This document shows, piece by piece, positions 1 to 64,000 of a stretch of 64,000 nt of DNA. Origin of the DNA: Clostridia bacterium (GTDB taxonomy: Bacteria > Bacillota > Clostridia > Christensenellales > Christensenellaceae). Position 1 is the first letter of the stretch; each line of letters begins with the position of its first letter. The notes below the pieces were generated by a model, which saw nothing but the letters and a program-made list of their open reading frames with translations, did no database searches and was not told where the DNA came from. The DNA is taken from contig JAFXKX010000005.1 in NCBI GenBank assembly GCA_017531505.1, forward strand, positions 1-64,000, in the 5' to 3' direction. The position numbers were made by a program, and so were the translations under genes.

Positions 1-160
1 AGTTAGAATACAATCTCCAGTGTTTTGATTGTTTTCTTCAAAAAGCAATCTCCTTTAAAATATTTATAATCAAGCCTTTCGGCAGATTATCTTTCAGATA
101 AATTCTTATTTATCGGTTAGTTATATTATAGCAAAACTTGACTAACAAAGAAAGAGAATA
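1..160 (-). other. left-edge leader region, possible 5' end of a leftward gene
   Basis: No complete gene is seen here. Read leftward, there is a TATAAT at 125-130 without a good -35 box. A hairpin with a GCC-GAAA-GGC tip and ATAATC/GATTAT base follows (about 65-91), then an AAAGGAG at 49-55. A TTG at 41 with ideal spacing runs only 12 codons to a TAA at 3-5, while a TTG at 48 stays open to the edge but sits too close to the ribosome-binding site. This may be the leader and start of a gene beyond the window. Confidence 0.3.
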
Positions 161-162
161 TT

Positions 163-200
163 AAAAACACTCACAGTTTTTAAAAAACTGTGAGTGTTTT
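163..200 (-). terminator. terminator after the WYL regulator
   Basis: Long near-perfect inverted repeat, AAAACACTCACAG with CTGTGAGTGTTTT, with A/T tracts on both sides. It lies about 80 nt past the stop of the WYL gene and would end the leftward transcript. Its symmetry lets it work in both directions. Confidence 0.75.
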
Positions 201-282
201 CGTATCTTGTTGTACTGTCCTTTAGAGTACGGCTCGTATGGATGCTCTTTTTTGTTCAATAATTTTGCAGATTATTTTCCAG

Positions 283-1236
283 TTATGCGCGGAATCCATC
301 CACCGCCTCTTGCGGGCCGACGATCTTTACATTCCCTGCCAAGCCAAATACCCATCCGTAAAACTGCGGGCTGATCGCCACCGACACCATTGCCGCCGAG
401 TGCATATCATCGATCGTCATCACGACAATATCCTTACCGAATTTATCCATCATCACACCGATCATGCTGTTTTCAAACTGCAATGTGACCTGTTTCTCCT
501 CACCGCCATACATTCCAAAAGTGCGGCGGGTATATACCGCCATATCCATATCGCGGAACACTTCTTTGCCCATTCGCTCCCGGTCTGAAACGGAGATCTT
601 GTCCATTTTATCCACCCGGTAATGCTTCAGGATATTTGCCTGTGCGTCATAGCCGATCATATAATAGTTTTCATCGTCCCAAGTCAGTGCAAACGGACTG
701 ATATGATACAGTTCGCCGTCCCTGCGGTATTTTTTCCGTTTGTGCTTATCGTATTCAAAATACCGGAAGCAGATCTGCTTATCCTCGGCAATACCGGTAT
801 GAATGGTATCCACATTATAGTAAATACTTTCGTTCATGCTTTTGATACGATTGTGCACATATACCTGACGTTGCAGTTGCTTTGCTTCATGTACACTGGT
901 CAGAGCCATCAATTTCTGTATCAGCGATATGGTCTTTTTCTCGGTAATGAATTTGGATGCCTGCACACTGTCCACTAACAACTTCAGTTCGGGCAATTCG
1001 AAATGTCTCTCACCGATATAATAACCGCCTCTGCCCGTCTTCATATTGACATCCACCCCGAAGGATCGCAGTGCTTCGATATCATCGTACAAGCTCTTCC
1101 GCTCTGCTACGATATCATTGTGTTCCAAAGCCTGCTGTATCTCCTTTATGGTCATCGGATGTTCTTCATCGGTCCGTTTCAACAAAACTTCCTGCAGATG
1201 CAGCAGTTTCAATTTCTGATTCGACCGTTTTGCCAT
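283..1236 (-). CDS. WYL-domain transcriptional regulator
   Basis: DNA-binding regulator of the HTH-WYL family, 317 residues. The N-terminal ~60 residues form a winged helix-turn-helix of the HTH_11/DeoR type. The central WYL region carries YHISPFALTWDDENYYMIGYD-like sequence and a following HYRVDKM strand, the fold thought to bind a ligand or nucleic acid. An upstream in-frame ATG at 1260 is possible, but AGGAGG nine bases before the ATG at 1236 (MAKRSNQK) decides the start. The gene follows malQ on the same strand after a hairpin terminator, so it is the last, possibly partly uncoupled, gene of the glycogen operon. Control of glycogen genes is an inference from position only. Confidence 0.85.
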   Translation of the reverse strand: MAKRSNQKLKLLHLQEVLLKRTDEEHPMTIKEIQQALEHNDIVAERKSLYDDIEALRSFGVDVNMKTGRGGYYIGERHFELPELKLLVDSVQASKFITEKKTISLIQKLMALTSVHEAKQLQRQVYVHNRIKSMNESIYYNVDTIHTGIAEDKQICFRYFEYDKHKRKKYRRDGELYHISPFALTWDDENYYMIGYDAQANILKHYRVDKMDKISVSDRERMGKEVFRDMDMAVYTRRTFGMYGGEEKQVTLQFENSMIGVMMDKFGKDIVVMTIDDMHSAAMVSVAISPQFYGWVFGLAGNVKIVGPQEAVDGFRA

Positions 1237-1255
1237 TTCCTTTTCCCTCCTATAT

Positions 1256-1280
1256 GACAAAACCGCCGTTTTGGGGCGGT
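1256..1280 (-). terminator. terminator between malQ and the WYL gene
   Basis: On the minus strand ACCGCC and GGCGGT pair around a seven-base loop, followed by TTTTGT. It lies just past the malQ stop and only about 20 nt before the WYL start. WYL expression therefore probably depends on read-through or on a promoter inside malQ. Confidence 0.65.
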
Positions 1281-1290
1281 CTGTCGTCGT

Positions 1291-2826
1291 TTATTCCTCA
1301 CACAGATGGAATGCATTTGTTCTGCAATAAATTGTATTCAAATGGAATAACCACTCTGTATCCACCTCTGCCAGCGCCTGCTCTGTCAGACGATAACACC
1401 AGTTTCCCTCCGGCTTTCCCGGAATATTCATACGCGTATCTGCGCCGTATCCGCACAAATCCTGCATCGGGGCAATCACAATACACGCAGGCGACTGCCA
1501 CAAAGTACGCAGCATTGCTCTCACGCTGCCGCTCTGCGGGCCGCCTTTCTGCCATGCATCACCCGCTTCGGTATACCCACAATACGCCAATGCAAAAGCC
1601 CGCTCTTCCGGCACTGCTTCCCACAAATATCCGAGTGAAGTATTGTTGTCATGGGTGCCGGTATAGGCAACACAATTTTTCTCATACTGATGGGGGAGAT
1701 GTATACTTTCATGCGCAGTATCAAAGGCAAACTGCATAACACGCATACCCGGCAAACCTGTTTGTTTGAGGAATGCGCGTACTTTATCATCGATAATGCC
1801 CAGATCCTCTGCAATAATGGGGGCCTTGCCCAATCTTCTGCGGATCGCGCGGAACAACTTCATACCCGGGCCAGGCAGCCATTTGCCTTCCTTGGCACTC
1901 TCGCTGCCTGCAGGAATTCCCCAGAAGCTCTCAAATGCACGGAAATGATCTACACGAACACCGTGGCACAATTCCAACTGCCAACGCAGACGATCGATCC
2001 ACCAGCGGAATTTATCTGCCTCCATTGCCTGCCAGTCATACAGCGGGTTTCCCCATAACTGGCCTTCTTCGCTGAAATAGTCCGGCGGAGTACCTGCCAC
2101 CAGAGACGGCTGCGCCTGCTCATCCAGCAAAAACAATTCCCGATGCGCCCAGATATCGGCACTGTCCAGTGCTACATAGATAGGCATATCTCCGATCAAA
2201 GAGATCTCCATCTGCTCAAGCTCCGCCTTCAGCGCAGTCCACTGTTTATAAAACAGATACTGGATAAATACCCAGAAATCAACTTGCTCTTTGTTTGTCT
2301 TTCTATACTTTGCTACGGCCTTTGTGTCATGCTTGCTCAATGCTTCATCCGGCCATTCCCAAAAGGGAAGTTCTGCATACTGCGTACGCAGTGCCATAAA
2401 GCAGGCATATTCTTCTACCCACTTGTTTTTCTTTGCAAAGGCTGCTACCTCCATCAGCATTTGTGCATCTGCACGGGTATAAGCCTTTTCCAGCAGCGGC
2501 ATACGGGTTTCTTTCAGCCACGCATAGTCTGTGCTGTAGGGTTCACCGGTATATTTCGCCTGTTCTGCCTCTTGCTCGGTCAACAGCCCATCTGCTGCCA
2601 GACCGCGGGGATCGATATACCATACATTCCCCGCAAAGGCAGAGATACTGGTATAAGGAGAATTGCCGGCGCCCGGCTGCACCGTGGGCAGTATCTGCCA
2701 ACAGTGCATACCGGCCTGTTGCATACGGCGTGCAAAGGCAATTGCTTCCTCGCCCAATACACCGCACCCATAAGGGCCGGGCAAAGAAGAGATATTCAAC
2801 AATACCCCTGAAGTTCTTTCAAACAT
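1291..2826 (-). CDS. malQ: 4-alpha-glucanotransferase (amylomaltase)
   Basis: GH77 enzyme that transfers alpha-1,4-glucan segments between maltooligosaccharides and releases glucose; cytoplasmic. The protein has 511 residues, the normal bacterial MalQ length. Visible motifs are GDMPIYVALDSADIW near residue 212, the nucleophile in RVDHFR near 293, the general acid in IIAEDLG near 340 and GTHDNNT near 392. The N terminus GVLLNISSLPGPYGCG is typical of the family. It starts 3 nt after the phosphoglucomutase stop, so the two are translationally close. In this operon it would recycle the short glucans left by glycogen phosphorylase and the GH13 amylase. Confidence 0.96.
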   Translation of the reverse strand: MFERTSGVLLNISSLPGPYGCGVLGEEAIAFARRMQQAGMHCWQILPTVQPGAGNSPYTSISAFAGNVWYIDPRGLAADGLLTEQEAEQAKYTGEPYSTDYAWLKETRMPLLEKAYTRADAQMLMEVAAFAKKNKWVEEYACFMALRTQYAELPFWEWPDEALSKHDTKAVAKYRKTNKEQVDFWVFIQYLFYKQWTALKAELEQMEISLIGDMPIYVALDSADIWAHRELFLLDEQAQPSLVAGTPPDYFSEEGQLWGNPLYDWQAMEADKFRWWIDRLRWQLELCHGVRVDHFRAFESFWGIPAGSESAKEGKWLPGPGMKLFRAIRRRLGKAPIIAEDLGIIDDKVRAFLKQTGLPGMRVMQFAFDTAHESIHLPHQYEKNCVAYTGTHDNNTSLGYLWEAVPEERAFALAYCGYTEAGDAWQKGGPQSGSVRAMLRTLWQSPACIVIAPMQDLCGYGADTRMNIPGKPEGNWCYRLTEQALAEVDTEWLFHLNTIYCRTNAFHLCEE

Positions 2827-2829
2827 AAA

Positions 2830-4554
2830 TTATACTCCGATCAGCTGTTTGCCCGCATCTACCAGCATCTGCTTCTTCTGTTCGCAGGCTTCCTGTGTCT
2901 CGGCGCTGGCCATGATATACAGCTTAATTTTGGGTTCGGTACCGGAAGGACGCACGATCAAAGAAGAACCTTCTTCCAATTCATAGTACATTACATCAGA
3001 GGTAGGAAGACCGGTAGGCTCACTCTTACCGTCTGCCATATCGGTAATGGTGCCAGACAGATAATCTCTTACACGGCTGACCTTCAGACCTGCCAACTCT
3101 GCAATGCTCTCTTTACGCAGTTTTACGCCTACTGCCTTGATCTTCTCCAGTCCATCCAGACCGGGCATGGTGATAGATACGACCTGCTCACCAAACCAAC
3201 CGTAAGCTTCGTACAGATCCTGCATACCTTCATACAGGCTCTTACCCTGCGTACGATACCAACAAGCCATTTCACAAACCAGCATAGAAGCAACGATTGC
3301 ATCTTTATCGCGGGCATACGTCCCTGCCAAATAACCGTAGCTTTCTTCAAAACCAAACAAATAGGTATATTCACCTGTCTGCTCAAATTCTTTGATCTTT
3401 TCACCGATAAACTTAAAGCCGGTCAATACATCCATCAGCGTAACGCCCTGTTTTTCACAAACGGCTTTTGCCATATTGGTGGTAACAATGCTCTTGATCA
3501 CTGCGCTGTTATCTGCCAGCGTACCCAGTTCTCTGCGGCGACGGATCAGGTAATCCAGCAGCAATACGCCAACCTGATTACCGCTCAGCGTTACATACTG
3601 GCCATCCAGACGACGTACTACAATACCGCAGCGGTCTGCATCCGGGTCTGTACCGATAATCAAGTCGATATTCTGCTCCTGTGCCATACGGATCGCTTCG
3701 GTGAAGCCTTCTTTGTCTTCGGGATTCGGAGACTTTACGGTGGGGAAGTTGCCGTTGATTTCCATCTGGCTGGGTACAGTCAGCACGTGCTTCATACCCA
3801 TACGTTTCAACACCTCGGGTACCAGACGATAGCCTGCACCGTGGAAAGGCGTATAAATGATCTTGAACTGATCCGCATTCTGTGCAACTACTTCACTGCC
3901 GATAGACTGTTCCAGCACTTTTGCCAGATACTTGTCATCCATTTCGGTACTCAGCATCGTGACCCAACCGTCTGCCTTTGCCTGTTCCAGCGAACAAACT
4001 TTTACGTCTTCAAAGATGTCGATCTCTTTCAAGCGTGCAGAGATCTGTGCGGCATGATTGGGGGGCAGCTGTGCACCGTCTTCCCAGTATACTTTATAGC
4101 CATTGTATTCCTTGGGGTTATGGCTTGCGGTAATATTGATGCCGGCAATACAGCCCAGTTCACGCAATGCAAAAGACAATTCCGGAACGGGGCGCAATTC
4201 ATCAAACAAGAAGGACTTGATGCCGTTTGCAGCCAATACCCCTGCCACTTCCGCAGCAAATTCAGGGCTCATGTTACGGCTGTCGTATGCAATACATACC
4301 CCTCTGTCCTGACCGCCGCTGCCATTGATCAGATCTGCCAATCCCTGCGTCGTATAGCGGACGGTATAGATATTCATCATGTTCAGACCGGCACCCAGCA
4401 AACCACGCAGGCCTGCCGTACCAAAGTCCAGCATTTTAATAAAGCGATACTCTTTCTGCTCCTCATTGTTTGCCAATGCGTGCAGTTCTTCTTTGGTCTG
4501 TTCATCTACTACAGGGCTTGCCAGCCATGCCTCATATGCCTGCTGATACGTCAT
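2830..4554 (-). CDS. phosphoglucomutase / phosphomannomutase
   Basis: Alpha-D-phosphohexomutase that interconverts glucose 1-phosphate and glucose 6-phosphate, linking glycogen to glycolysis. About 574 residues, the size of the long PgcA/Pgm type. The phosphoserine loop TASHNPKEYNGYK lies near residue 143, the metal loop GTDPDADRCG near 305, the sugar-recognition FGFEESYGY near 400 and the phosphate-binding RPSGTEPKIKLY near 538. All four motifs are intact. Two tandem ATGs (4557 and 4554) follow GAGGA; the second is better spaced and is used here. Its place between the GH13 amylase and malQ fits glycogen turnover. Confidence 0.95.
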   Translation of the reverse strand: MTYQQAYEAWLASPVVDEQTKEELHALANNEEQKEYRFIKMLDFGTAGLRGLLGAGLNMMNIYTVRYTTQGLADLINGSGGQDRGVCIAYDSRNMSPEFAAEVAGVLAANGIKSFLFDELRPVPELSFALRELGCIAGINITASHNPKEYNGYKVYWEDGAQLPPNHAAQISARLKEIDIFEDVKVCSLEQAKADGWVTMLSTEMDDKYLAKVLEQSIGSEVVAQNADQFKIIYTPFHGAGYRLVPEVLKRMGMKHVLTVPSQMEINGNFPTVKSPNPEDKEGFTEAIRMAQEQNIDLIIGTDPDADRCGIVVRRLDGQYVTLSGNQVGVLLLDYLIRRRRELGTLADNSAVIKSIVTTNMAKAVCEKQGVTLMDVLTGFKFIGEKIKEFEQTGEYTYLFGFEESYGYLAGTYARDKDAIVASMLVCEMACWYRTQGKSLYEGMQDLYEAYGWFGEQVVSITMPGLDGLEKIKAVGVKLRKESIAELAGLKVSRVRDYLSGTITDMADGKSEPTGLPTSDVMYYELEEGSSLIVRPSGTEPKIKLYIMASAETQEACEQKKQMLVDAGKQLIGV

Positions 4555-4596
4555 CATTTCCTCTTTTCTGTGATATACACGTGTGATAGTTGATTC

Positions 4597-6471
4597 TTAC
4601 AGATATAATCCACCAAGCGGCTGCTGGGATGCTTTATTAAAGTAAAGCCCACCTGCACCCGGCTTGAGTGTAAACTCTTTTTTGGGTCTGCCTGTCAGAA
4701 GATTTTCATAATAGCGATCCAAGGGCAGCGTCACAGGTTTGTCAGACAGATTTACACCCACTAACAATCGACCGTTTTTGTCACTTCGTTCAAAAACAAA
4801 ACAACCATCCTCTGCCAATACCGTTCGATAAGCGCCTTCTTTCAGCACAGCCAATTTTGCACGCAGTTTTCCCAACTTGCGGTACCATGCCAAAAGTCTC
4901 GGATTTTCCTGCCCCCACGGATAACAGCCGCGATTGAAAGGATCTTTGCAGCCCTGCAGCCCCGCTTCATCACCATAATAGATGCAAGGGACACCGGGCA
5001 AAAACATTTGCAGCAAACTTGCCAACTTGAGCAACGCCTCGCTCTTGGCATACTGTGCATCACTCAGCACAAAACCTGCCTGCCCGATACGATCCGGCGG
5101 CAATTCTACACCTGCCAGCATCGTCATGGTACGAGGAGTATCGTGAGTCCCCAACGCATTCATCAGACAAGCCAATGTCTGCGGCGGGTAATTTTCACAA
5201 AGAGTTTCCACCGTTTCTGCCAGATACGCAGCGTCTTTATGCACAATGAACCGCAGTAAACCATCCCGCAGGGGATAATTCATTACGCTATCCAGCTGTT
5301 TTCCTTCAAAATAATGTCTGCGGCTGTCGTATGCGATCTTATTGGATGCATCTTCCCATACTTCACCGATGATCAGTGCATCCTGTTTTTCGGCTATTGC
5401 AGCTGCTTTGATCTTTTCTACAAAAGCATCCGGCAGCTCATCCACTACATCCAGGCGCCAACCGGATGCCCCTGCCCGCAGCCACTTGCGGACAACGCCG
5501 TCTTTGCCTGTGATAAATTCCTGAAATTCAGGATTGTTCTCTTCTACCTGCGGCAGGGTATGGATCCCCCACCAGCTCTGATAATCATCCGGGTATTCCA
5601 CAAAACGATACCAATCATAATAGAGAGATTCCTTAGATTGATATGCACCCAGACTATCATAAGTACCCTTTTTATTAAAATAAATAGAATCCGACCCGGT
5701 ATGATTGAATACGCCGTCCAATATTACACGCATACCGTTCTTTTTTGCCTTTTCGCAAAGATCGCGGAAATCCTGTTCGGTGCCGAACATTTCATCGATC
5801 TGCATATAATCGCCGGTATCGTACTTGTGATTGGAATACGCCTTGAATACCGGACTCAGATAAATACAAGTGACACCGAGGCTGGATAAATACCGTAATT
5901 TCGCAGCAACGCCCTTCAGGTTTCCGCCAAAAAAATCACAGTTTAATATCTCACCCTTAGCATCCGGCAGATAATCGGGCTGTTCGCCCCATGTTTCGTG
6001 CCAGTGAATATCTTCCCGCTTTGGCGTTTCTCCGCTGCGGAAAAAGCGATCTACAAATACATGATAGTAAGTCCCGCCCTTGATCCATGCGGGAGTCTCA
6101 TAAGTACTGCTATATACACTCAACTGCCAGGAATCAGGATTCTGCGTCAGCACCGCTTCTCTGCCGGATTTACCTGCGTACAAAACGCCTTCGATTCCTT
6201 CCAATTTAAAATGATACCAATATAATCCGACAGGCTGCGCCGGAATTGCGCCTTCGTATCGATCATATCTTCCCTCCAGGCCTGTCCACCGGAGCGGATA
6301 ATACATAGTATTGCCGGTCGCATCACACAACACAGCAATTTCTGCTTTTGCGATACCCAGTCTGCGTGAAAGCAGCAGTTTGCAGGATACCTCCTGCGTA
6401 TCGGGTACCGGCCCTACAGGCATACGATACTCCCGCAAACGGGAGTGAAAGATCACCTGTTTTTCTGCCAT
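4597..6471 (-). CDS. GH13 alpha-amylase family protein (neopullulanase/cyclomaltodextrinase-like)
   Basis: Retaining alpha-glucan hydrolase of GH13, 624 residues. An N-terminal beta-rich domain of about 120 residues precedes the barrel, as in neopullulanase and maltogenic amylases. Catalytic regions are complete: DGVFNHTG (region I), GWRLDVVDE with the nucleophile (region II), IIGEVWED with the acid/base (region III) and GTHDTPR (region IV). There is no signal peptide, so it should act on intracellular glycogen or maltodextrins. A good AAGGAG precedes the ATG. It sits between glgP and pgm in one leftward operon. The exact substrate (pullulan, cyclodextrin or branched dextrin) cannot be told from sequence alone. 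Confidence 0.92.
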   Translation of the reverse strand: MAEKQVIFHSRLREYRMPVGPVPDTQEVSCKLLLSRRLGIAKAEIAVLCDATGNTMYYPLRWTGLEGRYDRYEGAIPAQPVGLYWYHFKLEGIEGVLYAGKSGREAVLTQNPDSWQLSVYSSTYETPAWIKGGTYYHVFVDRFFRSGETPKREDIHWHETWGEQPDYLPDAKGEILNCDFFGGNLKGVAAKLRYLSSLGVTCIYLSPVFKAYSNHKYDTGDYMQIDEMFGTEQDFRDLCEKAKKNGMRVILDGVFNHTGSDSIYFNKKGTYDSLGAYQSKESLYYDWYRFVEYPDDYQSWWGIHTLPQVEENNPEFQEFITGKDGVVRKWLRAGASGWRLDVVDELPDAFVEKIKAAAIAEKQDALIIGEVWEDASNKIAYDSRRHYFEGKQLDSVMNYPLRDGLLRFIVHKDAAYLAETVETLCENYPPQTLACLMNALGTHDTPRTMTMLAGVELPPDRIGQAGFVLSDAQYAKSEALLKLASLLQMFLPGVPCIYYGDEAGLQGCKDPFNRGCYPWGQENPRLLAWYRKLGKLRAKLAVLKEGAYRTVLAEDGCFVFERSDKNGRLLVGVNLSDKPVTLPLDRYYENLLTGRPKKEFTLKPGAGGLYFNKASQQPLGGLYL

Positions 6472-6526
6472 AAATATCTCCTTATGGACGCAAAGCAGCC
6501 GAAGCTGCTTTGCGAACGATGTTATT

Positions 6527-8949
6527 TTATTTTACCGGCTGGATGTTCCAGATCCGATCCGCATATTCACGGATCGCGCGGTCGGCCGCAAATCTGCCGG
6601 CCTTTGCAATATTGATCAGGGATTTCTTATTCCACAGCATACGATCTTCATACAGTTTTGCTACTTCGTCATGTGCCCGACAATAATCAGTAAAGTCTGC
6701 CATACACATATACGGATCGGCTACACCATAGTTGCCTACCATGAGGTACTGATGGATATTGCTGAAGTCCATACTTGCAAAGCCTTTCTTCAGGCGCTCA
6801 ACTGCGCGCTCCAGACGGGCATCCTGCTGATAGTAGTGGCTGGGGGAATATCCTTTACGCCATACTTCTTCCACTTCGTCTGCATGCAGACCAAACAGGA
6901 AGATGTTGTCTTCCCCGACTTCTTCCGTCATTTCTACGTTTGCACCGTCCAGTGTACCGATGGTCAGCGCGCCATTGATCATCAGTTTCATGTTGCCGGT
7001 ACCGGATGCTTCCTTACCTGCCAGAGAGATCTGCTCACTCAATTCTGCAGCGGGCATCATATACTCTGCCATAGTTGCACAATAGTTTTCCAGGAACACT
7101 ACGCGCAGCTTCTCGCGGATCTTGGGATTTGCCTCGATTTCTTTGCTGAGATAGCAAATCAGTTTGATGATCTGTTTTGCCATATCATAACCGGGAGCAG
7201 CTTTTGCAGCAAAGAAGTATGTTTCGGGGCGAATATCCATATCCGGATCTGCCAACAACATCTGATATCTGGAGATCAGGCGCAGCGCATTGAGCAGCTG
7301 ACGCTTGTATTCGTGCAGACGCTTTGCCTGTACGATAAATACCGATTCCGGATTGACTGCAACACCGTTGGTCTTTGCAACACGCTCTGCGAAACGCACC
7401 TTATTCTGATACTTGATCTCTTCCAGGCGCTTAAGCACTGTCTGATCATCCTGATATTTGAGGAAATCGCCCAGTACTTCAGGGTTGTGTCTGTAATCTG
7501 GTCCGATACACTCATCCAACAACGCGGTCAGGCCGGGGTTGGACTGACACAGCCAACGACGGTGTGCAATACCGTTGGTAATACCGATAAACTTATCCGG
7601 CGTGATTTCTGCATAATCCTTAAATACATCATTTTTGATGATGTTTGCATGCAGCATAGATACACCGTTGACATGGTGAGAGCCTACCACGCTCAGATTT
7701 GCCATACGGATCTGTCCGCCGGAAATCAAAGCCATACGCTCGATACGGTCCCAGTCACCGGGATAGCGCTGCCACAGGTCGCCGCAGAAACGCTGATTCA
7801 ATTCGTTGATGATCGCCCAGATACGGGGCAGTCTGCGCTGCAGCAGATCTTCCGGCCATTTTCCAAAGCTTCTGCCAGAATGGTATGGTTGGTATATGCC
7901 AGCGTCTTCTTGACAACATTGAATGCATCGTCCCAAGTATAGCCATACTCATCCATCAGGATACGCATCATTTCCGGAATACACATTGCCGGATGGGTAT
8001 CATTGATATGAATAGCAACCTTATCCTCAAAGCCTGCCAGCGAACCATGCTGGTTGATGTAGTCTCTGAAAATATTCTGGATCGAAGCAGATACCAGGAA
8101 GTACCCCTGCTTGAGACGCAGAGACTTGCCTTCGAAATGGTTATCTGCAGGATACAATACCTTGGAGATCATTTCGGCGTTGGTATTTTCCAATGCAGCA
8201 CGGGCATAGTCGCCGCTTGCAAAAGAATCCATATCAAAGTTACGGATATCTCTTGCACGCCACAAACGCAGCAAAGCTACTGCCTCGGAATTTTCACCGG
8301 ACACCATCATGTCATAGGGCACAGCTTCTACCTCTTCATAGTCTACATGCTTCGCACGCATACCCTCGGGCGTCCACTCCTCTTCAATACGGCCATTAAA
8401 GCGTACCTGGAAGGAAAGGTCCGTCCGGGGCTGGAGCCATACCTGACCGCCGGGCAGCCAGATATCGGGCATTTCGATCTGCCAGCCATCTACCAGTTTC
8501 TGGCGGAACAGGCCATATTCATAACGAATGGAAAAACCGGTCGCACTGTAGCCCAATGTTGCCAGAGAATCCATGAAGCATGCCGCCAAACGACCCAAGC
8601 CACCATTACCCAGACCGGGATCCGGCTCCTGCTCATAAAGGTCTTCCAAATCGACTTCCACTTCACCCAATACATCGCGGAATGTATCTGTCAGTCCCAG
8701 GTTGTACAAGTTGTTCTTCAGTGAGCGGCCCATCAGGAACTCCATACACATATAATATCCCTGCTTGGAATCCTGTTCGCGTACCTTCTTGCGGAACGCG
8801 CTCCGCTTTTCCAGCAGCACTTCACGGATGATCATTGCAGATGCCTTATACAGCTGTTCTGCAGATGCCTCTTTGATATTGCAGCCAAAATACACGGAAA
8901 GTGTTTCCTGTAATTTACGCTTGATTTCGCCCTTCGTTAAGTTCATCAT
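6527..8949 (-). pseudogene. glgP: glycogen phosphorylase, reading frame interrupted by an apparent 1-nt deletion
   Basis: GT35 enzyme releasing glucose 1-phosphate from glycogen. The first 363 codons (from 8949) carry the N-terminal half with GLGNGGLGRLAACFMDS. The second half (to 6527, about 444 codons) carries the pyridoxal-phosphate site KEASGTGNMK and GALTIGTLDGANVEM. The two halves lie in different frames. At 7859-7862 the coding strand has GAAAATGGCCG, where the family expects an AEALEKWPEDLL-type sequence; one extra A would restore a continuous protein of about 807 residues, the normal length. No slippery heptamer is present, so a real mutation or a sequencing or assembly indel is likelier than programmed frameshifting. 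The unshifted frame stops at 7798. Confidence 0.9.
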
Positions 8950-8987
8950 TTAGTCGTTCGTCTCTCTTTCTGTTCTTCTTTGCCGCA

Positions 8988-10418
8988 TCAATAGCTTGCG
9001 CTGATGTTTTCATACATCTCTGCATATACACCGGCAGATCTGTCCCAACTGAAATCTTCTTCCATCGCGCGAATACAAAGCGCCTTCCAGGCCTGCTTAT
9101 CCTTATACAGATCGATTGCTCTGTATGCAGCACCCAGCAAACCGCCTGCAGAATATTCTTCAAATACAAAGCCAATGCCATCGGGCTGCGCATTGTCGCG
9201 GATAGAGTCTTTCAGGCCTCCTGTCGCACGCACGATCGGTACTGTACCGTATCTGCACGCACTCATTTGGGAAAGACCACAAGGTTCGCTCTTGGAAGGC
9301 ATCAGCAGGATATCTGCACCTGCATATACCTTTCGGGAGAGGTCTTTGTTATATGTGATCATCGCAGACATCTTGGTGGGATATTTTTCCTGCAGAGATC
9401 TCAGCCAATCTTCGTAACGCACTTCGCCTTTACCGAGGATAATGATCTGTACATCACCCTGCAGCAGTTCTTCTGCAGCCTGACAAATCAGTTCCACACC
9501 CTTGTGGCCGGCAAGTCTGCTGATGACCGCCATCACGGGTACATTCGGCTCTACAGGCAATCCTGCAAGTTTCTGCAGTTCTTTCTTATTGATCGCTTTC
9601 TTATCAAATTCCTTTGCAGAGAATTTTTCAAAAATCAGATCGTCCTGAGAGGGATCATAACCCACTACGTCAATACCATTCAGGATGCCTATCAGTTTAC
9701 GGCTGTTGCGCTCGATGATAGGATGGAGTCCCTGGCCGTATTCCGGAGTCCGCAATTCCTGTACATAAGTCGCACTGACTGTACTGATCACGTCCGAACA
9801 TTCCAAAGCGCCCTTCATCAAATTGATGCAACCGTCATATTCTACCACAGATGCTGCCTCCGGGGGAAGAGCAAAAACATCACCAAGAATAGAAAGATCA
9901 TATTTTCCCTGATATTCTACGTTGTGAATGGTAAATACTGTACGGATCTGCGGATAATCATAACGATACGACAGATAAATGGGCAGCAATGCACTCTGCC
10001 AGTCATGGGCATGGATGATATCCGGCATGAAGTCCATCAACGGCAGACATTCCAGCACAGCCTTACAGAAGAATGCATAACGCTCGCCGTCATCAAAATA
10101 GCCATATAAGCCGCTGCTGCGCTTAAAGTAGTATTCGTTATCGATAAAGTAATAGGTAACACCGTTCTTCTCCAGAGAGAACAATCCGCAATAGATACGT
10201 CTCCAGGCCAGTTCTACAGCAGTGCTGCCCAAAAACGTCATCTTTTCACGCCAATAAGATTCGATCTCTCCATACAACGGAGTTACAACGCGAACATCAA
10301 ATTTTCCGGTAGCACTCAGTGCTTCGGGCAGAGAACCTGCCACCTCACCCAAGCCGCCGGTCGCTGCAAAAGGCAGTACCTCTGCTGCGGAAAACAGTAT
10401 TTTTTTCTTTGCTGCCAT
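8988..10418 (-). CDS. glgA: glycogen synthase (ADP-glucose)
   Basis: GT5 enzyme that adds glucose from ADP-glucose to the non-reducing end of glycogen. 476 residues, the normal length. N-terminal Rossmann domain with a TGGLGEVAGSLP loop; the C-terminal domain has SRLAGHKGVELI, PSKSEPCGLSQ and RATGGLKDS, the acceptor and nucleotide-binding motifs. The ADP-glucose loop, usually KxGGL in the family, reads ATGGL here, so the lysine position holds alanine. GGAAAGGA precedes the ATG. It lies between glgD and glgP, 19 nt from glgD, in the glycogen operon. Confidence 0.96.
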   Translation of the reverse strand: MAAKKKILFSAAEVLPFAATGGLGEVAGSLPEALSATGKFDVRVVTPLYGEIESYWREKMTFLGSTAVELAWRRIYCGLFSLEKNGVTYYFIDNEYYFKRSSGLYGYFDDGERYAFFCKAVLECLPLMDFMPDIIHAHDWQSALLPIYLSYRYDYPQIRTVFTIHNVEYQGKYDLSILGDVFALPPEAASVVEYDGCINLMKGALECSDVISTVSATYVQELRTPEYGQGLHPIIERNSRKLIGILNGIDVVGYDPSQDDLIFEKFSAKEFDKKAINKKELQKLAGLPVEPNVPVMAVISRLAGHKGVELICQAAEELLQGDVQIIILGKGEVRYEDWLRSLQEKYPTKMSAMITYNKDLSRKVYAGADILLMPSKSEPCGLSQMSACRYGTVPIVRATGGLKDSIRDNAQPDGIGFVFEEYSAGGLLGAAYRAIDLYKDKQAWKALCIRAMEEDFSWDRSAGVYAEMYENISASY

Positions 10419-10437
10419 AATTGTATCCTTTCCGTTA

Positions 10438-11556
10438 TCAAATCAAGCTGTCTTTATTAATAAAGAAGGGATGTGTAATGTAACCGGAGAGATTACGGCC
10501 GTCTTTTACAACAACACGCTTATCTGCTACTACATAGTTCAGTTCTGAATTTTCTCCCGCCATTACATCCTGCATCAACACACTGTTGCGTACAACTGCG
10601 CCGCGACCCACCTTAACGCCACGGAAGAGGATGGAATTTTCTACGGTTCCTTCAATTGTACAGCCATCTGCGATCATGGAATTCTTGACTTCTGCATTTG
10701 CACCGTACTTTGTGGGCGGAGAGTCTTTAACTTTTGTAAAAATCGGTCTATCTTCACAATCAAACAGTTCCTTACGGACTTCACGATCCAGCAGATCCAG
10801 GTTACCCTGCATATAAGACTCAATGGAATCGATAAAGCAATAGTAGCCCTTATGCTCATAGCCGCGAATATACATTCTGTCCAGATTGGGTGCCATAATT
10901 TCTCTGCTCATGCTGGAATAACCGTGAGCAATCGCATCTTCTACGACCGAAATCAGTTTGGTACGGTCAATGATCAATACATCCATACCCAGATTCACTT
11001 CACCCTGACCACCCTGATATACTGCCAAATCGATAACGCGGTTGTTTTCATCCAACTGCATGATCTTATTCATTCTACGGGATTCCCCATTCAATGTGGT
11101 TTTTTTATAAACCATAGTAATGTCAGCACCGGATTCCTCGTGATCTTTCATGGCAGCTGCCAGATCAAAGTTTGCAATGATATCACAGTCAGACATTACT
11201 ACATATTTTTCATGGGATTTGCGCATAATGCCCAATACGCCCTTCAATGCTTCCAGACGATTATTATACAGCGCATTGTTCTCCGTATGTCCGAAGGGAG
11301 GCAGTACCATCAGACCACCGCTTTTACGGTCGAGGTCCCAGTCACGGCCTCTGCCGACGTGGTTCATCAGGCTCTGATAATTGGTCTTGGTAATAACGCC
11401 AATGGTCTCCATACCGGCACCTACCATGGGAGACAGTACAAAGTCGATCAAACGATATCTGCCGCCAAAGGGAATCGATGCCATCGTACGTCCGCGTGTC
11501 AACTCGGGTACGATCTGATCATGTATATTCGAAAAGATAATGCCTAATGCACTCAT
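10438..11556 (-). CDS. glgD: glucose-1-phosphate adenylyltransferase subunit GlgD
   Basis: GlgD-type paralogue of ADP-glucose pyrophosphorylase, 372 residues, known in Firmicutes as the partner that forms a more active heterotetramer with GlgC. It keeps the nucleotidyltransferase fold and the C-terminal left-handed beta-helix (hexapeptide-like repeats around VENSILFRGVKVGRGAVVRNSV). The glycine-rich catalytic loop seen in GlgC ([11 protein letters not shown]) is replaced by a SALGIIFSNIHDQIV start, as expected for a weakly catalytic or regulatory subunit. It starts 10 nt after the glgC stop, with AGGAGG before the ATG. Confidence 0.95.
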   Translation of the reverse strand: MSALGIIFSNIHDQIVPELTRGRTMASIPFGGRYRLIDFVLSPMVGAGMETIGVITKTNYQSLMNHVGRGRDWDLDRKSGGLMVLPPFGHTENNALYNNRLEALKGVLGIMRKSHEKYVVMSDCDIIANFDLAAAMKDHEESGADITMVYKKTTLNGESRRMNKIMQLDENNRVIDLAVYQGGQGEVNLGMDVLIIDRTKLISVVEDAIAHGYSSMSREIMAPNLDRMYIRGYEHKGYYCFIDSIESYMQGNLDLLDREVRKELFDCEDRPIFTKVKDSPPTKYGANAEVKNSMIADGCTIEGTVENSILFRGVKVGRGAVVRNSVLMQDVMAGENSELNYVVADKRVVVKDGRNLSGYITHPFFINKDSLI

Positions 11557-11566
11557 GATAACCTCC

Positions 11567-12754
11567 TTATTTTACATCCTCAGTAACCATTTCGCCGGCA
11601 TCGACTACTGTCTTTGCGCCGACTTCCACACCGGCACCGATTACGGCAATGCCGGATGCATCCTGTTTGCTGACACCGACACGGGCATTTTCGCCTACGA
11701 CAACGCCATTATCCAGAATTGCATACTCTACGCGGGCACCTGCCTTAATCACGCAGTCGCCCATGATAACGCTGTCGCGTACCACTGCACCCTTTTCTAC
11801 GGTGATATTGGTAAACAGTACTGAATTTTCAACGGTGCCGTCGATCTCGCAGCCTTCTGCCAGTGCAGAGTTTTTGACTTTTGCGTCTTCACCGATATAG
11901 TGAGGATTTTCGGGAGTATGTCTGTAATAGATCTTCCAGGAAGGATCATTGAGGTCCAAGACCGGTTTTTCGCCCAGCAGGTCCATATTGGCTTCCCACA
12001 AAGAATCAATCGTACCTACATCTTTCCAATAACCGGAGAAGCCGTAAGCATACATTCTCTTGCCGTCTCTGAGCATTGCGGGAATGATGTTCTTACCAAA
12101 GTCCTTGGAAGATTTCTTATCTTCTTCATCTGCTTTCAGATATTCAAACAACACATTTTTATTGAAGATGTATACACCCATGGAAGCCTTTGTGCTCTTG
12201 GGTTTTGCGGGTTTTTCTTCAAATTCGAAAATACGGTTGTCCGCATCCGTATTCATAATACCGAAGCGCTTTGCCTCCTGCAATGTAACTTCGATAACAG
12301 CGATGGTACAGTCTGCATTGTTCTTCTTATGGAAGTCCAGCATCTTGTCGTAATCCATCTTATAAATGTGGTCACCGGAGAGTACCAGTACATAATCGGG
12401 ATCATATCTGTCGATAAAGCCCATATTCTGATAAATCGCATTTGCGGTGCCCTTATACCAGTCGCCGCCGCGGCTGCGCTGATACGGAGGCAATACATGT
12501 ACGCCGCCCCAGGTACGATCCAAGTCCCAAGGTTCGCCGTTGCCGATATAGTCGTTCAATTCCAGAGGCTGATACTGTGTCAATACGCCGACGGTATCGA
12601 TTCCGGAGTTGATGCAGTTAGACAGCGGGAAGTCGATGATACGATATTTGCTGCCAAAATTGACTGCCGGTTTTGCCACGTTGGAGGTCAGTGCATATAA
12701 ACGGCTGCCCTGTCCGCCTGCCAACAACATTGCCACACACTGTTTTTTTCGCAT
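11567..12754 (-). CDS. glgC: glucose-1-phosphate adenylyltransferase catalytic subunit
   Basis: ADP-glucose pyrophosphorylase making ADP-glucose from glucose 1-phosphate and ATP, the committed step of glycogen synthesis. 395 residues. The N-terminal loop [13 protein letters not shown] (residues about 10-22) and the W-x-K-GTA region ([13 protein letters not shown]) are intact. The substrate loop [10 protein letters not shown] and the C-terminal beta-helix are present. It follows glgB by 36 nt and precedes glgD by 10 nt, so GlgC and GlgD are made together. Regulation is expected to be at the operon promoter and by allosteric sugar phosphates, as in the family. Confidence 0.97.
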
Positions 12755-12790
12755 ATTTGTCCCTGCCTTTCCCTATAACCAGGTAATAAA

Positions 12791-14713
12791 TTATACAGTT
12801 TGATTTTTTTGCGTTTGCGTTTTCTTCGCTTCTATTTCCCAGATCACTGCACCCAAAGGGGGAAGTGTTACTGTTGCATAATATTGGCCATCCGCCTGTT
12901 TCACCGGCAGGATGTCCCCGGGCAGCACTCCGCCGCCACCGAATTCCTCCGCATCGGAGTTGAATATACACTGATATTTGTCAGCTTTTTGCAACGGCAA
13001 TGTATAGCCCTGCCGCAATACCGGTGAAAAATTAATGGCGATCAGCAATTCATGTCCGTTTTTTGCAATACGGCGATATGCACAGCAGTTGCTTGGCGCA
13101 TCATCGGCCACTACCCATTGGAATCCATCCCAATCCTGATCGTTTTCCCATAAAGGCTGTTTCTCCAGATACAATAAGTTGATTTCTCTGCTGAATGCAT
13201 GGAACTTACGGTGCATTTCATAGTCCAGCATAAAGAACTCCAACCCTTCCTTATATGCCCACTCTTTGAATTGTGCAAATTCATTGCCCATAAAAGAGAG
13301 CTTTTTCCCGGGACGGGTCATCATAAACGTAGTAAATGCACGGTCATTTGCAAATTTATTTTCATACGAACCGGGCATTTTATCCAACAAAGAACGCTTG
13401 CCATGCACTACCTCATCGTGCGAGATAGGCAGGATATAGTTTTCGTTGAAAGCGTACATCATGGGGAAGGTCAATTTCTGATGATCATTTTTGCGGAAGA
13501 AAGGATCTGTCTCCATGTACTTGAGCGTATCATTCATCCACCCCATATCCCATTTGAAATTGAATCCCAGACCTCCGACTTTCGGAGGTTTTGTGATCAT
13601 CGGCCACTCGGTGGATTCTTCTGCGATCGTCAGTGCATACGGAAACTCTGTCAGAACAGCTTCATTCATTTTCTTCAAAAATGCTTCTGCTTCCAGATTT
13701 CCGCGTCCACCATACTGATTGGGTTCCCACTGACCCGGCGGCCTGTCAAAATCCAGATACAGCATTGCTGCCACGGCATCGACACGCAATCCATCCAAAT
13801 GGTATTTATCCAGCCAGAACATCGCATTGGAGATCAGGAAAGAAATCACTTCCGGACGACCAAAATCAAAAATGCGCGTTCCCCATACTATATGCTCTCG
13901 TCTTGCCGGATTTTCATCCTCATACAATGGATGTCCGTCAAATTCCATCAAGCCGTGTGCATCTTTGGGAAAATGCGCCGGCACCCAGTCTAAAATGACG
14001 CCCAATCCGTTCTGATGTGCCTTATCTACAAAATAACGGAAATCCTCCGGTGTACCGTAACGCGCCGTTACGCTGTAATATCCGCAAACCTGATAACCCC
14101 AAGAGCCATCAAAGGGATGCTCCATCAACGGCAGCAGTTCCAGATGGGTATATCCCATGGACTTTGCATAAGGAATCAACTGATCGGCATATTCCCGATA
14201 GTTGTATTCCGTACCATCTTCTTTCTGTTTCCACGAGCCAAGATGTACTTCGTAAATATTCATGGGAGATGCATACGGATTTTGCTTTTTGCGCCATTCC
14301 ATATAATGGGCATCCTGCCACTCATATTCAGCATCTATGTCATATACTTTTGAAGCAGTTCCCTGACGAGTCTCGCTGTAAAATGCATACGGATCTGCCT
14401 TCAGGCGAACGTTGCCTTTATCATCTTGTATCGCATATTTATATAACGCATATTGCGGCATTCCCGGAATAAAGCCTTCCCACACACTGCTGTCCTGCAG
14501 GCGCTCCATCGGAGCAGTTCCGGGCTGCCAGCCATTAAAATCTCCTACAATGCTTACCGCCTGTGCTCTGGGGGCCCAAACACGAAAACACACACCCGGC
14601 ACCTGATCTTTCAGGCAAGGATGTGCCCCAAAAAACTGATATGCTTTGAAATTTTTCCCTTGGTGAAACAGATGGCACGGCAACTCCCATGCATTCGTCT
14701 GATATTGTTGCAA
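12791..14713 (-). CDS. glgB: 1,4-alpha-glucan branching enzyme
   Basis: GH13 branching enzyme creating alpha-1,6 links in glycogen. 640 residues, the short type with a single N-terminal beta-sandwich (VCFRVWAPRAQAVSIVGDFN). Catalytic barrel motifs are complete: DWVPAHFPKD, GLRVDAVAAMLYLD with the nucleophile, TIAEEST with the acid, and PISHDEVVHGK. The start is a TTG at 14713, set by AGGAGG eight bases upstream; there is no in-frame ATG nearby. It is the first gene of the leftward operon. Three bases before the TTG an out-of-frame TTG also occurs, but it gives no reading frame. Confidence 0.96.
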   Translation of the reverse strand: MQQYQTNAWELPCHLFHQGKNFKAYQFFGAHPCLKDQVPGVCFRVWAPRAQAVSIVGDFNGWQPGTAPMERLQDSSVWEGFIPGMPQYALYKYAIQDDKGNVRLKADPYAFYSETRQGTASKVYDIDAEYEWQDAHYMEWRKKQNPYASPMNIYEVHLGSWKQKEDGTEYNYREYADQLIPYAKSMGYTHLELLPLMEHPFDGSWGYQVCGYYSVTARYGTPEDFRYFVDKAHQNGLGVILDWVPAHFPKDAHGLMEFDGHPLYEDENPARREHIVWGTRIFDFGRPEVISFLISNAMFWLDKYHLDGLRVDAVAAMLYLDFDRPPGQWEPNQYGGRGNLEAEAFLKKMNEAVLTEFPYALTIAEESTEWPMITKPPKVGGLGFNFKWDMGWMNDTLKYMETDPFFRKNDHQKLTFPMMYAFNENYILPISHDEVVHGKRSLLDKMPGSYENKFANDRAFTTFMMTRPGKKLSFMGNEFAQFKEWAYKEGLEFFMLDYEMHRKFHAFSREINLLYLEKQPLWENDQDWDGFQWVVADDAPSNCCAYRRIAKNGHELLIAINFSPVLRQGYTLPLQKADKYQCIFNSDAEEFGGGGVLPGDILPVKQADGQYYATVTLPPLGAVIWEIEAKKTQTQKNQTV

Positions 14714-14746
14714 TCCAATCGCCTCCTCTCAATAACCGCGGGTATC

Positions 14747-14775
14747 ATTATAAAAGTGCATACACACCTTATTAC
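14747..14775 (-). promoter_or_regulatory. candidate promoter of the glycogen operon
   Basis: TATAAT at 14747-14752 on the minus strand, about 34 nt upstream of glgB, with a weak GTAATA 17 nt further upstream. Two CTTTTcAAAG-like palindromes lie about 60 and 80 nt upstream and could be regulator sites. The poor -35 box suggests an activator is needed. Confidence 0.4.
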
Positions 14776-14849
14776 TAATAATTCGGTCTTCTCTTCGTTT
14801 TTCCTTTTCAAAAGAGTATACTTTTTATTTCTTTTCAAAGTATTTCCAT

Positions 14850-14884
14850 AAAAAAACAAGGCACGGAATATGCCTTGTTTTTTT
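14850..14884 (-). terminator. terminator after lysC
   Basis: Perfect hairpin AAACAAGGCA / TGCCTTGTTT with a seven-base loop and T runs on both sides. It lies directly after the aspartate kinase stop and separates it from the glycogen operon. Confidence 0.9.
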
Positions 14885-14887
14885 ACC

Positions 14888-16207
14888 TCAAAATTCGTTT
14901 GCAAACGCATCATGGATTGCAACCATCGTGCGTTCAAAATCTTCATTTTTCACACCGATGATAATATTCATTTCACTCGATCCCTGATCGATCATACGCA
15001 CGTTGATATTCGCCTTGGCTATTGCTCCAAACAACGTTGCCGCACAGCCAATGCTGGAGCGCATACGTTTACCGACAGTAGCGATCAGTGCCAGATCTCG
15101 TACGATCTCTACACTGTCCGGTTCACAGGTACGGTGTATATCGTCCACGATATCATTGATATTGTCCTTTGCTTTCGCATCTTCCAATACCACACACAAA
15201 GAGTCTATGCTGGACGGCATATGTTCAAAGGGAATACCGTATTTTTCAATACATGCCAATACCCTTCTGCCAAAACCCAGTTCTGCATTCATGCCATTCT
15301 TTTCAATGGATATGATTGTAAAATTCTTTTTGCCGGCAATACCGGTTACGGGCGGGCCATCGTAATCCTCGATGGTCGGCGTGATCATCGTGCCTGCCGC
15401 GCTGGGTTCATTGGTATTGCGCACATTGATCGGGATCGCATACTTGTATACCGGGAAGATAGAATCCTCATGCAATACCGATGCACCCATATAGCTCAAT
15501 TCGCGCAGTTCACGGTAGGTGACTGTCTTTACTTTCTTTGCATTCTTTACGATACGCGGATCTGCCATATAGAAGCCGGATACATCCGTCCAGTTTTCAT
15601 ACAAATCTGCTCTGGCTGCCGCTGCAACGATTGCACCTGTGATATCTGAACCACCTCTAGAGAAAGTTTTGATTGCTCCGTTGGGCATACTACCGTAAAA
15701 GCCGGGGATCACCGCACGCTCTGTTGCTGCAAGACGCTCGGACAATACCTTTTCTGTCTTCTTCTCGTCGTATTTACCGCGTTTGTCAAAGAAAACCACT
15801 TCGGCAGCATCGATAAATTCATACCCGAGATAATCTGCCAGCAAAAGTCCGTTCAGGTACTCACCGCGGCTTGCCGCATAGTCAGCACCTGCTCCATCCA
15901 GCAGATTTTTCAATACCTCTTCCAGTTCCGATTCGATATCTACCTTCAGATCCAGATCACGCTTGATATCTGTAAATCTGGAATAGATCAAATCATAACT
16001 TTCTGTATAATCTTCACCCTTTTCGATCGCATCTTCCAATGCATATAAAAGGTCTGTTACTTTTATCTGATATTTTTCGGACTTGCCCGGTGCGGAAGGA
16101 ACCACATATCTGCGGGACGGGTCCGAAAAAATGATATCTTTTACTTTGGCGATCTGTACGGAATCCGCAAGGGAGGTTCCGCCAAACTTAGCCACTCTAA
16201 TTTCCAT
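14888..16207 (-). CDS. lysC: aspartate kinase
   Basis: Phosphorylates L-aspartate, the first step toward lysine, threonine and methionine. 439 residues. The N-terminal kinase domain opens with VAKFGGTSLADS (family KFGGTS). FSRGGSDITGAIVAAA is the aspartate/ATP site, and two C-terminal ACT domains (from about residue 300) provide amino-acid feedback. No homoserine dehydrogenase domain is fused. There is no lysine riboswitch: the gap to the upstream DUF1015 gene is only 43 nt, so the two form one transcript. Which amino acid inhibits it cannot be read from sequence. Confidence 0.96.
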   Translation of the reverse strand: MEIRVAKFGGTSLADSVQIAKVKDIIFSDPSRRYVVPSAPGKSEKYQIKVTDLLYALEDAIEKGEDYTESYDLIYSRFTDIKRDLDLKVDIESELEEVLKNLLDGAGADYAASRGEYLNGLLLADYLGYEFIDAAEVVFFDKRGKYDEKKTEKVLSERLAATERAVIPGFYGSMPNGAIKTFSRGGSDITGAIVAAAARADLYENWTDVSGFYMADPRIVKNAKKVKTVTYRELRELSYMGASVLHEDSIFPVYKYAIPINVRNTNEPSAAGTMITPTIEDYDGPPVTGIAGKKNFTIISIEKNGMNAELGFGRRVLACIEKYGIPFEHMPSSIDSLCVVLEDAKAKDNINDIVDDIHRTCEPDSVEIVRDLALIATVGKRMRSSIGCAATLFGAIAKANINVRMIDQGSSEMNIIIGVKNEDFERTMVAIHDAFANEF

Positions 16208-16250
16208 GTTAACTCCTTGATTAGCTCTGAGGCGTCATCTACGCACTAAG

Positions 16251-17705
16251 TTACTCAGATTTTTTCTTGAAAAGGTTGCCGATTTTGAATTCTTTCAGCT
16301 TCTGCGTAGTCTTTTCGGGCATAGGCTCGTCAAAGATTTCTTCAATAGACTCCTCTTCGTCGTAAAATTCCTCGGACTCTTCCATCAATTCTTCTTCGGG
16401 CTCATCCTCATGCTCGCTCAAAAGACGGCACTCGATATAGTAACGCTTTTCATTTGCTTCGCCCAAAGAGAAACATTTTTTGGGAAGCACTCCCATGGCG
16501 GACAGCGTATCAAAGAACGTTTCCTTTTCCATTGCAGGCATCAGGAAACCAAGGGTATCATATTCCTGTGTTACACGTTCAAACTCCGCATCACCATGGA
16601 TGTATTCCAGTTTTGCCAGCGGATGTTCACGTACAAAGTCTTCCAATACCGGCTGCAGCTGCTCTATCAGCATTTTGGTGGAAGGAGCGTTGATCTCAAT
16701 ACGGCCGGAGCTGCTCTTGCTGGTGAAGAAAAGCACTTCGGGAGCATCGGTCACCTGCACAGCAGGCTTTCTTCTGGAGAATACCAGTCTTGCATCTGCG
16801 CCAACAGAATTCAGATGGTCTACCACATACTGAATGCACATGGAAGAGCTTACGCCGGAAATTACTCTGTGGATGGGCAGCAGCGGCAACGCAGGATCAT
16901 GCAGATTTACCAATTCGCACATTACATAACGCAGCGGATGATTTTCACGTTCCTCTTCGCTCAGCATTTCTTTGGTTTCTTCCCATATTGCCTTTGCAGT
17001 TGCAAAAGAATGATTGCCGTCTCCGATACAGAAGCGCATACCGTCTCTGGTCTTGAGCTGTTCCAGCTGCATCAGGATTTCCGCTTCCATATTTTCATCT
17101 TCGATCAGGTAACCGGTCGCTCTGCCGCCATGCATCATCAGATCAACATCATAGAGTTTTGTCAGGCTCTCGCGTTTTCTCCAGATGGGCTCAATCACCT
17201 TGAACTGAGGATCGTCCATCAGCATCAGAACATGCGGCATTTCCAATTCCGCACCCATACGGAGGTCGATACGCGCATCCATACGGTCTTCCAATACCTC
17301 TTCGCTGGCTCTGATAGAAGCCTTTTTGAAAGGATCTGCATCAAAAGCCTCCAGGTCTACCATGACCATCAGGCCTTTTCTCACCTTGCGGTCTACCGTA
17401 CGTTCCACCAAAATGAAACCCTGCGGCAGCAGTGTCAGAATCCCTTCATCAATATATCTTGTCATAATCTGTTTTGCATTATCGATTCTGGCATCACGAT
17501 CCGAAGCATTCAGATAAATCTCGGGCAGCATTATATGCAGAGAAGAAGGGCTTCCGCCAACCGTACGCTCGACCTCTTTCCAGTATGTTTCGTTGGAAGT
17601 GTACTGGTCACAGGCGATAACCGCCCACTTACGCATATTGACTTTCTTATCCGGCAGCAACACCTCAGGTACTTCGATCCCGATATTTTTAAAATTATGT
17701 TCCAT
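16251..17705 (-). CDS. DUF1015 family protein with acidic C-terminal extension
   Basis: Conserved protein of unknown function, 484 residues. The body matches DUF1015 (KWAVIACDQYTSNETYW near the N terminus, FCIGDGNHSFATAKA in the middle, LGFLMPAMEKETFFD late), a family resembling SerK/ParB-like kinases. GDGNHSFATAKA is the probable phosphate or nucleotide site. Unusual is the C-terminal extension of about 55 residues, first highly acidic (runs of E and D), then basic (ending LFKKKSE). It heads a two-gene unit with lysC. The family link to amino-acid metabolism is suggested only by context. Confidence 0.85.
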   Translation of the reverse strand: MEHNFKNIGIEVPEVLLPDKKVNMRKWAVIACDQYTSNETYWKEVERTVGGSPSSLHIMLPEIYLNASDRDARIDNAKQIMTRYIDEGILTLLPQGFILVERTVDRKVRKGLMVMVDLEAFDADPFKKASIRASEEVLEDRMDARIDLRMGAELEMPHVLMLMDDPQFKVIEPIWRKRESLTKLYDVDLMMHGGRATGYLIEDENMEAEILMQLEQLKTRDGMRFCIGDGNHSFATAKAIWEETKEMLSEEERENHPLRYVMCELVNLHDPALPLLPIHRVISGVSSSMCIQYVVDHLNSVGADARLVFSRRKPAVQVTDAPEVLFFTSKSSSGRIEINAPSTKMLIEQLQPVLEDFVREHPLAKLEYIHGDAEFERVTQEYDTLGFLMPAMEKETFFDTLSAMGVLPKKCFSLGEANEKRYYIECRLLSEHEDEPEEELMEESEEFYDEEESIEEIFDEPMPEKTTQKLKEFKIGNLFKKKSE

Positions 17706-18041
17706 GATTCATCCCTCCGCACAGCAAGACAGTTTTCAAGCTTTCTTTCGTGCATATCATATATTTATCGATAAAAATCCATAATAATCCATGCTATCAA
17801 TACTCTTAATACTATATCATAAGGTTTTTATTCGTTCAACTTATTTCTGAAAATTCCCTGCTGTTTTCTGACTGTTTCTGTTAATTTTTCCGATAACCGT
17901 AAACCTCCTCCTCTTCCCGGAAGGTTTTGTTGACAAACACCTAACCATAATATAATATTTATTCTGTATAAAGATGTCTGCACGGCATCATTTTCATGTA
18001 TATAACGGTCGATCCTGTCGACCATAAAGGAGTATCGAATC
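17706..18041. other. divergent intergenic region upstream of DUF1015 and leuS
   Basis: 336 bases with no credible gene. It holds A/T-rich sequence upstream of the DUF1015 gene (possible minus-strand -10 near 17760, weak -35) and the leuS promoter on the right. The leuS leader of about 75 nt has a GGTCGA/TCGACC hairpin. No T-box motif is present, so leuS is not T-box controlled here. Confidence 0.6.
17930..17958 (+). promoter_or_regulatory. leuS promoter
   Basis: Consensus TTGACA at 17930-17935. Downstream lie TATAAT at 17951 (15-nt spacer) and overlapping TAATAT at 17953 (17-nt spacer). One of the two should be the -10 box. Confidence 0.7.
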
Positions 18042-20471
18042 GTGTATTTACCAGAGATCGAAAAAAAGTGGCAGAAGAAATGGGCTGACACCGGTTTGTA
18101 TAAATTCGACAAACACAGCGACAAACCCAAAAAATATGTATTGGAGATGTTTTCCTATCCTTCCGGTGCAAAACTGCACGTAGGCCATTGGTATAACTTT
18201 GGTCTGGCAGACACCTACGCCCGTTACCTGCGTATGAAGGGTTACAACGTATTCCATCCCATGGGTTTTGATGCATTTGGTCTGCCCGCAGAAAACTATG
18301 CAATCAAGACAGGTATTCATCCCAAGGATTCTACCGTTGCCAACATCACTACTATGGAAGAACAGTTGAAGGCAATGGGCGCTTCTTTTGATTGGGATTA
18401 CGAGGTCAAGACCTGCATGCCCGATTATTATAAATGGACACAGTGGTGCTTCCTCCAGCTCTATAAAAAAGGTCTGGCATACCGCTCCGCCGCACCTGTA
18501 AACTGGTGCCCCAACTGCAATACCGTTTTGGCAAACGAGCAGGTTGTAGACGGCGAATGCGAACGCTGCCATACTGTTGTTACCAAAAAGCATCTGACCC
18601 AGTGGTTCTTCAAGATCACCGATTACGCAGAGGAGCTCCTCTCTGATCTGGATACATTGGATTGGCCCGAAAAGACCAAACTCATGCAGAAGAACTGGAT
18701 CGGCAAATCCACCGGCAGCGAGATCACTTTCCAGACCGTCGGCGGCGGTGAATTCTCCGTATTTACCACCCGTGCCGATACCCTGCACGGCTGTTCTTAT
18801 GTCGTTATCTCTCCTGAGCATCCTATGGTGGATCAGTTGACCACTCCTGCTCAGAAGGAAGCTGTAGAAGCATATAAAGAATATGCCGCAAAGGCAAGTG
18901 AGATCGACCGTCTTTCCACTTCCCGTGAAAAGACCGGCGTATTTACCGGCTCCTATGCGATCAACCCCATCAACGGCCGCGAAGTACCGATCTGGGCAGC
19001 AGACTATGTATTGGCCAGCTACGGCACCGGCGTTGTCATGGCAGTACCTGCCCACGACGAGCGCGACTTTGCATTTGCTACCAAATATGAATTGCCCATC
19101 GAGCGTGTTGTCGCCAAAAAGCACGAGGATCAGGATGATTCCCTGCCCTTCTGCGAATACGAAGGCGTATTGGTCAATAGCGGACAGTTCGACGGTCTTA
19201 CTGTAACCGAAGGCAAAGAAGCCATTACCAAGCACCTGAGCACTCTGGGTAAAGGCGATTTCAAGACCACTTACCGTCTGCGTGACTGGCTGATCTCCCG
19301 TCAGAGATATTGGGGTGCACCCATCCCGATCATCCATTGCCCCCATTGCGGCGATGTACCGGTTCCCGAAAGAGATCTGCCGGTTGAACTCCCCTACGAT
19401 GTAGACTTCACACCGGACGGCACTTCTCCTCTGGCAAAGCATCAGGGCTTCATGAATACCAAGTGCCCGGTTTGCGGCGCAGATGCAACCCGTGATCCCG
19501 ATACTATGGACACCTTCGTCTGCTCCTCCTGGTACTTCCTCAGATATCCGGATAATCAGAACAGCGAAATGGCCTGGGATCCTGCGATCATCAACAGCCT
19601 GCTGCCCGTAGATAAGTATGTCGGCGGTGCAGAACACGCTTGTATGCATCTGTTGTACTCCCGTTTCTTCACCAAGGCTTTCCGCGATATGGGTTACCTG
19701 AATTTCGACGAGCCTTTCCGTTCTCTGGTACATCAGGGCACCATCCTTGGTCCGGACGGTGAAAAGATGAGTAAATCCAAGGGCAATGTTGTCTCTCCCG
19801 ACGCATATATCGAGAAGTTCGGTTCCGACGCATTCCGTATGTATCTGGGCTTCGGCTTTGCTTATATCGAAGGTGGTCCCTGGAACGACGGCGGTATCAA
19901 ATCCGTTGCCAAATATCTGGACCGTGTAGAACGCCTGACCGACCGTATTTACGAAGCAACGGAAGACAATAAGTCTGCCGATGCAAAAGAAGTCACCTAT
20001 ATTCTGCACAAGACCATCAAAGCCGTTGACGAAGACCTTGCTACCTTCTCCTTCAATACTGCGATCGCGCGTATGATGGAGTTGACCAATGCGCTGTATA
20101 AGTACACCGACAACGCATTTGATATCGACTTTGCCAAGGATTGTATCCGTACGCTGCTCAAGTTGATGGCACCTTTCGCACCGCACTTCACCGAAGAACT
20201 GTGGGAAAGAATCGGCGGAGACTACAGCATCTTCAATCAGGACTTCCCTGTTTATGAAGAAAAGCTGCTGGTAAAAGACGAGATCACCTATCCTCTGCAG
20301 GTCAACGGCAAGGTAAAGGCCCGCTTTGCAGTGCCCTCTGACTTTACAAAGGAACAGATCGAAGCATATGTACGCACCGAATACGCAGCCGATTTCGAAG
20401 GTATGGACATTGTAAAACTCATTGTCGTACCCGGCCGTATCGTCAATGTCGTCGTAAAACCCGCAAAATAA
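18042..20471 (+). CDS. leuS: leucyl-tRNA synthetase
   Basis: Class I synthetase charging tRNA-Leu, 809 residues, the bacterial length. HVGH (the HIGH signature) lies at residues 46-49 after [10 protein letters not shown], and KMSKSKGN near 575. Zinc-type cysteine clusters [20 protein letters not shown] and CPVCGAD are visible, together with a CP1 editing domain. The start is GTG at 18042, with AAGGAG nine bases upstream. It is transcribed alone and ended by a strong hairpin. A very long antisense frame opposite this gene is only a codon-usage shadow. Confidence 0.98.
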
Positions 20472-20489
20472 AAATATTTCCATCATAAA

Positions 20490-20520
20490 AAAATGAGAGA
20501 TGTCAGGCATCTCTCATTTT
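20490..20520 (+). terminator. bidirectional terminator between leuS and the AEC transporter
   Basis: AAAATGAGAGATG and CATCTCTCATTTT form a perfect 13-bp stem with a five-base loop, T-rich on both strands. It ends leuS from the left and the convergent transporter gene from the right. Confidence 0.9.
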
Positions 20521-20535
20521 TTATTGCAAATACTA

Positions 20536-21474
20536 TCAGAAAATATACTGGAACAACAACATCAATACCGGCATGGTCAACAGACTCAGTATCATGGTCA
20601 CTGCCAGACATTGCGAACTGAATGCATCATCCGATCCGTATTCGCCCGCCACAATGGGAATACTGTTCATTACCGGCATTGCAGCCACCGCCACAAACAC
20701 CTTACTCATATCCTGCGGCAATCCGCAAAGTTTTGTCGTCAACAAAAACAGCGCCGGCAAAATCACAATACGGCCCAGGATCACCAGCAGCATATCTTTG
20801 CCGAATCGCAGCTGCTTAAGTCCGGTCTTTTTCAGCACATAACCCACATACAACAATGCCAAAGGTGTGCACAAGCCGCCAAAGTAACTGACTGTTTTGG
20901 CAGCAAATACCGGCAGTTCCACTTCCAGCATCACCAGGATAATGGCAGCCAAAAGCCCCAGCAAACCCGGAGAAAGCAATTTTTTCAAGGTTTTCATCGA
21001 AAAGAAGGGCTGTTTTTCGTGACCGTCTCTGCTCATAATATATACACCCAGTGTCCAGAACACCAAAGCATGCCCCATATCGTATATCAGTACATATGCG
21101 GAAGCAGCCTCACCAAACAGCGCCTGACTGACCGGAAGTCCGATAAATATGGTATTGGCGCAGGCAATCATGACAGTCAGAACACCTCTTCTGCCCTTTT
21201 GCACCCGGAATACCCGGGCAATGCCATAAGCCAACGCCAGACATGACAAAATCGTACCGACAGAAACACAGGCCGCAATGGCAGCATCCCCCAGCATGGT
21301 TTTGTCAAAATTCCGCAGCATATTATCAATGGCAGATGCAGGCACGCTGACCACAACGATCAGTTTGGAGATAAACGTTGCAACCGTTTCATTCAGTATG
21401 CCTTTTGCCGCAAAATAATATCCCACTGCCATCATCAGAAACAAAGCAGTTACAATTTGGATCGCGTTTAACAT
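20536..21474 (-). CDS. AEC (auxin efflux carrier) family transporter
   Basis: Integral membrane transporter of the AEC/BART superfamily, 312 residues with about ten hydrophobic segments arranged as two five-helix repeats. Bacterial members such as MleP carry organic acids such as malate, but substrate cannot be inferred here. Family features include the early VVSVPASAIDNM segment and ANTIFIGLPVSQALFG, a repeat-junction motif containing N and P as in AEC members. It stands alone, convergent with leuS, and the stretch upstream up to the DUF1540 genes holds no partner gene. Confidence 0.85.
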   Translation of the reverse strand: MLNAIQIVTALFLMMAVGYYFAAKGILNETVATFISKLIVVVSVPASAIDNMLRNFDKTMLGDAAIAACVSVGTILSCLALAYGIARVFRVQKGRRGVLTVMIACANTIFIGLPVSQALFGEAASAYVLIYDMGHALVFWTLGVYIMSRDGHEKQPFFSMKTLKKLLSPGLLGLLAAIILVMLEVELPVFAAKTVSYFGGLCTPLALLYVGYVLKKTGLKQLRFGKDMLLVILGRIVILPALFLLTTKLCGLPQDMSKVFVAVAAMPVMNSIPIVAGEYGSDDAFSSQCLAVTMILSLLTMPVLMLLFQYIF

Positions 21475-21637
21475 AAGTTTCCGGTTCCTTTCTTCTTTTC
21501 AAGAAAATTATACCATCTGTTTTTGATATTTGCATAGTCCTTCCTGCATGACATTTTCTAAGTAGCAAAAATTGTGTCGTATCTTTTTCGCCCTCCGGCA
21601 CAATCTATAATCAGATATCGAAAAAGGAGGTTTTTTT

Positions 21638-21817
21638 ATGAAAAATCAAACGATCCGCTGTCAGATAGAGAGTTGTCAGCATAATGCCCCTGATCATTAT
21701 TGTCAGCTCAACGCCATCAAAGTTGCGCCCTGTTCTCCAAACCGTTGCGATAATGTAACCAATCGCAGCGACAGTATGTGCGCAAATTTTGAAAAGAAAG
21801 ATCGGTCATTCTTTTGA
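21638..21817 (+). CDS. small DUF1540-like cysteine-rich protein
   Basis: 59-residue protein with six cysteines, preceded by a strong AAAGGAGG. It has the DUF1540 pattern at its start (IRCQIESCQHNAPDHYCQL), in which four cysteines could bind a metal ion; zinc is usually assumed. The function of the family is unknown, though such proteins are common in spore-forming Clostridia. Its TGA overlaps the TTG start of the next gene, so the two are translationally coupled. Confidence 0.75.
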   Translation: MKNQTIRCQIESCQHNAPDHYCQLNAIKVAPCSPNRCDNVTNRSDSMCANFEKKDRSFF

Positions 21818-22188
21818 TAGACCGTATCCGATGTAACGCCCTGACCTGCACCCACAATGCAGACGGGCATTGTGCCAGCGGCGCAGTAGACATACAGCCC
21901 TATGTAGGGCCCGGTTACAGCGATGCGTATTGCAATTCCTACGCGCCCGCGCACTCTCTGCGCAGCAGCATTAGTTCTCAGATGCCCTATGCTGCCACCG
22001 CCGTCAATATGCAGGCGCGTCTGGCAGGTATGAGCGAATGCAATACATTGATCCCCACCGGCTTTATCAGCTGCACCGCAGAAGAATGCCGCTATAATCG
22101 CAGCTGCTGCTGTGATGCCCGGCAGGTACATATTACCGCTCCTGCGCACAACGGCACTTTATGCATCTGCAGCACTTATCAACAATAA
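21814..22188 (+). CDS. DUF1540 domain protein, two copies
   Basis: 124-residue protein with two DUF1540-like cysteine motifs. The first starts at residue 4 (DRIRCNALTCTHNADGHC) and the second near 85 (ISCTAEECRYNRSCCC), joined by a linker rich in alanine, serine and glutamine. Each motif has four cysteines placed for metal binding. The start is a TTG overlapping the previous gene's TGA, with only a weak ribosome-binding site of its own, so coupling is likely. It is followed by a strong terminator, making a two-gene unit of related small proteins. Function is unknown. Confidence 0.75.
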   Translation: MIDRIRCNALTCTHNADGHCASGAVDIQPYVGPGYSDAYCNSYAPAHSLRSSISSQMPYAATAVNMQARLAGMSECNTLIPTGFISCTAEECRYNRSCCCDARQVHITAPAHNGTLCICSTYQQ

Positions 22189-22205
22189 CCCTTCTGACAG
22201 CAAAC

Positions 22206-22234
22206 AAAAAACCGGCAGACCTGCCGGTTTTTTT
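22206..22234 (+). terminator. bidirectional terminator
   Basis: AAACCGGCA / TGCCGGTTT stem with T runs on both strands, shared by the convergent DUF1540 and pepF units. Confidence 0.9.
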
Positions 22235-22235
22235 G

Positions 22236-24014
22236 TTATTTCATCAACGTCTTGAACTGTATCAGTGCGTCCTTGAATTCCTGCATACACAGTGTTACCG
22301 CTTCCCCTACATCAATGCCCGCCGCAGCCAATACTTCCATCGGATAGTCACTGCCGCCAGCCTGCAGGAAGCGACGGTACTTCTCTGTCATACCCGGCTC
22401 GGTCTCCAGTTTGCGTACAATCGCCGATGCGCAGGCAAAGCCCGTGGCATATTTGTAAACATAAAACGCAGTATAAAAATGCGGAACCCTTGCCCACTCA
22501 TACTGTATGGTCTTATCCTGGCCCATAGCATCACCGTGATACTGTCGGTTGAGATCATAATACAGATCACACAAAGACTGTACCGTCAGTGCTTCGCCGT
22601 TCTCTGCCATCTCATGGGACTTCATCTCAAATTCCGCAAACATCGTCTGTCTCAGTACCGTCGACCGGAATTGATCGATGTAATGGTTGAGAATATACTG
22701 ACGCATCGTTTTGTCTTCCACAGTTTTGAGCAAATGCTTGGTCAACAGGATCTCATTAACGGTAGAAGCCACCTCTGCAACAAAAATGGGATACCCTGCC
22801 AGAGAATACGGCTGTGCCTCATCTGCATAATAGGTGTGCATAGCATGGCCCAGTTCGTGTGCCAATGTGAATACACTGTTCAGATCGTTTCTGTGATTCA
22901 GCAGCACATACGGGTGTGTTCCGTATACGCCCCAGGAATATGCGCCGCTGCGTTTGCCGGGCGTTTCATATACATCGATCCACCCCTCACGGTAAGCGCG
23001 TCTTAGCATATCGGTATAATCCTGCCCCAATACCTGCAGCGCATCCACTACCATTTCCTGCGCCTGCTCATAAGTATACTCTGCATTTGCCTCTGTGATC
23101 AGCGGTGCGTAAATATCGAACATTTCCAGTTCCGACTGCCCCAGCAGGTCTTTTCTCAGCTGTACATAATCATGCATCGTATCCAGATTCTCATGTACCG
23201 CACGGATCAGATCGTGATATACCGATACCGGCACATTGTCTGCAAACAGCGCCTTGCTCATCGCCGACGCATGATTTCTTGCCTTTGCATAGAACACATC
23301 CTTTTTGACAGAAGTCGCATATGCAGCCGTGATCGTATTGATATGATCCTGAAATACACTGTAAAACTTACGGTAAGCTTTTTCGCGCAATGCGCGGTCG
23401 GGCTCCTGCATCAGGCTCAGGTATTTTGCATGGCTCAGTTCATAGGTAACCCCTTCATGCTCAATGCTGCCGAACTTCAGGTCGGCATTGTTGAGCATTG
23501 TAAAGATCTCCTGCGCACCGCCTGAAAAATCGCCTGCCATCGACAACAGTTTTTCACTCTTTTCATCCAGAATATGCGCCTTGGAACGCTGCAGATTTTT
23601 CAGCATAAATGCATATTCCGCCAGTTCCGGTGCCTGAATATACCGTTCCAGCGTTTGTTCTTCCAAAGACAACAATAACGGATCCAGAAATGCCAATGCC
23701 TCTGACAGTTTGACAGCCAATGTCTGCGCTCTGGAAGACAACCCCTGATACAGAGAGTCCTTTCCATCCTCATCTCTGCGCATACGGGCATAGACATACA
23801 GTCTTTCCAGCTGCCAGGATGCCTTGTCGATGGTCTGCAATCCCTCCCGCATCGTCTGCACATTTTCTGCGATATTCGTACGCAGCGCTTCCAACGCAGG
23901 GATCAATGCCTCTGTCCGGGCAAACTCTTCCTCCCATTGTGCATTTTCTGCAAATATATCTTCCAGCCGCCATTTATATTGTGCGGGGATCTGACTTCTG
24001 TCTGCTGCATTCAT
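22236..24014 (-). CDS. pepF: oligoendopeptidase F
   Basis: M3B family zinc metallopeptidase degrading short peptides in the cytoplasm. 592 residues, the usual PepF length. The zinc site HELGHAMHTYYA lies near residue 385 (HExxH with a following glutamate about 25 residues on, in FVAEVASTVNEI). The late SDYPMEVLAAAGID is also typical. It starts 3 nt after the LOG-family gene stop, so both are on one transcript. There is no signal peptide. Confidence 0.95.
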   Translation of the reverse strand: MNAADRSQIPAQYKWRLEDIFAENAQWEEEFARTEALIPALEALRTNIAENVQTMREGLQTIDKASWQLERLYVYARMRRDEDGKDSLYQGLSSRAQTLAVKLSEALAFLDPLLLSLEEQTLERYIQAPELAEYAFMLKNLQRSKAHILDEKSEKLLSMAGDFSGGAQEIFTMLNNADLKFGSIEHEGVTYELSHAKYLSLMQEPDRALREKAYRKFYSVFQDHINTITAAYATSVKKDVFYAKARNHASAMSKALFADNVPVSVYHDLIRAVHENLDTMHDYVQLRKDLLGQSELEMFDIYAPLITEANAEYTYEQAQEMVVDALQVLGQDYTDMLRRAYREGWIDVYETPGKRSGAYSWGVYGTHPYVLLNHRNDLNSVFTLAHELGHAMHTYYADEAQPYSLAGYPIFVAEVASTVNEILLTKHLLKTVEDKTMRQYILNHYIDQFRSTVLRQTMFAEFEMKSHEMAENGEALTVQSLCDLYYDLNRQYHGDAMGQDKTIQYEWARVPHFYTAFYVYKYATGFACASAIVRKLETEPGMTEKYRRFLQAGGSDYPMEVLAAAGIDVGEAVTLCMQEFKDALIQFKTLMK

Positions 24015-24016
24015 AA

Positions 24017-24616
24017 TTACTTCTCTTCCTCTCTCTTATCTACTGCTTTATATCTTGTCACATCTGCCGGCGCATCTGCAGGTACGGTACATACATACTG
24101 CAGTACTTCGGTTATGCAATCACTTACAAAGAACAATTCTCTGAAAGCAGGCTGCATAAACTTTTCCCGGATACCATGTTCCAAAAAAGCAATCAGTCCG
24201 TCAAAGTATCCCGCAGTATTCAGAATAGCGATCGGCTTATGATGCCGCCCCAGCTGTTTTAGTGTCAACATCTCAAAAAACTCATCAAATGTACCGATCC
24301 CGCCGGCTGTCACAATAAAGGCATCCGCCAGATCTTCCATCTTCTGTTTTCTCTGCCGCATATTCTCTGTATACAACATCTGTGTGCAGTTTGCGAACAA
24401 TCTGCCGTCACTGTTGAAAAACTCCGGGCTCACCCCGATGATCTCTCCCTGATGTGCATAGACGCCCTCTGCCACAGCGCCCATCATTCCGGTTGCCCCG
24501 CCGCCATATACCAGGCCGATCTGTTGCTGTGCCATTGCTTCCCCCAACCGATAAGCATCTGAAAGATATTTCTGATCCAAAGCTGCACTGGCTGCTCCAT
24601 ATACACAAATCCGCAT
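24017..24616 (-). CDS. LOG family protein (TIGR00730)
   Basis: Lysine-decarboxylase-like fold protein of 199 residues. Characterised relatives are nucleoside 5'-monophosphate phosphoribohydrolases, called LOG in plants. Motifs are VYGGGATGMMGAVAEG near residue 36 and TAGGIGTFDEFFE near 105, the second matching PGGxGTxxE except that the first proline is alanine. AGGAGG precedes the ATG. It leads the pepF transcript. Whether it cleaves AMP or another nucleotide is unknown. Confidence 0.88.
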   Translation of the reverse strand: MRICVYGAASAALDQKYLSDAYRLGEAMAQQQIGLVYGGGATGMMGAVAEGVYAHQGEIIGVSPEFFNSDGRLFANCTQMLYTENMRQRKQKMEDLADAFIVTAGGIGTFDEFFEMLTLKQLGRHHKPIAILNTAGYFDGLIAFLEHGIREKFMQPAFRELFFVSDCITEVLQYVCTVPADAPADVTRYKAVDKREEEK

Positions 24617-24745
24617 CTGTATTCCTCCTGATATTCCACGATGTCTTATTTCTTATCATTATACACATTTGCAAAAGCATTTCAACCAAACGCTTTGCCT
24701 CTATTTTCCCACGTACCAGCATATATATTCCAAAAAGGAGATCCT

Positions 24746-25786
24746 ATGCCCACTTTGAAATTATTACAGTTTGATTGTTCTGTACCCGGATTACTGCGTA
24801 TCAACGGTGTGTTTGCCGGGCAAACACCGGATCCGGAATTATGCCATTATGTATCAGATTCGCGATTGTATCTGGAATTTCTGCCGTTGAGCAGCACCTC
24901 TGCCGGACAATATCTGCCGTTTACCCGGATGATCCATCTCGGCAGCGAGCCGGAGGTCGTACAAAACGACGGGATCGTTCAACTTTATCTGTTGTCAGAC
25001 AGCGTGATCATACTGCATATTACCCCGCCGCTGCTTCCTGTCGCATCTGTACCTCACAGTCTCGGCTCTCTCCGGTTCTCCTGGAATCATAGCCAGTACC
25101 TCGCCGAAGTATATCGGGACGGCAACATTTGCTTTGGCTTGTATGATCAATCCGGCAGTATCCTCTTCACACATTTGTTCAGCGATGCGGATATATCAGA
25201 GGTGCAGCTGTTTACCCATCCTATACAAAACCGGACGTATCTGTTTGTGCGCGGCAATATTGCCGACCGGATCCGGCTGCTTTGTATAGACATTGCCGAG
25301 CGCCGCATCTGCTTTCTTCACACCTGCTTGCATTACCGTCTCGCCGACACATCCGTCACCCTGATATGTGACAGCGACTGCAAAGAGGTAAAATTACGGC
25401 TCGTATATCCGTCTTTACCTGCCTCCACACATAAAACCTATCTGGCAGAATTGGAATCCTCCTCTGCCCGCGCTCTTGCCATCGGGTTTTTACAGGCAGT
25501 TTTATACAAAGACTCTGTGCAGGGTATGCAGCTGCTCTCCCCGGATTTACGGGAGCAGCTGAGTTTTTCGGATCTGCAGGAATTTATCGGTGATATACAC
25601 GCAGTTTTCCTTCCTCTGTGCAGCGATACACAAATCGCCGTTTTGCTGCCGCACCGCCTCCACATATACCATATACGATTGTTTTCGTTTGAGATTTCAC
25701 AAGGAAAAATCTCGAATCTTGCAGAGCAAAGCCACTTTGCAATATTGCCTTTACAAAGCGGGTGTGGTATAGTAAACGATGAGTAA
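24746..25786 (+). CDS. hypothetical protein, mainly beta, no recognised family
   Basis: 346 residues, starting at MPTLKLLQFD with AAGGAG five bases before the ATG. I recognise no family. It has no signal peptide or membrane segment. Alternating hydrophobic stretches such as LLCIDIAERRICFLHTCLHYRL suggest beta-strands or a beta-propeller-like repeat, which is only a guess. A helical segment around SSSARALAIGFLQAVLYKDS lies late. It is separated from argS by 46 nt, and the argS promoter overlaps its 3' end. No terminator is seen after it, so read-through into argS is possible. Confidence 0.7.
   Translation: MPTLKLLQFDCSVPGLLRINGVFAGQTPDPELCHYVSDSRLYLEFLPLSSTSAGQYLPFTRMIHLGSEPEVVQNDGIVQLYLLSDSVIILHITPPLLPVASVPHSLGSLRFSWNHSQYLAEVYRDGNICFGLYDQSGSILFTHLFSDADISEVQLFTHPIQNRTYLFVRGNIADRIRLLCIDIAERRICFLHTCLHYRLADTSVTLICDSDCKEVKLRLVYPSLPASTHKTYLAELESSSARALAIGFLQAVLYKDSVQGMQLLSPDLREQLSFSDLQEFIGDIHAVFLPLCSDTQIAVLLPHRLHIYHIRLFSFEISQGKISNLAEQSHFAILPLQSGCGIVNDE
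25745..25773 (+). promoter_or_regulatory. argS promoter
   Basis: TTGCCT at 25745 and TATAGT at 25768 with a 17-nt spacer, inside the 3' end of the preceding hypothetical gene. Confidence 0.65.
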
Positions 25787-25832
25787 TTAGATTTAGTATA
25801 CGGTTTTTCCGTTTTATTACAGGCGGTGTTTT

Positions 25833-27530
25833 ATGAACTATAAAGAACAATTATCCGCATTGCTCTCCGAAAAGACCGGTTTAGAGCAATCGCAGCTGGC
25901 TTCCATGCTGGAAGTCCCCCCGGATATGGCTATGGGCGATTTCGCTTTGCCCTGCTTCAAGCTGGCAAAAACCATGCGTAAGGCCCCTTCCATGATCGCG
26001 CAGGAAATTTCCGCTTCTCTCAGCGAGTTGCCGGATTGGCTGGAGCGCGTTGAGATCGCCGGCGGTTATCTCAACTTCTTCCTGTCCCGTGCACAGTTTG
26101 TACAAAATATCCTGCAGGAAGTAAAGAGCAAGCAGGATCGCTACGGTTCTTCCGACGAAGGTCAGGGACGCAATATCGTACTGGACTATTCTTCCATCAA
26201 TATTGCAAAGCCCTTCCATATCGGTCACTTGTCCACCACTGTCATCGGCAGTTCTTTATATAAAATCTTTAACTTCCTCGGCTACAACTCTGTTGGTGTA
26301 AACCATTTAGGTGACTGGGGTACACAGTTCGGTAAGCTGATCACTGCCTACAAGCGTTGGGGTGATCACGATACCGTAGAGGCAGGCAGTATCCGCGCAC
26401 TGTTGGATCTGTACGTCAAGTTCCACGACGAAGCAGAAAAAGAGCCTTCCCTCGAGGATGAAGGCCGCGCCTGGTTCAAGAAGATCGAAGATGGCGATGA
26501 AGAGGCTATGGCTTTGTTCACTTGGTTTAAGGATCTGACTCTGCGTGAAGTCGCCAAGATTTATGAAATACTGGATGTTCACTTCGACTCTTATGCCGGT
26601 GAAAGTTTCTATAACGATAAAATGCAGCCCGTTATCGACGAACTGGATGCAAAAGGTCTTTTGAAAGACAGCGACGGCGCTAAAGTCGTCGATCTGGAAG
26701 AGCACAATATGCCTCCCTGCTTGATCCTCAAATCCGACGGTGCTACGTTGTATGCGACCCGTGACCTGGCATGTGCATTCTATCGTAAGAAAACCTATGA
26801 TTTCTACAAAAACCTGTATGTTGTTGCTTATCAGCAGAATCTGCACTTCAAACAGTGGTTCAAAGTTGTGGAAATGATGGGTCACGAATGGGCAAAGGAT
26901 ATGGAGCACGTCGCCTTTGGTATGGTCTCCATGGCAGACGGCACTCTGTCCACCAGAAAGGGTCGTGTCATCTTCCTGGAAGATGTTATCAAATCCGTCA
27001 TTGAAAAATCACGCAGCCTGATCGAAGAAAAAAATGCCGGTCTGGAAAACAAAGATCAGACCGCTCAGGATATCGGTGTTGGCGCGCTGATCTACAGCAC
27101 GTTGTCCAACAGCCGTATCAAAGATATTGTATTTGATCTGGATCGTATCCTCAATTTTGATGGTGAGACCGGTCCTTATGTACAGTATACACACGCACGT
27201 GCGCTTTCCGTTCTGCGTAAAGCAGCAGATCAGCCTGCCGCGCAGCCCGACTATTCTGCACTGACTTGTCCGCAGGCATTTGCAGTTATCAAGCTGATCT
27301 CGGAATTCCCCGATGTTATCCGCCGTGCTGCAGATAAATACGAGCCCTTCTTCATTACACGGCACGTGACCGCACTGGCTCAGGCCTTCAACAAGTTTTA
27401 TTACGACATCCGTATTTTGGATAATGACGCCAACGCAACCGCTGCCCGTCTCGAATTGGTACAGGCTGCCGCACTCGTCATCCGCATCGGTCTCGGCCTG
27501 CTAGGTATCCATGCTCCCGAGCGCATGTAA
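25833..27530 (+). CDS. argS: arginyl-tRNA synthetase
   Basis: Class I synthetase, 565 residues. The N-terminal Add-1 domain is followed by the catalytic site with FHIGHLST (HIGH signature, residues about 127-133) and STRKGR near 374 in the position of the KMSKS loop. The C-terminal DALR anticodon domain ends the protein ([10 protein letters not shown] onward). The shape is typical of ArgS, which lacks a canonical KMSK in many bacteria. serS follows 35 nt downstream. Confidence 0.97.
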
Positions 27531-27565
27531 CACGAAAGAATTATCATACCGAAAGGATATTTACT

Positions 27566-28834
27566 ATGCTTGATATCAGACGCATTCGCGAAAACCCCGA
27601 AGCCATCGCTAAAAGCGTTTCCAGAAGAGGCAAGGAATTCAATTTCGACCATCTGCTGGCTATGGACGCCGAACGCCGCAGCTGCATCGCAGAAACCGAG
27701 GCTTTGAAGGCTAAGAAAAACAACGTTTCCAAACAGATCCCCATGCTCAAGAAGAAAGGGGAGGATACCTCTGCTCTCTTTGAAGAAATGAAGCAGGTCA
27801 ATGACAGCATCAAGGCATTGGATGACAAGATCTCCGAACTGGATGCTGCTATCCGCAACGAAATGCTCACCATCCCCAATACGCCCAACGAAATTGTGCC
27901 CGATGGTCTTACCGATGCGGATAATGTAGAAATCCGTCGCTTCATGGAACCTACCAAATTTGATTTTGAGCCCAAAGCACACTGGGATCTGGGTACCGAC
28001 CTCGGCATTCTGGATTTCGAAGCTGCTGCTTCCACCACCGGTGCCCGTTTCACCTTCTATAAGGGTCTGGGTTCCCGTCTCGAGCGCAGTGTGTACAACT
28101 TTATGCTGGACACCCATACCGAAGGCGGCAAATACGAAGAGGTATTCCCCCCCTACATGGTACACGAGCGTTCCATGTACGGTACCGGCCAGTTCCCCAA
28201 GTTTATCGATCAGGCATTCCATCTGGATGGCACCGAGTATTACATGATCCCCACCGCTGAAGTACCGGTTACCAATATGTACCGCGAACAGATCATCGAC
28301 GGTGCAAAACTGCCCATCTCTCACTGTGCATACAGCGCTTGTTTCCGCAGCGAAGCAGGCAGCGCCGGCAGAGATACCCGTGGTCTGATCCGTCAGCATC
28401 AGTTCAATAAAGTTGAGTTGGTCAAATTTGTTCGTCCCGAGAATTCCTATGACGAACTGGAAAAATTGACAGCCGATGCTGAAAAGATCCTTCAGCTGCT
28501 CAAACTGCCCTATCGTGTTGTTATTCTTTCTGCAGGCGACCTTGGCTTCACCTCTGCTAAGACCTATGACATTGAAGTATGGATGCCCAGTTACGGCAGA
28601 TATGTGGAAATCTCTTCCTGCTCCAACTTTGAAGATTTCCAGGCACGCCGTGCTAACATCCGCTTTAAGGATGCCAAGAGCAAAGCCGAATTCGTTCACA
28701 CCCTGAACGGCAGCGGTCTGGCCGTTGGCAGAACCGTTGCTGCGATCCTCGAAAACTATCAGCAGGCAGACGGCAGCGTTCAGATTCCGGAAGCACTGCG
28801 TAGTTATATGCGCGTAGATTCTATTGAAAAATAA
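27566..28834 (+). CDS. serS: seryl-tRNA synthetase
   Basis: Class II synthetase, 422 residues. It has an N-terminal antiparallel coiled coil (residues about 30-100, long K/E-rich helix). Motif 2 is near [21 protein letters not shown] and motif 3 near [18 protein letters not shown] with the conserved arginine. All are intact. It lies 35 nt after argS and 24 nt before the first [2Fe-2S] gene, so a multi-gene transcript argS-serS-bfd-bfd is likely. Confidence 0.98.
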
Positions 28835-28858
28835 ATCATTTTACGGAGGTAATGTATT

Positions 28859-29071
28859 ATGATGAATTATGAAAACAAAATGATCTGCAATTGCATGCAG
28901 GTTTCTCTCTTTGCTATTCAGGATGTTCTCCATCATTCCGAAAAGTTCTCTGATGTAGAGCAGGCCTTCTCCGCAGTACAGGAACAGACCCATTGTTCTA
29001 CCGGCTGTGGCGGCTGCCACGATGAGATCATGGCCATCATCTCTGACCTGATGTATCAGAAGAACGTTTGA
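28859..29071 (+). CDS. BFD-like [2Fe-2S] domain protein (copy 1)
   Basis: 70 residues with a CNC near residue 10 and CSTGCGGC near 45: the C-x-C ... C-x2-C layout of bacterioferritin-associated-ferredoxin-type domains that hold a [2Fe-2S] cluster. GGAGG lies eight bases before the first ATG of a tandem ATG ATG. It follows serS by 24 nt and is followed directly by a second such gene. No bacterioferritin gene lies nearby, so an iron-release role cannot be assumed. Confidence 0.8.
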   Translation: MMNYENKMICNCMQVSLFAIQDVLHHSEKFSDVEQAFSAVQEQTHCSTGCGGCHDEIMAIISDLMYQKNV

Positions 29072-29073
29072 TT

Positions 29074-29289
29074 ATGGCGCTGGATCTTCACGAAGATATA
29101 TTGGTTTGCGACTGTAAGCAAATCTATCTGCAGGATATCAAGCATGCTTTGTTCCAATTGGAGAATATCCAAAATATAGAGCACGCTGTTCGGGGTGTTC
29201 AGGAACTGCTCGGCTGCGGTACTGTCTGCGGAAAATGCAGATCCCTGATGACACAGGTCGTCGCCGAACTGATGTATCTGGATAGTTAA
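29074..29289 (+). CDS. BFD-like [2Fe-2S] domain protein (copy 2)
   Basis: 71 residues starting at ATG 29074 (MALDLHEDILVCDC). A TTG four bases earlier, overlapping the previous stop as TTGA, is an alternative. CDC near residue 12 and CGTVCGKC near 48 repeat the C-x-C and C-x2-C layout of copy 1. The two proteins share order, size and spacing but have diverged in sequence, so this is an old duplication. Translation is probably coupled, because no strong ribosome-binding site is seen. Confidence 0.8.
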   Translation: MALDLHEDILVCDCKQIYLQDIKHALFQLENIQNIEHAVRGVQELLGCGTVCGKCRSLMTQVVAELMYLDS

Positions 29290-29292
29290 ATC

Positions 29293-29328
29293 AAAAAAGA
29301 AGCGGGTATATATACCCGCTTCTTTTTT
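29293..29328 (+). terminator. bidirectional terminator
   Basis: Sixteen-base arms AAAAAAGAAGCGGGTA / TACCCGCTTCTTTTTT around a TATA loop, between the [2Fe-2S] genes and the convergent EamA transporter. Confidence 0.92.
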
Positions 29329-29343
29329 ATATCGATCGTTAAG

Positions 29344-30201
29344 TTACTTTTTCTCTGCAAAACCCGCATACAGATATACACCCAATATGACGATACACCC
29401 GCCAATTACAACTATCAGATCGGGGATCTCTCCAAATATCAGCAGCCCAAGAACAGAGGCAAATACCGGCTCCATCAGTTTGACAGTAGAAATATAAGAG
29501 GCACTTTCATATTTGAGTCCCCAGCTGAAAATACTGTGCCCCAGTAAGGTACTGAATACCGCCATGCCCAGCGCTGTCAAATAGTTGACCGGTTCATAGC
29601 CAAATACAGGTGTCCCGCCGATACACAACATGATCAATACCGTTGCCGCTGCCGCAGTATACACTATAAACGTATACACCGTAGTCGATATTCTCTTGCG
29701 GCACACTTTGCCCAGCAGAGTGTATACTGCCATTGCTGCCGCGCCGAGAAATGCCATACCGTCTCCCAGTAAAACATTGCTGCCGCCGCCGGCATCTGCC
29801 ATCGCGATCACAATGCTGCCTGAGAAAGTTGCCAGAATCCCCACCCAGCCCATGACGCTGATCTTTTCACGGAATAGGAATAATAACGCAAAGGCCACAA
29901 AGAATACTTCCGTATTGACCAATACCACCGAGGAAGAAATGCCTGTATACTTAAGCGACTCAAAATACAAAGCAAAATGCAGACCCAAAAACAGACCCGA
30001 TAACGCACACAACAGCCATTCTTTCCTGCTGAGCAGTTTCAGTTCTCCCCTTGCTTTCCAAAATACATATGGGCAAAGCATTAAGGCAGCCATTGCCACA
30101 CGATAGAATACCAATACCATAGAGGGTGCATTGGATAGCCGCACACAAATTGCGGAAAAGGATCCGCCCAATACTCCCAATAATATGATCAGTTTTTTCA
30201 T
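29344..30201 (-). CDS. EamA (DMT) family transporter
   Basis: Integral membrane protein of 285 residues with ten hydrophobic segments in two EamA repeats, opening with LGGSFSAICVRLSNAPSM. Members export amino acids or other metabolites, and RhaT/YdcZ-type members have diverse roles. Substrate is not evident. AAGGGTAAACT precedes the ATG. It stands alone, convergent with the [2Fe-2S] genes. Confidence 0.88.
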   Translation of the reverse strand: MKKLIILLGVLGGSFSAICVRLSNAPSMVLVFYRVAMAALMLCPYVFWKARGELKLLSRKEWLLCALSGLFLGLHFALYFESLKYTGISSSVVLVNTEVFFVAFALLFLFREKISVMGWVGILATFSGSIVIAMADAGGGSNVLLGDGMAFLGAAAMAVYTLLGKVCRKRISTTVYTFIVYTAAAATVLIMLCIGGTPVFGYEPVNYLTALGMAVFSTLLGHSIFSWGLKYESASYISTVKLMEPVFASVLGLLIFGEIPDLIVVIGGCIVILGVYLYAGFAEKK

Positions 30202-30269
30202 AGTTTACCCTTTCTGCAATTATCTCTTGTATCAGTATAGCAGAAATTTTATTGTAAGACTTTCTATTT

Positions 30270-30302
30270 CATAAAAAAATCTGCCTTTCGGCAGATCTTT
30301 GA
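30270..30302 (-). terminator. terminator after uppP
   Basis: Minus-strand GATCTGCC-GAAA-GGCAGATT stem followed by a T run, just past the uppP stop. The same CTGCC-GAAA-GGCAG tip occurs in the hairpin near the left edge. Confidence 0.85.
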
Positions 30303-30304
30303 TT

Positions 30305-31099
30305 TCAGAATACGATATGGAAGTACAGCTGATCCAGCAATACCAGCACACCCAGAATTGCAGTATAGACTGCAAATCCATAAAGTTTTTTATTGCGGAT
30401 CAGTTTCATCATGAACTTTGCCGCAAAGAAACTGGATACTGCCGCCGCAATCATACCGGCGACGGTGGGCAGCAAGAATATCTCGCCTGCGCCTTCGGTA
30501 ATGATGTCATATCCCTGCAATACCGCAGATCCCAAAATGACCGGGATAGACATGAGGAAGGAGAAAGATGCCGCCAGGCTTCTGTCCAATCCGCTTGCAA
30601 GGTTACCGGCCAGCGTAGACCCGGAACGGGATACCCCGGGCAGAATCGCTACTGCCTGCATGCACCCTACGCCGAATGCCGTGGGGAACGAGATCTGATC
30701 CTTGGTCTTACAGTTTGCTTTCTTCCGGGCAGCAATCTGTTCACTGACCACCAGCAAAACGCTGGTCAGCATAAATCCATATGCCAGATACTGACCCTCA
30801 AATGCACCTTCAAAGAAATCTTCCAGGAACAGTCCTGCCAATACAGCAGGGATCGTAGCCACTGCCAGGATCCATGTAAATCTGCCAAACAAATTCAGGA
30901 AGATCTCTTTAATATCCTTCCACAGTACGATGAATACAGCCACCAAAGTACCTATATGCAGCATCGTATCAAAAAACAGATGATCACCGGTGGTGCCGAA
31001 AATATTCTGGAACAATACCAAATGACCGCTGCTGGATACCGGCAGAAATTCCGTCAATCCCTGAATCAAACCCAAAAGAACCGCTTCTAAAACACTCAT
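30305..31099 (-). CDS. uppP: undecaprenyl-diphosphatase
   Basis: BacA-type enzyme recycling undecaprenyl pyrophosphate at the membrane, needed for peptidoglycan synthesis and giving bacitracin tolerance. 264 residues and about seven or eight hydrophobic segments. The family motifs are GLTEFLPVSSSGHL (glutamate and serine motif, residues about 14-27) and GVSRSGSTL near 162. Both are intact. It has a near-consensus promoter at 31155-31183 and its own terminator, so it is monocistronic. Confidence 0.96.
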   Translation of the reverse strand: MSVLEAVLLGLIQGLTEFLPVSSSGHLVLFQNIFGTTGDHLFFDTMLHIGTLVAVFIVLWKDIKEIFLNLFGRFTWILAVATIPAVLAGLFLEDFFEGAFEGQYLAYGFMLTSVLLVVSEQIAARKKANCKTKDQISFPTAFGVGCMQAVAILPGVSRSGSTLAGNLASGLDRSLAASFSFLMSIPVILGSAVLQGYDIITEGAGEIFLLPTVAGMIAAAVSSFFAAKFMMKLIRNKKLYGFAVYTAILGVLVLLDQLYFHIVF

Positions 31100-31154
31100 T
31101 TTATCATTACTCTCTTTAACATGGTATCGAGATTTACACCTCGTTTGTTCTCCT

Positions 31155-31183
31155 ATTATAACAATTCCTTATATAAATAGCAA
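31155..31183 (-). promoter_or_regulatory. uppP promoter
   Basis: Minus-strand TTGCTA (31178-31183) and TATAAT (31155-31160) with a 17-nt spacer, about 55 nt upstream of uppP. Confidence 0.8.
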
Positions 31184-31226
31184 TTTTCATTTGTAAATTT
31201 ATCCTGTCTCAAACGATTTGCATGCC

Positions 31227-31255
31227 TTGATTCTGTACATGGCATACGATATAAT
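31227..31255 (+). promoter_or_regulatory. ychF promoter
   Basis: TTGATT at 31227 and TATAAT at 31250, spacer 17 nt, giving a leader of about 60 nt before ychF. Confidence 0.8.
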
Positions 31256-31320
31256 AATGATGTATGTGCATTTTTTGCACTTTATTCTTTGTTAACTTAT
31301 CATTATGGAGATTTTATAGT

Positions 31321-32421
31321 ATGAAATTAGGCGTAGTAGGTCTGCCCAATGTAGGCAAAAGTTCTCTGTTCAATGCAATCACCCGCGCCGGCGCAGCCAG
31401 TGAAAACTATCCTTTCTGCACCATCGAACCGAATGTAGGTATCGTCAGCGTTCCCGATACCCGTCTTGATTATCTGGCCAATATTTATGATCCGGAAAAA
31501 TTCACACCCGCCACTATCGAACTGGTGGATATCGCAGGTCTGGTCCGCGGCGCCAGCAAAGGCGAAGGTCTGGGCAATAAATTCCTTTCGCATATCCGTG
31601 AAGTAGATGCGATCCTTCAGGTCGTACGCTGTTTTTCCGACGACAATATCATCCATGTAGATGGCAGCATCGACCCTGTCCGTGACGTGGAAACCATCAA
31701 TTTCGAGTTGTTGTTTGCTGATATGGAAACTGTCAATAAGCGTCTTGTCCGCGCAGAAAAGATGGCGAAATCCGGCAACAAAGATCATAAGTTTGAATAT
31801 GAAACTTTGCACAAAATCTATACCGCATTGGAGCAGGGAACCCCTGCACGTGCACTGGAGCTGACTGAAGAAGAGCGAGTCATCGCCAACGGTCTGTTCA
31901 TGTTGACCGATAAACCCATTTTGTATGTGGCAAATATCTCAGAAGACGATCTCGCCACCCCCGAATCCGAATTGCCTTTGCTGGCCGCCATTCAGGCACA
32001 TGCCGAAAAAGAAGGTGCTGAAGTGCTCAAGATCAGCGTAAAGGTCGAAGAAGAGCTCTCCGCTCTGGAAGCAGAAGAAAAGGCCATGTTTATCGAAGAA
32101 CTGGGCATGGGCGAATCCGGTATCGACCAGTTGATCCGCAAATCCTATGAGCTGCTTGGTCTGATCAGTTATCTGACTGCCGGCCCCAAAGAAGTCCGCG
32201 CATGGACGATCACCCGCGGCACAAAGGCTCCGCAGGCAGCAGGCAAGATCCACTCCGACTTTGAACGCGGCTTTATCCGTGCAGAGATCATTGCATTTGA
32301 TACTTTGCAATCTTTGGGCGGCGATATGAACCTTGCCAAAGAGAAGGGGCAGATCCGCCTCGAAGGCAAAGAATACGTCATTCAGGATGGCGACGTCGTT
32401 GTATTCCGCTTCAATGTCTGA
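31321..32421 (+). CDS. ychF: Obg-like GTPase/ATPase YchF
   Basis: P-loop protein of the OLA1/YchF subfamily, 366 residues, which hydrolyses ATP rather than GTP and binds ribosomes. [14 protein letters not shown] is the G1 loop at residues 6-19. [20 protein letters not shown] is the G3 region. A C-terminal TGS-like domain includes [24 protein letters not shown] precedes the ATG at 31321. An in-frame ATG 57 nt upstream lies before the ribosome-binding site and is not used. It is transcribed alone from a consensus promoter. Confidence 0.97.
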
Positions 32422-32437
32422 TAATCAATTTATCTAT

Positions 32438-32465
32438 AAAAAAACTCCCGAAAGGGAGTTTTTTT
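32438..32465 (+). terminator. bidirectional terminator
   Basis: CTCCC-GAAA-GGGAG stem flanked by seven A and seven T, between ychF and the convergent ECF operon. Confidence 0.9.
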
Positions 32466-33153
32466 ATGCTTTCAAATCGTATTTTTGGCGTATCCGCTGT
32501 AATTTACGGATAAGCGGCAATCCAAACATCCGTAGAAACACCGTGGTTGCAATGCCGTGTAGCAGATTCGCAAACACGCCGGTCAAATATACCGTCAATA
32601 CAGCCTCGATCCCCTCGCCTGCCTGCAAAAAGAAAAAGGAACTGCCTTCCACCAGCAAACCATATACAACAGCGGATATCACCAGACCGAATGCACATAG
32701 TTTCCACCGGGACGGTACTTGTTTTTCAAAAAACACGGCGCCGGATAACCAGCCCGACATTCCCAGTGCTAACATCTGAAAAGGTGTCCAAAGACCTTGC
32801 GAGAACAAAAAGTTGGAAAGCAATGCCGAGAGTGCCCCCACCAAAAAACCGCGGGCACTGCCAAAACATATCCCCGTCACAATGACGATGGCACAGGTGG
32901 GCTTGATCTGCGGCAGCATAAAGAATGCCGCCCTTCCTGCCACAGCCAACGCCGTCAGTACGGCTGTCAATACGATATCCCTTGCCTTGGGTTTGCTTCG
33001 TTCAAAAGATATCAGATACGGCAGCATAGCGCACAGTATCAGCAATACCCCTGCCAGCATATATTGCCTGCGGAACCAAATGATCCAGACCATCATTATC
33101 GCACCGGCGGGAAGTATCGATTGCCAAATTTTTTGTTTTTTCTTCACCGGCAT
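32464..33153 (-). CDS. ECF transporter S component (probable vitamin-binding subunit)
   Basis: Substrate-binding integral membrane protein of an energy-coupling-factor transporter, 229 residues with about six hydrophobic segments. The segment DIVLTAVLTALAVAGRAAFF and the later GLWTPFQMLALGMSGWLSG are typical of ECF S components. The ATG at 33153 shares one base with the ATPase stop (TGATG), which decides the start over an upstream in-frame ATG at 33201. It is last in the operon lipoprotein-EcfT-EcfA-S. The leader upstream points to cobalamin as substrate, of the CbrT type; this is an inference. Confidence 0.85.
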   Translation of the reverse strand: MPVKKKQKIWQSILPAGAIMMVWIIWFRRQYMLAGVLLILCAMLPYLISFERSKPKARDIVLTAVLTALAVAGRAAFFMLPQIKPTCAIVIVTGICFGSARGFLVGALSALLSNFLFSQGLWTPFQMLALGMSGWLSGAVFFEKQVPSRWKLCAFGLVISAVVYGLLVEGSSFFFLQAGEGIEAVLTVYLTGVFANLLHGIATTVFLRMFGLPLIRKLQRIRQKYDLKA

Positions 33154-34736
33154 CACCCCCGCAGCGCCAGCAGATCGCGGATCGTCACCGCCTGCGGGCA
33201 AATATTGCGTACCATACGGTTTACAGAAGTCGTGTAGAACATATGTTTTTCAAACAAAGTCCCGGCCGGTCCTTCCGCAGTCAATTCACCACGGAACAAC
33301 ATTCCGCAGCGGTCTGCGTACTCTGCACAGAATTCGATATCATGCGAAGCCATCAGGATACATTTCCCTTGTGCTTTTGCTTCCGCAAATATTTGTGCCA
33401 GATGTCGTTTGAAGGCCTGCTCCATACCTTTGGTCGGCTCGTCCAGCAGCAGCACGTCCGCGTCCAACAGCCATAGTTTTGCCATAGCCAAGCGCTGCTG
33501 TTCGCCGCCCGATATATCGTATGGATGTTGTATCAACACCTGTTCTAACTTCCATACTTTGATGATCTGCTGCAGTTTTTCCGTATCTGTTGTGATCTCT
33601 TCCAGTTCTTCCTGTACTGTTTCCTTACCGAACAATGTCTGTACATCCTGCGGCAGCATGGCGATCTTTATCCCTTTACGCTGTCTGATCTTGCCTGCAT
33701 AGGGTTTGCGGATGCCGCATAGCACCTGCAATAATGTGGACTTACCGGACCCGTTACCGCCAAGCAGTGCATACAATTCCCCTGTATGCAGCGTGATATC
33801 CAACTCCTGCAGCACATCCTGTCGGTTTTTCTCATAACGCATATATACGCGTTTTGCCTCAACCATTTTTTCGCCAACCGACTTTTTGTTGGACGCCGTC
33901 ATTTCTCCGGCCAATGAAAGGGTCTGCACCCATGCCCTGCCTTGCCGTACTGTCAAAGGATATTCCTCAAACCCCAATGCTGCGGCCAATCTTGCCGGGG
34001 TCGGCATAGAGTCAAACATCGGGTGCTGTACCTTTGCCAAACATTCTGCCACCTTTGCAGGTTCGCCATCACAGAAAACGCTGCCGCCATCCAATACGAT
34101 AACACGGTCTGCCTCCGGGAGCACTTGCTCCAGCCGATGTTCAGACAATACGATGGTCACCCCCAGATCACGGTTGATCTTGCGCAGAGTGAGCAAAAAA
34201 TTCTCCGCCGCAATCGGATCCAGCTGCGATAAAGGTTCATCCAACAGTAAAACATCCGGATGCAGCGCAAGGATAGCGGCCAGATTGAGCAGTTGTTTCT
34301 GTCCGCCGGATAATTCGGATACACTGCGGTCAAACCAATGCTGTATGCCAAAGTAGTTTGCCATCTCTGCCACACGCATACGGATCGTTTCTGTATGATA
34401 GCCCAGGTTTTCCAAACCGAAGGCCAGTTCCTGCCATACTTCTTCGGCCACTAGCTGATGTTCCGGTGTCTGCAGCAGAAAGCCTATTTTCTCAGCCTGC
34501 TCTTTTGCATTCAACTGACCGATGGGTTGTTCGTCCAGTTTGATCATTCTGCTTTGTGTACCTTTTGGAGTCAGGATCGGTTTCAGTTGACGGAGCAGCG
34601 TCGATTTTCCGCTGCCGCTGCTGCCGATCAGCACTACAAATTCTCCCTGCCGAATGTGCAGAGAAATATCCTTAAGAGCAGGTTGTTCCTGCCCTGCATA
34701 ATAAAAACTCAAATTTTCGATAGATATCTCTGCCAT
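33153..34736 (-). CDS. ECF transporter ATPase, two ABC domains fused (EcfA-EcfA')
   Basis: ATP-binding subunit driving the ECF transporter, 527 residues with two nucleotide-binding domains in one chain. Domain 1 has GSSGSGKS near residue 36, signature LSGGQKQL and Walker B VLLLDEPLSQLDP. Domain 2 has GGNGSGKST near 325, signature ISGGEQQRL and VLLLDEPTKGM. Most ECF systems use two separate ATPases, so this is a fusion. The ATG at 34736 (MAEISIENL) has AAGGG seven bases upstream and overlaps the EcfT gene by 28 nt. Confidence 0.93.
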   Translation of the reverse strand: MAEISIENLSFYYAGQEQPALKDISLHIRQGEFVVLIGSSGSGKSTLLRQLKPILTPKGTQSRMIKLDEQPIGQLNAKEQAEKIGFLLQTPEHQLVAEEVWQELAFGLENLGYHTETIRMRVAEMANYFGIQHWFDRSVSELSGGQKQLLNLAAILALHPDVLLLDEPLSQLDPIAAENFLLTLRKINRDLGVTIVLSEHRLEQVLPEADRVIVLDGGSVFCDGEPAKVAECLAKVQHPMFDSMPTPARLAAALGFEEYPLTVRQGRAWVQTLSLAGEMTASNKKSVGEKMVEAKRVYMRYEKNRQDVLQELDITLHTGELYALLGGNGSGKSTLLQVLCGIRKPYAGKIRQRKGIKIAMLPQDVQTLFGKETVQEELEEITTDTEKLQQIIKVWKLEQVLIQHPYDISGGEQQRLAMAKLWLLDADVLLLDEPTKGMEQAFKRHLAQIFAEAKAQGKCILMASHDIEFCAEYADRCGMLFRGELTAEGPAGTLFEKHMFYTTSVNRMVRNICPQAVTIRDLLALRG

Positions 34737-35599
34737 TTCCAAGCCCTTCTTATATCCATATACAACGGCATCGCGCACAACACCGTATATATCACATATC
34801 CTGCATAGCGTATCGGCATCGCCTCCGGGAAGCGGATCACCGGATCATACTGTACATTCCATGCCCCTGTAATCGCCAAACCTGCCAGCATCCCCACTAT
34901 CAATAGGATACACAATGCGCATATTATATCCTTTGCATGCCAGCGATATCGCCGATAACTGCTCCGCTTTGCCGCACCGTAACCACGCGCCCGCATGGAA
35001 TCTGCTGTTTGTATAGAGTTTTCCAACGCCCATGTCGTAAGAATGGATAATACCGTGCCTCCGTGCCGCATTTTCTGTCTGAACTTCTGTTCTGTTGACT
35101 TACCCAACATCCCCTGTCGGGCACGGATAATTTTTGCAGTTTGTGCTGTATAAGTCGGCACAAACCGCAGCGCCATTGTCAATACCAACGACAGGGCAGG
35201 CATACATTGTGACCCCAGATACAACAGTTTGTCCTGCGGCAATACGATGCCGAAGCAATATAACCACAAGGTCGCCGCGCCGAACATACCGCCCAGTACC
35301 GCGCCTTGGCACAACGCCTCCAACGTCACGCGATTGCCTCCCGGCAACCGGAACAGCGGCGTCACCCCATAATGATGAAACCAACCGTTTAGCACAACAG
35401 ACAGCAAGCACACCGGCAGCGCTACACCCATAAAAAAGCGTATCCCAACTTTACCGCGCAGCAAGACAGTATATCCTGCCGCGCAGCAAAATGAGATTAT
35501 CAAATATATGGGGTGTCTGCACACCATAGTACAACCCAGTACTGCCATAAAGTACAGCAGACATACGCCCGGGTGCATTGTCTCAAATCGTTGCTTCAT
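34709..35599 (-). CDS. ecfT: ECF transporter transmembrane subunit EcfT
   Basis: Membrane coupling subunit of 296 residues with about five hydrophobic segments. Its cytoplasmic part has the two Ala-Arg signatures of EcfT, here IIRARQG and DSMRARGYGAA, which contact the ATPases. It begins 13 nt after the lipoprotein stop with only a weak ribosome-binding site, and its 3' end overlaps the ATPase start. Together with the ATPase and S component it forms a complete group-I-like transporter. Confidence 0.92.
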   Translation of the reverse strand: MKQRFETMHPGVCLLYFMAVLGCTMVCRHPIYLIISFCCAAGYTVLLRGKVGIRFFMGVALPVCLLSVVLNGWFHHYGVTPLFRLPGGNRVTLEALCQGAVLGGMFGAATLWLYCFGIVLPQDKLLYLGSQCMPALSLVLTMALRFVPTYTAQTAKIIRARQGMLGKSTEQKFRQKMRHGGTVLSILTTWALENSIQTADSMRARGYGAAKRSSYRRYRWHAKDIICALCILLIVGMLAGLAITGAWNVQYDPVIRFPEAMPIRYAGYVIYTVLCAMPLYMDIRRAWKWQRYLSKI

Positions 35600-35612
35600 C
35601 GTTTACTCGTTT

Positions 35613-36092
35613 TTACTGATCGATCTCATAGTCACAGATAAATATCCAGCTGATCAGATCGCCTTCTGCCAGTTCATAGACTTCACTGCCTACATCAGCA
35701 TATTCGCCATTGACCTTAAACATCCAACCGGACATTTCTCCGCAATCGCCACCATAAATCTGACCAATGCCCTTAACATACTTTCCCCAAGAGCCATCTT
35801 CTGCATCCAGATGGATATCCTGCTCATCACATATTTCCTCTAACAAGTCAAATGCTGTATCGCCTTGCTCAACCGTCACTTCTGTTTCGGCCAAGATCAT
35901 ACCATCCTGCGGTACAAACTCCACCTTGGATTCCAGCAGATCTTCCTCATGATCCCAGATGTAACCACAATCGATCTCGACACTGCACTGGATACCCGGC
36001 TGCTGCTTTTTACAGGCAACCATCAGGCTCAACACCATACATACTGCCAGCAATACCGGCAGAGCGCGTTTGCAAACATTGTTCTTCATCAT
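35613..36092 (-). CDS. DUF4430 (transcobalamin-like) lipoprotein
   Basis: 159-residue exported protein with a signal peptide and an SLMVAC lipobox, so the cysteine near residue 24 would be lipidated. The mature part matches DUF4430, a domain also found at the C terminus of animal transcobalamin, with the typical SGWMFKVNGEY and EGDLISWIF strands. It is probably a surface binder that hands a vitamin to the ECF transporter. Tandem ATGs at 36092 and 36089 follow AGGAGG; the first, at 6 nt spacing, is taken. It is the first gene after the riboswitch-like leader. Confidence 0.85.
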   Translation of the reverse strand: MMKNNVCKRALPVLLAVCMVLSLMVACKKQQPGIQCSVEIDCGYIWDHEEDLLESKVEFVPQDGMILAETEVTVEQGDTAFDLLEEICDEQDIHLDAEDGSWGKYVKGIGQIYGGDCGEMSGWMFKVNGEYADVGSEVYELAEGDLISWIFICDYEIDQ

Positions 36093-36122
36093 AAGTAACC
36101 TCCTCTCCACAGACAGCAATAA

Positions 36123-36150
36123 ACCCTTGCCGCATATATACAGCAAGGGT
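36123..36150 (-). terminator. leader terminator of the ECF operon (riboswitch expression platform)
   Basis: Minus-strand ACCCTTGC / GCAAGGGT stem, then TTTATT, 31 nt upstream of the lipoprotein start. The base segment TATGCGGC inside it (36129-36136) is exactly complementary to GCCGCATA at 36178-36185, the 3' arm of the aptamer's last hairpin, so the two structures exclude each other. Confidence 0.6.
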
Positions 36151-36177
36151 CAATATACAAAAATATTTGTATCTATC

Positions 36178-36284
36178 TATGCGGCCCCTGAAGCATAATT
36201 GATGTTCGCAGAGGAAAAGACCCGACTATAACGGTAGCAAGGACGCTGCTGCGGAGTCTCACCGCATTCCATTCATTCTGCGAA
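36178..36284 (-). ncRNA. class-II-type (AdoCbl-variant) cobalamin riboswitch
   Basis: On the minus strand TTCGCAGA (36277-36284) pairs perfectly with TCTGCGAA (36205-36212). Inside lie GGAA/TTCC, then three short hairpins: GCGG/CCGC (36262-36265 with 36251-36254), AGCA/TGCT and CCG/CGG around TTATAGT. This nested core matches the P2-P6 plan of class-II cobalamin riboswitches, and GCGGTGAGACTCCGCAGC resembles the conserved GGTGAAAATCC block. A final hairpin TATGC/GCATA (36178-36197) has a loop with AGGG that can pair with TCCT in the second hairpin loop, the expected kissing interaction. Ligand binding is inferred from structure and context. Confidence 0.7.
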
Positions 36285-36301
36285 ATATTCATTTCGTTTT
36301 C

Positions 36302-36330
36302 AATATACCACCTTTTGTATAAATAGACAA
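36302..36330 (-). promoter_or_regulatory. promoter of the ECF operon leader
   Basis: Minus-strand TTGTCT (36325-36330) and TATATT (36302-36307), spacer 17 nt, about 10-15 nt upstream of the riboswitch 5' arm. Confidence 0.75.
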
Positions 36331-36331
36331 G

Positions 36332-36361
36332 CAAAAAGAGCCGCTGTATGCAGCTCTTTTC
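36332..36361 (-). terminator. terminator after the metal ATPase
   Basis: Minus-strand AAGAGC / GCTCTT stem followed by TTTTTG, immediately past the ATPase stop. It insulates the ECF operon promoter just downstream. Confidence 0.85.
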
Positions 36362-36363
36362 TC

Positions 36364-38205
36364 TCATATATCCATCTTCATACGTAATGTCCGCATCGCA
36401 TTGAGGATCGCAATTACCATAACGCCAACATCCGCAAAGATTGCCAGGATCATATTGGACCAACCAATTGCACTCAGAATCAATACTCCGATCTTAATCA
36501 CCAGCGCAACCGTAATGTTCTGTTTCACTATACGGCTGACCTTACGGCTGATAGCGATGGCAGCCGGCAATTTGCGCAGATCATCGCCCATGATCACCAT
36601 ATCCGCTGCCTCAATGGCGGCATCTTTGCCAATGGTGCCCATTGCAATACCCACATCTGCGCGGGTCAGCACCGGTGCATCGTTAATACCGTCTCCTACA
36701 AAGGCCATTTTTCCTTGGGTCTGGTCCATCAGTTTTTCTACCTGATCCACCTTATCACCGGGCAACAATTCTCCCTTTGCCAGGATCCCCAGACTGTCTG
36801 CCACTTCGTTTACCGCAGCCTGCGTATCTCCTGACAACATGATGATATCCGTGATCCCCAGCTGTTTCAGCCGATCGGTCGCCTGCTTTGCCTCCTGCCG
36901 CAATTGATCTTTTACAATCAGCCTGCCGGCATAAACTCCGTCTATAGCAATGTACACAGCGCTGCCCGCGCCGGTATACGTTTCACATACGGCCCCTTCC
37001 TGCTCCATCAGGCTGATATTGCCTACGGCTATGCGCTGTCCGTTCAGAACTGCCAACATACCCTTGCCCGCAACCTCTTCAGAATGCGCAGGGTGCTCCA
37101 GTTCTTTTGCATACGCCTGCTTGATGGCGATTGCAATCGGATGGTCGGAGTACCATTCTGCCAGCGCCGTATATTCCAATAACGTTTGCTCCGGCAATTG
37201 TACCGATTGGATTTCCGTTACTTGCAGTTGTCCTTTGGTCAGCGTACCTGTTTTATCCATTGCCACAGCAGTAAGTTGAGATAACGCATCAATGCTCTGA
37301 CTGCCCTTGATCAGTATCCCGTTGCGGGATGCACAGCCAATACCGCCAAAATAACTGAGCGGTACCGAAATGACCAATGCGCACGGACAAGATACGACCA
37401 AAAACATCAGGGCACGACGGATCCATTCCATTGCATCGGCCCCCGGGATCAGCAAACCCGGGATCGCCGCCAGCAATGCCGCACAGATTACAACAATCGG
37501 CGTATAGTATCTGGAAAACTTGGTTATAAAGCTTTCTGCAGGTGCCTTTTTTCCCCCGATATCCTCTATCATATTCAGTATCTTGGTAGCAGTTGATTCT
37601 GAAAATGCTTTGGTAACCTGTATTTCCAAAGGTACGCTGGTGTTGACGCTGCCGCTAAGCACTGTACTGCCCGGCCCCACCTGCTGCGGGACAGATTCTC
37701 CGGTCAGCGCAGCGGTATCCACATAGGAATTGCCCTCTGTTACGATACCGTCCAGCGGCACTCTCTCTCCGGGTTTTACCAGGATCATATCCCCTATTGC
37801 AACTTGGATGGGATGCACTTGTATCAACTGACCATCCTGTATGATGTTGGCAGTATCCGGACGCAATTCCATCAGATCCGAAATTGCTTTACGGGATTTT
37901 CCTACTGCCATACCCTGAAACAGTTCGCCGATCTGGAACAACAGCATTACCAATACTGCTTCAAAATACTCAGCAATCAAAAATGCGCCGATGGTAGCAA
38001 TGGTCATTAACAAGTTTTCGCCAAATGCCTGCCCTGTAAACAGTTCACGAAATGCCTCATATACGATTTCTGCGCCCACTATCAAATATGCCGATATAAA
38101 TATCGCCAATTTCAGCGGCCGTGCCAACGGCAATACCATTCCCGCAATCAACAGTATCGCAGAAATACCGATCTGCCAAAGCGTTTTTCTTTGAGTGCGG
38201 TTCAT
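36364..38205 (-). CDS. heavy-metal P1B-type ATPase (Cd/Zn/Co efflux type)
   Basis: Metal-exporting membrane ATPase, 613 residues. The metal channel motif SCPCALVISVPLS lies near residue 270. The phosphorylation site DKTGTLTKG is near 316, followed by the nucleotide-domain HP motif (YSDHPIAIAI) and hinge GDGINDAPVLT. The CPC motif plus a proline-serine follow-up fits ZntA/CadA-type Zn/Cd/Co pumps. It lacks the usual fused N-terminal metal-binding domain, which is encoded by the separate gene just upstream. It is third in an operon after the repressor and the HMA protein, 4 nt after the HMA gene. Confidence 0.93.
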   Translation of the reverse strand: MNRTQRKTLWQIGISAILLIAGMVLPLARPLKLAIFISAYLIVGAEIVYEAFRELFTGQAFGENLLMTIATIGAFLIAEYFEAVLVMLLFQIGELFQGMAVGKSRKAISDLMELRPDTANIIQDGQLIQVHPIQVAIGDMILVKPGERVPLDGIVTEGNSYVDTAALTGESVPQQVGPGSTVLSGSVNTSVPLEIQVTKAFSESTATKILNMIEDIGGKKAPAESFITKFSRYYTPIVVICAALLAAIPGLLIPGADAMEWIRRALMFLVVSCPCALVISVPLSYFGGIGCASRNGILIKGSQSIDALSQLTAVAMDKTGTLTKGQLQVTEIQSVQLPEQTLLEYTALAEWYSDHPIAIAIKQAYAKELEHPAHSEEVAGKGMLAVLNGQRIAVGNISLMEQEGAVCETYTGAGSAVYIAIDGVYAGRLIVKDQLRQEAKQATDRLKQLGITDIIMLSGDTQAAVNEVADSLGILAKGELLPGDKVDQVEKLMDQTQGKMAFVGDGINDAPVLTRADVGIAMGTIGKDAAIEAADMVIMGDDLRKLPAAIAISRKVSRIVKQNITVALVIKIGVLILSAIGWSNMILAIFADVGVMVIAILNAMRTLRMKMDI

Positions 38206-38209
38206 ATAC

Positions 38210-38428
38210 TCAGCCCAACACCGTACAATCCGGCTCTATTTTTGCAACGATCGCCTTTACTTGTTCAGTCAGACTATCTGCATATGCATCTTCAATATCG
38301 ATCACCAAACGCTGTGTCATGGTGTTGAGTTCTGCCATCGTGACACCTTTCAGTTTTGCAATTTTCGTCTGGATCTTTTTCCCACAGTGTGCACAGCACA
38401 GATCTTTTACAATATATTCTTTTCTCAT
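38210..38428 (-). CDS. stand-alone HMA metal-binding protein
   Basis: 72-residue ferredoxin-like heavy-metal-associated domain with a CAHC (CxxC) motif at residues about 12-15 (VKDLCCAHCGKKI). An extra cysteine precedes it. In related pumps this domain is fused to the ATPase N terminus; here it is a separate chain, probably delivering or sensing metal for the following ATPase. The repressor stop lies 3 nt upstream and the ATPase start 4 nt downstream, so all three are tightly coupled. Confidence 0.88.
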   Translation of the reverse strand: MRKEYIVKDLCCAHCGKKIQTKIAKLKGVTMAELNTMTQRLVIDIEDAYADSLTEQVKAIVAKIEPDCTVLG

Positions 38429-38431
38429 GAT

Positions 38432-38788
38432 TTATTCCTCCACATGCTCCATACCTTGATTTATAATTCTGCGTACATGATCATCCGCCAATGAATACAA
38501 AATGATTTTGCCGTCGCGTCTGTATTTGACCAGATGGCTCTGCTTTAATACGCGCAGCTGATGAGAGATCGCACTTTGTGTCATATTCAGCAGTTGGGCA
38601 ATATCGCATACACAAAGTTCGCTTTCAAACAGAGCATACAATATTTTAATACGCGTCGAATCACCAAACACCTTGAATAGTTCTGCCAGGTCGTACAACA
38701 GTTCTTCTTCGGGCATTCTTTCCCGTACCATCTCCACTACCTCTTCGTGAGCATGGATAAAACTGCATACCTCAATATGATCAGACAT
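38432..38788 (-). CDS. ArsR/SmtB family metal-sensing repressor (CadC/CzrA-like)
   Basis: 118-residue winged-helix repressor. The helix-turn-helix contains ELCVCDIAQLLNMTQSAISHQLRVLK: the ELCVCD alpha3 motif with two cysteines, as in CadC, is present. Cysteine 8 (EVCSFIH) in the N terminus could complete a Cd/Pb/Zn site. The C-terminal DDHVRRIINQGMEH has the alpha5 Asp/His layout of the SmtB/CzrA zinc site, so both sensing sites look plausible. It heads the efflux operon, with a perfect palindrome over its own promoter. A GAGGAGG precedes the ATG. Confidence 0.93.
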   Translation of the reverse strand: MSDHIEVCSFIHAHEEVVEMVRERMPEEELLYDLAELFKVFGDSTRIKILYALFESELCVCDIAQLLNMTQSAISHQLRVLKQSHLVKYRRDGKIILYSLADDHVRRIINQGMEHVEE

Positions 38789-38800
38789 AGCTCTACCTCC

Positions 38801-38832
38801 TCATACATATGAACATTTGTTCATATGTATGA
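38801..38832. promoter_or_regulatory. perfect 15-2-15 operator of the metal efflux operon
   Basis: TCATACATATGAACA and TGTTCATATGTATGA around TT form a perfect inverted repeat containing the ATATGAACA..TGTTCATAT core of SmtB/CadC-type operators. It lies 12 nt upstream of the repressor ATG and overlaps the promoter -10, so bound repressor would block the operon. Confidence 0.9.
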
Positions 38833-38857
38833 TACTCTTCTTTTCCGATGTTGTCTA
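38829..38857 (-). promoter_or_regulatory. efflux operon promoter
   Basis: Minus-strand TAGACA (38852-38857) and TATCAT (38829-38834) with a 17-nt spacer. The -10 overlaps the right arm of the operator, giving a classic repression geometry. Confidence 0.75.
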
Positions 38858-38909
38858 CTTGTTTTTCACTTTTTGCAGATTTATTTTTTCGGATTTATGC
38901 GTATGTGCT

Positions 38910-38937
38910 TTGTACCGCGCTGTACATACTATATACA
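38910..38937 (+). promoter_or_regulatory. promoter of the small proline-rich gene
   Basis: TTGTAC at 38910 and TATACA at 38932, spacer 16. The -35 lies in a small TGTAC/GTACA inverted repeat (38911-38926), separate from the metal operator. Confidence 0.45.
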
Positions 38938-38963
38938 AATATTTTGAAAGGAGGCACTTTTCT

Positions 38964-39098
38964 ATGAGCAAACGAAACCTTCGGAAAAACCAGCCGGTAA
39001 CACCGCCCACAATATTTCCGCCCGGCTTTTTTCCGGTAACGCCGCCTATCATCGTAGAACCCGAGCCCAAATATCCTCCCAAGAAATTGGACAAATAA
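38964..39098 (+). CDS. short proline-rich hypothetical protein
   Basis: 44 residues starting MSKRNLRKNQ, with AAAGGAGG ten bases before the ATG at 38964. Almost a third of it is proline, with repeated PPT/PPG/PPI units (TPPTIFPPGFFPVTPP), a basic start and a lysine-rich end. It has no membrane segment. No family is recognised. It has its own promoter and is closed by the hairpin shared with dut. It may be an extended or surface-associated peptide, but this is a guess. Reading further upstream gives a hydrophobic frame without a ribosome-binding site. Confidence 0.55.
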   Translation: MSKRNLRKNQPVTPPTIFPPGFFPVTPPIIVEPEPKYPPKKLDK

Positions 39099-39125
39099 AG
39101 AAGGAACTCTGATGAGTTCCTTCTT
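39098..39125. terminator. bidirectional terminator
   Basis: Twelve-base perfect arms AAGAAGGAACTC / GAGTTCCTTCTT with a TGAT loop, between the small proline-rich gene and dut. Confidence 0.85.
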
Positions 39126-39137
39126 AGATATCTGCTG

Positions 39138-39629
39138 TTATTTTGTCGTACTTCCGAATCCGCCTTCACGCTGTCCTTCCGCCGCATCGTCTTCGGTGAT
39201 CCCAAAGGGTAAAAAGATGCCCTGCACAAACGCCTGTCCGGCTTTTATCTCGATCACTTTATCGCTGCGGGAGTCGTTAAAGATCCGAGCCATAATGTGC
39301 CCCTCGTTTTTGGCATGATAATAATCGCTGTCAATGATACCTACCGTATTATTGAGCTGCATACGGAATTTAAACCCCAATCCGCTTCTGGGACAGCACA
39401 TCAGCACCCAGCCTTCCTGCATCTTTGCACGGATACCCGTAGGTACAGTCAACTCTTCACCGGGCTTTAATACAATATCCATCGGCGCATAAAAATCATA
39501 TCCGGCAGAACCGGTCGTTGCACGCTGCGGCAATACGATATCCTCATACGCTGCCTGCAATCCCAAATTCATTGTATCTTTACCAAACTGTTCTTTGCTT
39601 ACCTTTTCAAACTTTGCGATTCTTTGCAT
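39138..39629 (-). CDS. dut: dUTP diphosphatase
   Basis: Trimeric dUTPase hydrolysing dUTP to dUMP and pyrophosphate, 163 residues. Motifs are in order: AGYDFYA (1), PRSGLGFKF (2), GIIDSDYYHAKNEGHI (3), a version of motif 4 (AGQAFVQGIFLPF) and REGGFGSTTK (5). The glycine-rich C-terminal arm is complete. The N-terminal lead-in of about 25 residues is longer than in the shortest members. It is alone on its transcript. Confidence 0.95.
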   Translation of the reverse strand: MQRIAKFEKVSKEQFGKDTMNLGLQAAYEDIVLPQRATTGSAGYDFYAPMDIVLKPGEELTVPTGIRAKMQEGWVLMCCPRSGLGFKFRMQLNNTVGIIDSDYYHAKNEGHIMARIFNDSRSDKVIEIKAGQAFVQGIFLPFGITEDDAAEGQREGGFGSTTK

Positions 39630-39748
39630 ACTGCTACCGCCTTGTTCATATATCTGATAATGCTATTATACTAAACATCAAAGATAAATTGAAGCCCCCG
39701 AAACCTTTGAAATTACTATGAACATTTTTCAGGAATCGCGATTTTCTA

Positions 39749-39778
39749 TTGACTAATTTAACCAATTAACGCTATAAT
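39749..39778 (+). promoter_or_regulatory. promoter of the c-di-AMP receptor gene
   Basis: TTGACT at 39749 and TATAAT at 39773, spacer 18 nt, about 43 nt before the start codon. Confidence 0.75.
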
Positions 39779-39820
39779 GAACAAAAGGCTGGCTAAGGCC
39801 ATAAACAGGAGGGTATTTAT

Positions 39821-40150
39821 ATGAAACTCATCATTGCCATTGTTCAGGATGAAGACGCTTCCAATCTCATCTCTTCTTTGATGAATGAGCGTTTCAGTGT
39901 TACAAAATTGGCTTCTACCGGTGGTTTCCTGCGCTCCGGCAACACAACATTGTTACTTGGTGTAGACGATGAAAAGCTCGAAGCTGCATTGGGTATCATC
40001 AAAAAGGTATGCATCAGCCGTAAGCAGATCGAAGTATTCCCCTCTCCCGCTATGGGTGCGATGGGTATGTACACGCCCTATCCCGTTGAGGTTACTGTAG
40101 GCGGTGCTACTGTATTTGTCATGGATGTAGCGCAGTTCCACAAATATTGA
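39821..40150 (+). CDS. darA: cyclic-di-AMP receptor (PII-like, DarA/PstA family)
   Basis: 109-residue PII-like signal protein that binds cyclic di-AMP as a trimer. The start MKLIIAIVQDEDASNLISSL, the central KLASTGGFLRSGNTTLLLGVDD and the late GGATVFVMDVAQFHKY match the family almost throughout, including the conserved T-GGFL-GN loop. A strong AGGAGG precedes the ATG. It is monocistronic, with its own promoter and terminator. The partner it controls is unknown in most bacteria. Confidence 0.94.
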   Translation: MKLIIAIVQDEDASNLISSLMNERFSVTKLASTGGFLRSGNTTLLLGVDDEKLEAALGIIKKVCISRKQIEVFPSPAMGAMGMYTPYPVEVTVGGATVFVMDVAQFHKY

Positions 40151-40177
40151 TTTCAAAAAACACAACGAACAATAAAC

Positions 40178-40204
40178 AGAGCGAATTTTCGCTCTGTTTT
40201 TTTG
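40178..40204 (+). terminator. terminator after the c-di-AMP receptor gene
   Basis: AGAGCGAA-TT-TTCGCTCT stem with a run of seven T. Confidence 0.9.
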
Positions 40205-40269
40205 TTAAATTTTCCAAATTGCCGTTTGATATGATATAATAACCGTCAGAGACCCCAAGGAGGTATTCT

Positions 40270-41235
40270 ATGTCTAAAAATATACTGATCACTTATTCTG
40301 TGACTGACGAGCAGACCGCTGCCATTTCGGCAGCAGCACCGGGCAGTACGCTGCGCAATATTCTGAAAAAAGATATCACTCGCGAAGATATTTTGTGGGC
40401 AGATATCATTTTAGGCAGTCCTCCCATGACATATCTGCATGAAAATGATCACCTTGCGTTGGTTTCACTTAACAGTGCCGGCAGTACCGAATACTGCGCA
40501 CCCGGCATTTTGCCCGATAACACGGTGCTGACCAATGCCACCGGCGCATACGGTATTATCATCAGCGAATGGATGATCGGTATGCTGCTTAATATCTATA
40601 ACCATTTCGCCTATTATCGGGATCTGCAAAAGCAAAATTGCTGGCAGAAATTATCTCGCGGGCGTTACTCTGTATACGGTGCAAAAATCCTGATCGTTGG
40701 TGCGGGCAATATCGGCACCGAATTTGCAAAGCGCGCCAAAGCCATGGGCGCATATACGATCGGCATCCGCCGCTCGGATACCACTCCTTCCGAATATTTC
40801 GACGAAGTGCATCTGACCGATGCGTTGGATACATTGCTGCCTCAGGCAGATGTGGTAGCGCTGAGTTTGCCCGGTACCGATGAGACTGCGCATATTCTCT
40901 CTGACGAGAGACTCGCCCTCATGAAACAGGGCAGTGTATTGCTCAATGTCGGCCGCGGTTCTGCCGTAGATACCGATGCTTTGTGCAAACACCTGCAAAG
41001 CGGGCATCTGATGGCTGCTGCTTTGGATGTTACCGATCCTGAGCCGCTCAATGCCGACCATCCGTTGTGGCAGGAGCCCAATGCTTACATCACGCCGCAC
41101 ATCTCCGGCGGTATGGACTCCCCCATTTCCCGCCGCATCATTTTTGAACTGGGTCTGCATAATCTGAAGGCATATCTGGGCAACGGCGATTACCGTAATG
41201 TAGTAGATCGCAATACAGGCTACCGTAAACTCTGA
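40270..41235 (+). CDS. D-2-hydroxyacid dehydrogenase (NAD-dependent)
   Basis: 321-residue oxidoreductase of the phosphoglycerate/hydroxypyruvate reductase family. The nucleotide-binding loop ILIVGAGNIGTEFAKRAKA lies near residue 137. The catalytic Arg (LNVGRGSAVD, near 236), Glu (ALDVTDPEPLNADHPLW, near 260) and His (ITPHISGG, near 276) are all present. A weak TTCCAA (17 nt) TATAAT promoter precedes AAGGAGG and the ATG. It is alone on its transcript. The substrate is not clear; glyoxylate or hydroxypyruvate are typical of the group. Confidence 0.92.
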   Translation: MSKNILITYSVTDEQTAAISAAAPGSTLRNILKKDITREDILWADIILGSPPMTYLHENDHLALVSLNSAGSTEYCAPGILPDNTVLTNATGAYGIIISEWMIGMLLNIYNHFAYYRDLQKQNCWQKLSRGRYSVYGAKILIVGAGNIGTEFAKRAKAMGAYTIGIRRSDTTPSEYFDEVHLTDALDTLLPQADVVALSLPGTDETAHILSDERLALMKQGSVLLNVGRGSAVDTDALCKHLQSGHLMAAALDVTDPEPLNADHPLWQEPNAYITPHISGGMDSPISRRIIFELGLHNLKAYLGNGDYRNVVDRNTGYRKL

Positions 41236-41247
41236 TTTGTATAAACA

Positions 41248-41277
41248 AAACGCCATGGACTATGCCATGGCGTTTTT
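41248..41277. terminator. bidirectional terminator
   Basis: AAAACGCCATGG / CCATGGCGTTTT stem around ACTATG, between the dehydrogenase and the convergent luxS. Confidence 0.9.
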
Positions 41278-41278
41278 A

Positions 41279-41740
41279 TTATTCTGCGTATTCCATCTTT
41301 TCGGGTGACCAGTCGGTCAGCACCTTCAGCATATCTGCCGCCACTGCTTTTGCACCGGACAGATCGTGTTCCTGATAGTTGCCGCACTGATGCCGCAGGC
41401 TGCCCGGGATCTCTCCCATAAAGTCGCGGATAAATGCAAAAGATTCCTGCACCAACTTGAGCGCTTCATAACGGCTGACGCTGTCTCTGAGCAGGAAGTA
41501 GAACCCTGTGCGGCAGCCCATCGGTCCTACATAGATGACCTGATCGGACATGGCACTGTTGCGTGCATAGGTGGCAAACAAATGTTCAAATGTATGCATG
41601 GCTCCGTTGGATAAATAGTCGCCCTGATTCGGTACCTTCATGCGAATATCATATGTGACGACATCTCCATCGATGCGGGATACATACATACCTTTTTGTA
41701 AAACATCATGATTGACAGTAAAACTTGCGATCGTTTTCAT
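41279..41740 (-). CDS. luxS: S-ribosylhomocysteine lyase (AI-2 synthase)
   Basis: Cleaves S-ribosylhomocysteine to homocysteine and the AI-2 precursor. 153 residues. HTFEHLFATYARNS is the iron-site HxxEH motif (near residue 53), GPMGCRTGFYF holds the catalytic cysteine, and CGNYQEHDL supplies the last part of the site. The ATG at 41740 (MKTIASFTV) follows AAAGGA; longer in-frame readings upstream lack a site. No pfs (MTA/SAH nucleosidase) gene is adjacent, and the neighbour across the divergent promoter is an alkyltransferase-like gene. Confidence 0.96.
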   Translation of the reverse strand: MKTIASFTVNHDVLQKGMYVSRIDGDVVTYDIRMKVPNQGDYLSNGAMHTFEHLFATYARNSAMSDQVIYVGPMGCRTGFYFLLRDSVSRYEALKLVQESFAFIRDFMGEIPGSLRHQCGNYQEHDLSGAKAVAADMLKVLTDWSPEKMEYAE

Positions 41741-41774
41741 AATCGTTTCCTTTCCATATTTGGTATATGCCTCT

Positions 41775-41802
41775 ATCATACCATAGTCTGTATAAAGTGC
41801 AA
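41775..41802 (-). promoter_or_regulatory. luxS promoter
   Basis: Minus-strand TTGCAC (41797-41802) and TATGAT (41775-41780), spacer 16 nt. Confidence 0.65.
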
Positions 41803-41806
41803 CTTG

Positions 41807-41835
41807 TTTACATTCCCGCCACCATCTGCCATAAT
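41807..41835 (+). promoter_or_regulatory. promoter of the alkyltransferase-like gene
   Basis: TTTACA at 41807 and CATAAT at 41830, spacer 17 nt, back to back with the luxS promoter. Confidence 0.6.
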
Positions 41836-41853
41836 ATAGGCAGGAGGCAGTAT

Positions 41854-42174
41854 ATGATATCATTTTTTGAAAAAGTATATCACGTTGTTCGGCAGATCCC
41901 CTGTGGATATGTCACGACTTACGGTGCGATCGCCCGTGCGCTGGATAATCCTCGGTCTTCTCGTGCCGTCGGCTATGCGCTCAACGCCTGTCGGGATCCG
42001 TCTGTGCCCTGTCATCGTGTGGTCAATCGGCTGGGTGAGCTGTCCTCTGCATTTATGCCTGAAGGCAAATATACCCATGCCCGCTTGCTGACTCAGGAAG
42101 GCGTCGCCTTAATCGACGGTGACCGGGTAGATCTGACACAGCATTTATGGCACGGGCTTATACACTGCCTTTGA
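41854..42174 (+). CDS. short MGMT-family (alkyltransferase-like) protein
   Basis: 106-residue protein equal to only the DNA-binding/active-site domain of O6-alkylguanine-DNA alkyltransferase. The helix-turn-helix with the arginine finger (PRSSRAVGYAL) is present and the active-site loop reads PCHRVV, keeping the acceptor cysteine that true ATL proteins replace with tryptophan. The N-terminal domain of Ada/Ogt is missing. A strong AGGAGG precedes ATG 41854. It may still repair O6-alkylguanine or only flag lesions; the sequence cannot decide. Confidence 0.88.
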   Translation: MISFFEKVYHVVRQIPCGYVTTYGAIARALDNPRSSRAVGYALNACRDPSVPCHRVVNRLGELSSAFMPEGKYTHARLLTQEGVALIDGDRVDLTQHLWHGLIHCL

Positions 42175-42194
42175 TCGTATAAACATTACGCAAT

Positions 42195-42229
42195 AAAAAA
42201 ACTCTGCTTTATTGAAAGCAGAGTTTTTT
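42195..42229. terminator. bidirectional terminator
   Basis: AAAAAACTCTGCTTT / AAAGCAGAGTTTTTT arms around ATTG, between the alkyltransferase-like gene and the NCS2 permease. Confidence 0.92.
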
Positions 42230-42241
42230 ATTACCCGATCA

Positions 42242-43606
42242 TCAGATGAGGGTCAGCAGAACAAAGTTCAGAATGAACAAGCCGGTGCATACCCACAGTA
42301 CGGGATGGATCTCTTTTGCCTTACCGCGGCACAGTTTTACCAGACAGTAGAAGATGAAACCTGCTGCAATGCCGTAAGAGATGCTGTAGCAGAATGCCAT
42401 GAAAATACCGGAGAAAAATGCGGGAATTGCTTCGTCAAGATCATTCCAGTTAACATCCTTGAAGGAGGAAACCATCAGGATACCGACCATGACCAAAGCC
42501 GGTGCAGTCGCTGCAGAGGGAACAATACTTACAAAAGAAGAGAAGAATGCCGACAGAGCAAACAGAATGGCTACGACTACAGAGGTCAGACCGGTTCTGC
42601 CGCCTGCACCGATGCCTGCTGCGCTTTCTACAAACGTAGTAGTGTTGGAGGTACCCAGCAGAGCACCGATAGAAGTTGCAGTAGAGTCTGCAAACAGCGC
42701 TTTGTCCAGACGAGATTTGAAGCCTGCCTGTTTTTCCATATTCGCCTCATCTTCTGCACTGAAGATACCGGTGCGACGACCGGTGCCAATGAAAGTACCG
42801 ATGGTATCAAAGGTATCGGTAATGCTGAAGGAGAAGATGGTGATCAGTACCAGAGGCAGTTTTGCAGGATCTGCAAACAGGCTGCCGATGCCACCTTCCT
42901 TGAAGATAGCCAGAAAGGTGGTGGGCAATGCATTGCACGCATCCGTAAAGGATACTGCAGAACTCATGCTGATATCCGTTACACCAAAGGGAATACCGAT
43001 CAATGTGGTAGCAACGATGGCGATCAGCATAGCGCCCTTGACCTTCAGGATCATTAGAATCGCAGTCAATGCCAGACCGATCAGGAATACCCAAAATACC
43101 GGCTGATTCAGAGTGGGCAGTGCAGGAACGCCTGTAGAGAAATCGATCATTTTTACATTGAGGAAGCCGATGTATGCTACGAACAAGCCGATACCGCCGC
43201 CGATTGCGTGCTGCAGGCTGGTGGGGATCGCCTTGATGATATATTTACGAATCTTGGTAACAGTAATGAGGACATTGAGTACACCGCAGATAAATACCAT
43301 GGACAGCGCCTGCTGCCAGGTAAACTTCAGTGCAGAACAAACCGTATACACAAAGAATGCATTGAGACCCATACCGGGTGCCTGTGCATAAGGTACATTT
43401 GCCACCAGACCCATGATCAGGGTACCGATAATAGAAGCGATGATCGTTGCCAAAAAGACTGCGCCCCACTCCATACCGGACTTAGAGAGAATATCGGGGT
43501 TTACAAACAAAATGTATGCCATTGCAAAAAATGTTGTTAAACCAGCCAGAATTTCCGTACGAACGGAGGAGCCATTCTCTTTGATCTTAAAGAATTTGTC
43601 CAACAT
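42242..43606 (-). CDS. NCS2 family purine permease (AzgA-like, xanthine/hypoxanthine/guanine)
   Basis: Proton-coupled nucleobase transporter, 454 residues with about 12-14 hydrophobic segments. AGLTTFFAMAYILFVNPDILS at the start and the middle TDTFDTIGTFIGTG motif are typical of the AzgA/PbuG branch (adenine, hypoxanthine, guanine). VESAAGIGAGGRTGLTSV is the second conserved block. It has its own promoter (43663-43690). Downstream are deoB and deoD, so it would feed the salvage enzymes. Confidence 0.92.
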   Translation of the reverse strand: MLDKFFKIKENGSSVRTEILAGLTTFFAMAYILFVNPDILSKSGMEWGAVFLATIIASIIGTLIMGLVANVPYAQAPGMGLNAFFVYTVCSALKFTWQQALSMVFICGVLNVLITVTKIRKYIIKAIPTSLQHAIGGGIGLFVAYIGFLNVKMIDFSTGVPALPTLNQPVFWVFLIGLALTAILMILKVKGAMLIAIVATTLIGIPFGVTDISMSSAVSFTDACNALPTTFLAIFKEGGIGSLFADPAKLPLVLITIFSFSITDTFDTIGTFIGTGRRTGIFSAEDEANMEKQAGFKSRLDKALFADSTATSIGALLGTSNTTTFVESAAGIGAGGRTGLTSVVVAILFALSAFFSSFVSIVPSAATAPALVMVGILMVSSFKDVNWNDLDEAIPAFFSGIFMAFCYSISYGIAAGFIFYCLVKLCRGKAKEIHPVLWVCTGLFILNFVLLTLI

Positions 43607-43662
43607 ACTATAATCTCCTTATCTTTCTGCTTTCAAATCAGAAAGCGATGTTTTATGCCTAA

Positions 43663-43690
43663 ATTATAGCACAAAACACCGCTTTGTAAA
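43663..43690 (-). promoter_or_regulatory. NCS2 permease promoter
   Basis: Minus-strand TTTACA (43685-43690) and TATAAT (43663-43668), spacer 16. No purine riboswitch core is visible in the leader between this and the start codon. Confidence 0.65.
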
Positions 43691-43735
43691 ATCAAATACT
43701 ATACCGATCCCTTATAAATTTTCATGTTTCGGTTT

Positions 43736-44899
43736 TCAGGTCAAATCTGCCGCAAAACTGCTGCCTGCTCCGTCATAAGGGACCTGAAGCCATGCAGCAA
43801 CGCTCGCCGCTACATCTGTAAAACTGCTGCGCGTCCCCAGCGACTCAGGCTTGATCCCATGCCCATATACAAACAACGGCACATATTCCCGCGTATGATC
43901 CGTGGTATGGTACCCCGGATCGCATCCGTGATCCGCCGTAATCACGAGCACATCCTCCGGCAGCATTTGTTTCATAAATTGCGGCAGCCAACTGTCAAAC
44001 TCGCTCAATGCGCGGGCATATCCGTCAATATCGTTGCGATGCCCATATACAGAATCAAAGTCTACCAGATTGACAAAACACAGTCCCTCAAAGGGCTGCC
44101 TCTGCAGTTCCGCTGCAATGCGCATACCGTCTGCATTACTTTTGCTCAGATACGTCTGCGTGATCCCTCTGCCTGCAAAGATATCGGTGATCTTTCCAAC
44201 TGCAAGGACATCTTTTCCCGCTGCTTTGAGTGTATCCAATACCGTCCTGCCTATGGGTTCCAATGAATAGTCGTGACGCCGCGCCGTACGGGTAAAATTG
44301 CCCGGCGTCCCGATAAACGGTCTCGCGATCACACGCCCTACACCATATGGACCGATCAACAGTTTTCGTGCCGTTTCGCAATAGGTATACAACTGTTCTG
44401 TCGGCACCACATCTTCATGCGCGGCGATCTGAAATACACTGTCCGCCGATGTATATACAATAAGATCACCGGTCTGCATATGCCGCAAACCATAGTCGGC
44501 TATGACCTGTGTACCCGAATAAGGTCGGTTGCACAAAACGCCTCGCCCCGTCAGTCTGCAAAATTCCTGTATGATTTCTTCGGGAAAGCCATCCGGAAAT
44601 GTGGGCAGCGGATGTTCTGATATCACGCCTGCCAATTCCCAGTGTCCTGTCGTGGTATCTTTCCCGACAGACACCTCGCGCATACGCCCGTAGGCAGCGA
44701 TCGGTGTCTCTACTGCGCCCAAAAAATCCAGCCCGTCAATATTGCCATATCCCATACTGCGCAGATTCGGAATGTGCAGCATATCGGATGCAGACAAGCT
44801 ACGGATGGTATTGCTGCCGGCATCCCCATATGCAGCCGCATCCGGCAGACTGCCTGCACCCACGCTATCCAGTACAATCAAAAACACTCTGTTTTTCAT
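43736..44899 (-). CDS. deoB: phosphopentomutase
   Basis: Alkaline-phosphatase-superfamily mutase interconverting ribose (or deoxyribose) 1- and 5-phosphate. 387 residues. The start VFLIVLDSVGAGSLPDAAAYGD carries the first metal-binding aspartate. GKDTTTGHWELAG holds the phosphothreonine, and VITADHGCDPGYHTTDHTREYVPL the C-terminal metal ligands. It overlaps deoD by 4 nt (ATGA), so the two are coupled. With deoD it turns purine nucleosides into bases and pentose phosphate. Confidence 0.96.
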   Translation of the reverse strand: MKNRVFLIVLDSVGAGSLPDAAAYGDAGSNTIRSLSASDMLHIPNLRSMGYGNIDGLDFLGAVETPIAAYGRMREVSVGKDTTTGHWELAGVISEHPLPTFPDGFPEEIIQEFCRLTGRGVLCNRPYSGTQVIADYGLRHMQTGDLIVYTSADSVFQIAAHEDVVPTEQLYTYCETARKLLIGPYGVGRVIARPFIGTPGNFTRTARRHDYSLEPIGRTVLDTLKAAGKDVLAVGKITDIFAGRGITQTYLSKSNADGMRIAAELQRQPFEGLCFVNLVDFDSVYGHRNDIDGYARALSEFDSWLPQFMKQMLPEDVLVITADHGCDPGYHTTDHTREYVPLFVYGHGIKPESLGTRSSFTDVAASVAAWLQVPYDGAGSSFAADLT

Positions 44900-45621
44900 T
44901 TTCCCATTGCTGCGGCTGTCGCCAGCGCGATCTCCATCATCTGCGTAAACGAAGTCTGCCGTTCTTCAGAAGAGGTTGCCGTTCCATTGAGCAGGTGGTC
45001 GGATACGGTACACATGGCCAGCGCCCGCTTACCGCAGCGCGCCGCATTCATATACAGTGCTGCAGCTTCCATCTCTACCGCCATGACGCCCATCTTCATC
45101 CACGCGGGAGTCACTTCCGGATCATCGTTATAAAACATATCCGACGAAAGCAAATTGCCTACGTGATATACCGCACCTGCCTTCTCTGCTGCTGTGATCG
45201 CAGTTTGCAGCAGCGTATAATCTGCCAACGGTGCAAATACGCCGGGCAGCCGATACTGAGAAGCAAAGTTGGAATCGGTGCAGGCACCCATGCCAAACAC
45301 GATATCACGGATCTGGATATTTGTCTGCATTGCCCCGGCAGAGCCGATGCGAATGATATTGTCTACATCATAGAATTTGAACAATTCGTAGCTATAAATC
45401 GCCATAGAAGGCATACCCATACCGCTGGCCATGACAGATACGCGCGTATCTCCATAATAGCCGGTATACCCTTGTACACCGCGTACATTATTGACCAATT
45501 GTGCATCCCGCAGATATTTTTCCGCCACAAACTTTGCACGCAGCGGATCTCCCGGCATCAATACCGTTTTTGCAAAATCCCCTTGTTTTGCGCTGATATG
45601 CGGTGTCGGTGTATGTGACAT
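44896..45621 (-). CDS. deoD: purine-nucleoside phosphorylase (DeoD type)
   Basis: Hexameric phosphorylase splitting purine nucleosides into base and pentose 1-phosphate, 241 residues. The start is ATG 45621 (MSHTPTPHI), seven bases after AAGGAGG; the ATG six bases further upstream is too close. Motifs MPGDPLRAKFVAEKYL (phosphate site), RIGSAGAMQ and MAVEMEAAALY, in which the Glu binds ribose, are intact. It leads the deoD-deoB operon. Confidence 0.96.
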   Translation of the reverse strand: MSHTPTPHISAKQGDFAKTVLMPGDPLRAKFVAEKYLRDAQLVNNVRGVQGYTGYYGDTRVSVMASGMGMPSMAIYSYELFKFYDVDNIIRIGSAGAMQTNIQIRDIVFGMGACTDSNFASQYRLPGVFAPLADYTLLQTAITAAEKAGAVYHVGNLLSSDMFYNDDPEVTPAWMKMGVMAVEMEAAALYMNAARCGKRALAMCTVSDHLLNGTATSSEERQTSFTQMMEIALATAAAMGK

Positions 45622-45670
45622 ATCCATTCCTCCTTATATGCTGTGTATTGGATTTAGGTTTCCTATTTTT

Positions 45671-45699
45671 ATAGTATACTATTCACGATCAAAATCCAA
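45671..45699 (-). promoter_or_regulatory. deoD promoter
   Basis: Minus-strand TTGGAT (45694-45699) and TACTAT (45671-45676), spacer 17 nt. Confidence 0.65.
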
Positions 45700-45726
45700 T
45701 GGGTATTCTATAAACAACCAATAGAA

Positions 45727-45752
45727 AAAGCGGAGGTCTGCCTCCGCTTTTC
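45727..45752 (-). terminator. terminator after the ABC ATPase
   Basis: Minus-strand GCGGAGGC-AGAC-CTCCGC-type stem with T run, directly after the ATPase stop. Confidence 0.85.
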
Positions 45753-46532
45753 TTATACACCGTTTCCGTTTTCGATACTGATCTCGTTAAAGATCTCCAG
45801 CAGATCCTGTACCTTTGCCTGCTGCTTTTGCTCTCCGCAAATATCCTTGACGATGTTGCCTTCATGCATCATGACCAGGCGATTACCGTATTCCACCGCA
45901 TGGCGCAGATTATGGGTAACCATCAAAGTGGTGATCCCGCGCTGACGAATCAGCTTATCTGTCAGATACATCATCGTTTCCGAAGATTTCGGGTCCAATG
46001 CCGCAGTATGTTCATCCAGTATCAGCAGTTCTATATCCGTCATATTGGCGATTACCAATGCCAGTGCCTGACGCTGACCGCCAGACAGAGAACCCACCTT
46101 TACATTGAGACGGTTTTCCAGACCCATCTCACACTGTTCCAGCAATGCACGGTAATGATCTGTCCGCTTCTTGTTGATGGCAAAGCCCAATCCAAAGTGT
46201 TTCTGCTTGTTATCTGCCAGAGCCATGTTTTCCAATATGGTCAATCCCGCACAAGTGCCTGCCTTGGGATCCTGAAATACCCGTCCGATAAACTTTGCAC
46301 GCTTATGTTCGGGCAGCATAGTAATATCCTGCCCTCGGAACAGTATTTTTCCTTCCTGTGCTGCATCGGCACCGCAGATCAGATTAAGCATCGTTGTCTT
46401 GCCGCTGCCGTTGGAACCGATCACCGATACAAATTCGCCCTGTTTTACATGAAAATCAAATCCGTCAAAGAGCACTGCCTCATCTACGGTACCTTCATTG
46501 AATATCTTTACGATCTTTTGCAAGTCCAGCAT
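45753..46532 (-). CDS. ABC transporter ATPase (TrpZ-type)
   Basis: ATP-binding subunit, 259 residues from the second ATG. Walker A GSNGSGKTT near residue 41, signature LSGGQRQAL near 152 and Walker B LLILDEHTAALDP near 172 are intact; the B-following residue is H rather than P, as seen in this family. Its start overlaps the permease stop by a few bases (another ATG lies 3 nt upstream). It completes a three-gene importer under a Trp T-box. Confidence 0.92.
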   Translation of the reverse strand: MLDLQKIVKIFNEGTVDEAVLFDGFDFHVKQGEFVSVIGSNGSGKTTMLNLICGADAAQEGKILFRGQDITMLPEHKRAKFIGRVFQDPKAGTCAGLTILENMALADNKQKHFGLGFAINKKRTDHYRALLEQCEMGLENRLNVKVGSLSGGQRQALALVIANMTDIELLILDEHTAALDPKSSETMMYLTDKLIRQRGITTLMVTHNLRHAVEYGNRLVMMHEGNIVKDICGEQKQQAKVQDLLEIFNEISIENGNGV

Positions 46533-47446
46533 CATGCAGCCCTCCTCTTATGCGTTTCTTTTTTACCGCTGAGTACCAGTGCAGCCACAAACAGCACCGC
46601 CATCAGCAGTTTCAGATATTCCGTAGGCAGGCCCAATGCCAATGCGATAGAGAGTACTGCCTTATAAGCAATACTGCCCAGAATGACCATCGTGGTCGCC
46701 TGCAGTTTAGATAATTTACGGAATAAACTCAGACCGACAATGACGGAGGCCAGCCCCATAACGACCATACCAACACCCATCTGCTGATCAGCCGATCCTC
46801 TGGACTGCGCGATGACAGAGCCTGCCAGCGCTGCAAAACCGTTGCCGATGGCAAGGCCTAATATTTTGCTCATACCCGGGTCTTTTGCCAGCAGCGTAAC
46901 ATACTTTTCATTATTGCCCGTTGCTCTGAGCAGCAGACCGGATTTGGTCTTGAGATATACATCCAGCAATACCTTGCACAGGATTGCCATGATCCCGGAT
47001 ACAACCAACGTACGTATATGAGTACCGCCGATGCTTTCAGGGATCAGTGCTGCAAGACCGCTGTTAAAAATGGTGGGCAATCTGAAGAAAGAAGCGACGG
47101 TCGTACCGTTATTGAACAGATACAACAGCACCAGATTGATGGACAGCAGCCCGGTATATATCAGAATGCCGCACAGCAACGGACGAATGTGCAGTTTTAC
47201 GTGCAGCAACCCGGTGATCATGCCGCCGATGGCACCTGCCGCAAAGCTGATCAACAGACACAGCCATGGATCGACGCCCCGCAGTATGAGCAGCGCCGTT
47301 ACGATCGCGCCCAAAGGCATGGTGCCATCTACGGAAAGGTCTGAAAAATCCAATATACTATAGGTGATATAAATGCCCAACGCCAGAACAGCATACATAA
47401 AGCCTTCTTCCAGCGTTACTCTGCAAATATTGAGAATAATGTTCAT
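46532..47446 (-). CDS. ABC transporter permease (TrpY-type)
   Basis: Integral membrane permease, 304 residues with about eight to nine hydrophobic segments, of the branched-chain/TrpY-like ABC permease family that pairs with TrpX-type binding proteins. The stretch GAIVTALLILRGVDPWLCL and the loop RATGNNEKYVTLLAKDPGMSK contact the ATPase. It follows the binding-protein gene by 79 nt, with a hairpin between them, and overlaps the ATPase gene. Confidence 0.9.
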   Translation of the reverse strand: MNIILNICRVTLEEGFMYAVLALGIYITYSILDFSDLSVDGTMPLGAIVTALLILRGVDPWLCLLISFAAGAIGGMITGLLHVKLHIRPLLCGILIYTGLLSINLVLLYLFNNGTTVASFFRLPTIFNSGLAALIPESIGGTHIRTLVVSGIMAILCKVLLDVYLKTKSGLLLRATGNNEKYVTLLAKDPGMSKILGLAIGNGFAALAGSVIAQSRGSADQQMGVGMVVMGLASVIVGLSLFRKLSKLQATTMVILGSIAYKAVLSIALALGLPTEYLKLLMAVLFVAALVLSGKKETHKRRAA

Positions 47447-47484
47447 ATAACGTCCTTATCGGGAAAAGAAGATTTTTACACAGT

Positions 47485-47510
47485 ACAAGGACACTTATGC
47501 GTGTCCTTGT
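47485..47510 (-). repeat. intergenic hairpin between binding protein and permease genes
   Basis: Perfect ten-base inverted repeat ACAAGGACAC / GTGTCCTTGT with a six-base loop and no T run. Hairpins in this position often stabilise or partly attenuate the upstream mRNA, giving more binding protein than membrane subunits. That role is inferred. Confidence 0.7.
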
Positions 47511-47525
47511 CACTTATATACGTTT

Positions 47526-48506
47526 TTATGCTGCGGGTTCTACTACAACTGCATTGCTGTAAGCATCGGGCAATGCGATATTCAGTGCAGCCATAACATC
47601 GGTATTAATGAAAGCCTGTGTATCGGTAATGGTTTTTACACCCATCTTGGAAATATCAGAGCCGGTCAATACTTCCGCCGCCATCTGGCCGGTCACCTGA
47701 CCAAGTTCCACATAATCCAGACCAATGGAAGCCATGCAACCGTTGACAACCTGTTCCTCCTCAGAACCATATACCGGGATACTGTTATCATTTGCGTGTT
47801 CCAGCAATACGCCCAGATTGTTGACTACATTGTTATCAGTAAAGTTATTAAGGCAATCCACTTCTGTGCAGAGTTTTGCAGCTGCCTGCGGGATATCTGC
47901 CGCGGTCTGTACACCCTGCTCTACGATCTCGATATTCTTATCTGCTGCGATTTGCTTGAGTCTTGCCAGCTGAGAAACAGAGTTGGCCTCGCTGGTGGTA
48001 TACAAAACACCGATCTTCTTGAGTTGGGGCTGCATAGCCATGATCATCTCTACCTGTGCTTCCAGATCCAGAATATCTGCCGTACCGGTGCAATTGCCGC
48101 CGGATTCTTCCATAGAATCCACCAGACCTGCTGCCACGGGATCGGATACCGCACAGAAAATAACGGGGATATCGGTGTTTGCTGCTGCCGCATACGCAGA
48201 AACCGCTGCCGGTGTAGCAATGCCGATCAACATATCATACTCGCTGGCCACCATATTTTTTGCGATAGTATCGCAAGCTGCGGAGTCAAAGTTGCCATTC
48301 TGCAGATCGATCTCATACTCTACACCCTTCAGGTATTCCTCAAGGCCTTGCTCCAAACCTTCATAGCAATTATCCAGACTGGGGTGTCCGCCGAACTGGA
48401 TAACACCGATCATCAGTTTACCATCCTCTTTGCCGCCACAACCAACCATTGTGATTGCCATCAGTATCATTGCCAGCACCAATGCCAAAATCTTTCTGTG
48501 TTTCAT
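47526..48506 (-). CDS. ABC substrate-binding lipoprotein (TrpX-type)
   Basis: 326-residue extracellular binding protein of the ABC_sub_bind (PF04392) family, with a signal peptide and lipobox (AITMVGCGG, cysteine near 23). The family is also found as TrpX in Firmicute tryptophan importers. GVIQFGGHPSLDNCYEGLEQGL and the later GVLYTTSEANSVSQLARLK are typical. The upstream T-box reading UGG supports tryptophan or a precursor as ligand. A GGAGGAAG precedes the ATG. It is the first gene of the three. Confidence 0.92.
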   Translation of the reverse strand: MKHRKILALVLAMILMAITMVGCGGKEDGKLMIGVIQFGGHPSLDNCYEGLEQGLEEYLKGVEYEIDLQNGNFDSAACDTIAKNMVASEYDMLIGIATPAAVSAYAAAANTDIPVIFCAVSDPVAAGLVDSMEESGGNCTGTADILDLEAQVEMIMAMQPQLKKIGVLYTTSEANSVSQLARLKQIAADKNIEIVEQGVQTAADIPQAAAKLCTEVDCLNNFTDNNVVNNLGVLLEHANDNSIPVYGSEEEQVVNGCMASIGLDYVELGQVTGQMAAEVLTGSDISKMGVKTITDTQAFINTDVMAALNIALPDAYSNAVVVEPAA

Positions 48507-48532
48507 AAATCTTCCTCCATACTTTCTTGATG

Positions 48533-48814
48533 AAATAAAAAAACTCCTGCCCTATCATAGGACAAGAGTTACTTGCGGTGCCACCTATGTTCGATTCTTC
48601 TCTTACTCAATCGGGAAAAATCGCCCTCTGCCATGTACCATCATACATGCGCCGCTGTAACGCGCAGCCCGCGTCCTGCTTCGGCCGGCAATGCCGCCTT
48701 CCAGGCCCTCATGAGTCCATTCACAAACCGTCTGTTGCTGCACTTCCACCACCATCAGCTCTCTATAAACCGGTACTGATTTGCTACTCTTCTCAATCAA
48801 TGGTTTTTCGTTGG
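48533..48814 (-). ncRNA. T-box leader, specifier UGG (tryptophan)
   Basis: On the minus strand a Stem I region starts near 48812, with the AGAGAGCTGATGG conserved block. GAA-UGG-AC places the specifier UGG at 48717-48719, which pairs with the tRNA-Trp anticodon CCA. The T-box itself AGGTGGCACCGC lies at 48575-48586, and its UGGC matches a G discriminator as in bacterial tRNA-Trp. A terminator hairpin AACTC...GAGTT with T7 follows at 48533-48570. Uncharged tRNA-Trp should thus allow transcription of the transporter. Confidence 0.92.
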
Positions 48815-48818
48815 GGAA

Positions 48819-48847
48819 ATCATATCACTTTCCCAAGCCAATGTCAA
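48819..48847 (-). promoter_or_regulatory. promoter of the T-box leader
   Basis: Consensus minus-strand TTGACA (48842-48847) and TATGAT (48819-48824), spacer 17 nt. Confidence 0.85.
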
Positions 48848-48958
48848 TCTGTTTTTACGAAAATTTATTATATTCTATATCAATTTATGCATCGATATAC
48901 AAAATTGTGTTAACTTTTCAGCATTTTATCGTTATTAGCGGTATAATCATACTTTTTC

Positions 48959-48987
48959 TTGTAAGCTTTTTGTATTCGCGCTATAAT
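48959..48987 (+). promoter_or_regulatory. esterase promoter
   Basis: TTGTAA at 48959 and TATAAT at 48982, spacer 17 nt, about 40 nt before the start codon. Confidence 0.75.
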
Positions 48988-49028
48988 TCTAATAAATAAG
49001 TTGCATATATAGTAAAAGGAGTATCTTT

Positions 49029-49838
49029 ATGGCACTGATTCATTGCAGTTTTTATTCCGAAGCACTGAAGATCGGCACAGATGTAAATGTCATCATCCCT
49101 ACCCCGCATCCCATGGAAGACCCCATCAACCCCGGCGATTACTTCCATGAAGGCGCCAAGTATCAGACATTGTATCTGCTGCACGGTACCCACGGCGATT
49201 ATACCGACTGGCAGCGTTTTACCTCTATCGAGTTGTTTGCACAGTTGTCCAAACTCATGGTGGTTATGCCTTCTGCCGCTAACTCCATGTATCAGGATAT
49301 GATCTACGGTCCTCAGTATTTCACCTATATTACCGAAGAACTGCCCCGTTTTATCCGCACATTGTTCCCCTCCAGTGATAAGCGCGAAGACAACTTTATT
49401 GCCGGCTTGTCTATGGGCTCCATGGGTGCTTATAACTGCGGTATCCGCAGACCGGATGTATACAGCAAGGTCATCGGTTTGTCCGGCGGTATGAATATGC
49501 TGTGGCTCAACGGTTCCGATGACGAAACCGCCACCACACAGCCCTGGCCCTTCCGTGCGATCCTGCCACCTCCCTTCGATGGCAAAGGCACCGGTCTGGA
49601 CGATGAACCCATTCTGCGTCAGCACGTTAAAGACGGTGTGGAACTGCCCGATTTCTATCTGGCTGTCGGTACTGAGGACTTTATCTACGAGTTGTCTCAG
49701 AAAACCAGAGCACTGATGACCGAACTGGGGCTCAATTTTACTTACGAAGAAGGTCCCGGTGTGCATGACTGGGTATTCTGGAATACCTATATCCAAAAAG
49801 CGATCGATTGGCTGGATCTCAAAAAGACTACCGTATAA
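49029..49838 (+). CDS. esterase family protein (putative tributyrin/acetyl esterase)
   Basis: Alpha/beta-hydrolase of the Esterase D group, 269 residues. Oxyanion-side LYLLHGTHGDYTDW near residue 45, nucleophile elbow GLSMGSMGA near 126 and the late DWVFWNTYIQ, with the histidine in PGVHDW, fit the catalytic triad. No signal peptide is present, so it is cytoplasmic. AAAAGGAG precedes the ATG. It is followed by a strong terminator and stands alone. The natural substrate is unknown. Confidence 0.9.
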   Translation: MALIHCSFYSEALKIGTDVNVIIPTPHPMEDPINPGDYFHEGAKYQTLYLLHGTHGDYTDWQRFTSIELFAQLSKLMVVMPSAANSMYQDMIYGPQYFTYITEELPRFIRTLFPSSDKREDNFIAGLSMGSMGAYNCGIRRPDVYSKVIGLSGGMNMLWLNGSDDETATTQPWPFRAILPPPFDGKGTGLDDEPILRQHVKDGVELPDFYLAVGTEDFIYELSQKTRALMTELGLNFTYEEGPGVHDWVFWNTYIQKAIDWLDLKKTTV

Positions 49839-49842
49839 TGAG

Positions 49843-49865
49843 AAGGGCGCATAAGCGCCCTTTTT
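49843..49865 (+). terminator. terminator after the esterase gene
   Basis: AAGGGCGC-ATAA-GCGCCCTT stem with T run. Confidence 0.9.
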
Positions 49866-49948
49866 ATATGACAAGATTGCGCACAAACCGTCATGCAGCC
49901 ACAATCGGCATGCACTATACTAAAGACAGTACAGTAAGGAGGTATCCC

Positions 49949-50815
49949 ATGGATTGGATCACCGGTATGCAAAATGCGCTCAACTATATCGAGGCACATC
50001 TGGATCAGCCGCTCACCACTACGGATATTGCAAGACAGGCTGCCTGCTCGCCCTTTTACTTTCAGAGAATATTCCGCATCTTATGCGGTATGACAGCAGG
50101 GGAATACATCCGCGGCAGACGCCTTAGTCTGGCAGGCGAATATCTTACCGATCCCAACAATAAAGTCATCGATGCGGCACTTCTTTTTGGTTATGAATCT
50201 GCCGAAAGTTTTTCCCGCGCATTTTCTGCTTTTCACGGCATCTCACCTTCTCAAGCGCGCAAACAAGGTGTGATGCTGCAATACATGCGCCCTCTTACCG
50301 TACAGATTCTTTTGAAAGGCGGTAACTTTATGCATTATACCGTAGTTGAAAAACCGGCCTTCTCTCTGATGGCCAAGTCCAAATCCTTCCCCATCTCTCT
50401 CTCCCCGCAGAACGAAGTTGTCCCTGCATTCTGGGGAGACTGTGTCAAAGACGGCTCTCTGGCATTGCTGGATCCATATATCTCTGAAGAAAATCCGCTG
50501 ATGGCGGTTTGCATCCCGCAAGAAACTTCCTCTGATAGTTTTACCTATGCGATCGGCGTGCCCACCGCTCCGCAGGCAGAGATTCCTTCCGGACTGCAGC
50601 TATACGCTGTACCCGCCCATACCTGGATATGCTTTACCTGCATCGGTCCTGCCGCCCAAAGCATCGGTCAAGCCTGGGAATACGCCTTCCGTGAGTTCTT
50701 CCCTTCTTCTCTGTATCAGCCTCTGGACACGATCGATATCGAAGTATATACCCCCGGCGATACAGATGCCGCCGATTATCAGTGCGAACTCTGGATCCCC
50801 GTCACACGCAAGTAA
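49949..50815 (+). CDS. AraC family regulator with GyrI-like effector domain
   Basis: 288-residue regulator. The N-terminal ~100 residues hold two AraC helix-turn-helix motifs (DIARQAACSPFYFQRIFRILCG and later SAESFSRAFSAFHGISPSQARK). The rest (from about 130, YTVVEKPAFSLMAKSK) is a Rob/GyrI-like effector-binding domain ending WIPVTRK. This order is as in Rob. The ATG at 49949 (MDWITGMQN) has AAGGAGG upstream; in-frame codons further upstream have no ribosome-binding site. No co-transcribed partner is seen, so its target is unknown. Confidence 0.9.
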   Translation: MDWITGMQNALNYIEAHLDQPLTTTDIARQAACSPFYFQRIFRILCGMTAGEYIRGRRLSLAGEYLTDPNNKVIDAALLFGYESAESFSRAFSAFHGISPSQARKQGVMLQYMRPLTVQILLKGGNFMHYTVVEKPAFSLMAKSKSFPISLSPQNEVVPAFWGDCVKDGSLALLDPYISEENPLMAVCIPQETSSDSFTYAIGVPTAPQAEIPSGLQLYAVPAHTWICFTCIGPAAQSIGQAWEYAFREFFPSSLYQPLDTIDIEVYTPGDTDAADYQCELWIPVTRK

Positions 50816-50816
50816 A

Positions 50817-50851
50817 TAAAAAAACCAAGGCATAAAACGCCTTGGTTTTTT
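50817..50851. terminator. bidirectional terminator
   Basis: AAAACCAAGGC / GCCTTGGTTTT stem, between the AraC gene and convergent sbcC. Confidence 0.9.
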
Positions 50852-50853
50852 AT

Positions 50854-53499
50854 TTAGTCTGTTATGATTTCGGTATGACTGCCAAAGGATGTTTTTCTGA
50901 TCACGATTTTACGTTCAATGCTCTCGCGCAATGCCGCTACGTGCGAAATGATCCCTACCAGCCGCTTGTCACCGGCCAGTTCGTGCAGCGCCTGCATCGC
51001 GCTGTGCAGAGTCTGGTCATCCAGCGTGCCAAAGCCTTCATCGATAAACAATGTATCCATGCGGATACCGCCGCTGCTATCCTGTACCACATCCGCAAAT
51101 CCCAAGGCCAAGCTAAGTGATGCCAGAAAGGACTCGCCGCCGGACAACGTGCGTACAACACGCTCTTTTCCGGTATCGGCATCCAATACATTCAGATCCA
51201 ATCCTGTTTGACGGCGTCCATCCTGCGATGTCTGCTGATCTCTCAACAGGAATCTGCCGCGGCTCATCTTGTGCAGCCGCACATTGGCTGCTGCGATCAC
51301 TCTGCGGAAATAGAACTGCAGTACATATGTCTCAAAGGTAATCTTTCGTGCACCCTGCACCTTGCCCTGCATGGTATTCCATAAATCTTCCCACAACGCA
51401 AAGGTCTCACTGCTGCGCTTGCTGTTGTCAATGCATTGTCTCAGTTGTTTCAGCGTCCGTGTATTCTGATCGATCCGGCTATACAGGGCATTCTCCCGAT
51501 CACCCAACAGTTTCAGTTCTGCTTCCGTTTCTTGTTTCTGCTGCTGCAGTTGCCGGGTATCCAGCGACTGCTTCTCTGCCCACTGAGCAGCCAGCTGTGC
51601 CGAAGTCTGTTCGGCCACGCGGCAGTCACTTTCGTACCGGCCGATTTCCTTCTGCATTGCTTGCATCTGAGCGTCCGAACGCAGTGCCGCCACATATGCC
51701 GCCAGGTCCTCAAATCCGTGAGTCTTCCATGCTTCCTGCAACGCCGCCCTCTTTTGTCCCGATTCCTCTTCTTTTTGCTGCAGTTGTGTTTCCAATTGTA
51801 CGCAAGTTGCCTGTACACCGCTCAATGCCAAGCGCTGTGTTTCCAAAGCCTCTCTCTGTGCCGTATATTGCTGCTGGATCGTCAGGATTTCTTTCTGCAT
51901 CCGATCCCGCTTCAGCGTATATGTTTTTGCATAGGCAGATAATTTTTGCTCTTCCAGTTCTGTTTCGGTCAACTGCACCAACTGATGCTGTATCTGTCCC
52001 AGTTCCGCCTGCTGTGCAGCCGCCTGATTCGATGCCTCCACCGCAGCCGTTTCCGCAGTATTGCGCGCGATTTCCGCATTTCTTACTTCCTGTTCGGACG
52101 GCACATCCTGTGCCAACGCCGCAGGCGCGGGATGTGCTGTCGCTCCACATACCGGGCATGGGATCCCCGCCTGCAGAGTCACCGCCATCAGCCCCGCCTG
52201 CGCACGCAAAAACGCATCGGACAATCGCTGATACCTTTGTTCAGCCTTTCCCTTTTTGTCAAGTTCTGTTTGCAGTTTCTTTTGGGACTGCAGCAATGCT
52301 GCATATACCTGCCCGCCCCGCTCCATCAGCGGGATCGCCTGTTTGATTTTTTCCAGACGCAGTTTATCCTGTTCTGCCTGCTTATATCGCTGCTCTGTCT
52401 GTACAAAGTTTTGCTCTGCCTGACGGATTGTTTCTGTTAAAGTTTCCCAATTCTTTTTCTCGGTCTTCAAAGTAAGCTGTTCTTTTTGGTACGCCTCTTC
52501 TACTGCCTTGACCGCATCCTCAAAAGGTTTGACTTGCTGTGCGTGTTTTGCCTGTTCCAGATGTGTTTGTTTCTGTCTCATCTGTTCCCCGCGCTGCATA
52601 AGCGCCTGCAATTTCTCCACGCTCTCTTCCCAGCGGGCGATCCCCTGATTATGCAGTTCTGCCGCAGAAAACTGTTCGATATACTGCTTTTGTGCCGATT
52701 CTTGTTGGGCAATTTCTTCTCTCAGGCTGTGCAGTGCATCCTGATCCAACGCATTCTGCTTTTCTGCCGCCTCCAATAATTGCTCCGCCCGGCCGATACT
52801 GCCGGAGTAGGCTGCGATCTGTATGCCGTAAGTATCCTGCTCTGTCCATCGTAATTGCTCTGTCAGCTGCGCATACTGCGTCATCGCAGTATCACAAGCC
52901 TGCTTTGCTTCCCGATAATGCTCCTGAACCCGTTTGCTCAGTTTTTCGTATACCTGTGTATCAAATATCCTGCGGAAGATCTGCGTGCGTTCCTCGCTGC
53001 TGGCATGCAGTATTTTTTTGAACTCTCCCTGCGCGATCATGATCGTCTGAGAAAACTGCACTTCATCCAGACCAAGCAGTTCCAATACGCGTCTTCCTGC
53101 TGCTCCGGGGCCATCCCAACTTTCCCCCGTATCCATATCGATCAGTACCGCATAGTGCTTTTCGGAGGTCGTCCCGCTTCCGCGTTTTGCAGGGCGCTCA
53201 TAATCGGGATTTCTGCGGATCTTATATTGCCGGCCGCGGTGTTCAAATACAAATTCCACATAGGTTGGCGTATCTGCCGCCGCAAAGTCGCTGCGCAGAG
53301 TGCGGGCAGCCTTTCCGTTCTTTCCGCTGCTGGCATTGCCGTATAACGCAAATGTAATGGCATCAAAAATACTGGTCTTTCCTGCGCCGGTATCCCCTGT
53401 GATCAAAAAAATGCCATGTTCGCCGAATTTTGTAAAATCCAGAAATTCTTTACCGCCATAGGGTCCGAATCCGCTTAGTGTCAGGCTGATCGGTCTCAT
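50854..53499 (-). CDS. sbcC: DNA repair exonuclease subunit SbcC
   Basis: SMC-like ATPase of the SbcCD (Rad50-Mre11 type) nuclease, which opens hairpins and processes ends. 881 residues, shorter than E. coli SbcC (1048) because of a reduced coiled coil. Walker A TGDTGAGKTSIFDAI near residue 33, zinc hook CPVCGATAHP near 450, LSGGESFLASLSLALG near 790 and Walker B DTLFIDEGFGTLD near 820 are intact. It overlaps sbcD by 4 nt. Confidence 0.95.
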   Translation of the reverse strand: MRPISLTLSGFGPYGGKEFLDFTKFGEHGIFLITGDTGAGKTSIFDAITFALYGNASSGKNGKAARTLRSDFAAADTPTYVEFVFEHRGRQYKIRRNPDYERPAKRGSGTTSEKHYAVLIDMDTGESWDGPGAAGRRVLELLGLDEVQFSQTIMIAQGEFKKILHASSEERTQIFRRIFDTQVYEKLSKRVQEHYREAKQACDTAMTQYAQLTEQLRWTEQDTYGIQIAAYSGSIGRAEQLLEAAEKQNALDQDALHSLREEIAQQESAQKQYIEQFSAAELHNQGIARWEESVEKLQALMQRGEQMRQKQTHLEQAKHAQQVKPFEDAVKAVEEAYQKEQLTLKTEKKNWETLTETIRQAEQNFVQTEQRYKQAEQDKLRLEKIKQAIPLMERGGQVYAALLQSQKKLQTELDKKGKAEQRYQRLSDAFLRAQAGLMAVTLQAGIPCPVCGATAHPAPAALAQDVPSEQEVRNAEIARNTAETAAVEASNQAAAQQAELGQIQHQLVQLTETELEEQKLSAYAKTYTLKRDRMQKEILTIQQQYTAQREALETQRLALSGVQATCVQLETQLQQKEEESGQKRAALQEAWKTHGFEDLAAYVAALRSDAQMQAMQKEIGRYESDCRVAEQTSAQLAAQWAEKQSLDTRQLQQQKQETEAELKLLGDRENALYSRIDQNTRTLKQLRQCIDNSKRSSETFALWEDLWNTMQGKVQGARKITFETYVLQFYFRRVIAAANVRLHKMSRGRFLLRDQQTSQDGRRQTGLDLNVLDADTGKERVVRTLSGGESFLASLSLALGFADVVQDSSGGIRMDTLFIDEGFGTLDDQTLHSAMQALHELAGDKRLVGIISHVAALRESIERKIVIRKTSFGSHTEIITD

Positions 53500-54617
53500 A
53501 CTTGCTCCTCCACTTCCTGCAGCGCCTGCCGCATCAACGCCACCCGTCTGGCATCCGGCTGTACTCCGTTGTTCTGTTTTTGATAAAAATCACAAAAATG
53601 CTCCAACGGTGATTTCTTTTCGTCCGCCTCCATCACGATCTCTTCTGTCTGCTGTCCAAACCGTGCATTTTGCATTTTCAGATACAACAAATTGGGGAAA
53701 GTGATTCGTAAAGACCCGCGGGCATCCATCGGCAGTATTTCATCTGTCAATACCGCCTGAATATAATCCTCGCTATAGGGCAATTGAATCAATTCCTCCA
53801 AAGTCCCCTTCACTTCCCGTACATCCCGCAGGGGTATAAAGGGCAGTTTCTGCACTTCGACCTTTCCGTCACCGTCCAGATCCACCAATAACGCACCTTT
53901 GTGCTGATTTCTTTCGTCAAAAGAATATTTCAGCATGGATCCGCAATACCGTACGCGCCCGTCCAACATAGACTGCGGACTGTGCAGATGCCCCAGCGCC
54001 GTATAACAGAACGGCTCAAATAACCGGGCGGAGATCTGCTCCAGCCCGCCGATGCTCAACTCTTCGGATTCACAAACAGCCGCCCCTGCAATAAACTGAT
54101 GGGCCACCAATATACTGCGATGCTGCTGACAGATGTCGGCGTGTTCCAGCACAACCCGTACCGCATCCTGATAATCGCGAATATTCTCCTGCGGGAAGAA
54201 TCTCCGTACATGGGTAGGACGGATAAAGGGCAGCAAAAAAATATCTACCGGGCCGTAATCATCCTGCACGGTAAACTTCTGCAGCCGCCCGTCAAACTGT
54301 TCGCATACAAAGATATTGCCTTGCCGCAAAATCGAGGCACAGTATGAGATCTGTGCCGGATTGTCATGATTTCCGCTGATGACATACACAGGTATCCCCA
54401 ATGCGGAAAGGCTGCTCAGAAATGCATCCACCATGGCGATCGCCTGTGCCGAAGGCTGCGCTTTGTCGTATACATCCCCTGCCAGCAAAACCGCGTCACA
54501 GGCATGCTCCTGTGCCATACCGCAGATCTGATCCAACAAATGCTGCTGATCCTCGATCAGGTCTACATTATAAATACGTTTTCCGATATGCAGATCCGAA
54601 ATATGTAAAAACCGCAT
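53496..54617 (-). CDS. sbcD: DNA repair exonuclease subunit SbcD
   Basis: Mre11-type metallophosphoesterase subunit, 373 residues. Motifs are complete: FLHISDLHIGKR (start), LLAGDVYDKAQPSAQAIA, VISGNHDNPAQISY and LGHLHSPQSM. The ATG at 54617 follows AGGA; a GTG twelve bases upstream is in frame but lies on the ribosome-binding site. It is coupled by a 4-nt overlap to sbcC. Both act on DNA ends and stalled forks. Confidence 0.95.
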   Translation of the reverse strand: MRFLHISDLHIGKRIYNVDLIEDQQHLLDQICGMAQEHACDAVLLAGDVYDKAQPSAQAIAMVDAFLSSLSALGIPVYVISGNHDNPAQISYCASILRQGNIFVCEQFDGRLQKFTVQDDYGPVDIFLLPFIRPTHVRRFFPQENIRDYQDAVRVVLEHADICQQHRSILVAHQFIAGAAVCESEELSIGGLEQISARLFEPFCYTALGHLHSPQSMLDGRVRYCGSMLKYSFDERNQHKGALLVDLDGDGKVEVQKLPFIPLRDVREVKGTLEELIQLPYSEDYIQAVLTDEILPMDARGSLRITFPNLLYLKMQNARFGQQTEEIVMEADEKKSPLEHFCDFYQKQNNGVQPDARRVALMRQALQEVEEQV

Positions 54618-54720
54618 CGTATTCCTCACTTCATTTTGATACTTTCATTATATCTGCCAAAGTCTCTCATGTAAACTCATGCAAAATATGTTATAATAGC
54701 GCTATCAGCAAGGAGGCAGC

Positions 54721-55755
54721 ATGACGATTCGCGAACTTTGGCCTTATTTACAAAAAACCGAAAAGCCTATTTACCTGTACGGTATGGGCAATGGCGCAGA
54801 TACCATTCTGGATAAATTACAATCCCTTGGCGTGCAGGCCGCCGGTGTTTTTGCCAGCGATGCCTTTGTGCGGCATCAGAATTTCCGCGGATATACCGTC
54901 TGCTCTTACGCCGAAGCAAAAGCCCGTCACCCGCAGATGATCGTCCTCATCGCCTTTGGCAGCAGCCTTACGGAAGTCATGGACAATATGCGCCGCATCG
55001 CGGCCGAGCAGGAGACCTATGCCCCGGCACTCCCCTTATTCGGCGGAGATTTTTTTACCTTGGCATACGCCAAAGCCAATCAGGATGCTCTCCGTCAAAC
55101 CTATGCTCTGCTGGCAGACGAGATCTCCCGCCGTACTTTCTGCGATCTGATCCGCTATAAGATCAGCGGCGATTTTTCTTATCTGACCGATTGCGAGATC
55201 CCTCAGCAGGAGGTCTTTGATCTGTTGGATCTGCAGCCCGGCAGCAGTTATGCAGACCTTGGCGCTTATAACGGAGATACCATTGCCCAGTTTGTGCAGC
55301 TTTGCCCGCTTTATGACCGTATTTACGCGATGGAACCGGATCGCAAAACATTCCGCAAACTGATCGCCAATACCGCTTCTCTGCCGCGTACCACACTGTG
55401 GAATACCTGCAGCGGTGCAGAGCCCGCTTTTGTATCCTTCAGTACCAAGGGCGGACGCAATTCTGCTGTAGGCACAGGGAATACCATTGCCCAATGGACG
55501 CTGGACGATCTGACCCAAGGGGCCCCTATCCATTACCTCAAACTGGATGTGGAAGGGCAGGAAGCCAATGCGCTGCTGGGCGCACGGCAAACCATCCGGC
55601 AGTACAAACCGCGTATGCTGGTCTCTGCTTATCACAGAAGTGAAGATCTGTTCCGGCTCCCGTTGCTCATCCATCAAATGCGACCGGATTACCGCATTTA
55701 TCTGCGGCATCATCCATATATCCCCGAATGGGACACCAATTTCTACTTTATCTGA
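54721..55755 (+). CDS. FkbM-like methyltransferase with N-terminal Rossmann-like domain
   Basis: 344-residue protein. The first ~110 residues (IYLYGMGNGADTILDKLQSLG) look like the dehydrogenase/NAD-like helper domain found with FkbM proteins. The C-terminal SAM-binding domain has SYADLGAYNGDTIAQF near residue 180 and acidic MEPDRKTFRKL, with LKLDVEGQEANALLGA near 275, the FkbM signature. Such enzymes O-methylate sugars or glycopeptide units, but no glycan cluster is adjacent. AAGGAGG precedes the ATG. It is followed 16 nt later by the dipeptidase. Its substrate is unknown. Confidence 0.8.
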   Translation: MTIRELWPYLQKTEKPIYLYGMGNGADTILDKLQSLGVQAAGVFASDAFVRHQNFRGYTVCSYAEAKARHPQMIVLIAFGSSLTEVMDNMRRIAAEQETYAPALPLFGGDFFTLAYAKANQDALRQTYALLADEISRRTFCDLIRYKISGDFSYLTDCEIPQQEVFDLLDLQPGSSYADLGAYNGDTIAQFVQLCPLYDRIYAMEPDRKTFRKLIANTASLPRTTLWNTCSGAEPAFVSFSTKGGRNSAVGTGNTIAQWTLDDLTQGAPIHYLKLDVEGQEANALLGARQTIRQYKPRMLVSAYHRSEDLFRLPLLIHQMRPDYRIYLRHHPYIPEWDTNFYFI

Positions 55756-55771
55756 TCGGAGGTTTCTCTGT

Positions 55772-56701
55772 ATGCGTTATCCTTTTGCCGATGGTCATTG
55801 CGACTATTTGCTCTCTGCCGTTTATCGCGGATATCAATTTGCAGATCCGCTGCCCGAGCAGCATATCGCCCTGCCATATATGCAGCAAGGCAATGCCAAA
55901 CTTCAGTTGTTTGCCATGTGGTCCAATCTTCGCCTGGAAGACACCCCGTATACCCAGTGTATGAACATGGCAAAAGCATATCACGATATGCTGAAGACCT
56001 ATGATGTATTGCAGCCGTTTGGCCCTGATTTTGATCCCGAAAGCGATAAGATCGCTACCGTATTGACAATGGAAGGTGCCGAACCCATCGGTACCGATCT
56101 GGATAAACTCCACGAGTTTTACGATCTGGGTGTACGCGCACTGACTTTGACCTGGAATTTCCCCAATGCCGTCGGTTTCCCCGGTGTGCAGCCCGGTTCA
56201 CCCGGTCTGACCGATTTTGGCAAGGCCGCCGTTCGTGAAATGAACAAGTTGGGAGTCGCCATCGATGTGGCCCATTTAAACAATGCCGGCATCGACGATT
56301 TGCTGGAGATCAGCACACAGCCTATCTTTGCCTCTCACTCCAACGCACGGGCATTGTGCGACCATACCCGTAACCTGTACGATCATCATATCCGTGCCAT
56401 CGCAGATATGGGCGGCGTGATCGGTGTTAACTTCTGCAAAGATTTTCTGACCACCAATGCACAGGCTACATTGGACGACGTTGTGGATCAGCTCCGTTAT
56501 CTGGTAGATGTCGGCGGCATCCATGTGGCTTGCCTCGGTTCTGATTATGACGGTATTTTCGGTTGCCCCGAAGGGCTTCCCAATCCCTCCGGCTTCCCCC
56601 GCATTGCCGAACGCCTCGCAGAGGCAGGCTTCACTCCCAAGGAGATCCGGCAGCTGACTTACGAAAACCTGAGCAACTATATGCTCCGCTTCTGTAAATA
56701 A
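55772..56701 (+). CDS. membrane dipeptidase-type peptidase (M19)
   Basis: Zinc dipeptidase of the M19 family, 309 residues. The metal ligands are seen in DGHCDYLL near residue 7 (family HxD), the glutamate in TMEGAEPIG near 99, GVAIDVAHLN and ASHSNARALCDH, with the aspartate in LGSDYDG near 270. The start ATG 55772 has GGAGG upstream; a long in-frame upstream reading overlaps the preceding gene and is not used. Family members act on dipeptides, including D-residue ones. No signal peptide is present, so cytoplasmic action is expected. Confidence 0.9.
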   Translation: MRYPFADGHCDYLLSAVYRGYQFADPLPEQHIALPYMQQGNAKLQLFAMWSNLRLEDTPYTQCMNMAKAYHDMLKTYDVLQPFGPDFDPESDKIATVLTMEGAEPIGTDLDKLHEFYDLGVRALTLTWNFPNAVGFPGVQPGSPGLTDFGKAAVREMNKLGVAIDVAHLNNAGIDDLLEISTQPIFASHSNARALCDHTRNLYDHHIRAIADMGGVIGVNFCKDFLTTNAQATLDDVVDQLRYLVDVGGIHVACLGSDYDGIFGCPEGLPNPSGFPRIAERLAEAGFTPKEIRQLTYENLSNYMLRFCK

Positions 56702-56703
56702 TC

Positions 56704-56739
56704 AAAAAAGCACTTTGGTTTATCACCAAAGTGCTTTTT
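56704..56739. terminator. bidirectional terminator
   Basis: AAAAAGCACTTTGG / CCAAAGTGCTTTTT stem with a seven-base loop, just before the convergent small membrane gene stop. Confidence 0.9.
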
Positions 56740-56741
56740 GA

Positions 56742-56918
56742 TTACCACATACCGATATAGATCAGCAAAACAGCCGATGCCATACAGGACAAGATCAATA
56801 TGATCAATCCCGGGATCCATACCTTTTTACTGTGCAGGGTAGCTCCAATAGCGGTCATCAACCCACTGCCCAACATGAATATTATCAGCAATGCGCTGTA
56901 TTTCAGCAATGCATTCAT
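56742..56918 (-). CDS. tiny two-helix membrane protein coupled to trmB
   Basis: 58 residues, not otherwise annotated. The ATG at 56918 overlaps the trmB stop in ATGA, and GGAGGAGG precedes it by eight bases. It has two hydrophobic segments, residues about 5-25 (LLKYSALLIIFMLGSGLMTA) and 35-56 (WIPGLIILILSCMASAVLLI), with a short basic loop HSKKV between, giving a hairpin with a K-rich loop. No family recognised. It would be made from the same transcript as trmB. Confidence 0.65.
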   Translation of the reverse strand: MNALLKYSALLIIFMLGSGLMTAIGATLHSKKVWIPGLIILILSCMASAVLLIYIGMW

Positions 56919-57586
56919 ACCGACGCCTCCTCCGACCCGGGGCGCGCAATGATCCCTTTGATCGGTTTTCCTTCTGCCATAAACATCCGTTCATGCTCTG
57001 TCTCTATATTGTTTTCAAATGACTTGACTGCAAAATCATCGCTGTCAAACAATATCTCCCAACCCGTCTCTTCAAAATAGCTGCGGGTATCCTGATACAG
57101 CCCGGTATCATCTGTTTTGAAATACAGTTTAGAGCCCGGCTTTACCAGTCTTGCATACATTTCCAGCTGACGGGGATATGTCAAACGGTGCTTTTTATGC
57201 TTGGATTTTGGCCAAGGGTTGCAGAAATTGATATAAATACCTTGTATCCCGTCCTCCGGTGCCAGCATTTCTTCCAACCGCTCGATATTCCAGCTCATGA
57301 TCCGCACATTTTCTGCGATCTGCGGAGCGCGCTCTTTTTCGATATTACGTTTTGCCAGTACCAGCATCTCATCTTTGATATCGATGGCAATATAGTTGTT
57401 CTGCGGGTCCCTCGCAGACAGTTTTGCGATAAAACTGCCTTTGCCGCAGCCCAATTCCAGATAAAGCGGTGCTTCGGGCACAGGAAATTGTTTCCGCCAC
57501 TTACCGCGGTATTCGGCAGGTTTTGTTACAAAAAAGGCACAGGCCTCCAACTCGGGCCTTGCAAAAGGTTTCTTTCGCATACGCAT
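56915..57586 (-). CDS. trmB: tRNA (guanine-N7)-methyltransferase
   Basis: Methylates G46 in tRNA using SAM. 223 residues starting at MRMRKKPFARPELE; the ATG at 57586 is ten bases after AGGAG. A second ATG six bases on is possible. YLELGCGKGSFIAKLS is the SAM loop near residue 43, and NFCNPWPKSKHKKHRL near 120 is the TrmB signature, close to the family PDPWPKxRHxKRRL. The late GKPIKGIIARPG is the C-terminal block. An upstream in-frame reading is longer but has no ribosome-binding site. Confidence 0.95.
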   Translation of the reverse strand: MRMRKKPFARPELEACAFFVTKPAEYRGKWRKQFPVPEAPLYLELGCGKGSFIAKLSARDPQNNYIAIDIKDEMLVLAKRNIEKERAPQIAENVRIMSWNIERLEEMLAPEDGIQGIYINFCNPWPKSKHKKHRLTYPRQLEMYARLVKPGSKLYFKTDDTGLYQDTRSYFEETGWEILFDSDDFAVKSFENNIETEHERMFMAEGKPIKGIIARPGSEEASV

Positions 57587-57680
57587 AAGCCATATACTCC
57601 TATCAGATGCACTTCGCTCATTATAACAGATTCTTGGTGTTTGCTCAATTCCCTTTCTTGGAACAAACATAAGTATATGC

Positions 57681-57709
57681 TTGTACCAAATTGTATGGCG
57701 CGGTATACT
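57681..57709 (+). promoter_or_regulatory. promoter of the cyclophilin gene
   Basis: TTGTAC at 57681 and TATACT at 57704, spacer 17 nt, leader about 30 nt. Confidence 0.7.
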
Positions 57710-57741
57710 GAAAGTACAATGTATATGGAAAGGACTATTCT

Positions 57742-58311
57742 ATGCAGAATCCTGTTGCTACAATCCAGATGCAAAACGGTAATGTTATTACCATTGAGTT
57801 ACGGCCCGATCAGGCACCCAATACTGTTGCCAGTTTTATCGATCTGGCCAACGCAGGCTGTTATGACGGTTGGTCCATTGCCCGTATCGTACCCGGGTAT
57901 GTGGTCGATGCCAGTTATTCTGCCTTTGATCAAGAGCGATGCAAATATCTGATCGCCAACGAATCCCGCTGCTGCGGTGTCAACAACACACTGCGAGTCG
58001 AGCCCGGCGTGATCGCTATGGGCGGATATGACGAAGGGATCGCCGGAGGTGAATTTTTCTTTCCACTGGATTATTTTGAAAAGTTGGATGGCCACTACCC
58101 CGCCTTTGGTGTCATCTTGGAAGGTTTGGAGGAGGTCATGCGCTGGGGGACTGTCGCTGTCCGCCCTGTGCCTTATCCCGAAAATCCGTCTGTGGAAATC
58201 AATGAACCCCTCGAGCCTTTGACGATACAGCGCATCCGTGTAGAGACCTTTGGTGTTACCTATCCCAAGCCGACCACCATTCCCATTACGCAGATGCCAC
58301 CCAGTTGGTAA
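57742..58311 (+). CDS. cyclophilin-type peptidyl-prolyl isomerase, divergent
   Basis: 189-residue protein with the cyclophilin barrel (IELRPDQAPNTVASFIDLANAGCYDGWSIARIV, then GVIAMGGYDEGIAGGEFFF). The active-site segment of classic cyclophilins (RVIPGFMIQGGD) reads RIVPGYVVDASYS here, so several usual catalytic positions differ. A Pro/Thr-rich C-terminal tail (TYPKPTTIPITQMPPSW) is added. It starts the transcript with the M20-type peptidase 9 nt downstream. No signal peptide is visible. It may be a weak isomerase or a binding protein. Confidence 0.8.
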   Translation: MQNPVATIQMQNGNVITIELRPDQAPNTVASFIDLANAGCYDGWSIARIVPGYVVDASYSAFDQERCKYLIANESRCCGVNNTLRVEPGVIAMGGYDEGIAGGEFFFPLDYFEKLDGHYPAFGVILEGLEEVMRWGTVAVRPVPYPENPSVEINEPLEPLTIQRIRVETFGVTYPKPTTIPITQMPPSW

Positions 58312-58320
58312 GGAGTTTTT

Positions 58321-59451
58321 ATGAAAGCATATATCCAAAGAAATTTACCGGCGTATATTCAGTTGATCAAAACACTGACGGCCATCCCCGCGCCGTCCCA
58401 CAAAGAGCAGCAAAAGGCCGAATACATCCGTCAATGGATGGCTGCCCTGGCAGCGCGTACCGGTTTTCCGCTGAATATCTTTATCGACGATGCCACCAAT
58501 GTGGTATGCGAATGTTTTGCCGATCCCGACCCTGCGCAGGTCACACTGTTTTTGGCTCATACCGATACCGTATTTCCGGACGAGCAGCCAATCGAAGTAT
58601 TGGAAGATGACCGCGTCATTGCTGCCCCCGGGGTAGGAGATGACACCACAAATGTAGCCGCCATGATGATGGGGATACAGTATCTGGCCGAACAACAGCT
58701 TCGCCCGCAGCAAAATGTGGTCTTTGTCTTTAATTCCTGCGAAGAAGGTCTGGGCAATCTCAAAGGCTGCCGCGCTGTCATGGAGCGCTATGGCGGAAAG
58801 GTTTGTGAATTCATTTCTTTTGACGGTGGATATTCCAAATTGGTAGATACCGCTGTAGGATCCGAGCGGTTTCGTATTTGTATCAAAACCGAAGGCGGAC
58901 ATTCCTTTTCCAGTTTCGGGAATCGCAATGCCATCGCAGTCATGGCCGAACTGATCCATCGCTTATATCAGATCGATGCCGGTGCATATCCCGGCAGAAC
59001 CACTTACAATGTAGGCATCATTGAGGGCGGTACATCTGTCAATACCATTGCACAACAAGCCGAAATGCTGTTTGAATATCGCTCTGACCGGAAACAATCT
59101 TTGCAGGGCATTCAGGCAGAATGTGCAGCCATTTTTCAGGAGTTTTCCGAAAAATACGATATGACAACAGAACTGTTGGGCAGCAGACCGTCTATGGGAG
59201 AGGTTGACCCCAAAGCGATGGATCAGCTGATCAATGAGGTTTCTCTAATCACACAGCAGGTCACCGGCATATGGCCGAAACGCGAAAGTTCTTCCACCGA
59301 CTGCAACATTCCCCTGTCGCTGGGCATTCCCGCCACCTGTATCGGTGCTTACGCCGGCAAAGGCGCACACACCCGCGAAGAGTATGTGCTCAAAGATTCT
59401 CTGCCTGCCGGGCTCGAAATACTCATACGCATTTTGCTGCGAAAATTTTGA
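58321..59451 (+). CDS. M20-family peptidase (PepT/CPG2-like)
   Basis: 376-residue metallopeptidase. Zinc ligands fit HTDTVFPD near residue 80 and the aspartate in VGDDTTNVAAMM near 106. The Glu-Glu pair NSCEEGLGNL is near 143. A dimerisation domain with TEGGHSFSSFGNRNAI follows, and the last ligand lies in GAYAGKGAHTREEYV near 350. The layout matches tripeptidase/acetyl-amino-acid hydrolases. AAGGAG precedes the ATG. It shares a transcript with the upstream cyclophilin. Exact substrate is unknown. Confidence 0.9.
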   Translation: MKAYIQRNLPAYIQLIKTLTAIPAPSHKEQQKAEYIRQWMAALAARTGFPLNIFIDDATNVVCECFADPDPAQVTLFLAHTDTVFPDEQPIEVLEDDRVIAAPGVGDDTTNVAAMMMGIQYLAEQQLRPQQNVVFVFNSCEEGLGNLKGCRAVMERYGGKVCEFISFDGGYSKLVDTAVGSERFRICIKTEGGHSFSSFGNRNAIAVMAELIHRLYQIDAGAYPGRTTYNVGIIEGGTSVNTIAQQAEMLFEYRSDRKQSLQGIQAECAAIFQEFSEKYDMTTELLGSRPSMGEVDPKAMDQLINEVSLITQQVTGIWPKRESSSTDCNIPLSLGIPATCIGAYAGKGAHTREEYVLKDSLPAGLEILIRILLRKF

Positions 59452-59455
59452 ACAT

Positions 59456-59489
59456 AAAAAAAGCAGGAAGCAATGCTTCCTGCTTTTTC
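59456..59489. terminator. bidirectional terminator
   Basis: AAAAAGCAGGAAGC / GCTTCCTGCTTTTT stem around AAT, between the M20 peptidase gene and the desulfoferrodoxin gene. Confidence 0.9.
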
Positions 59490-59497
59490 ATATCTGT

Positions 59498-59875
59498 TTA
59501 TACTTCGGCTTTCCACAGACCATGGAGGTTGCAGTATGCATATACAGCCACTGCTTCATCACCTGCCGGCACTTCAAACTCTGCCTTGGGGGCTGCACCT
59601 GCCGCCAAAACCTTCTTCTGTGCGCCCTGCTTGGTTTCCAGGACGATCCAGTTGATCAGATGCTCTGCTGCCATGGGATGTTCTACACTGCCCACTTCTA
59701 CCAGTATCTTATTGTTTTCTTTTTTTACTGCGGGCATGTGTTTTTCCACTGCTGCACCGGAGGTATTGGGCTCCAGTTTGGTCATATTCTCACCACAGCA
59801 TTTGATCGGCACGCCACTCTTCTCAACCATTTCTACCAAATTACCACAATGCTTGCAAACATAAAATTCTTTCAT
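59498..59875 (-). CDS. dfx: desulfoferrodoxin (superoxide reductase)
   Basis: 125-residue two-iron superoxide reductase that turns superoxide into peroxide using electrons from rubredoxin. The N-terminal desulforedoxin module has CKHCG near residue 8 and the vicinal cysteines KCCGEN. The catalytic iron site shows EKHMPAV near 47, SVEHPMAAEH near 70 and CNLHGLW near 116, with Cys and His ligands all present. It lies 14 nt after the rubredoxin-fusion gene and is co-transcribed with it. Confidence 0.95.
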   Translation of the reverse strand: MKEFYVCKHCGNLVEMVEKSGVPIKCCGENMTKLEPNTSGAAVEKHMPAVKKENNKILVEVGSVEHPMAAEHLINWIVLETKQGAQKKVLAAGAAPKAEFEVPAGDEAVAVYAYCNLHGLWKAEV

Positions 59876-59889
59876 AGTTTTTACTCCTT

Positions 59890-60516
59890 TTATTCGATCG
59901 GTACAAAATAACTTGCATCGTGTTTACACAGCGGACAAATAAAATCTGCCGGCAAATCCTCTTCTTCATGTTCGTATCCACAGATCGTGCATACATATCC
60001 TTTTGCCTTGCTCTTTTTATTCGGAGAAGGCTTGATGTGTTCAAAATAATATGCATAGGTAACAGAAGGATCATCGTTCAGCACTTTCGCTTCGTCGATA
60101 TCTGCTATGAACATTGTATGTGTCCCGCAATCGATTTTATTGATCACGGTTACCGCATAGTATGCATTTGCGTATTTGGTGAGATGATACAGTCCGTTTA
60201 CACAACGCGCTTTATCTGCAAACCCAACAAATTTGTCGGTATCTTTACCGCTTTGAAAGCCAAATCTCTGAAATACCTCAAAGGGAACTTTTTCAGTCAG
60301 CACAGAGATCGCTGCTTTTTCTGTTGCAAAAATCATATCATGCGTTTTGTTCGCCTTATTTACCGCAAATGCCAGACGTTTGGGCGTATCCGTCACCTGA
60401 ATCGCGGTATTGATGATACATCCGTTGTCAAATCCATCTTCCTGTGCGGCCAATACATACAAACCATAACTGAGTTTATAGATTGCTGCATTATCTATCG
60501 TCGGTTGCATACGCAA
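59890..60516 (-). CDS. flavin reductase-rubredoxin fusion (high-molecular-weight rubredoxin)
   Basis: 208-residue fusion. Residues about 1-150 form an FMN-binding split-barrel flavin reductase domain (YKLSYGLYVLAAQEDG, QRFGFQSGKDTDKF). Residues about 170-208 form a rubredoxin with YVCTICGYEHEE and FICPLCKHD, so all four iron cysteines are present. This is the Hrb arrangement known to hand electrons to superoxide reductase or flavodiiron protein. AGGAGG precedes the ATG. It is first in the operon with desulfoferrodoxin. Confidence 0.92.
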   Translation of the reverse strand: MRMQPTIDNAAIYKLSYGLYVLAAQEDGFDNGCIINTAIQVTDTPKRLAFAVNKANKTHDMIFATEKAAISVLTEKVPFEVFQRFGFQSGKDTDKFVGFADKARCVNGLYHLTKYANAYYAVTVINKIDCGTHTMFIADIDEAKVLNDDPSVTYAYYFEHIKPSPNKKSKAKGYVCTICGYEHEEEDLPADFICPLCKHDASYFVPIE

Positions 60517-60539
60517 AACCTCCTCTTACCTTTGTATAT

Positions 60540-60596
60540 ATTATATCACAATTACGCTGTCTGTCTGTTGCAATCGCAACTTTTTTAATATATACT
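60540..60596. promoter_or_regulatory. divergent promoters with a GTTGC-N4-GCAAC operator
   Basis: GTTGC AATC GCAAC (60567-60580) is a perfect 5-4-5 inverted repeat, FNR/CRP-like in size. For the plus-strand regulator gene it overlaps the -35 TTGCAA (60568-60573), with TATACT 17 nt on. For hrb, TATAAT (60540-60545, minus) puts the repeat centre near -41, the class-II activation position. The regulator could thus activate hrb-dfx while repressing itself. Confidence 0.65.
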
Positions 60597-60626
60597 AATA
60601 TTAAATTATCCTATGTGAGGGAAATC

Positions 60627-61268
60627 ATGCAACAGCTTTCTATTTTTTCAAATATCAACGACAGTGAATGGTCCCGTATGGTTAATTGCTTCCGTCCGAT
60701 CGTACAATCTTTTGAGGCCGGCGAATATATTATGACTTTTTCCGAAAAATTGGATCGCGTCGGTATCATGCTATCCGGCAGTGCGCATCTGACATACACC
60801 GATGCTGACGGTAAATATAGCATTCTGGAGCAGCTTGGCAAAAACGATGTTTTTGGCGAGGTGTTTGCCTTGCCGCTGGAAGATCAGGAATTTTCTGTGC
60901 AAGCCATCAAACCTTGTACGGTTATGTTCTTCGACTATGATCATTTTGTGAAGCCTTGCAGCAAAGCGTGTTCGCATCATAGCCAATTGATCAATAATCT
61001 GTTCCACCTGACTGCCTATAAAGCACAGATGCAGGCTACACACATTCATATTTTGAGCCAGCGTACCCTTCAGCGCAAACTGATGACCTATTTTGAATAT
61101 GAAGCATTGCAGAACAAATCCCGTAACTATAAACTTTCTTTGACATTGAGCGCCTTAGCCGATTACCTTTGTGCTGATCGCAGCGCTATGATGCGCGAGA
61201 TCCGCCGTCTCAATGAACAAGGTTTGATCATCTCCAAAGGGCGTATGATCACCCTCTGTGGCAAATAA
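60627..61268 (+). CDS. Crp/Fnr family regulator
   Basis: 213-residue regulator: N-terminal cyclic-nucleotide-binding-type jelly roll (FSEKLDRVGIMLSGSAHL), long central helix, C-terminal winged helix (LTLSALADYLCADRSAMMREIRRLNEQGLI). It has no N-terminal FNR-type cysteine cluster: the only early cysteine is at about residue 19 (NCFRP), so it is not a classic iron-sulfur FNR. The ATG at 60627 follows GAGGG. Divergent from hrb-dfx, so it probably senses or controls redox stress there. Confidence 0.9.
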   Translation: MQQLSIFSNINDSEWSRMVNCFRPIVQSFEAGEYIMTFSEKLDRVGIMLSGSAHLTYTDADGKYSILEQLGKNDVFGEVFALPLEDQEFSVQAIKPCTVMFFDYDHFVKPCSKACSHHSQLINNLFHLTAYKAQMQATHIHILSQRTLQRKLMTYFEYEALQNKSRNYKLSLTLSALADYLCADRSAMMREIRRLNEQGLIISKGRMITLCGK

Positions 61269-61329
61269 TAAATCAAATATCCTTATGCAGAATATGTATT
61301 TTCTTTATCACAGGAAGAAAATCATACAT

Positions 61330-61361
61330 AAACAGGTATAGCAGTTTTGCTATACCTGTTT
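61330..61361. terminator. bidirectional terminator
   Basis: AAACAGGTATAGCA / TGCTATACCTGTTT fourteen-base arms around GTTT, between the Crp/Fnr gene and mntP. Confidence 0.9.
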
Positions 61362-61383
61362 ATTATTTTATGCAAAATTTTTC

Positions 61384-61944
61384 TTACAAAATCCCAAGAT
61401 GCTCCAGCAGTATCTTTACACCGAGCAATATCAGGATCAAACCGCCGGCAAACTCTGCTTTGGATTTGTACTTTGCCCCAAAAACGTTCCCGATCTTGAT
61501 CCCTGACACAGAGAAAGAAAAGGTCACCACACCTATAAATGCTACCGCTTTCCAGATATCAACCTGCAGAAAAGCAAATGTCACACCCAATGCCAATGCA
61601 TCGATACTGGTCGCAATGGCCAAGACCAACATTTTGCCAAACGCCATCGAAGCATCTGCGCATTCTTCCTCATTGGAAAGTGCTTCCTTTATCATATTTC
61701 CACCGATGATAAGCAAAAGGCCAAACGCGATCCAATGATCGTATGCCGTAATGTATTCCTGAAACTGTATACCCAAGAAATATCCGATCACGGGCATCAG
61801 TGCCTGAAAGCCGCCAAACCATACACCTGCTGTAACAGCATGACGAACTTTCACTTTCTGCATCGCCAACCCTTTACAAATCGATACGGCAAATGCATCC
61901 ATCGATACACCGACTGCCAATATAAATAATGTCCAGATATCCAT
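61384..61944 (-). CDS. mntP: manganese efflux pump MntP
   Basis: Membrane exporter of Mn(II), 186 residues with six hydrophobic segments in two repeats. The acidic motifs [13 protein letters not shown] (first helix) and [14 protein letters not shown] (middle), and the segment between with [11 protein letters not shown]-type sequence, are intact. The ATG at 61944 (MDIWTLF) follows AGGAGG by six bases; upstream in-frame residues are not translated. No yybP-ykoY-type manganese riboswitch is seen in the short upstream region. Confidence 0.92.
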
Positions 61945-62032
61945 CTGTTTCCTCCTGAACATCGACATTTATATCTGCCGAAACGCTGACATTATATCAT
62001 ATCTTATATATTGCAAACAATATTTTTATATG

Positions 62033-62061
62033 AAAAAAGCGCGATTATATCGCGCTTTTTT
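62033..62061. terminator. bidirectional terminator
   Basis: Twelve-base arms AAAAAAGCGCGA / TCGCGCTTTTTT, just after the purL stop. Confidence 0.9.
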
Positions 62062-62076
62062 CATAATCATATTGCA

Positions 62077-64000
62077 TTACTTAAAGTACTTCACTGCAGA
62101 GGTGAACAGGCCCATCTCATAACAACCGGGCACATTGCGGTACAAACCGTCACCCACACGTTCGGAGTGACCCATTTTACCCAATACTCTGCCATCCGGA
62201 GAAATGATACCTTCGATAGCCGCATAAGAACCATTGGGGTTATAGCGAATATCGTAGGTAGGCTGACCCTGTGCATCTACATACTGCGTGATGATCTGAC
62301 CGTTTTTAGCCAATGCTTCGATGGTCTCCTGCGGTGCAATAAATTTACCCTCGCCGTGAGAGATCGGTACGGTATAGATATCGCCCACCTTGGTTTCCAT
62401 CAACCACGGAGAATTATTGGAAGCCACACGGGTATTGACCAATCTGGACTGGTGACGTGCGATAGTGTTATACGTCAGCGTGGGCGCATCTGCGGTTGCA
62501 TCTACGATTTTGCCATAGGGAACCAGACCCAGCTTGACCAGTGCCTGGAAGCCATTACAAATGCCGGCCATCAAACCGTCACTCTGTTCCAGCAAGTTTG
62601 CTACCTGCTCGCTGATCGCACCGTTGCGGAAGAACGCTGTAATGAACTTACCGCTGCCATCCGGTTCATCACCACCGGAGAAACCGCCGGGGATAAATAC
62701 GATCTGTGCCTGTGCCATCTTTGCTGCAAATGCTTCTGCAGATTCCTTGATGGATGCTGCACTCAGGTTATTGATCACAAAAATATCTGCCTCTGCACCT
62801 GCTCTGCGCCATGCCTTTGCCGTATCATATTCACAGTTGGTACCCGGGAATACAGGGATCAGTACACGGGGCTTCGCAATGCTGATGCTTGCCTTATACT
62901 GCTTATCTGCTGTATAGTCACACTTTACAAGCGGCATTGCACCCTTCTCGGTGATATTGCAAGCATATACCGGTTCCAGTTTGCCTTCATATACCTGCAG
63001 CAGCTGCTGTGCACACAGTTTTTCTTCACCATAGGTGAATACTGCTTCTGCAGTGGTTTCACCCAGCAACAGTCCTTCTTCTGCATCCGCAGCCATTTCC
63101 AGTACAAAACTGCCGTATGCATAGCCGAACAGCTGCTCCATCGTTACGCCTTCTGCCACTGCAAAGCCCAAGCCTTCGCCAAAGCTCATCTTCATCAGGG
63201 CTTCTGCCACGCCGCCGAATGTGGGCGTATATGCAGTAATTGCCTTGCCGGAAGTGAGCAGTGCATGCACCTTTGCAAACAATGCTTTCAAAGATTCTGC
63301 TGTAGGCAGACCGTTTACATCATATTCGGGGCTCAGCAGCACGACTTTGCTGCCTGCCTTCTTGAAGTGGTTGGGGGTAGCCTGTGCGGTAGTACCCATG
63401 GTGACTGCAAAAGATACCAGCGTAGGCGGTACATCCAACTGTTCAAAGCTGCCGCTCATGGAGTCTTTGCCGCCAATCGCTGCGATGCCCAGATCCAGCT
63501 GTGCCTTAAATGCACCCAGCAATGCAGCCATGGGTTTTCCCCAACGCTTGCCATCCTTCAGGGGCTTTTCAAAGTATTCCTGGAAAGTCAGGTAGGTTTC
63601 CTCAAAAGATGCACCTGCTGCGATCAGTTTGGATACAGATTCCACTACGGCCAGATAAGCGCTGTGGAAGGGGCTCTTTTCAGCGATCATGGGGTTATAG
63701 CCCCATGCCATAAAGGAGCACGCATCGGTATCGCCCTGTTCTACGGGGATCTTATGAGCCATTGCCTGAATGGGAGTCAGCTGCTTGCTGCCGCCAAAAG
63801 GCATAAATACGCTTCCTGCACCGATCGTCGCATCAAAGCGCTCTGCAAGACCGCGCTTGGAGCAGACATTGAGGTCTGCGGCCATGTCCAGCATACCCTG
63901 TGCAAAGTTTGCGGGCATCTGCTTCTGATATGCTGCCGGTGCGGCAGGGGTAATATCAATGTGCTTTTCTGCACCGTTGGAGTTCAGGAAGTCGCGGGAA
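62077..64000 (-). CDS. purL: phosphoribosylformylglycinamidine synthase, C-terminal part (runs off the edge)
   Basis: Only the last 640 or so residues are in the window; the frame remains open to base 64000, so the 5' half lies beyond it. The large single-chain enzyme converts FGAR to FGAM in purine synthesis. Seen here are an AIRS-type domain with SKRGLAERFDATIGAGSV and IGGKDSMSGSFEQLDVPPT, and the C-terminal glutaminase with FPGTNCEYDTAKAW, IPGGFSGGDEPDGSGKF and GICNGFQALVKLG (the nucleophile Cys). This large, fused PurL form is usual in Clostridia. Confidence 0.95.
   Translation of the reverse strand, partial: SRDFLNSNGAEKHIDITPAAPAAYQKQMPANFAQGMLDMAADLNVCSKRGLAERFDATIGAGSVFMPFGGSKQLTPIQAMAHKIPVEQGDTDACSFMAWGYNPMIAEKSPFHSAYLAVVESVSKLIAAGASFEETYLTFQEYFEKPLKDGKRWGKPMAALLGAFKAQLDLGIAAIGGKDSMSGSFEQLDVPPTLVSFAVTMGTTAQATPNHFKKAGSKVVLLSPEYDVNGLPTAESLKALFAKVHALLTSGKAITAYTPTFGGVAEALMKMSFGEGLGFAVAEGVTMEQLFGYAYGSFVLEMAADAEEGLLLGETTAEAVFTYGEEKLCAQQLLQVYEGKLEPVYACNITEKGAMPLVKCDYTADKQYKASISIAKPRVLIPVFPGTNCEYDTAKAWRRAGAEADIFVINNLSAASIKESAEAFAAKMAQAQIVFIPGGFSGGDEPDGSGKFITAFFRNGAISEQVANLLEQSDGLMAGICNGFQALVKLGLVPYGKIVDATADAPTLTYNTIARHQSRLVNTRVASNNSPWLMETKVGDIYTVPISHGEGKFIAPQETIEALAKNGQIITQYVDAQGQPTYDIRYNPNGSYAAIEGIISPDGRVLGKMGHSERVGDGLYRNVPGCYEMGLFTSAVKYFK

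Follow-up and report, generated by a model that had tools for sequence, protein, structure and literature searches.

Cobalamin riboswitches form a superfamily in which the kissing loop is established as the sensor of the ligand state, and in the study concerned 37 of 38 functional riboswitches had a predicted terminator (PMC9600662). In a study on the ppe2 riboswitch of Mycobacterium tuberculosis, class IIb is described by the motifs GGAA in J3/4 and UCU in J6/3 and as selective for adenosylcobalamin (AdoCbl) (PMC11260477). The consensus of the Rfam family RF01482 (AdoCbl), which we take to be equivalent to class IIb, has UGGAA in J3/4 and GUCUUU in J6/3, and the J6/3 consensus of RF01689 (AdoCbl-II, formerly AdoCbl-variant), a family of the class IIa type, is AGCG. 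Regarding uptake, ECF-CbrT from Lactobacillus delbrueckii is a proven vitamin B12 transporter (PMC5997447), and the vertebrate transcobalamins, too, have DUF4430 as their C-terminal domain (PMC4350170).

In the 64,000 nucleotides analysed here (the window), from an uncultured clostridium, a leader on the minus strand, at 36330-36099, resembles each of these RNAs in part. The sequence argues for a compact cobalamin riboswitch resembling class IIb, which would terminate transcription and so switch off an operon for B12 uptake, and we assign this reading a probability of roughly 0.87. As a switch, it belongs to a familiar type. It shares with RF01482 the two junction sequences, the CC loop of L5, the position of P13 directly after P1 and the terminator platform, but P6 is here a stem of three pairs with a loop of 6-7 bases, whereas RF01482 has a longer arm. 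With RF01689 it has the overall size and the short P6 in common, but not the J6/3 sequence. The class I riboswitches (RF00174) contain the same four-way junction core, L5-L13 kissing and terminator switching, but the P6 extension is missing from the window RNA. The class IIb ppe2 riboswitch likewise has a small aptamer, a kissing loop and the GGAA of J3/4, but its J6/3 lacks UCU and its target is translation (PMC11260477).

Organization of the leader

The leader consists, from 5' to 3' on the minus strand, of the promoter, the 5' strand of P1, the four-way junction of the aptamer, the 3' strand of P1, P13, a small AU hairpin, the terminator and the Shine-Dalgarno sequence, followed by the ATG at 36092 (Table 1). 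All sequences quoted in the first-pass annotation of this DNA were located on the minus strand where it had placed them, including the 17-nt-spaced promoter and the outer helix, which corresponds to P1. A promoter of the form TTG..-17-TAT..T is found at the same position in all four members of the genus. The region just upstream (window 36364-38788, minus strand) encodes a heavy-metal P-type ATPase and an ArsR-type regulator, and this metal-gene region ends in a terminator-like hairpin at 36361-36333. Elsewhere in the window, at 48555-48809 on the minus strand, there is a T-box leader (RF00230) which at 101.5 bits is over the curated cut-off.

Table 1. Features of the riboswitch leader and the downstream operon in the window.
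Feature	Position	Strand	Remarks
Promoter TTGTCT-N17-TATATT	36302..36330	-	Extended -10, TGG before TATATT
Cobalamin aptamer, P4/P5/P6 four-way junction	36205..36284	-	RF01689 match 36283-36206 and covariation
P1, TTCGCAGA / TCTGCGAA	36284-36277 / 36212-36205	-	Paired strands
P3, GAA / UUC	36274-36272 / 36216-36214	-	Supported by relatives
J3/4 motif GGAA	36267..36270	-	Invariant in all eight distinct homologs
J6/3 motif UCU (within GUCUU)	36218..36220	-	Invariant in all eight homologs
P13 hairpin UAUGC-UUCAGGGGCC-GCAUA	36178..36197	-	All five pairs show compensatory changes
Shared-type antiterminator CAGGGG / CCCUUG	36144..36190 (36190-36185 / 36149-36144)	-	L13 with terminator 5' arm; partial-transcript folds
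Second antiterminator GCCGCAUA / UAUGCGGC	36129..36185 (36185-36178 / 36136-36129)	-	Exact 8-base complement (DNA GCCGCATA/TATGCGGC)
Terminator hairpin ACCCUUGCUGUAUAUAUGCGGCAAGGGU, then UUAUUGCU	36123..36150	-	12 pairs, -18.3 kcal/mol
Shine-Dalgarno GGAGAGGAGG	36099..36108	-	3' of terminator
Lipoprotein with DUF4430 domain (PF14478)	35613..36092	-	E 1e-14; same gene after riboswitch in three other genus species
ECF transporter T component (CbiQ/EcfT family)	34709..35599	-	
ECF double ATPase, fused	33153..34778	-	
ECF S component, CbrT-like, predicted B12-binding subunit	32464..33201	-	Only PDB match 6fnp_A

Rfam matches and fold of the aptamer

At curated cut-offs, no Rfam family was reported at the leader, and none reaches its cut-off there. 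When an E-value threshold was used instead, the best match of the aptamer was RF01689, matched over its full length with 35.1 bits (cut-off 36.5) and an E-value of 1.1e-6, and this was the only such match in the genome. The covariance search proposed by the first-pass annotation has thus given a significant match, albeit one under the cut-off, which is a detection threshold and not a structural criterion. The structural features of class II in general are present: the P3-P6 junction is compact and without the large P6 extension (P8-P12), and L5 and L13 are complementary. A search of the same genome with the class I model, RF00174, produced only noise (14.9 bits, and 11.1 bits at the leader; cut-off 31.5).

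The fold of the leader beats all but one of 200 shuffled sequences (z -2.5). Because of the E-value of the RF01689 match, its being the sole one in the genome, the shuffle score and the compensatory changes described below, the leader structure is not a product of chance, and the match is below threshold but real. The first-pass annotation had read the leader of the ECF operon as a class II cobalamin riboswitch that combines a kissing loop with a terminator, and had named the lack of a cobalamin model match and of helix conservation as grounds for rejecting this; a cobalamin model does match, the helices are kept in relatives, and both observations support its reading.

Conservation and covariation in relatives

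A DNA search identified the element in three of the six other genomes of the genus, each time before a DUF4430 gene. In one of them (G004) an EcfT gene follows, and another (G002) has the same upstream P-type ATPase as the window and an EcfT match on another contig. When 85,000 species genomes were scanned with a pattern, seven contigs were recovered, which represent the three genus members and four diverged loci. In L080 and L084 the riboswitch precedes genes for BtuF-like binding proteins, in L084 together with a FecCD permease, and in L082 it precedes a gene for thiamine pyrophosphokinase, which is followed by a DUF4430 gene. L082 also contains, within 2290-3700, a TPP riboswitch on the opposite strand about 1 kb upstream of the cobalamin riboswitch. 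In L085 (5217-5755, minus strand) the riboswitch, here too with a terminator, lies a long way upstream of thrS, and a weak T-box match of 53.6 bits, below threshold, separates the two; this is a tandem or orphan arrangement. With model R2, a search of 391 genomes from the class added only two further genomes with weak matches, a scan of other DUF4430 loci with the Rfam class II models recovered only the known G002 locus, as RF01482 below cut-off, and plasmid records contained no match to the element. One other place in the genome (L048) matches over 23 bases of DNA; it falls inside an ABC transporter gene and was dismissed as chance.

Double-sided compensatory changes were observed at 15 of the 27 pairs in the eight distinct homologs, compared with 4-7 when the pairing was slid, and 93% of the cells pair, compared with 37-51%, in an alignment that was fitted to, and is thereby biased towards, the model and whose eight loci are not independent. 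The number of double-changed cells was 43 versus 15.6 in shuffles, and none of 500 shuffles reached the covariation score. A MAFFT alignment of the four genus sequences gives the same picture, with nine pairs that show double-sided changes. The helices P1, P3, P5 and P13 vary with compensation, while P4 and P6 are invariant and therefore uninformative on covariation. A score just below the Rfam cut-off could also be expected of a decayed, functionless relic of a riboswitch, but with all core motifs intact, compensatory changes in the helices and a conserved promoter and gene context, we consider decay extremely improbable.

Junction motifs and class assignment

All eight loci keep UGGAA where P3 joins P4 and GUCUU where P6 joins P3, and the leader thus has both GGAA in J3/4 and UCU in J6/3, the class IIb signature as given in PMC11260477. 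The first-pass annotation had paired GGAA with TTCC. Such a helix can be drawn, but in the relatives GGAA is kept and the other side varies; they support the GAA/UUC pairing of P3 instead and leave GGAA as an invariant J3/4 motif that faces UCU. Its assignment of the aptamer to the AdoCbl-variant family did not hold either, since J6/3 is GUCUU rather than AGCG and the junctions match RF01482 and class IIb. An aptamer of the class IIa type (RF01689-like) that senses methyl- or hydroxocobalamin instead of AdoCbl would agree with the short P6 and with RF01689 being the top-scoring Rfam family. However, GUCUU replaces AGCG in eight of eight loci, and UGGAA and GUCUUU are the RF01482 consensus as well as the signature of class IIb in PMC11260477, which makes class IIa improbable. 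On these motifs, the aptamer is most likely a compact class II cobalamin riboswitch of class IIb.

The RF01482 scores of the relatives are 35.6-39.2 bits and stay below 50 bits because P6 is short. By its predicted fold, the window RNA joins RF01482-type junctions to a short P6, and therefore probably neither model reaches its cut-off. This places a group of intact class IIb-like riboswitches just below the Rfam cut-offs. A more far-reaching idea, which we consider doubtful, is that the eight loci constitute a separate short-P6 subtype of class IIb that is missed by current models, in which L13 would be both kissing loop and antiterminator strand and which may prefer other corrinoids than the known class IIb members do.

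Kissing loop, terminator and antiterminators

The P13 strands TATGC (36197-36193) and GCATA (36182-36178) flank the loop TTCAGGGGCC, in which AGGG occupies 36189-36186. As proposed in the first-pass annotation, AGGG is complementary to UCCU (TCCT in DNA) in L5, the loop of P5 and the middle hairpin. Both kissing sequences are invariant within the genus, and the loops are also unchanged in the wider set of eight loci. This invariance is consistent with a kissing interaction and is not independent proof of it.

The predicted terminator at 36150-36123 was present as annotated, with the arms ACCCTTGC...GCAAGGGT. Its U tract is weak (UUUAUU), and a consensus terminator scan does not list the hairpin. 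Terminator hairpins are nevertheless found at all eight loci, and most relatives have 5-7 consecutive U. The weak U tract could point to a translational or mixed switch, in which a downstream hairpin or an alternative fold governs ribosome access rather than termination, and, by eye, AGAGG of the Shine-Dalgarno sequence can pair with CCTCT in the 3' strand of P1. However, the Shine-Dalgarno sequence lies outside the hairpin and the relatives have terminators, mostly with the longer U tracts, so that control of ribosome access seems very unlikely here. The preferred terminating OFF switch is represented by a terminator and a mutually exclusive antiterminator, both of which are present in the sequence and in the folds of partial transcripts.

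The either/or switch in the first-pass annotation consisted of the pairing between GCCGCATA and TATGCGGC, which is indeed an exact 8-base complement. It was seen in this species alone, where it uses the loop and the 3' arm of the terminator, and is not the antiterminator shared by the relatives. In the partial-transcript folds of the four genus members, the 5' arm of the terminator is paired to L13 and the 3' strand of P13 as long as the terminator's 3' arm has not been made; after that, the minimum consists of the terminator plus P13 (in G004, a shifted hairpin). In the window, CAGGGG/CCCUUG forms first and GCCGCAUA/UAUGCGGC takes over when the latter strand emerges, with nearly equal energies (-16.4 kcal/mol for GCCGCAUA/UAUGCGGC versus -16.1 for CAGGGG/CCCUUG in the transcript ending at 36129). 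The two pairings cross and share G36185, and are therefore alternatives. That GCCGCATA/TATGCGGC should be the only antiterminator is rather unlikely: it is an exact complement and the lowest-energy state of the partial transcript that ends just after UAUGCGGC, but CAGGGG/CCCUUG is almost as stable, is able to form earlier and is the type carried by the relatives.

At all eight loci the 5' arm of the terminator bears complements of L13 of the CCCUU, GCCUU or GCCU type, and the switch pairing common to these loci is, as read from their sequences, that between L13 plus the 3' side of P13 and this arm. At least six consecutive pairs are formed at six of the eight loci (the window and five of the other seven) versus 14 of 136 control terminators, where the controls come from the same sequences with arms found automatically, the eight real arms were picked visually and belong to loci that are not independent. 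This match is an indication in favour of a shared antiterminator. Swapping the L13/P13 strands and the terminators among species revealed no significant antiterminator specificity (3641 of 40320 permutations were as good), because L13 itself hardly varies.

We infer the ligand, the order of folding and termination itself as follows. Judging from the promoter, RNA polymerase would start near 36296. As long as no ligand is bound, L13 and the 3' strand of P13 (CAGGGGCCGCAUA) would, on emerging, pair with CCCUUG in the 5' arm of the terminator, in this species with UAUGCGGC as an alternative partner; the terminator could then not close, and DUF4430-ecfT-ecfA-cbrT would be transcribed. Binding of adenosylcobalamin in the four-way junction would let UCCU in L5 kiss AGGG in L13, thereby fixing P13 and withdrawing L13 from the antiterminator. 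The terminator would then form, and transcription would stop near 36120, leaving the uptake operon off.

The downstream operon

The ECF operon noted behind the leader in the first-pass annotation is present and contains genes for a DUF4430 lipoprotein, EcfT, a double ATPase and an S component. The only match of the S component among solved structures is CbrT of ECF-CbrT (PDB 6FNP, E 2.1e-8), and the operon likely encodes a vitamin B12 importer. For both the S component and EcfT, the closest sequences are those of ECF-CbrT (PMC5997447), but the operon differs in that a T component of its own, a DUF4430 lipoprotein and a fused double ATPase are encoded together. In the genome, which is 80% complete, NrdJ and a PduO-type adenosyltransferase were not found, and there is one B12-binding radical-SAM-like protein.

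Through the riboswitch, B12 control is linked to the DUF4430 lipoprotein and to an ECF transporter that is complete and stand-alone, which supports their assignment to B12 uptake. A role of the DUF4430 lipoprotein as a surface B12-binding partner of ECF/ABC importers is suggested. The added value is modest and consists of the DUF4430 link and a riboswitch group beneath present detection limits. In several other genera (L057, L063, L065 and L072), DUF4430 lipoprotein genes are located near class I cobalamin riboswitches.
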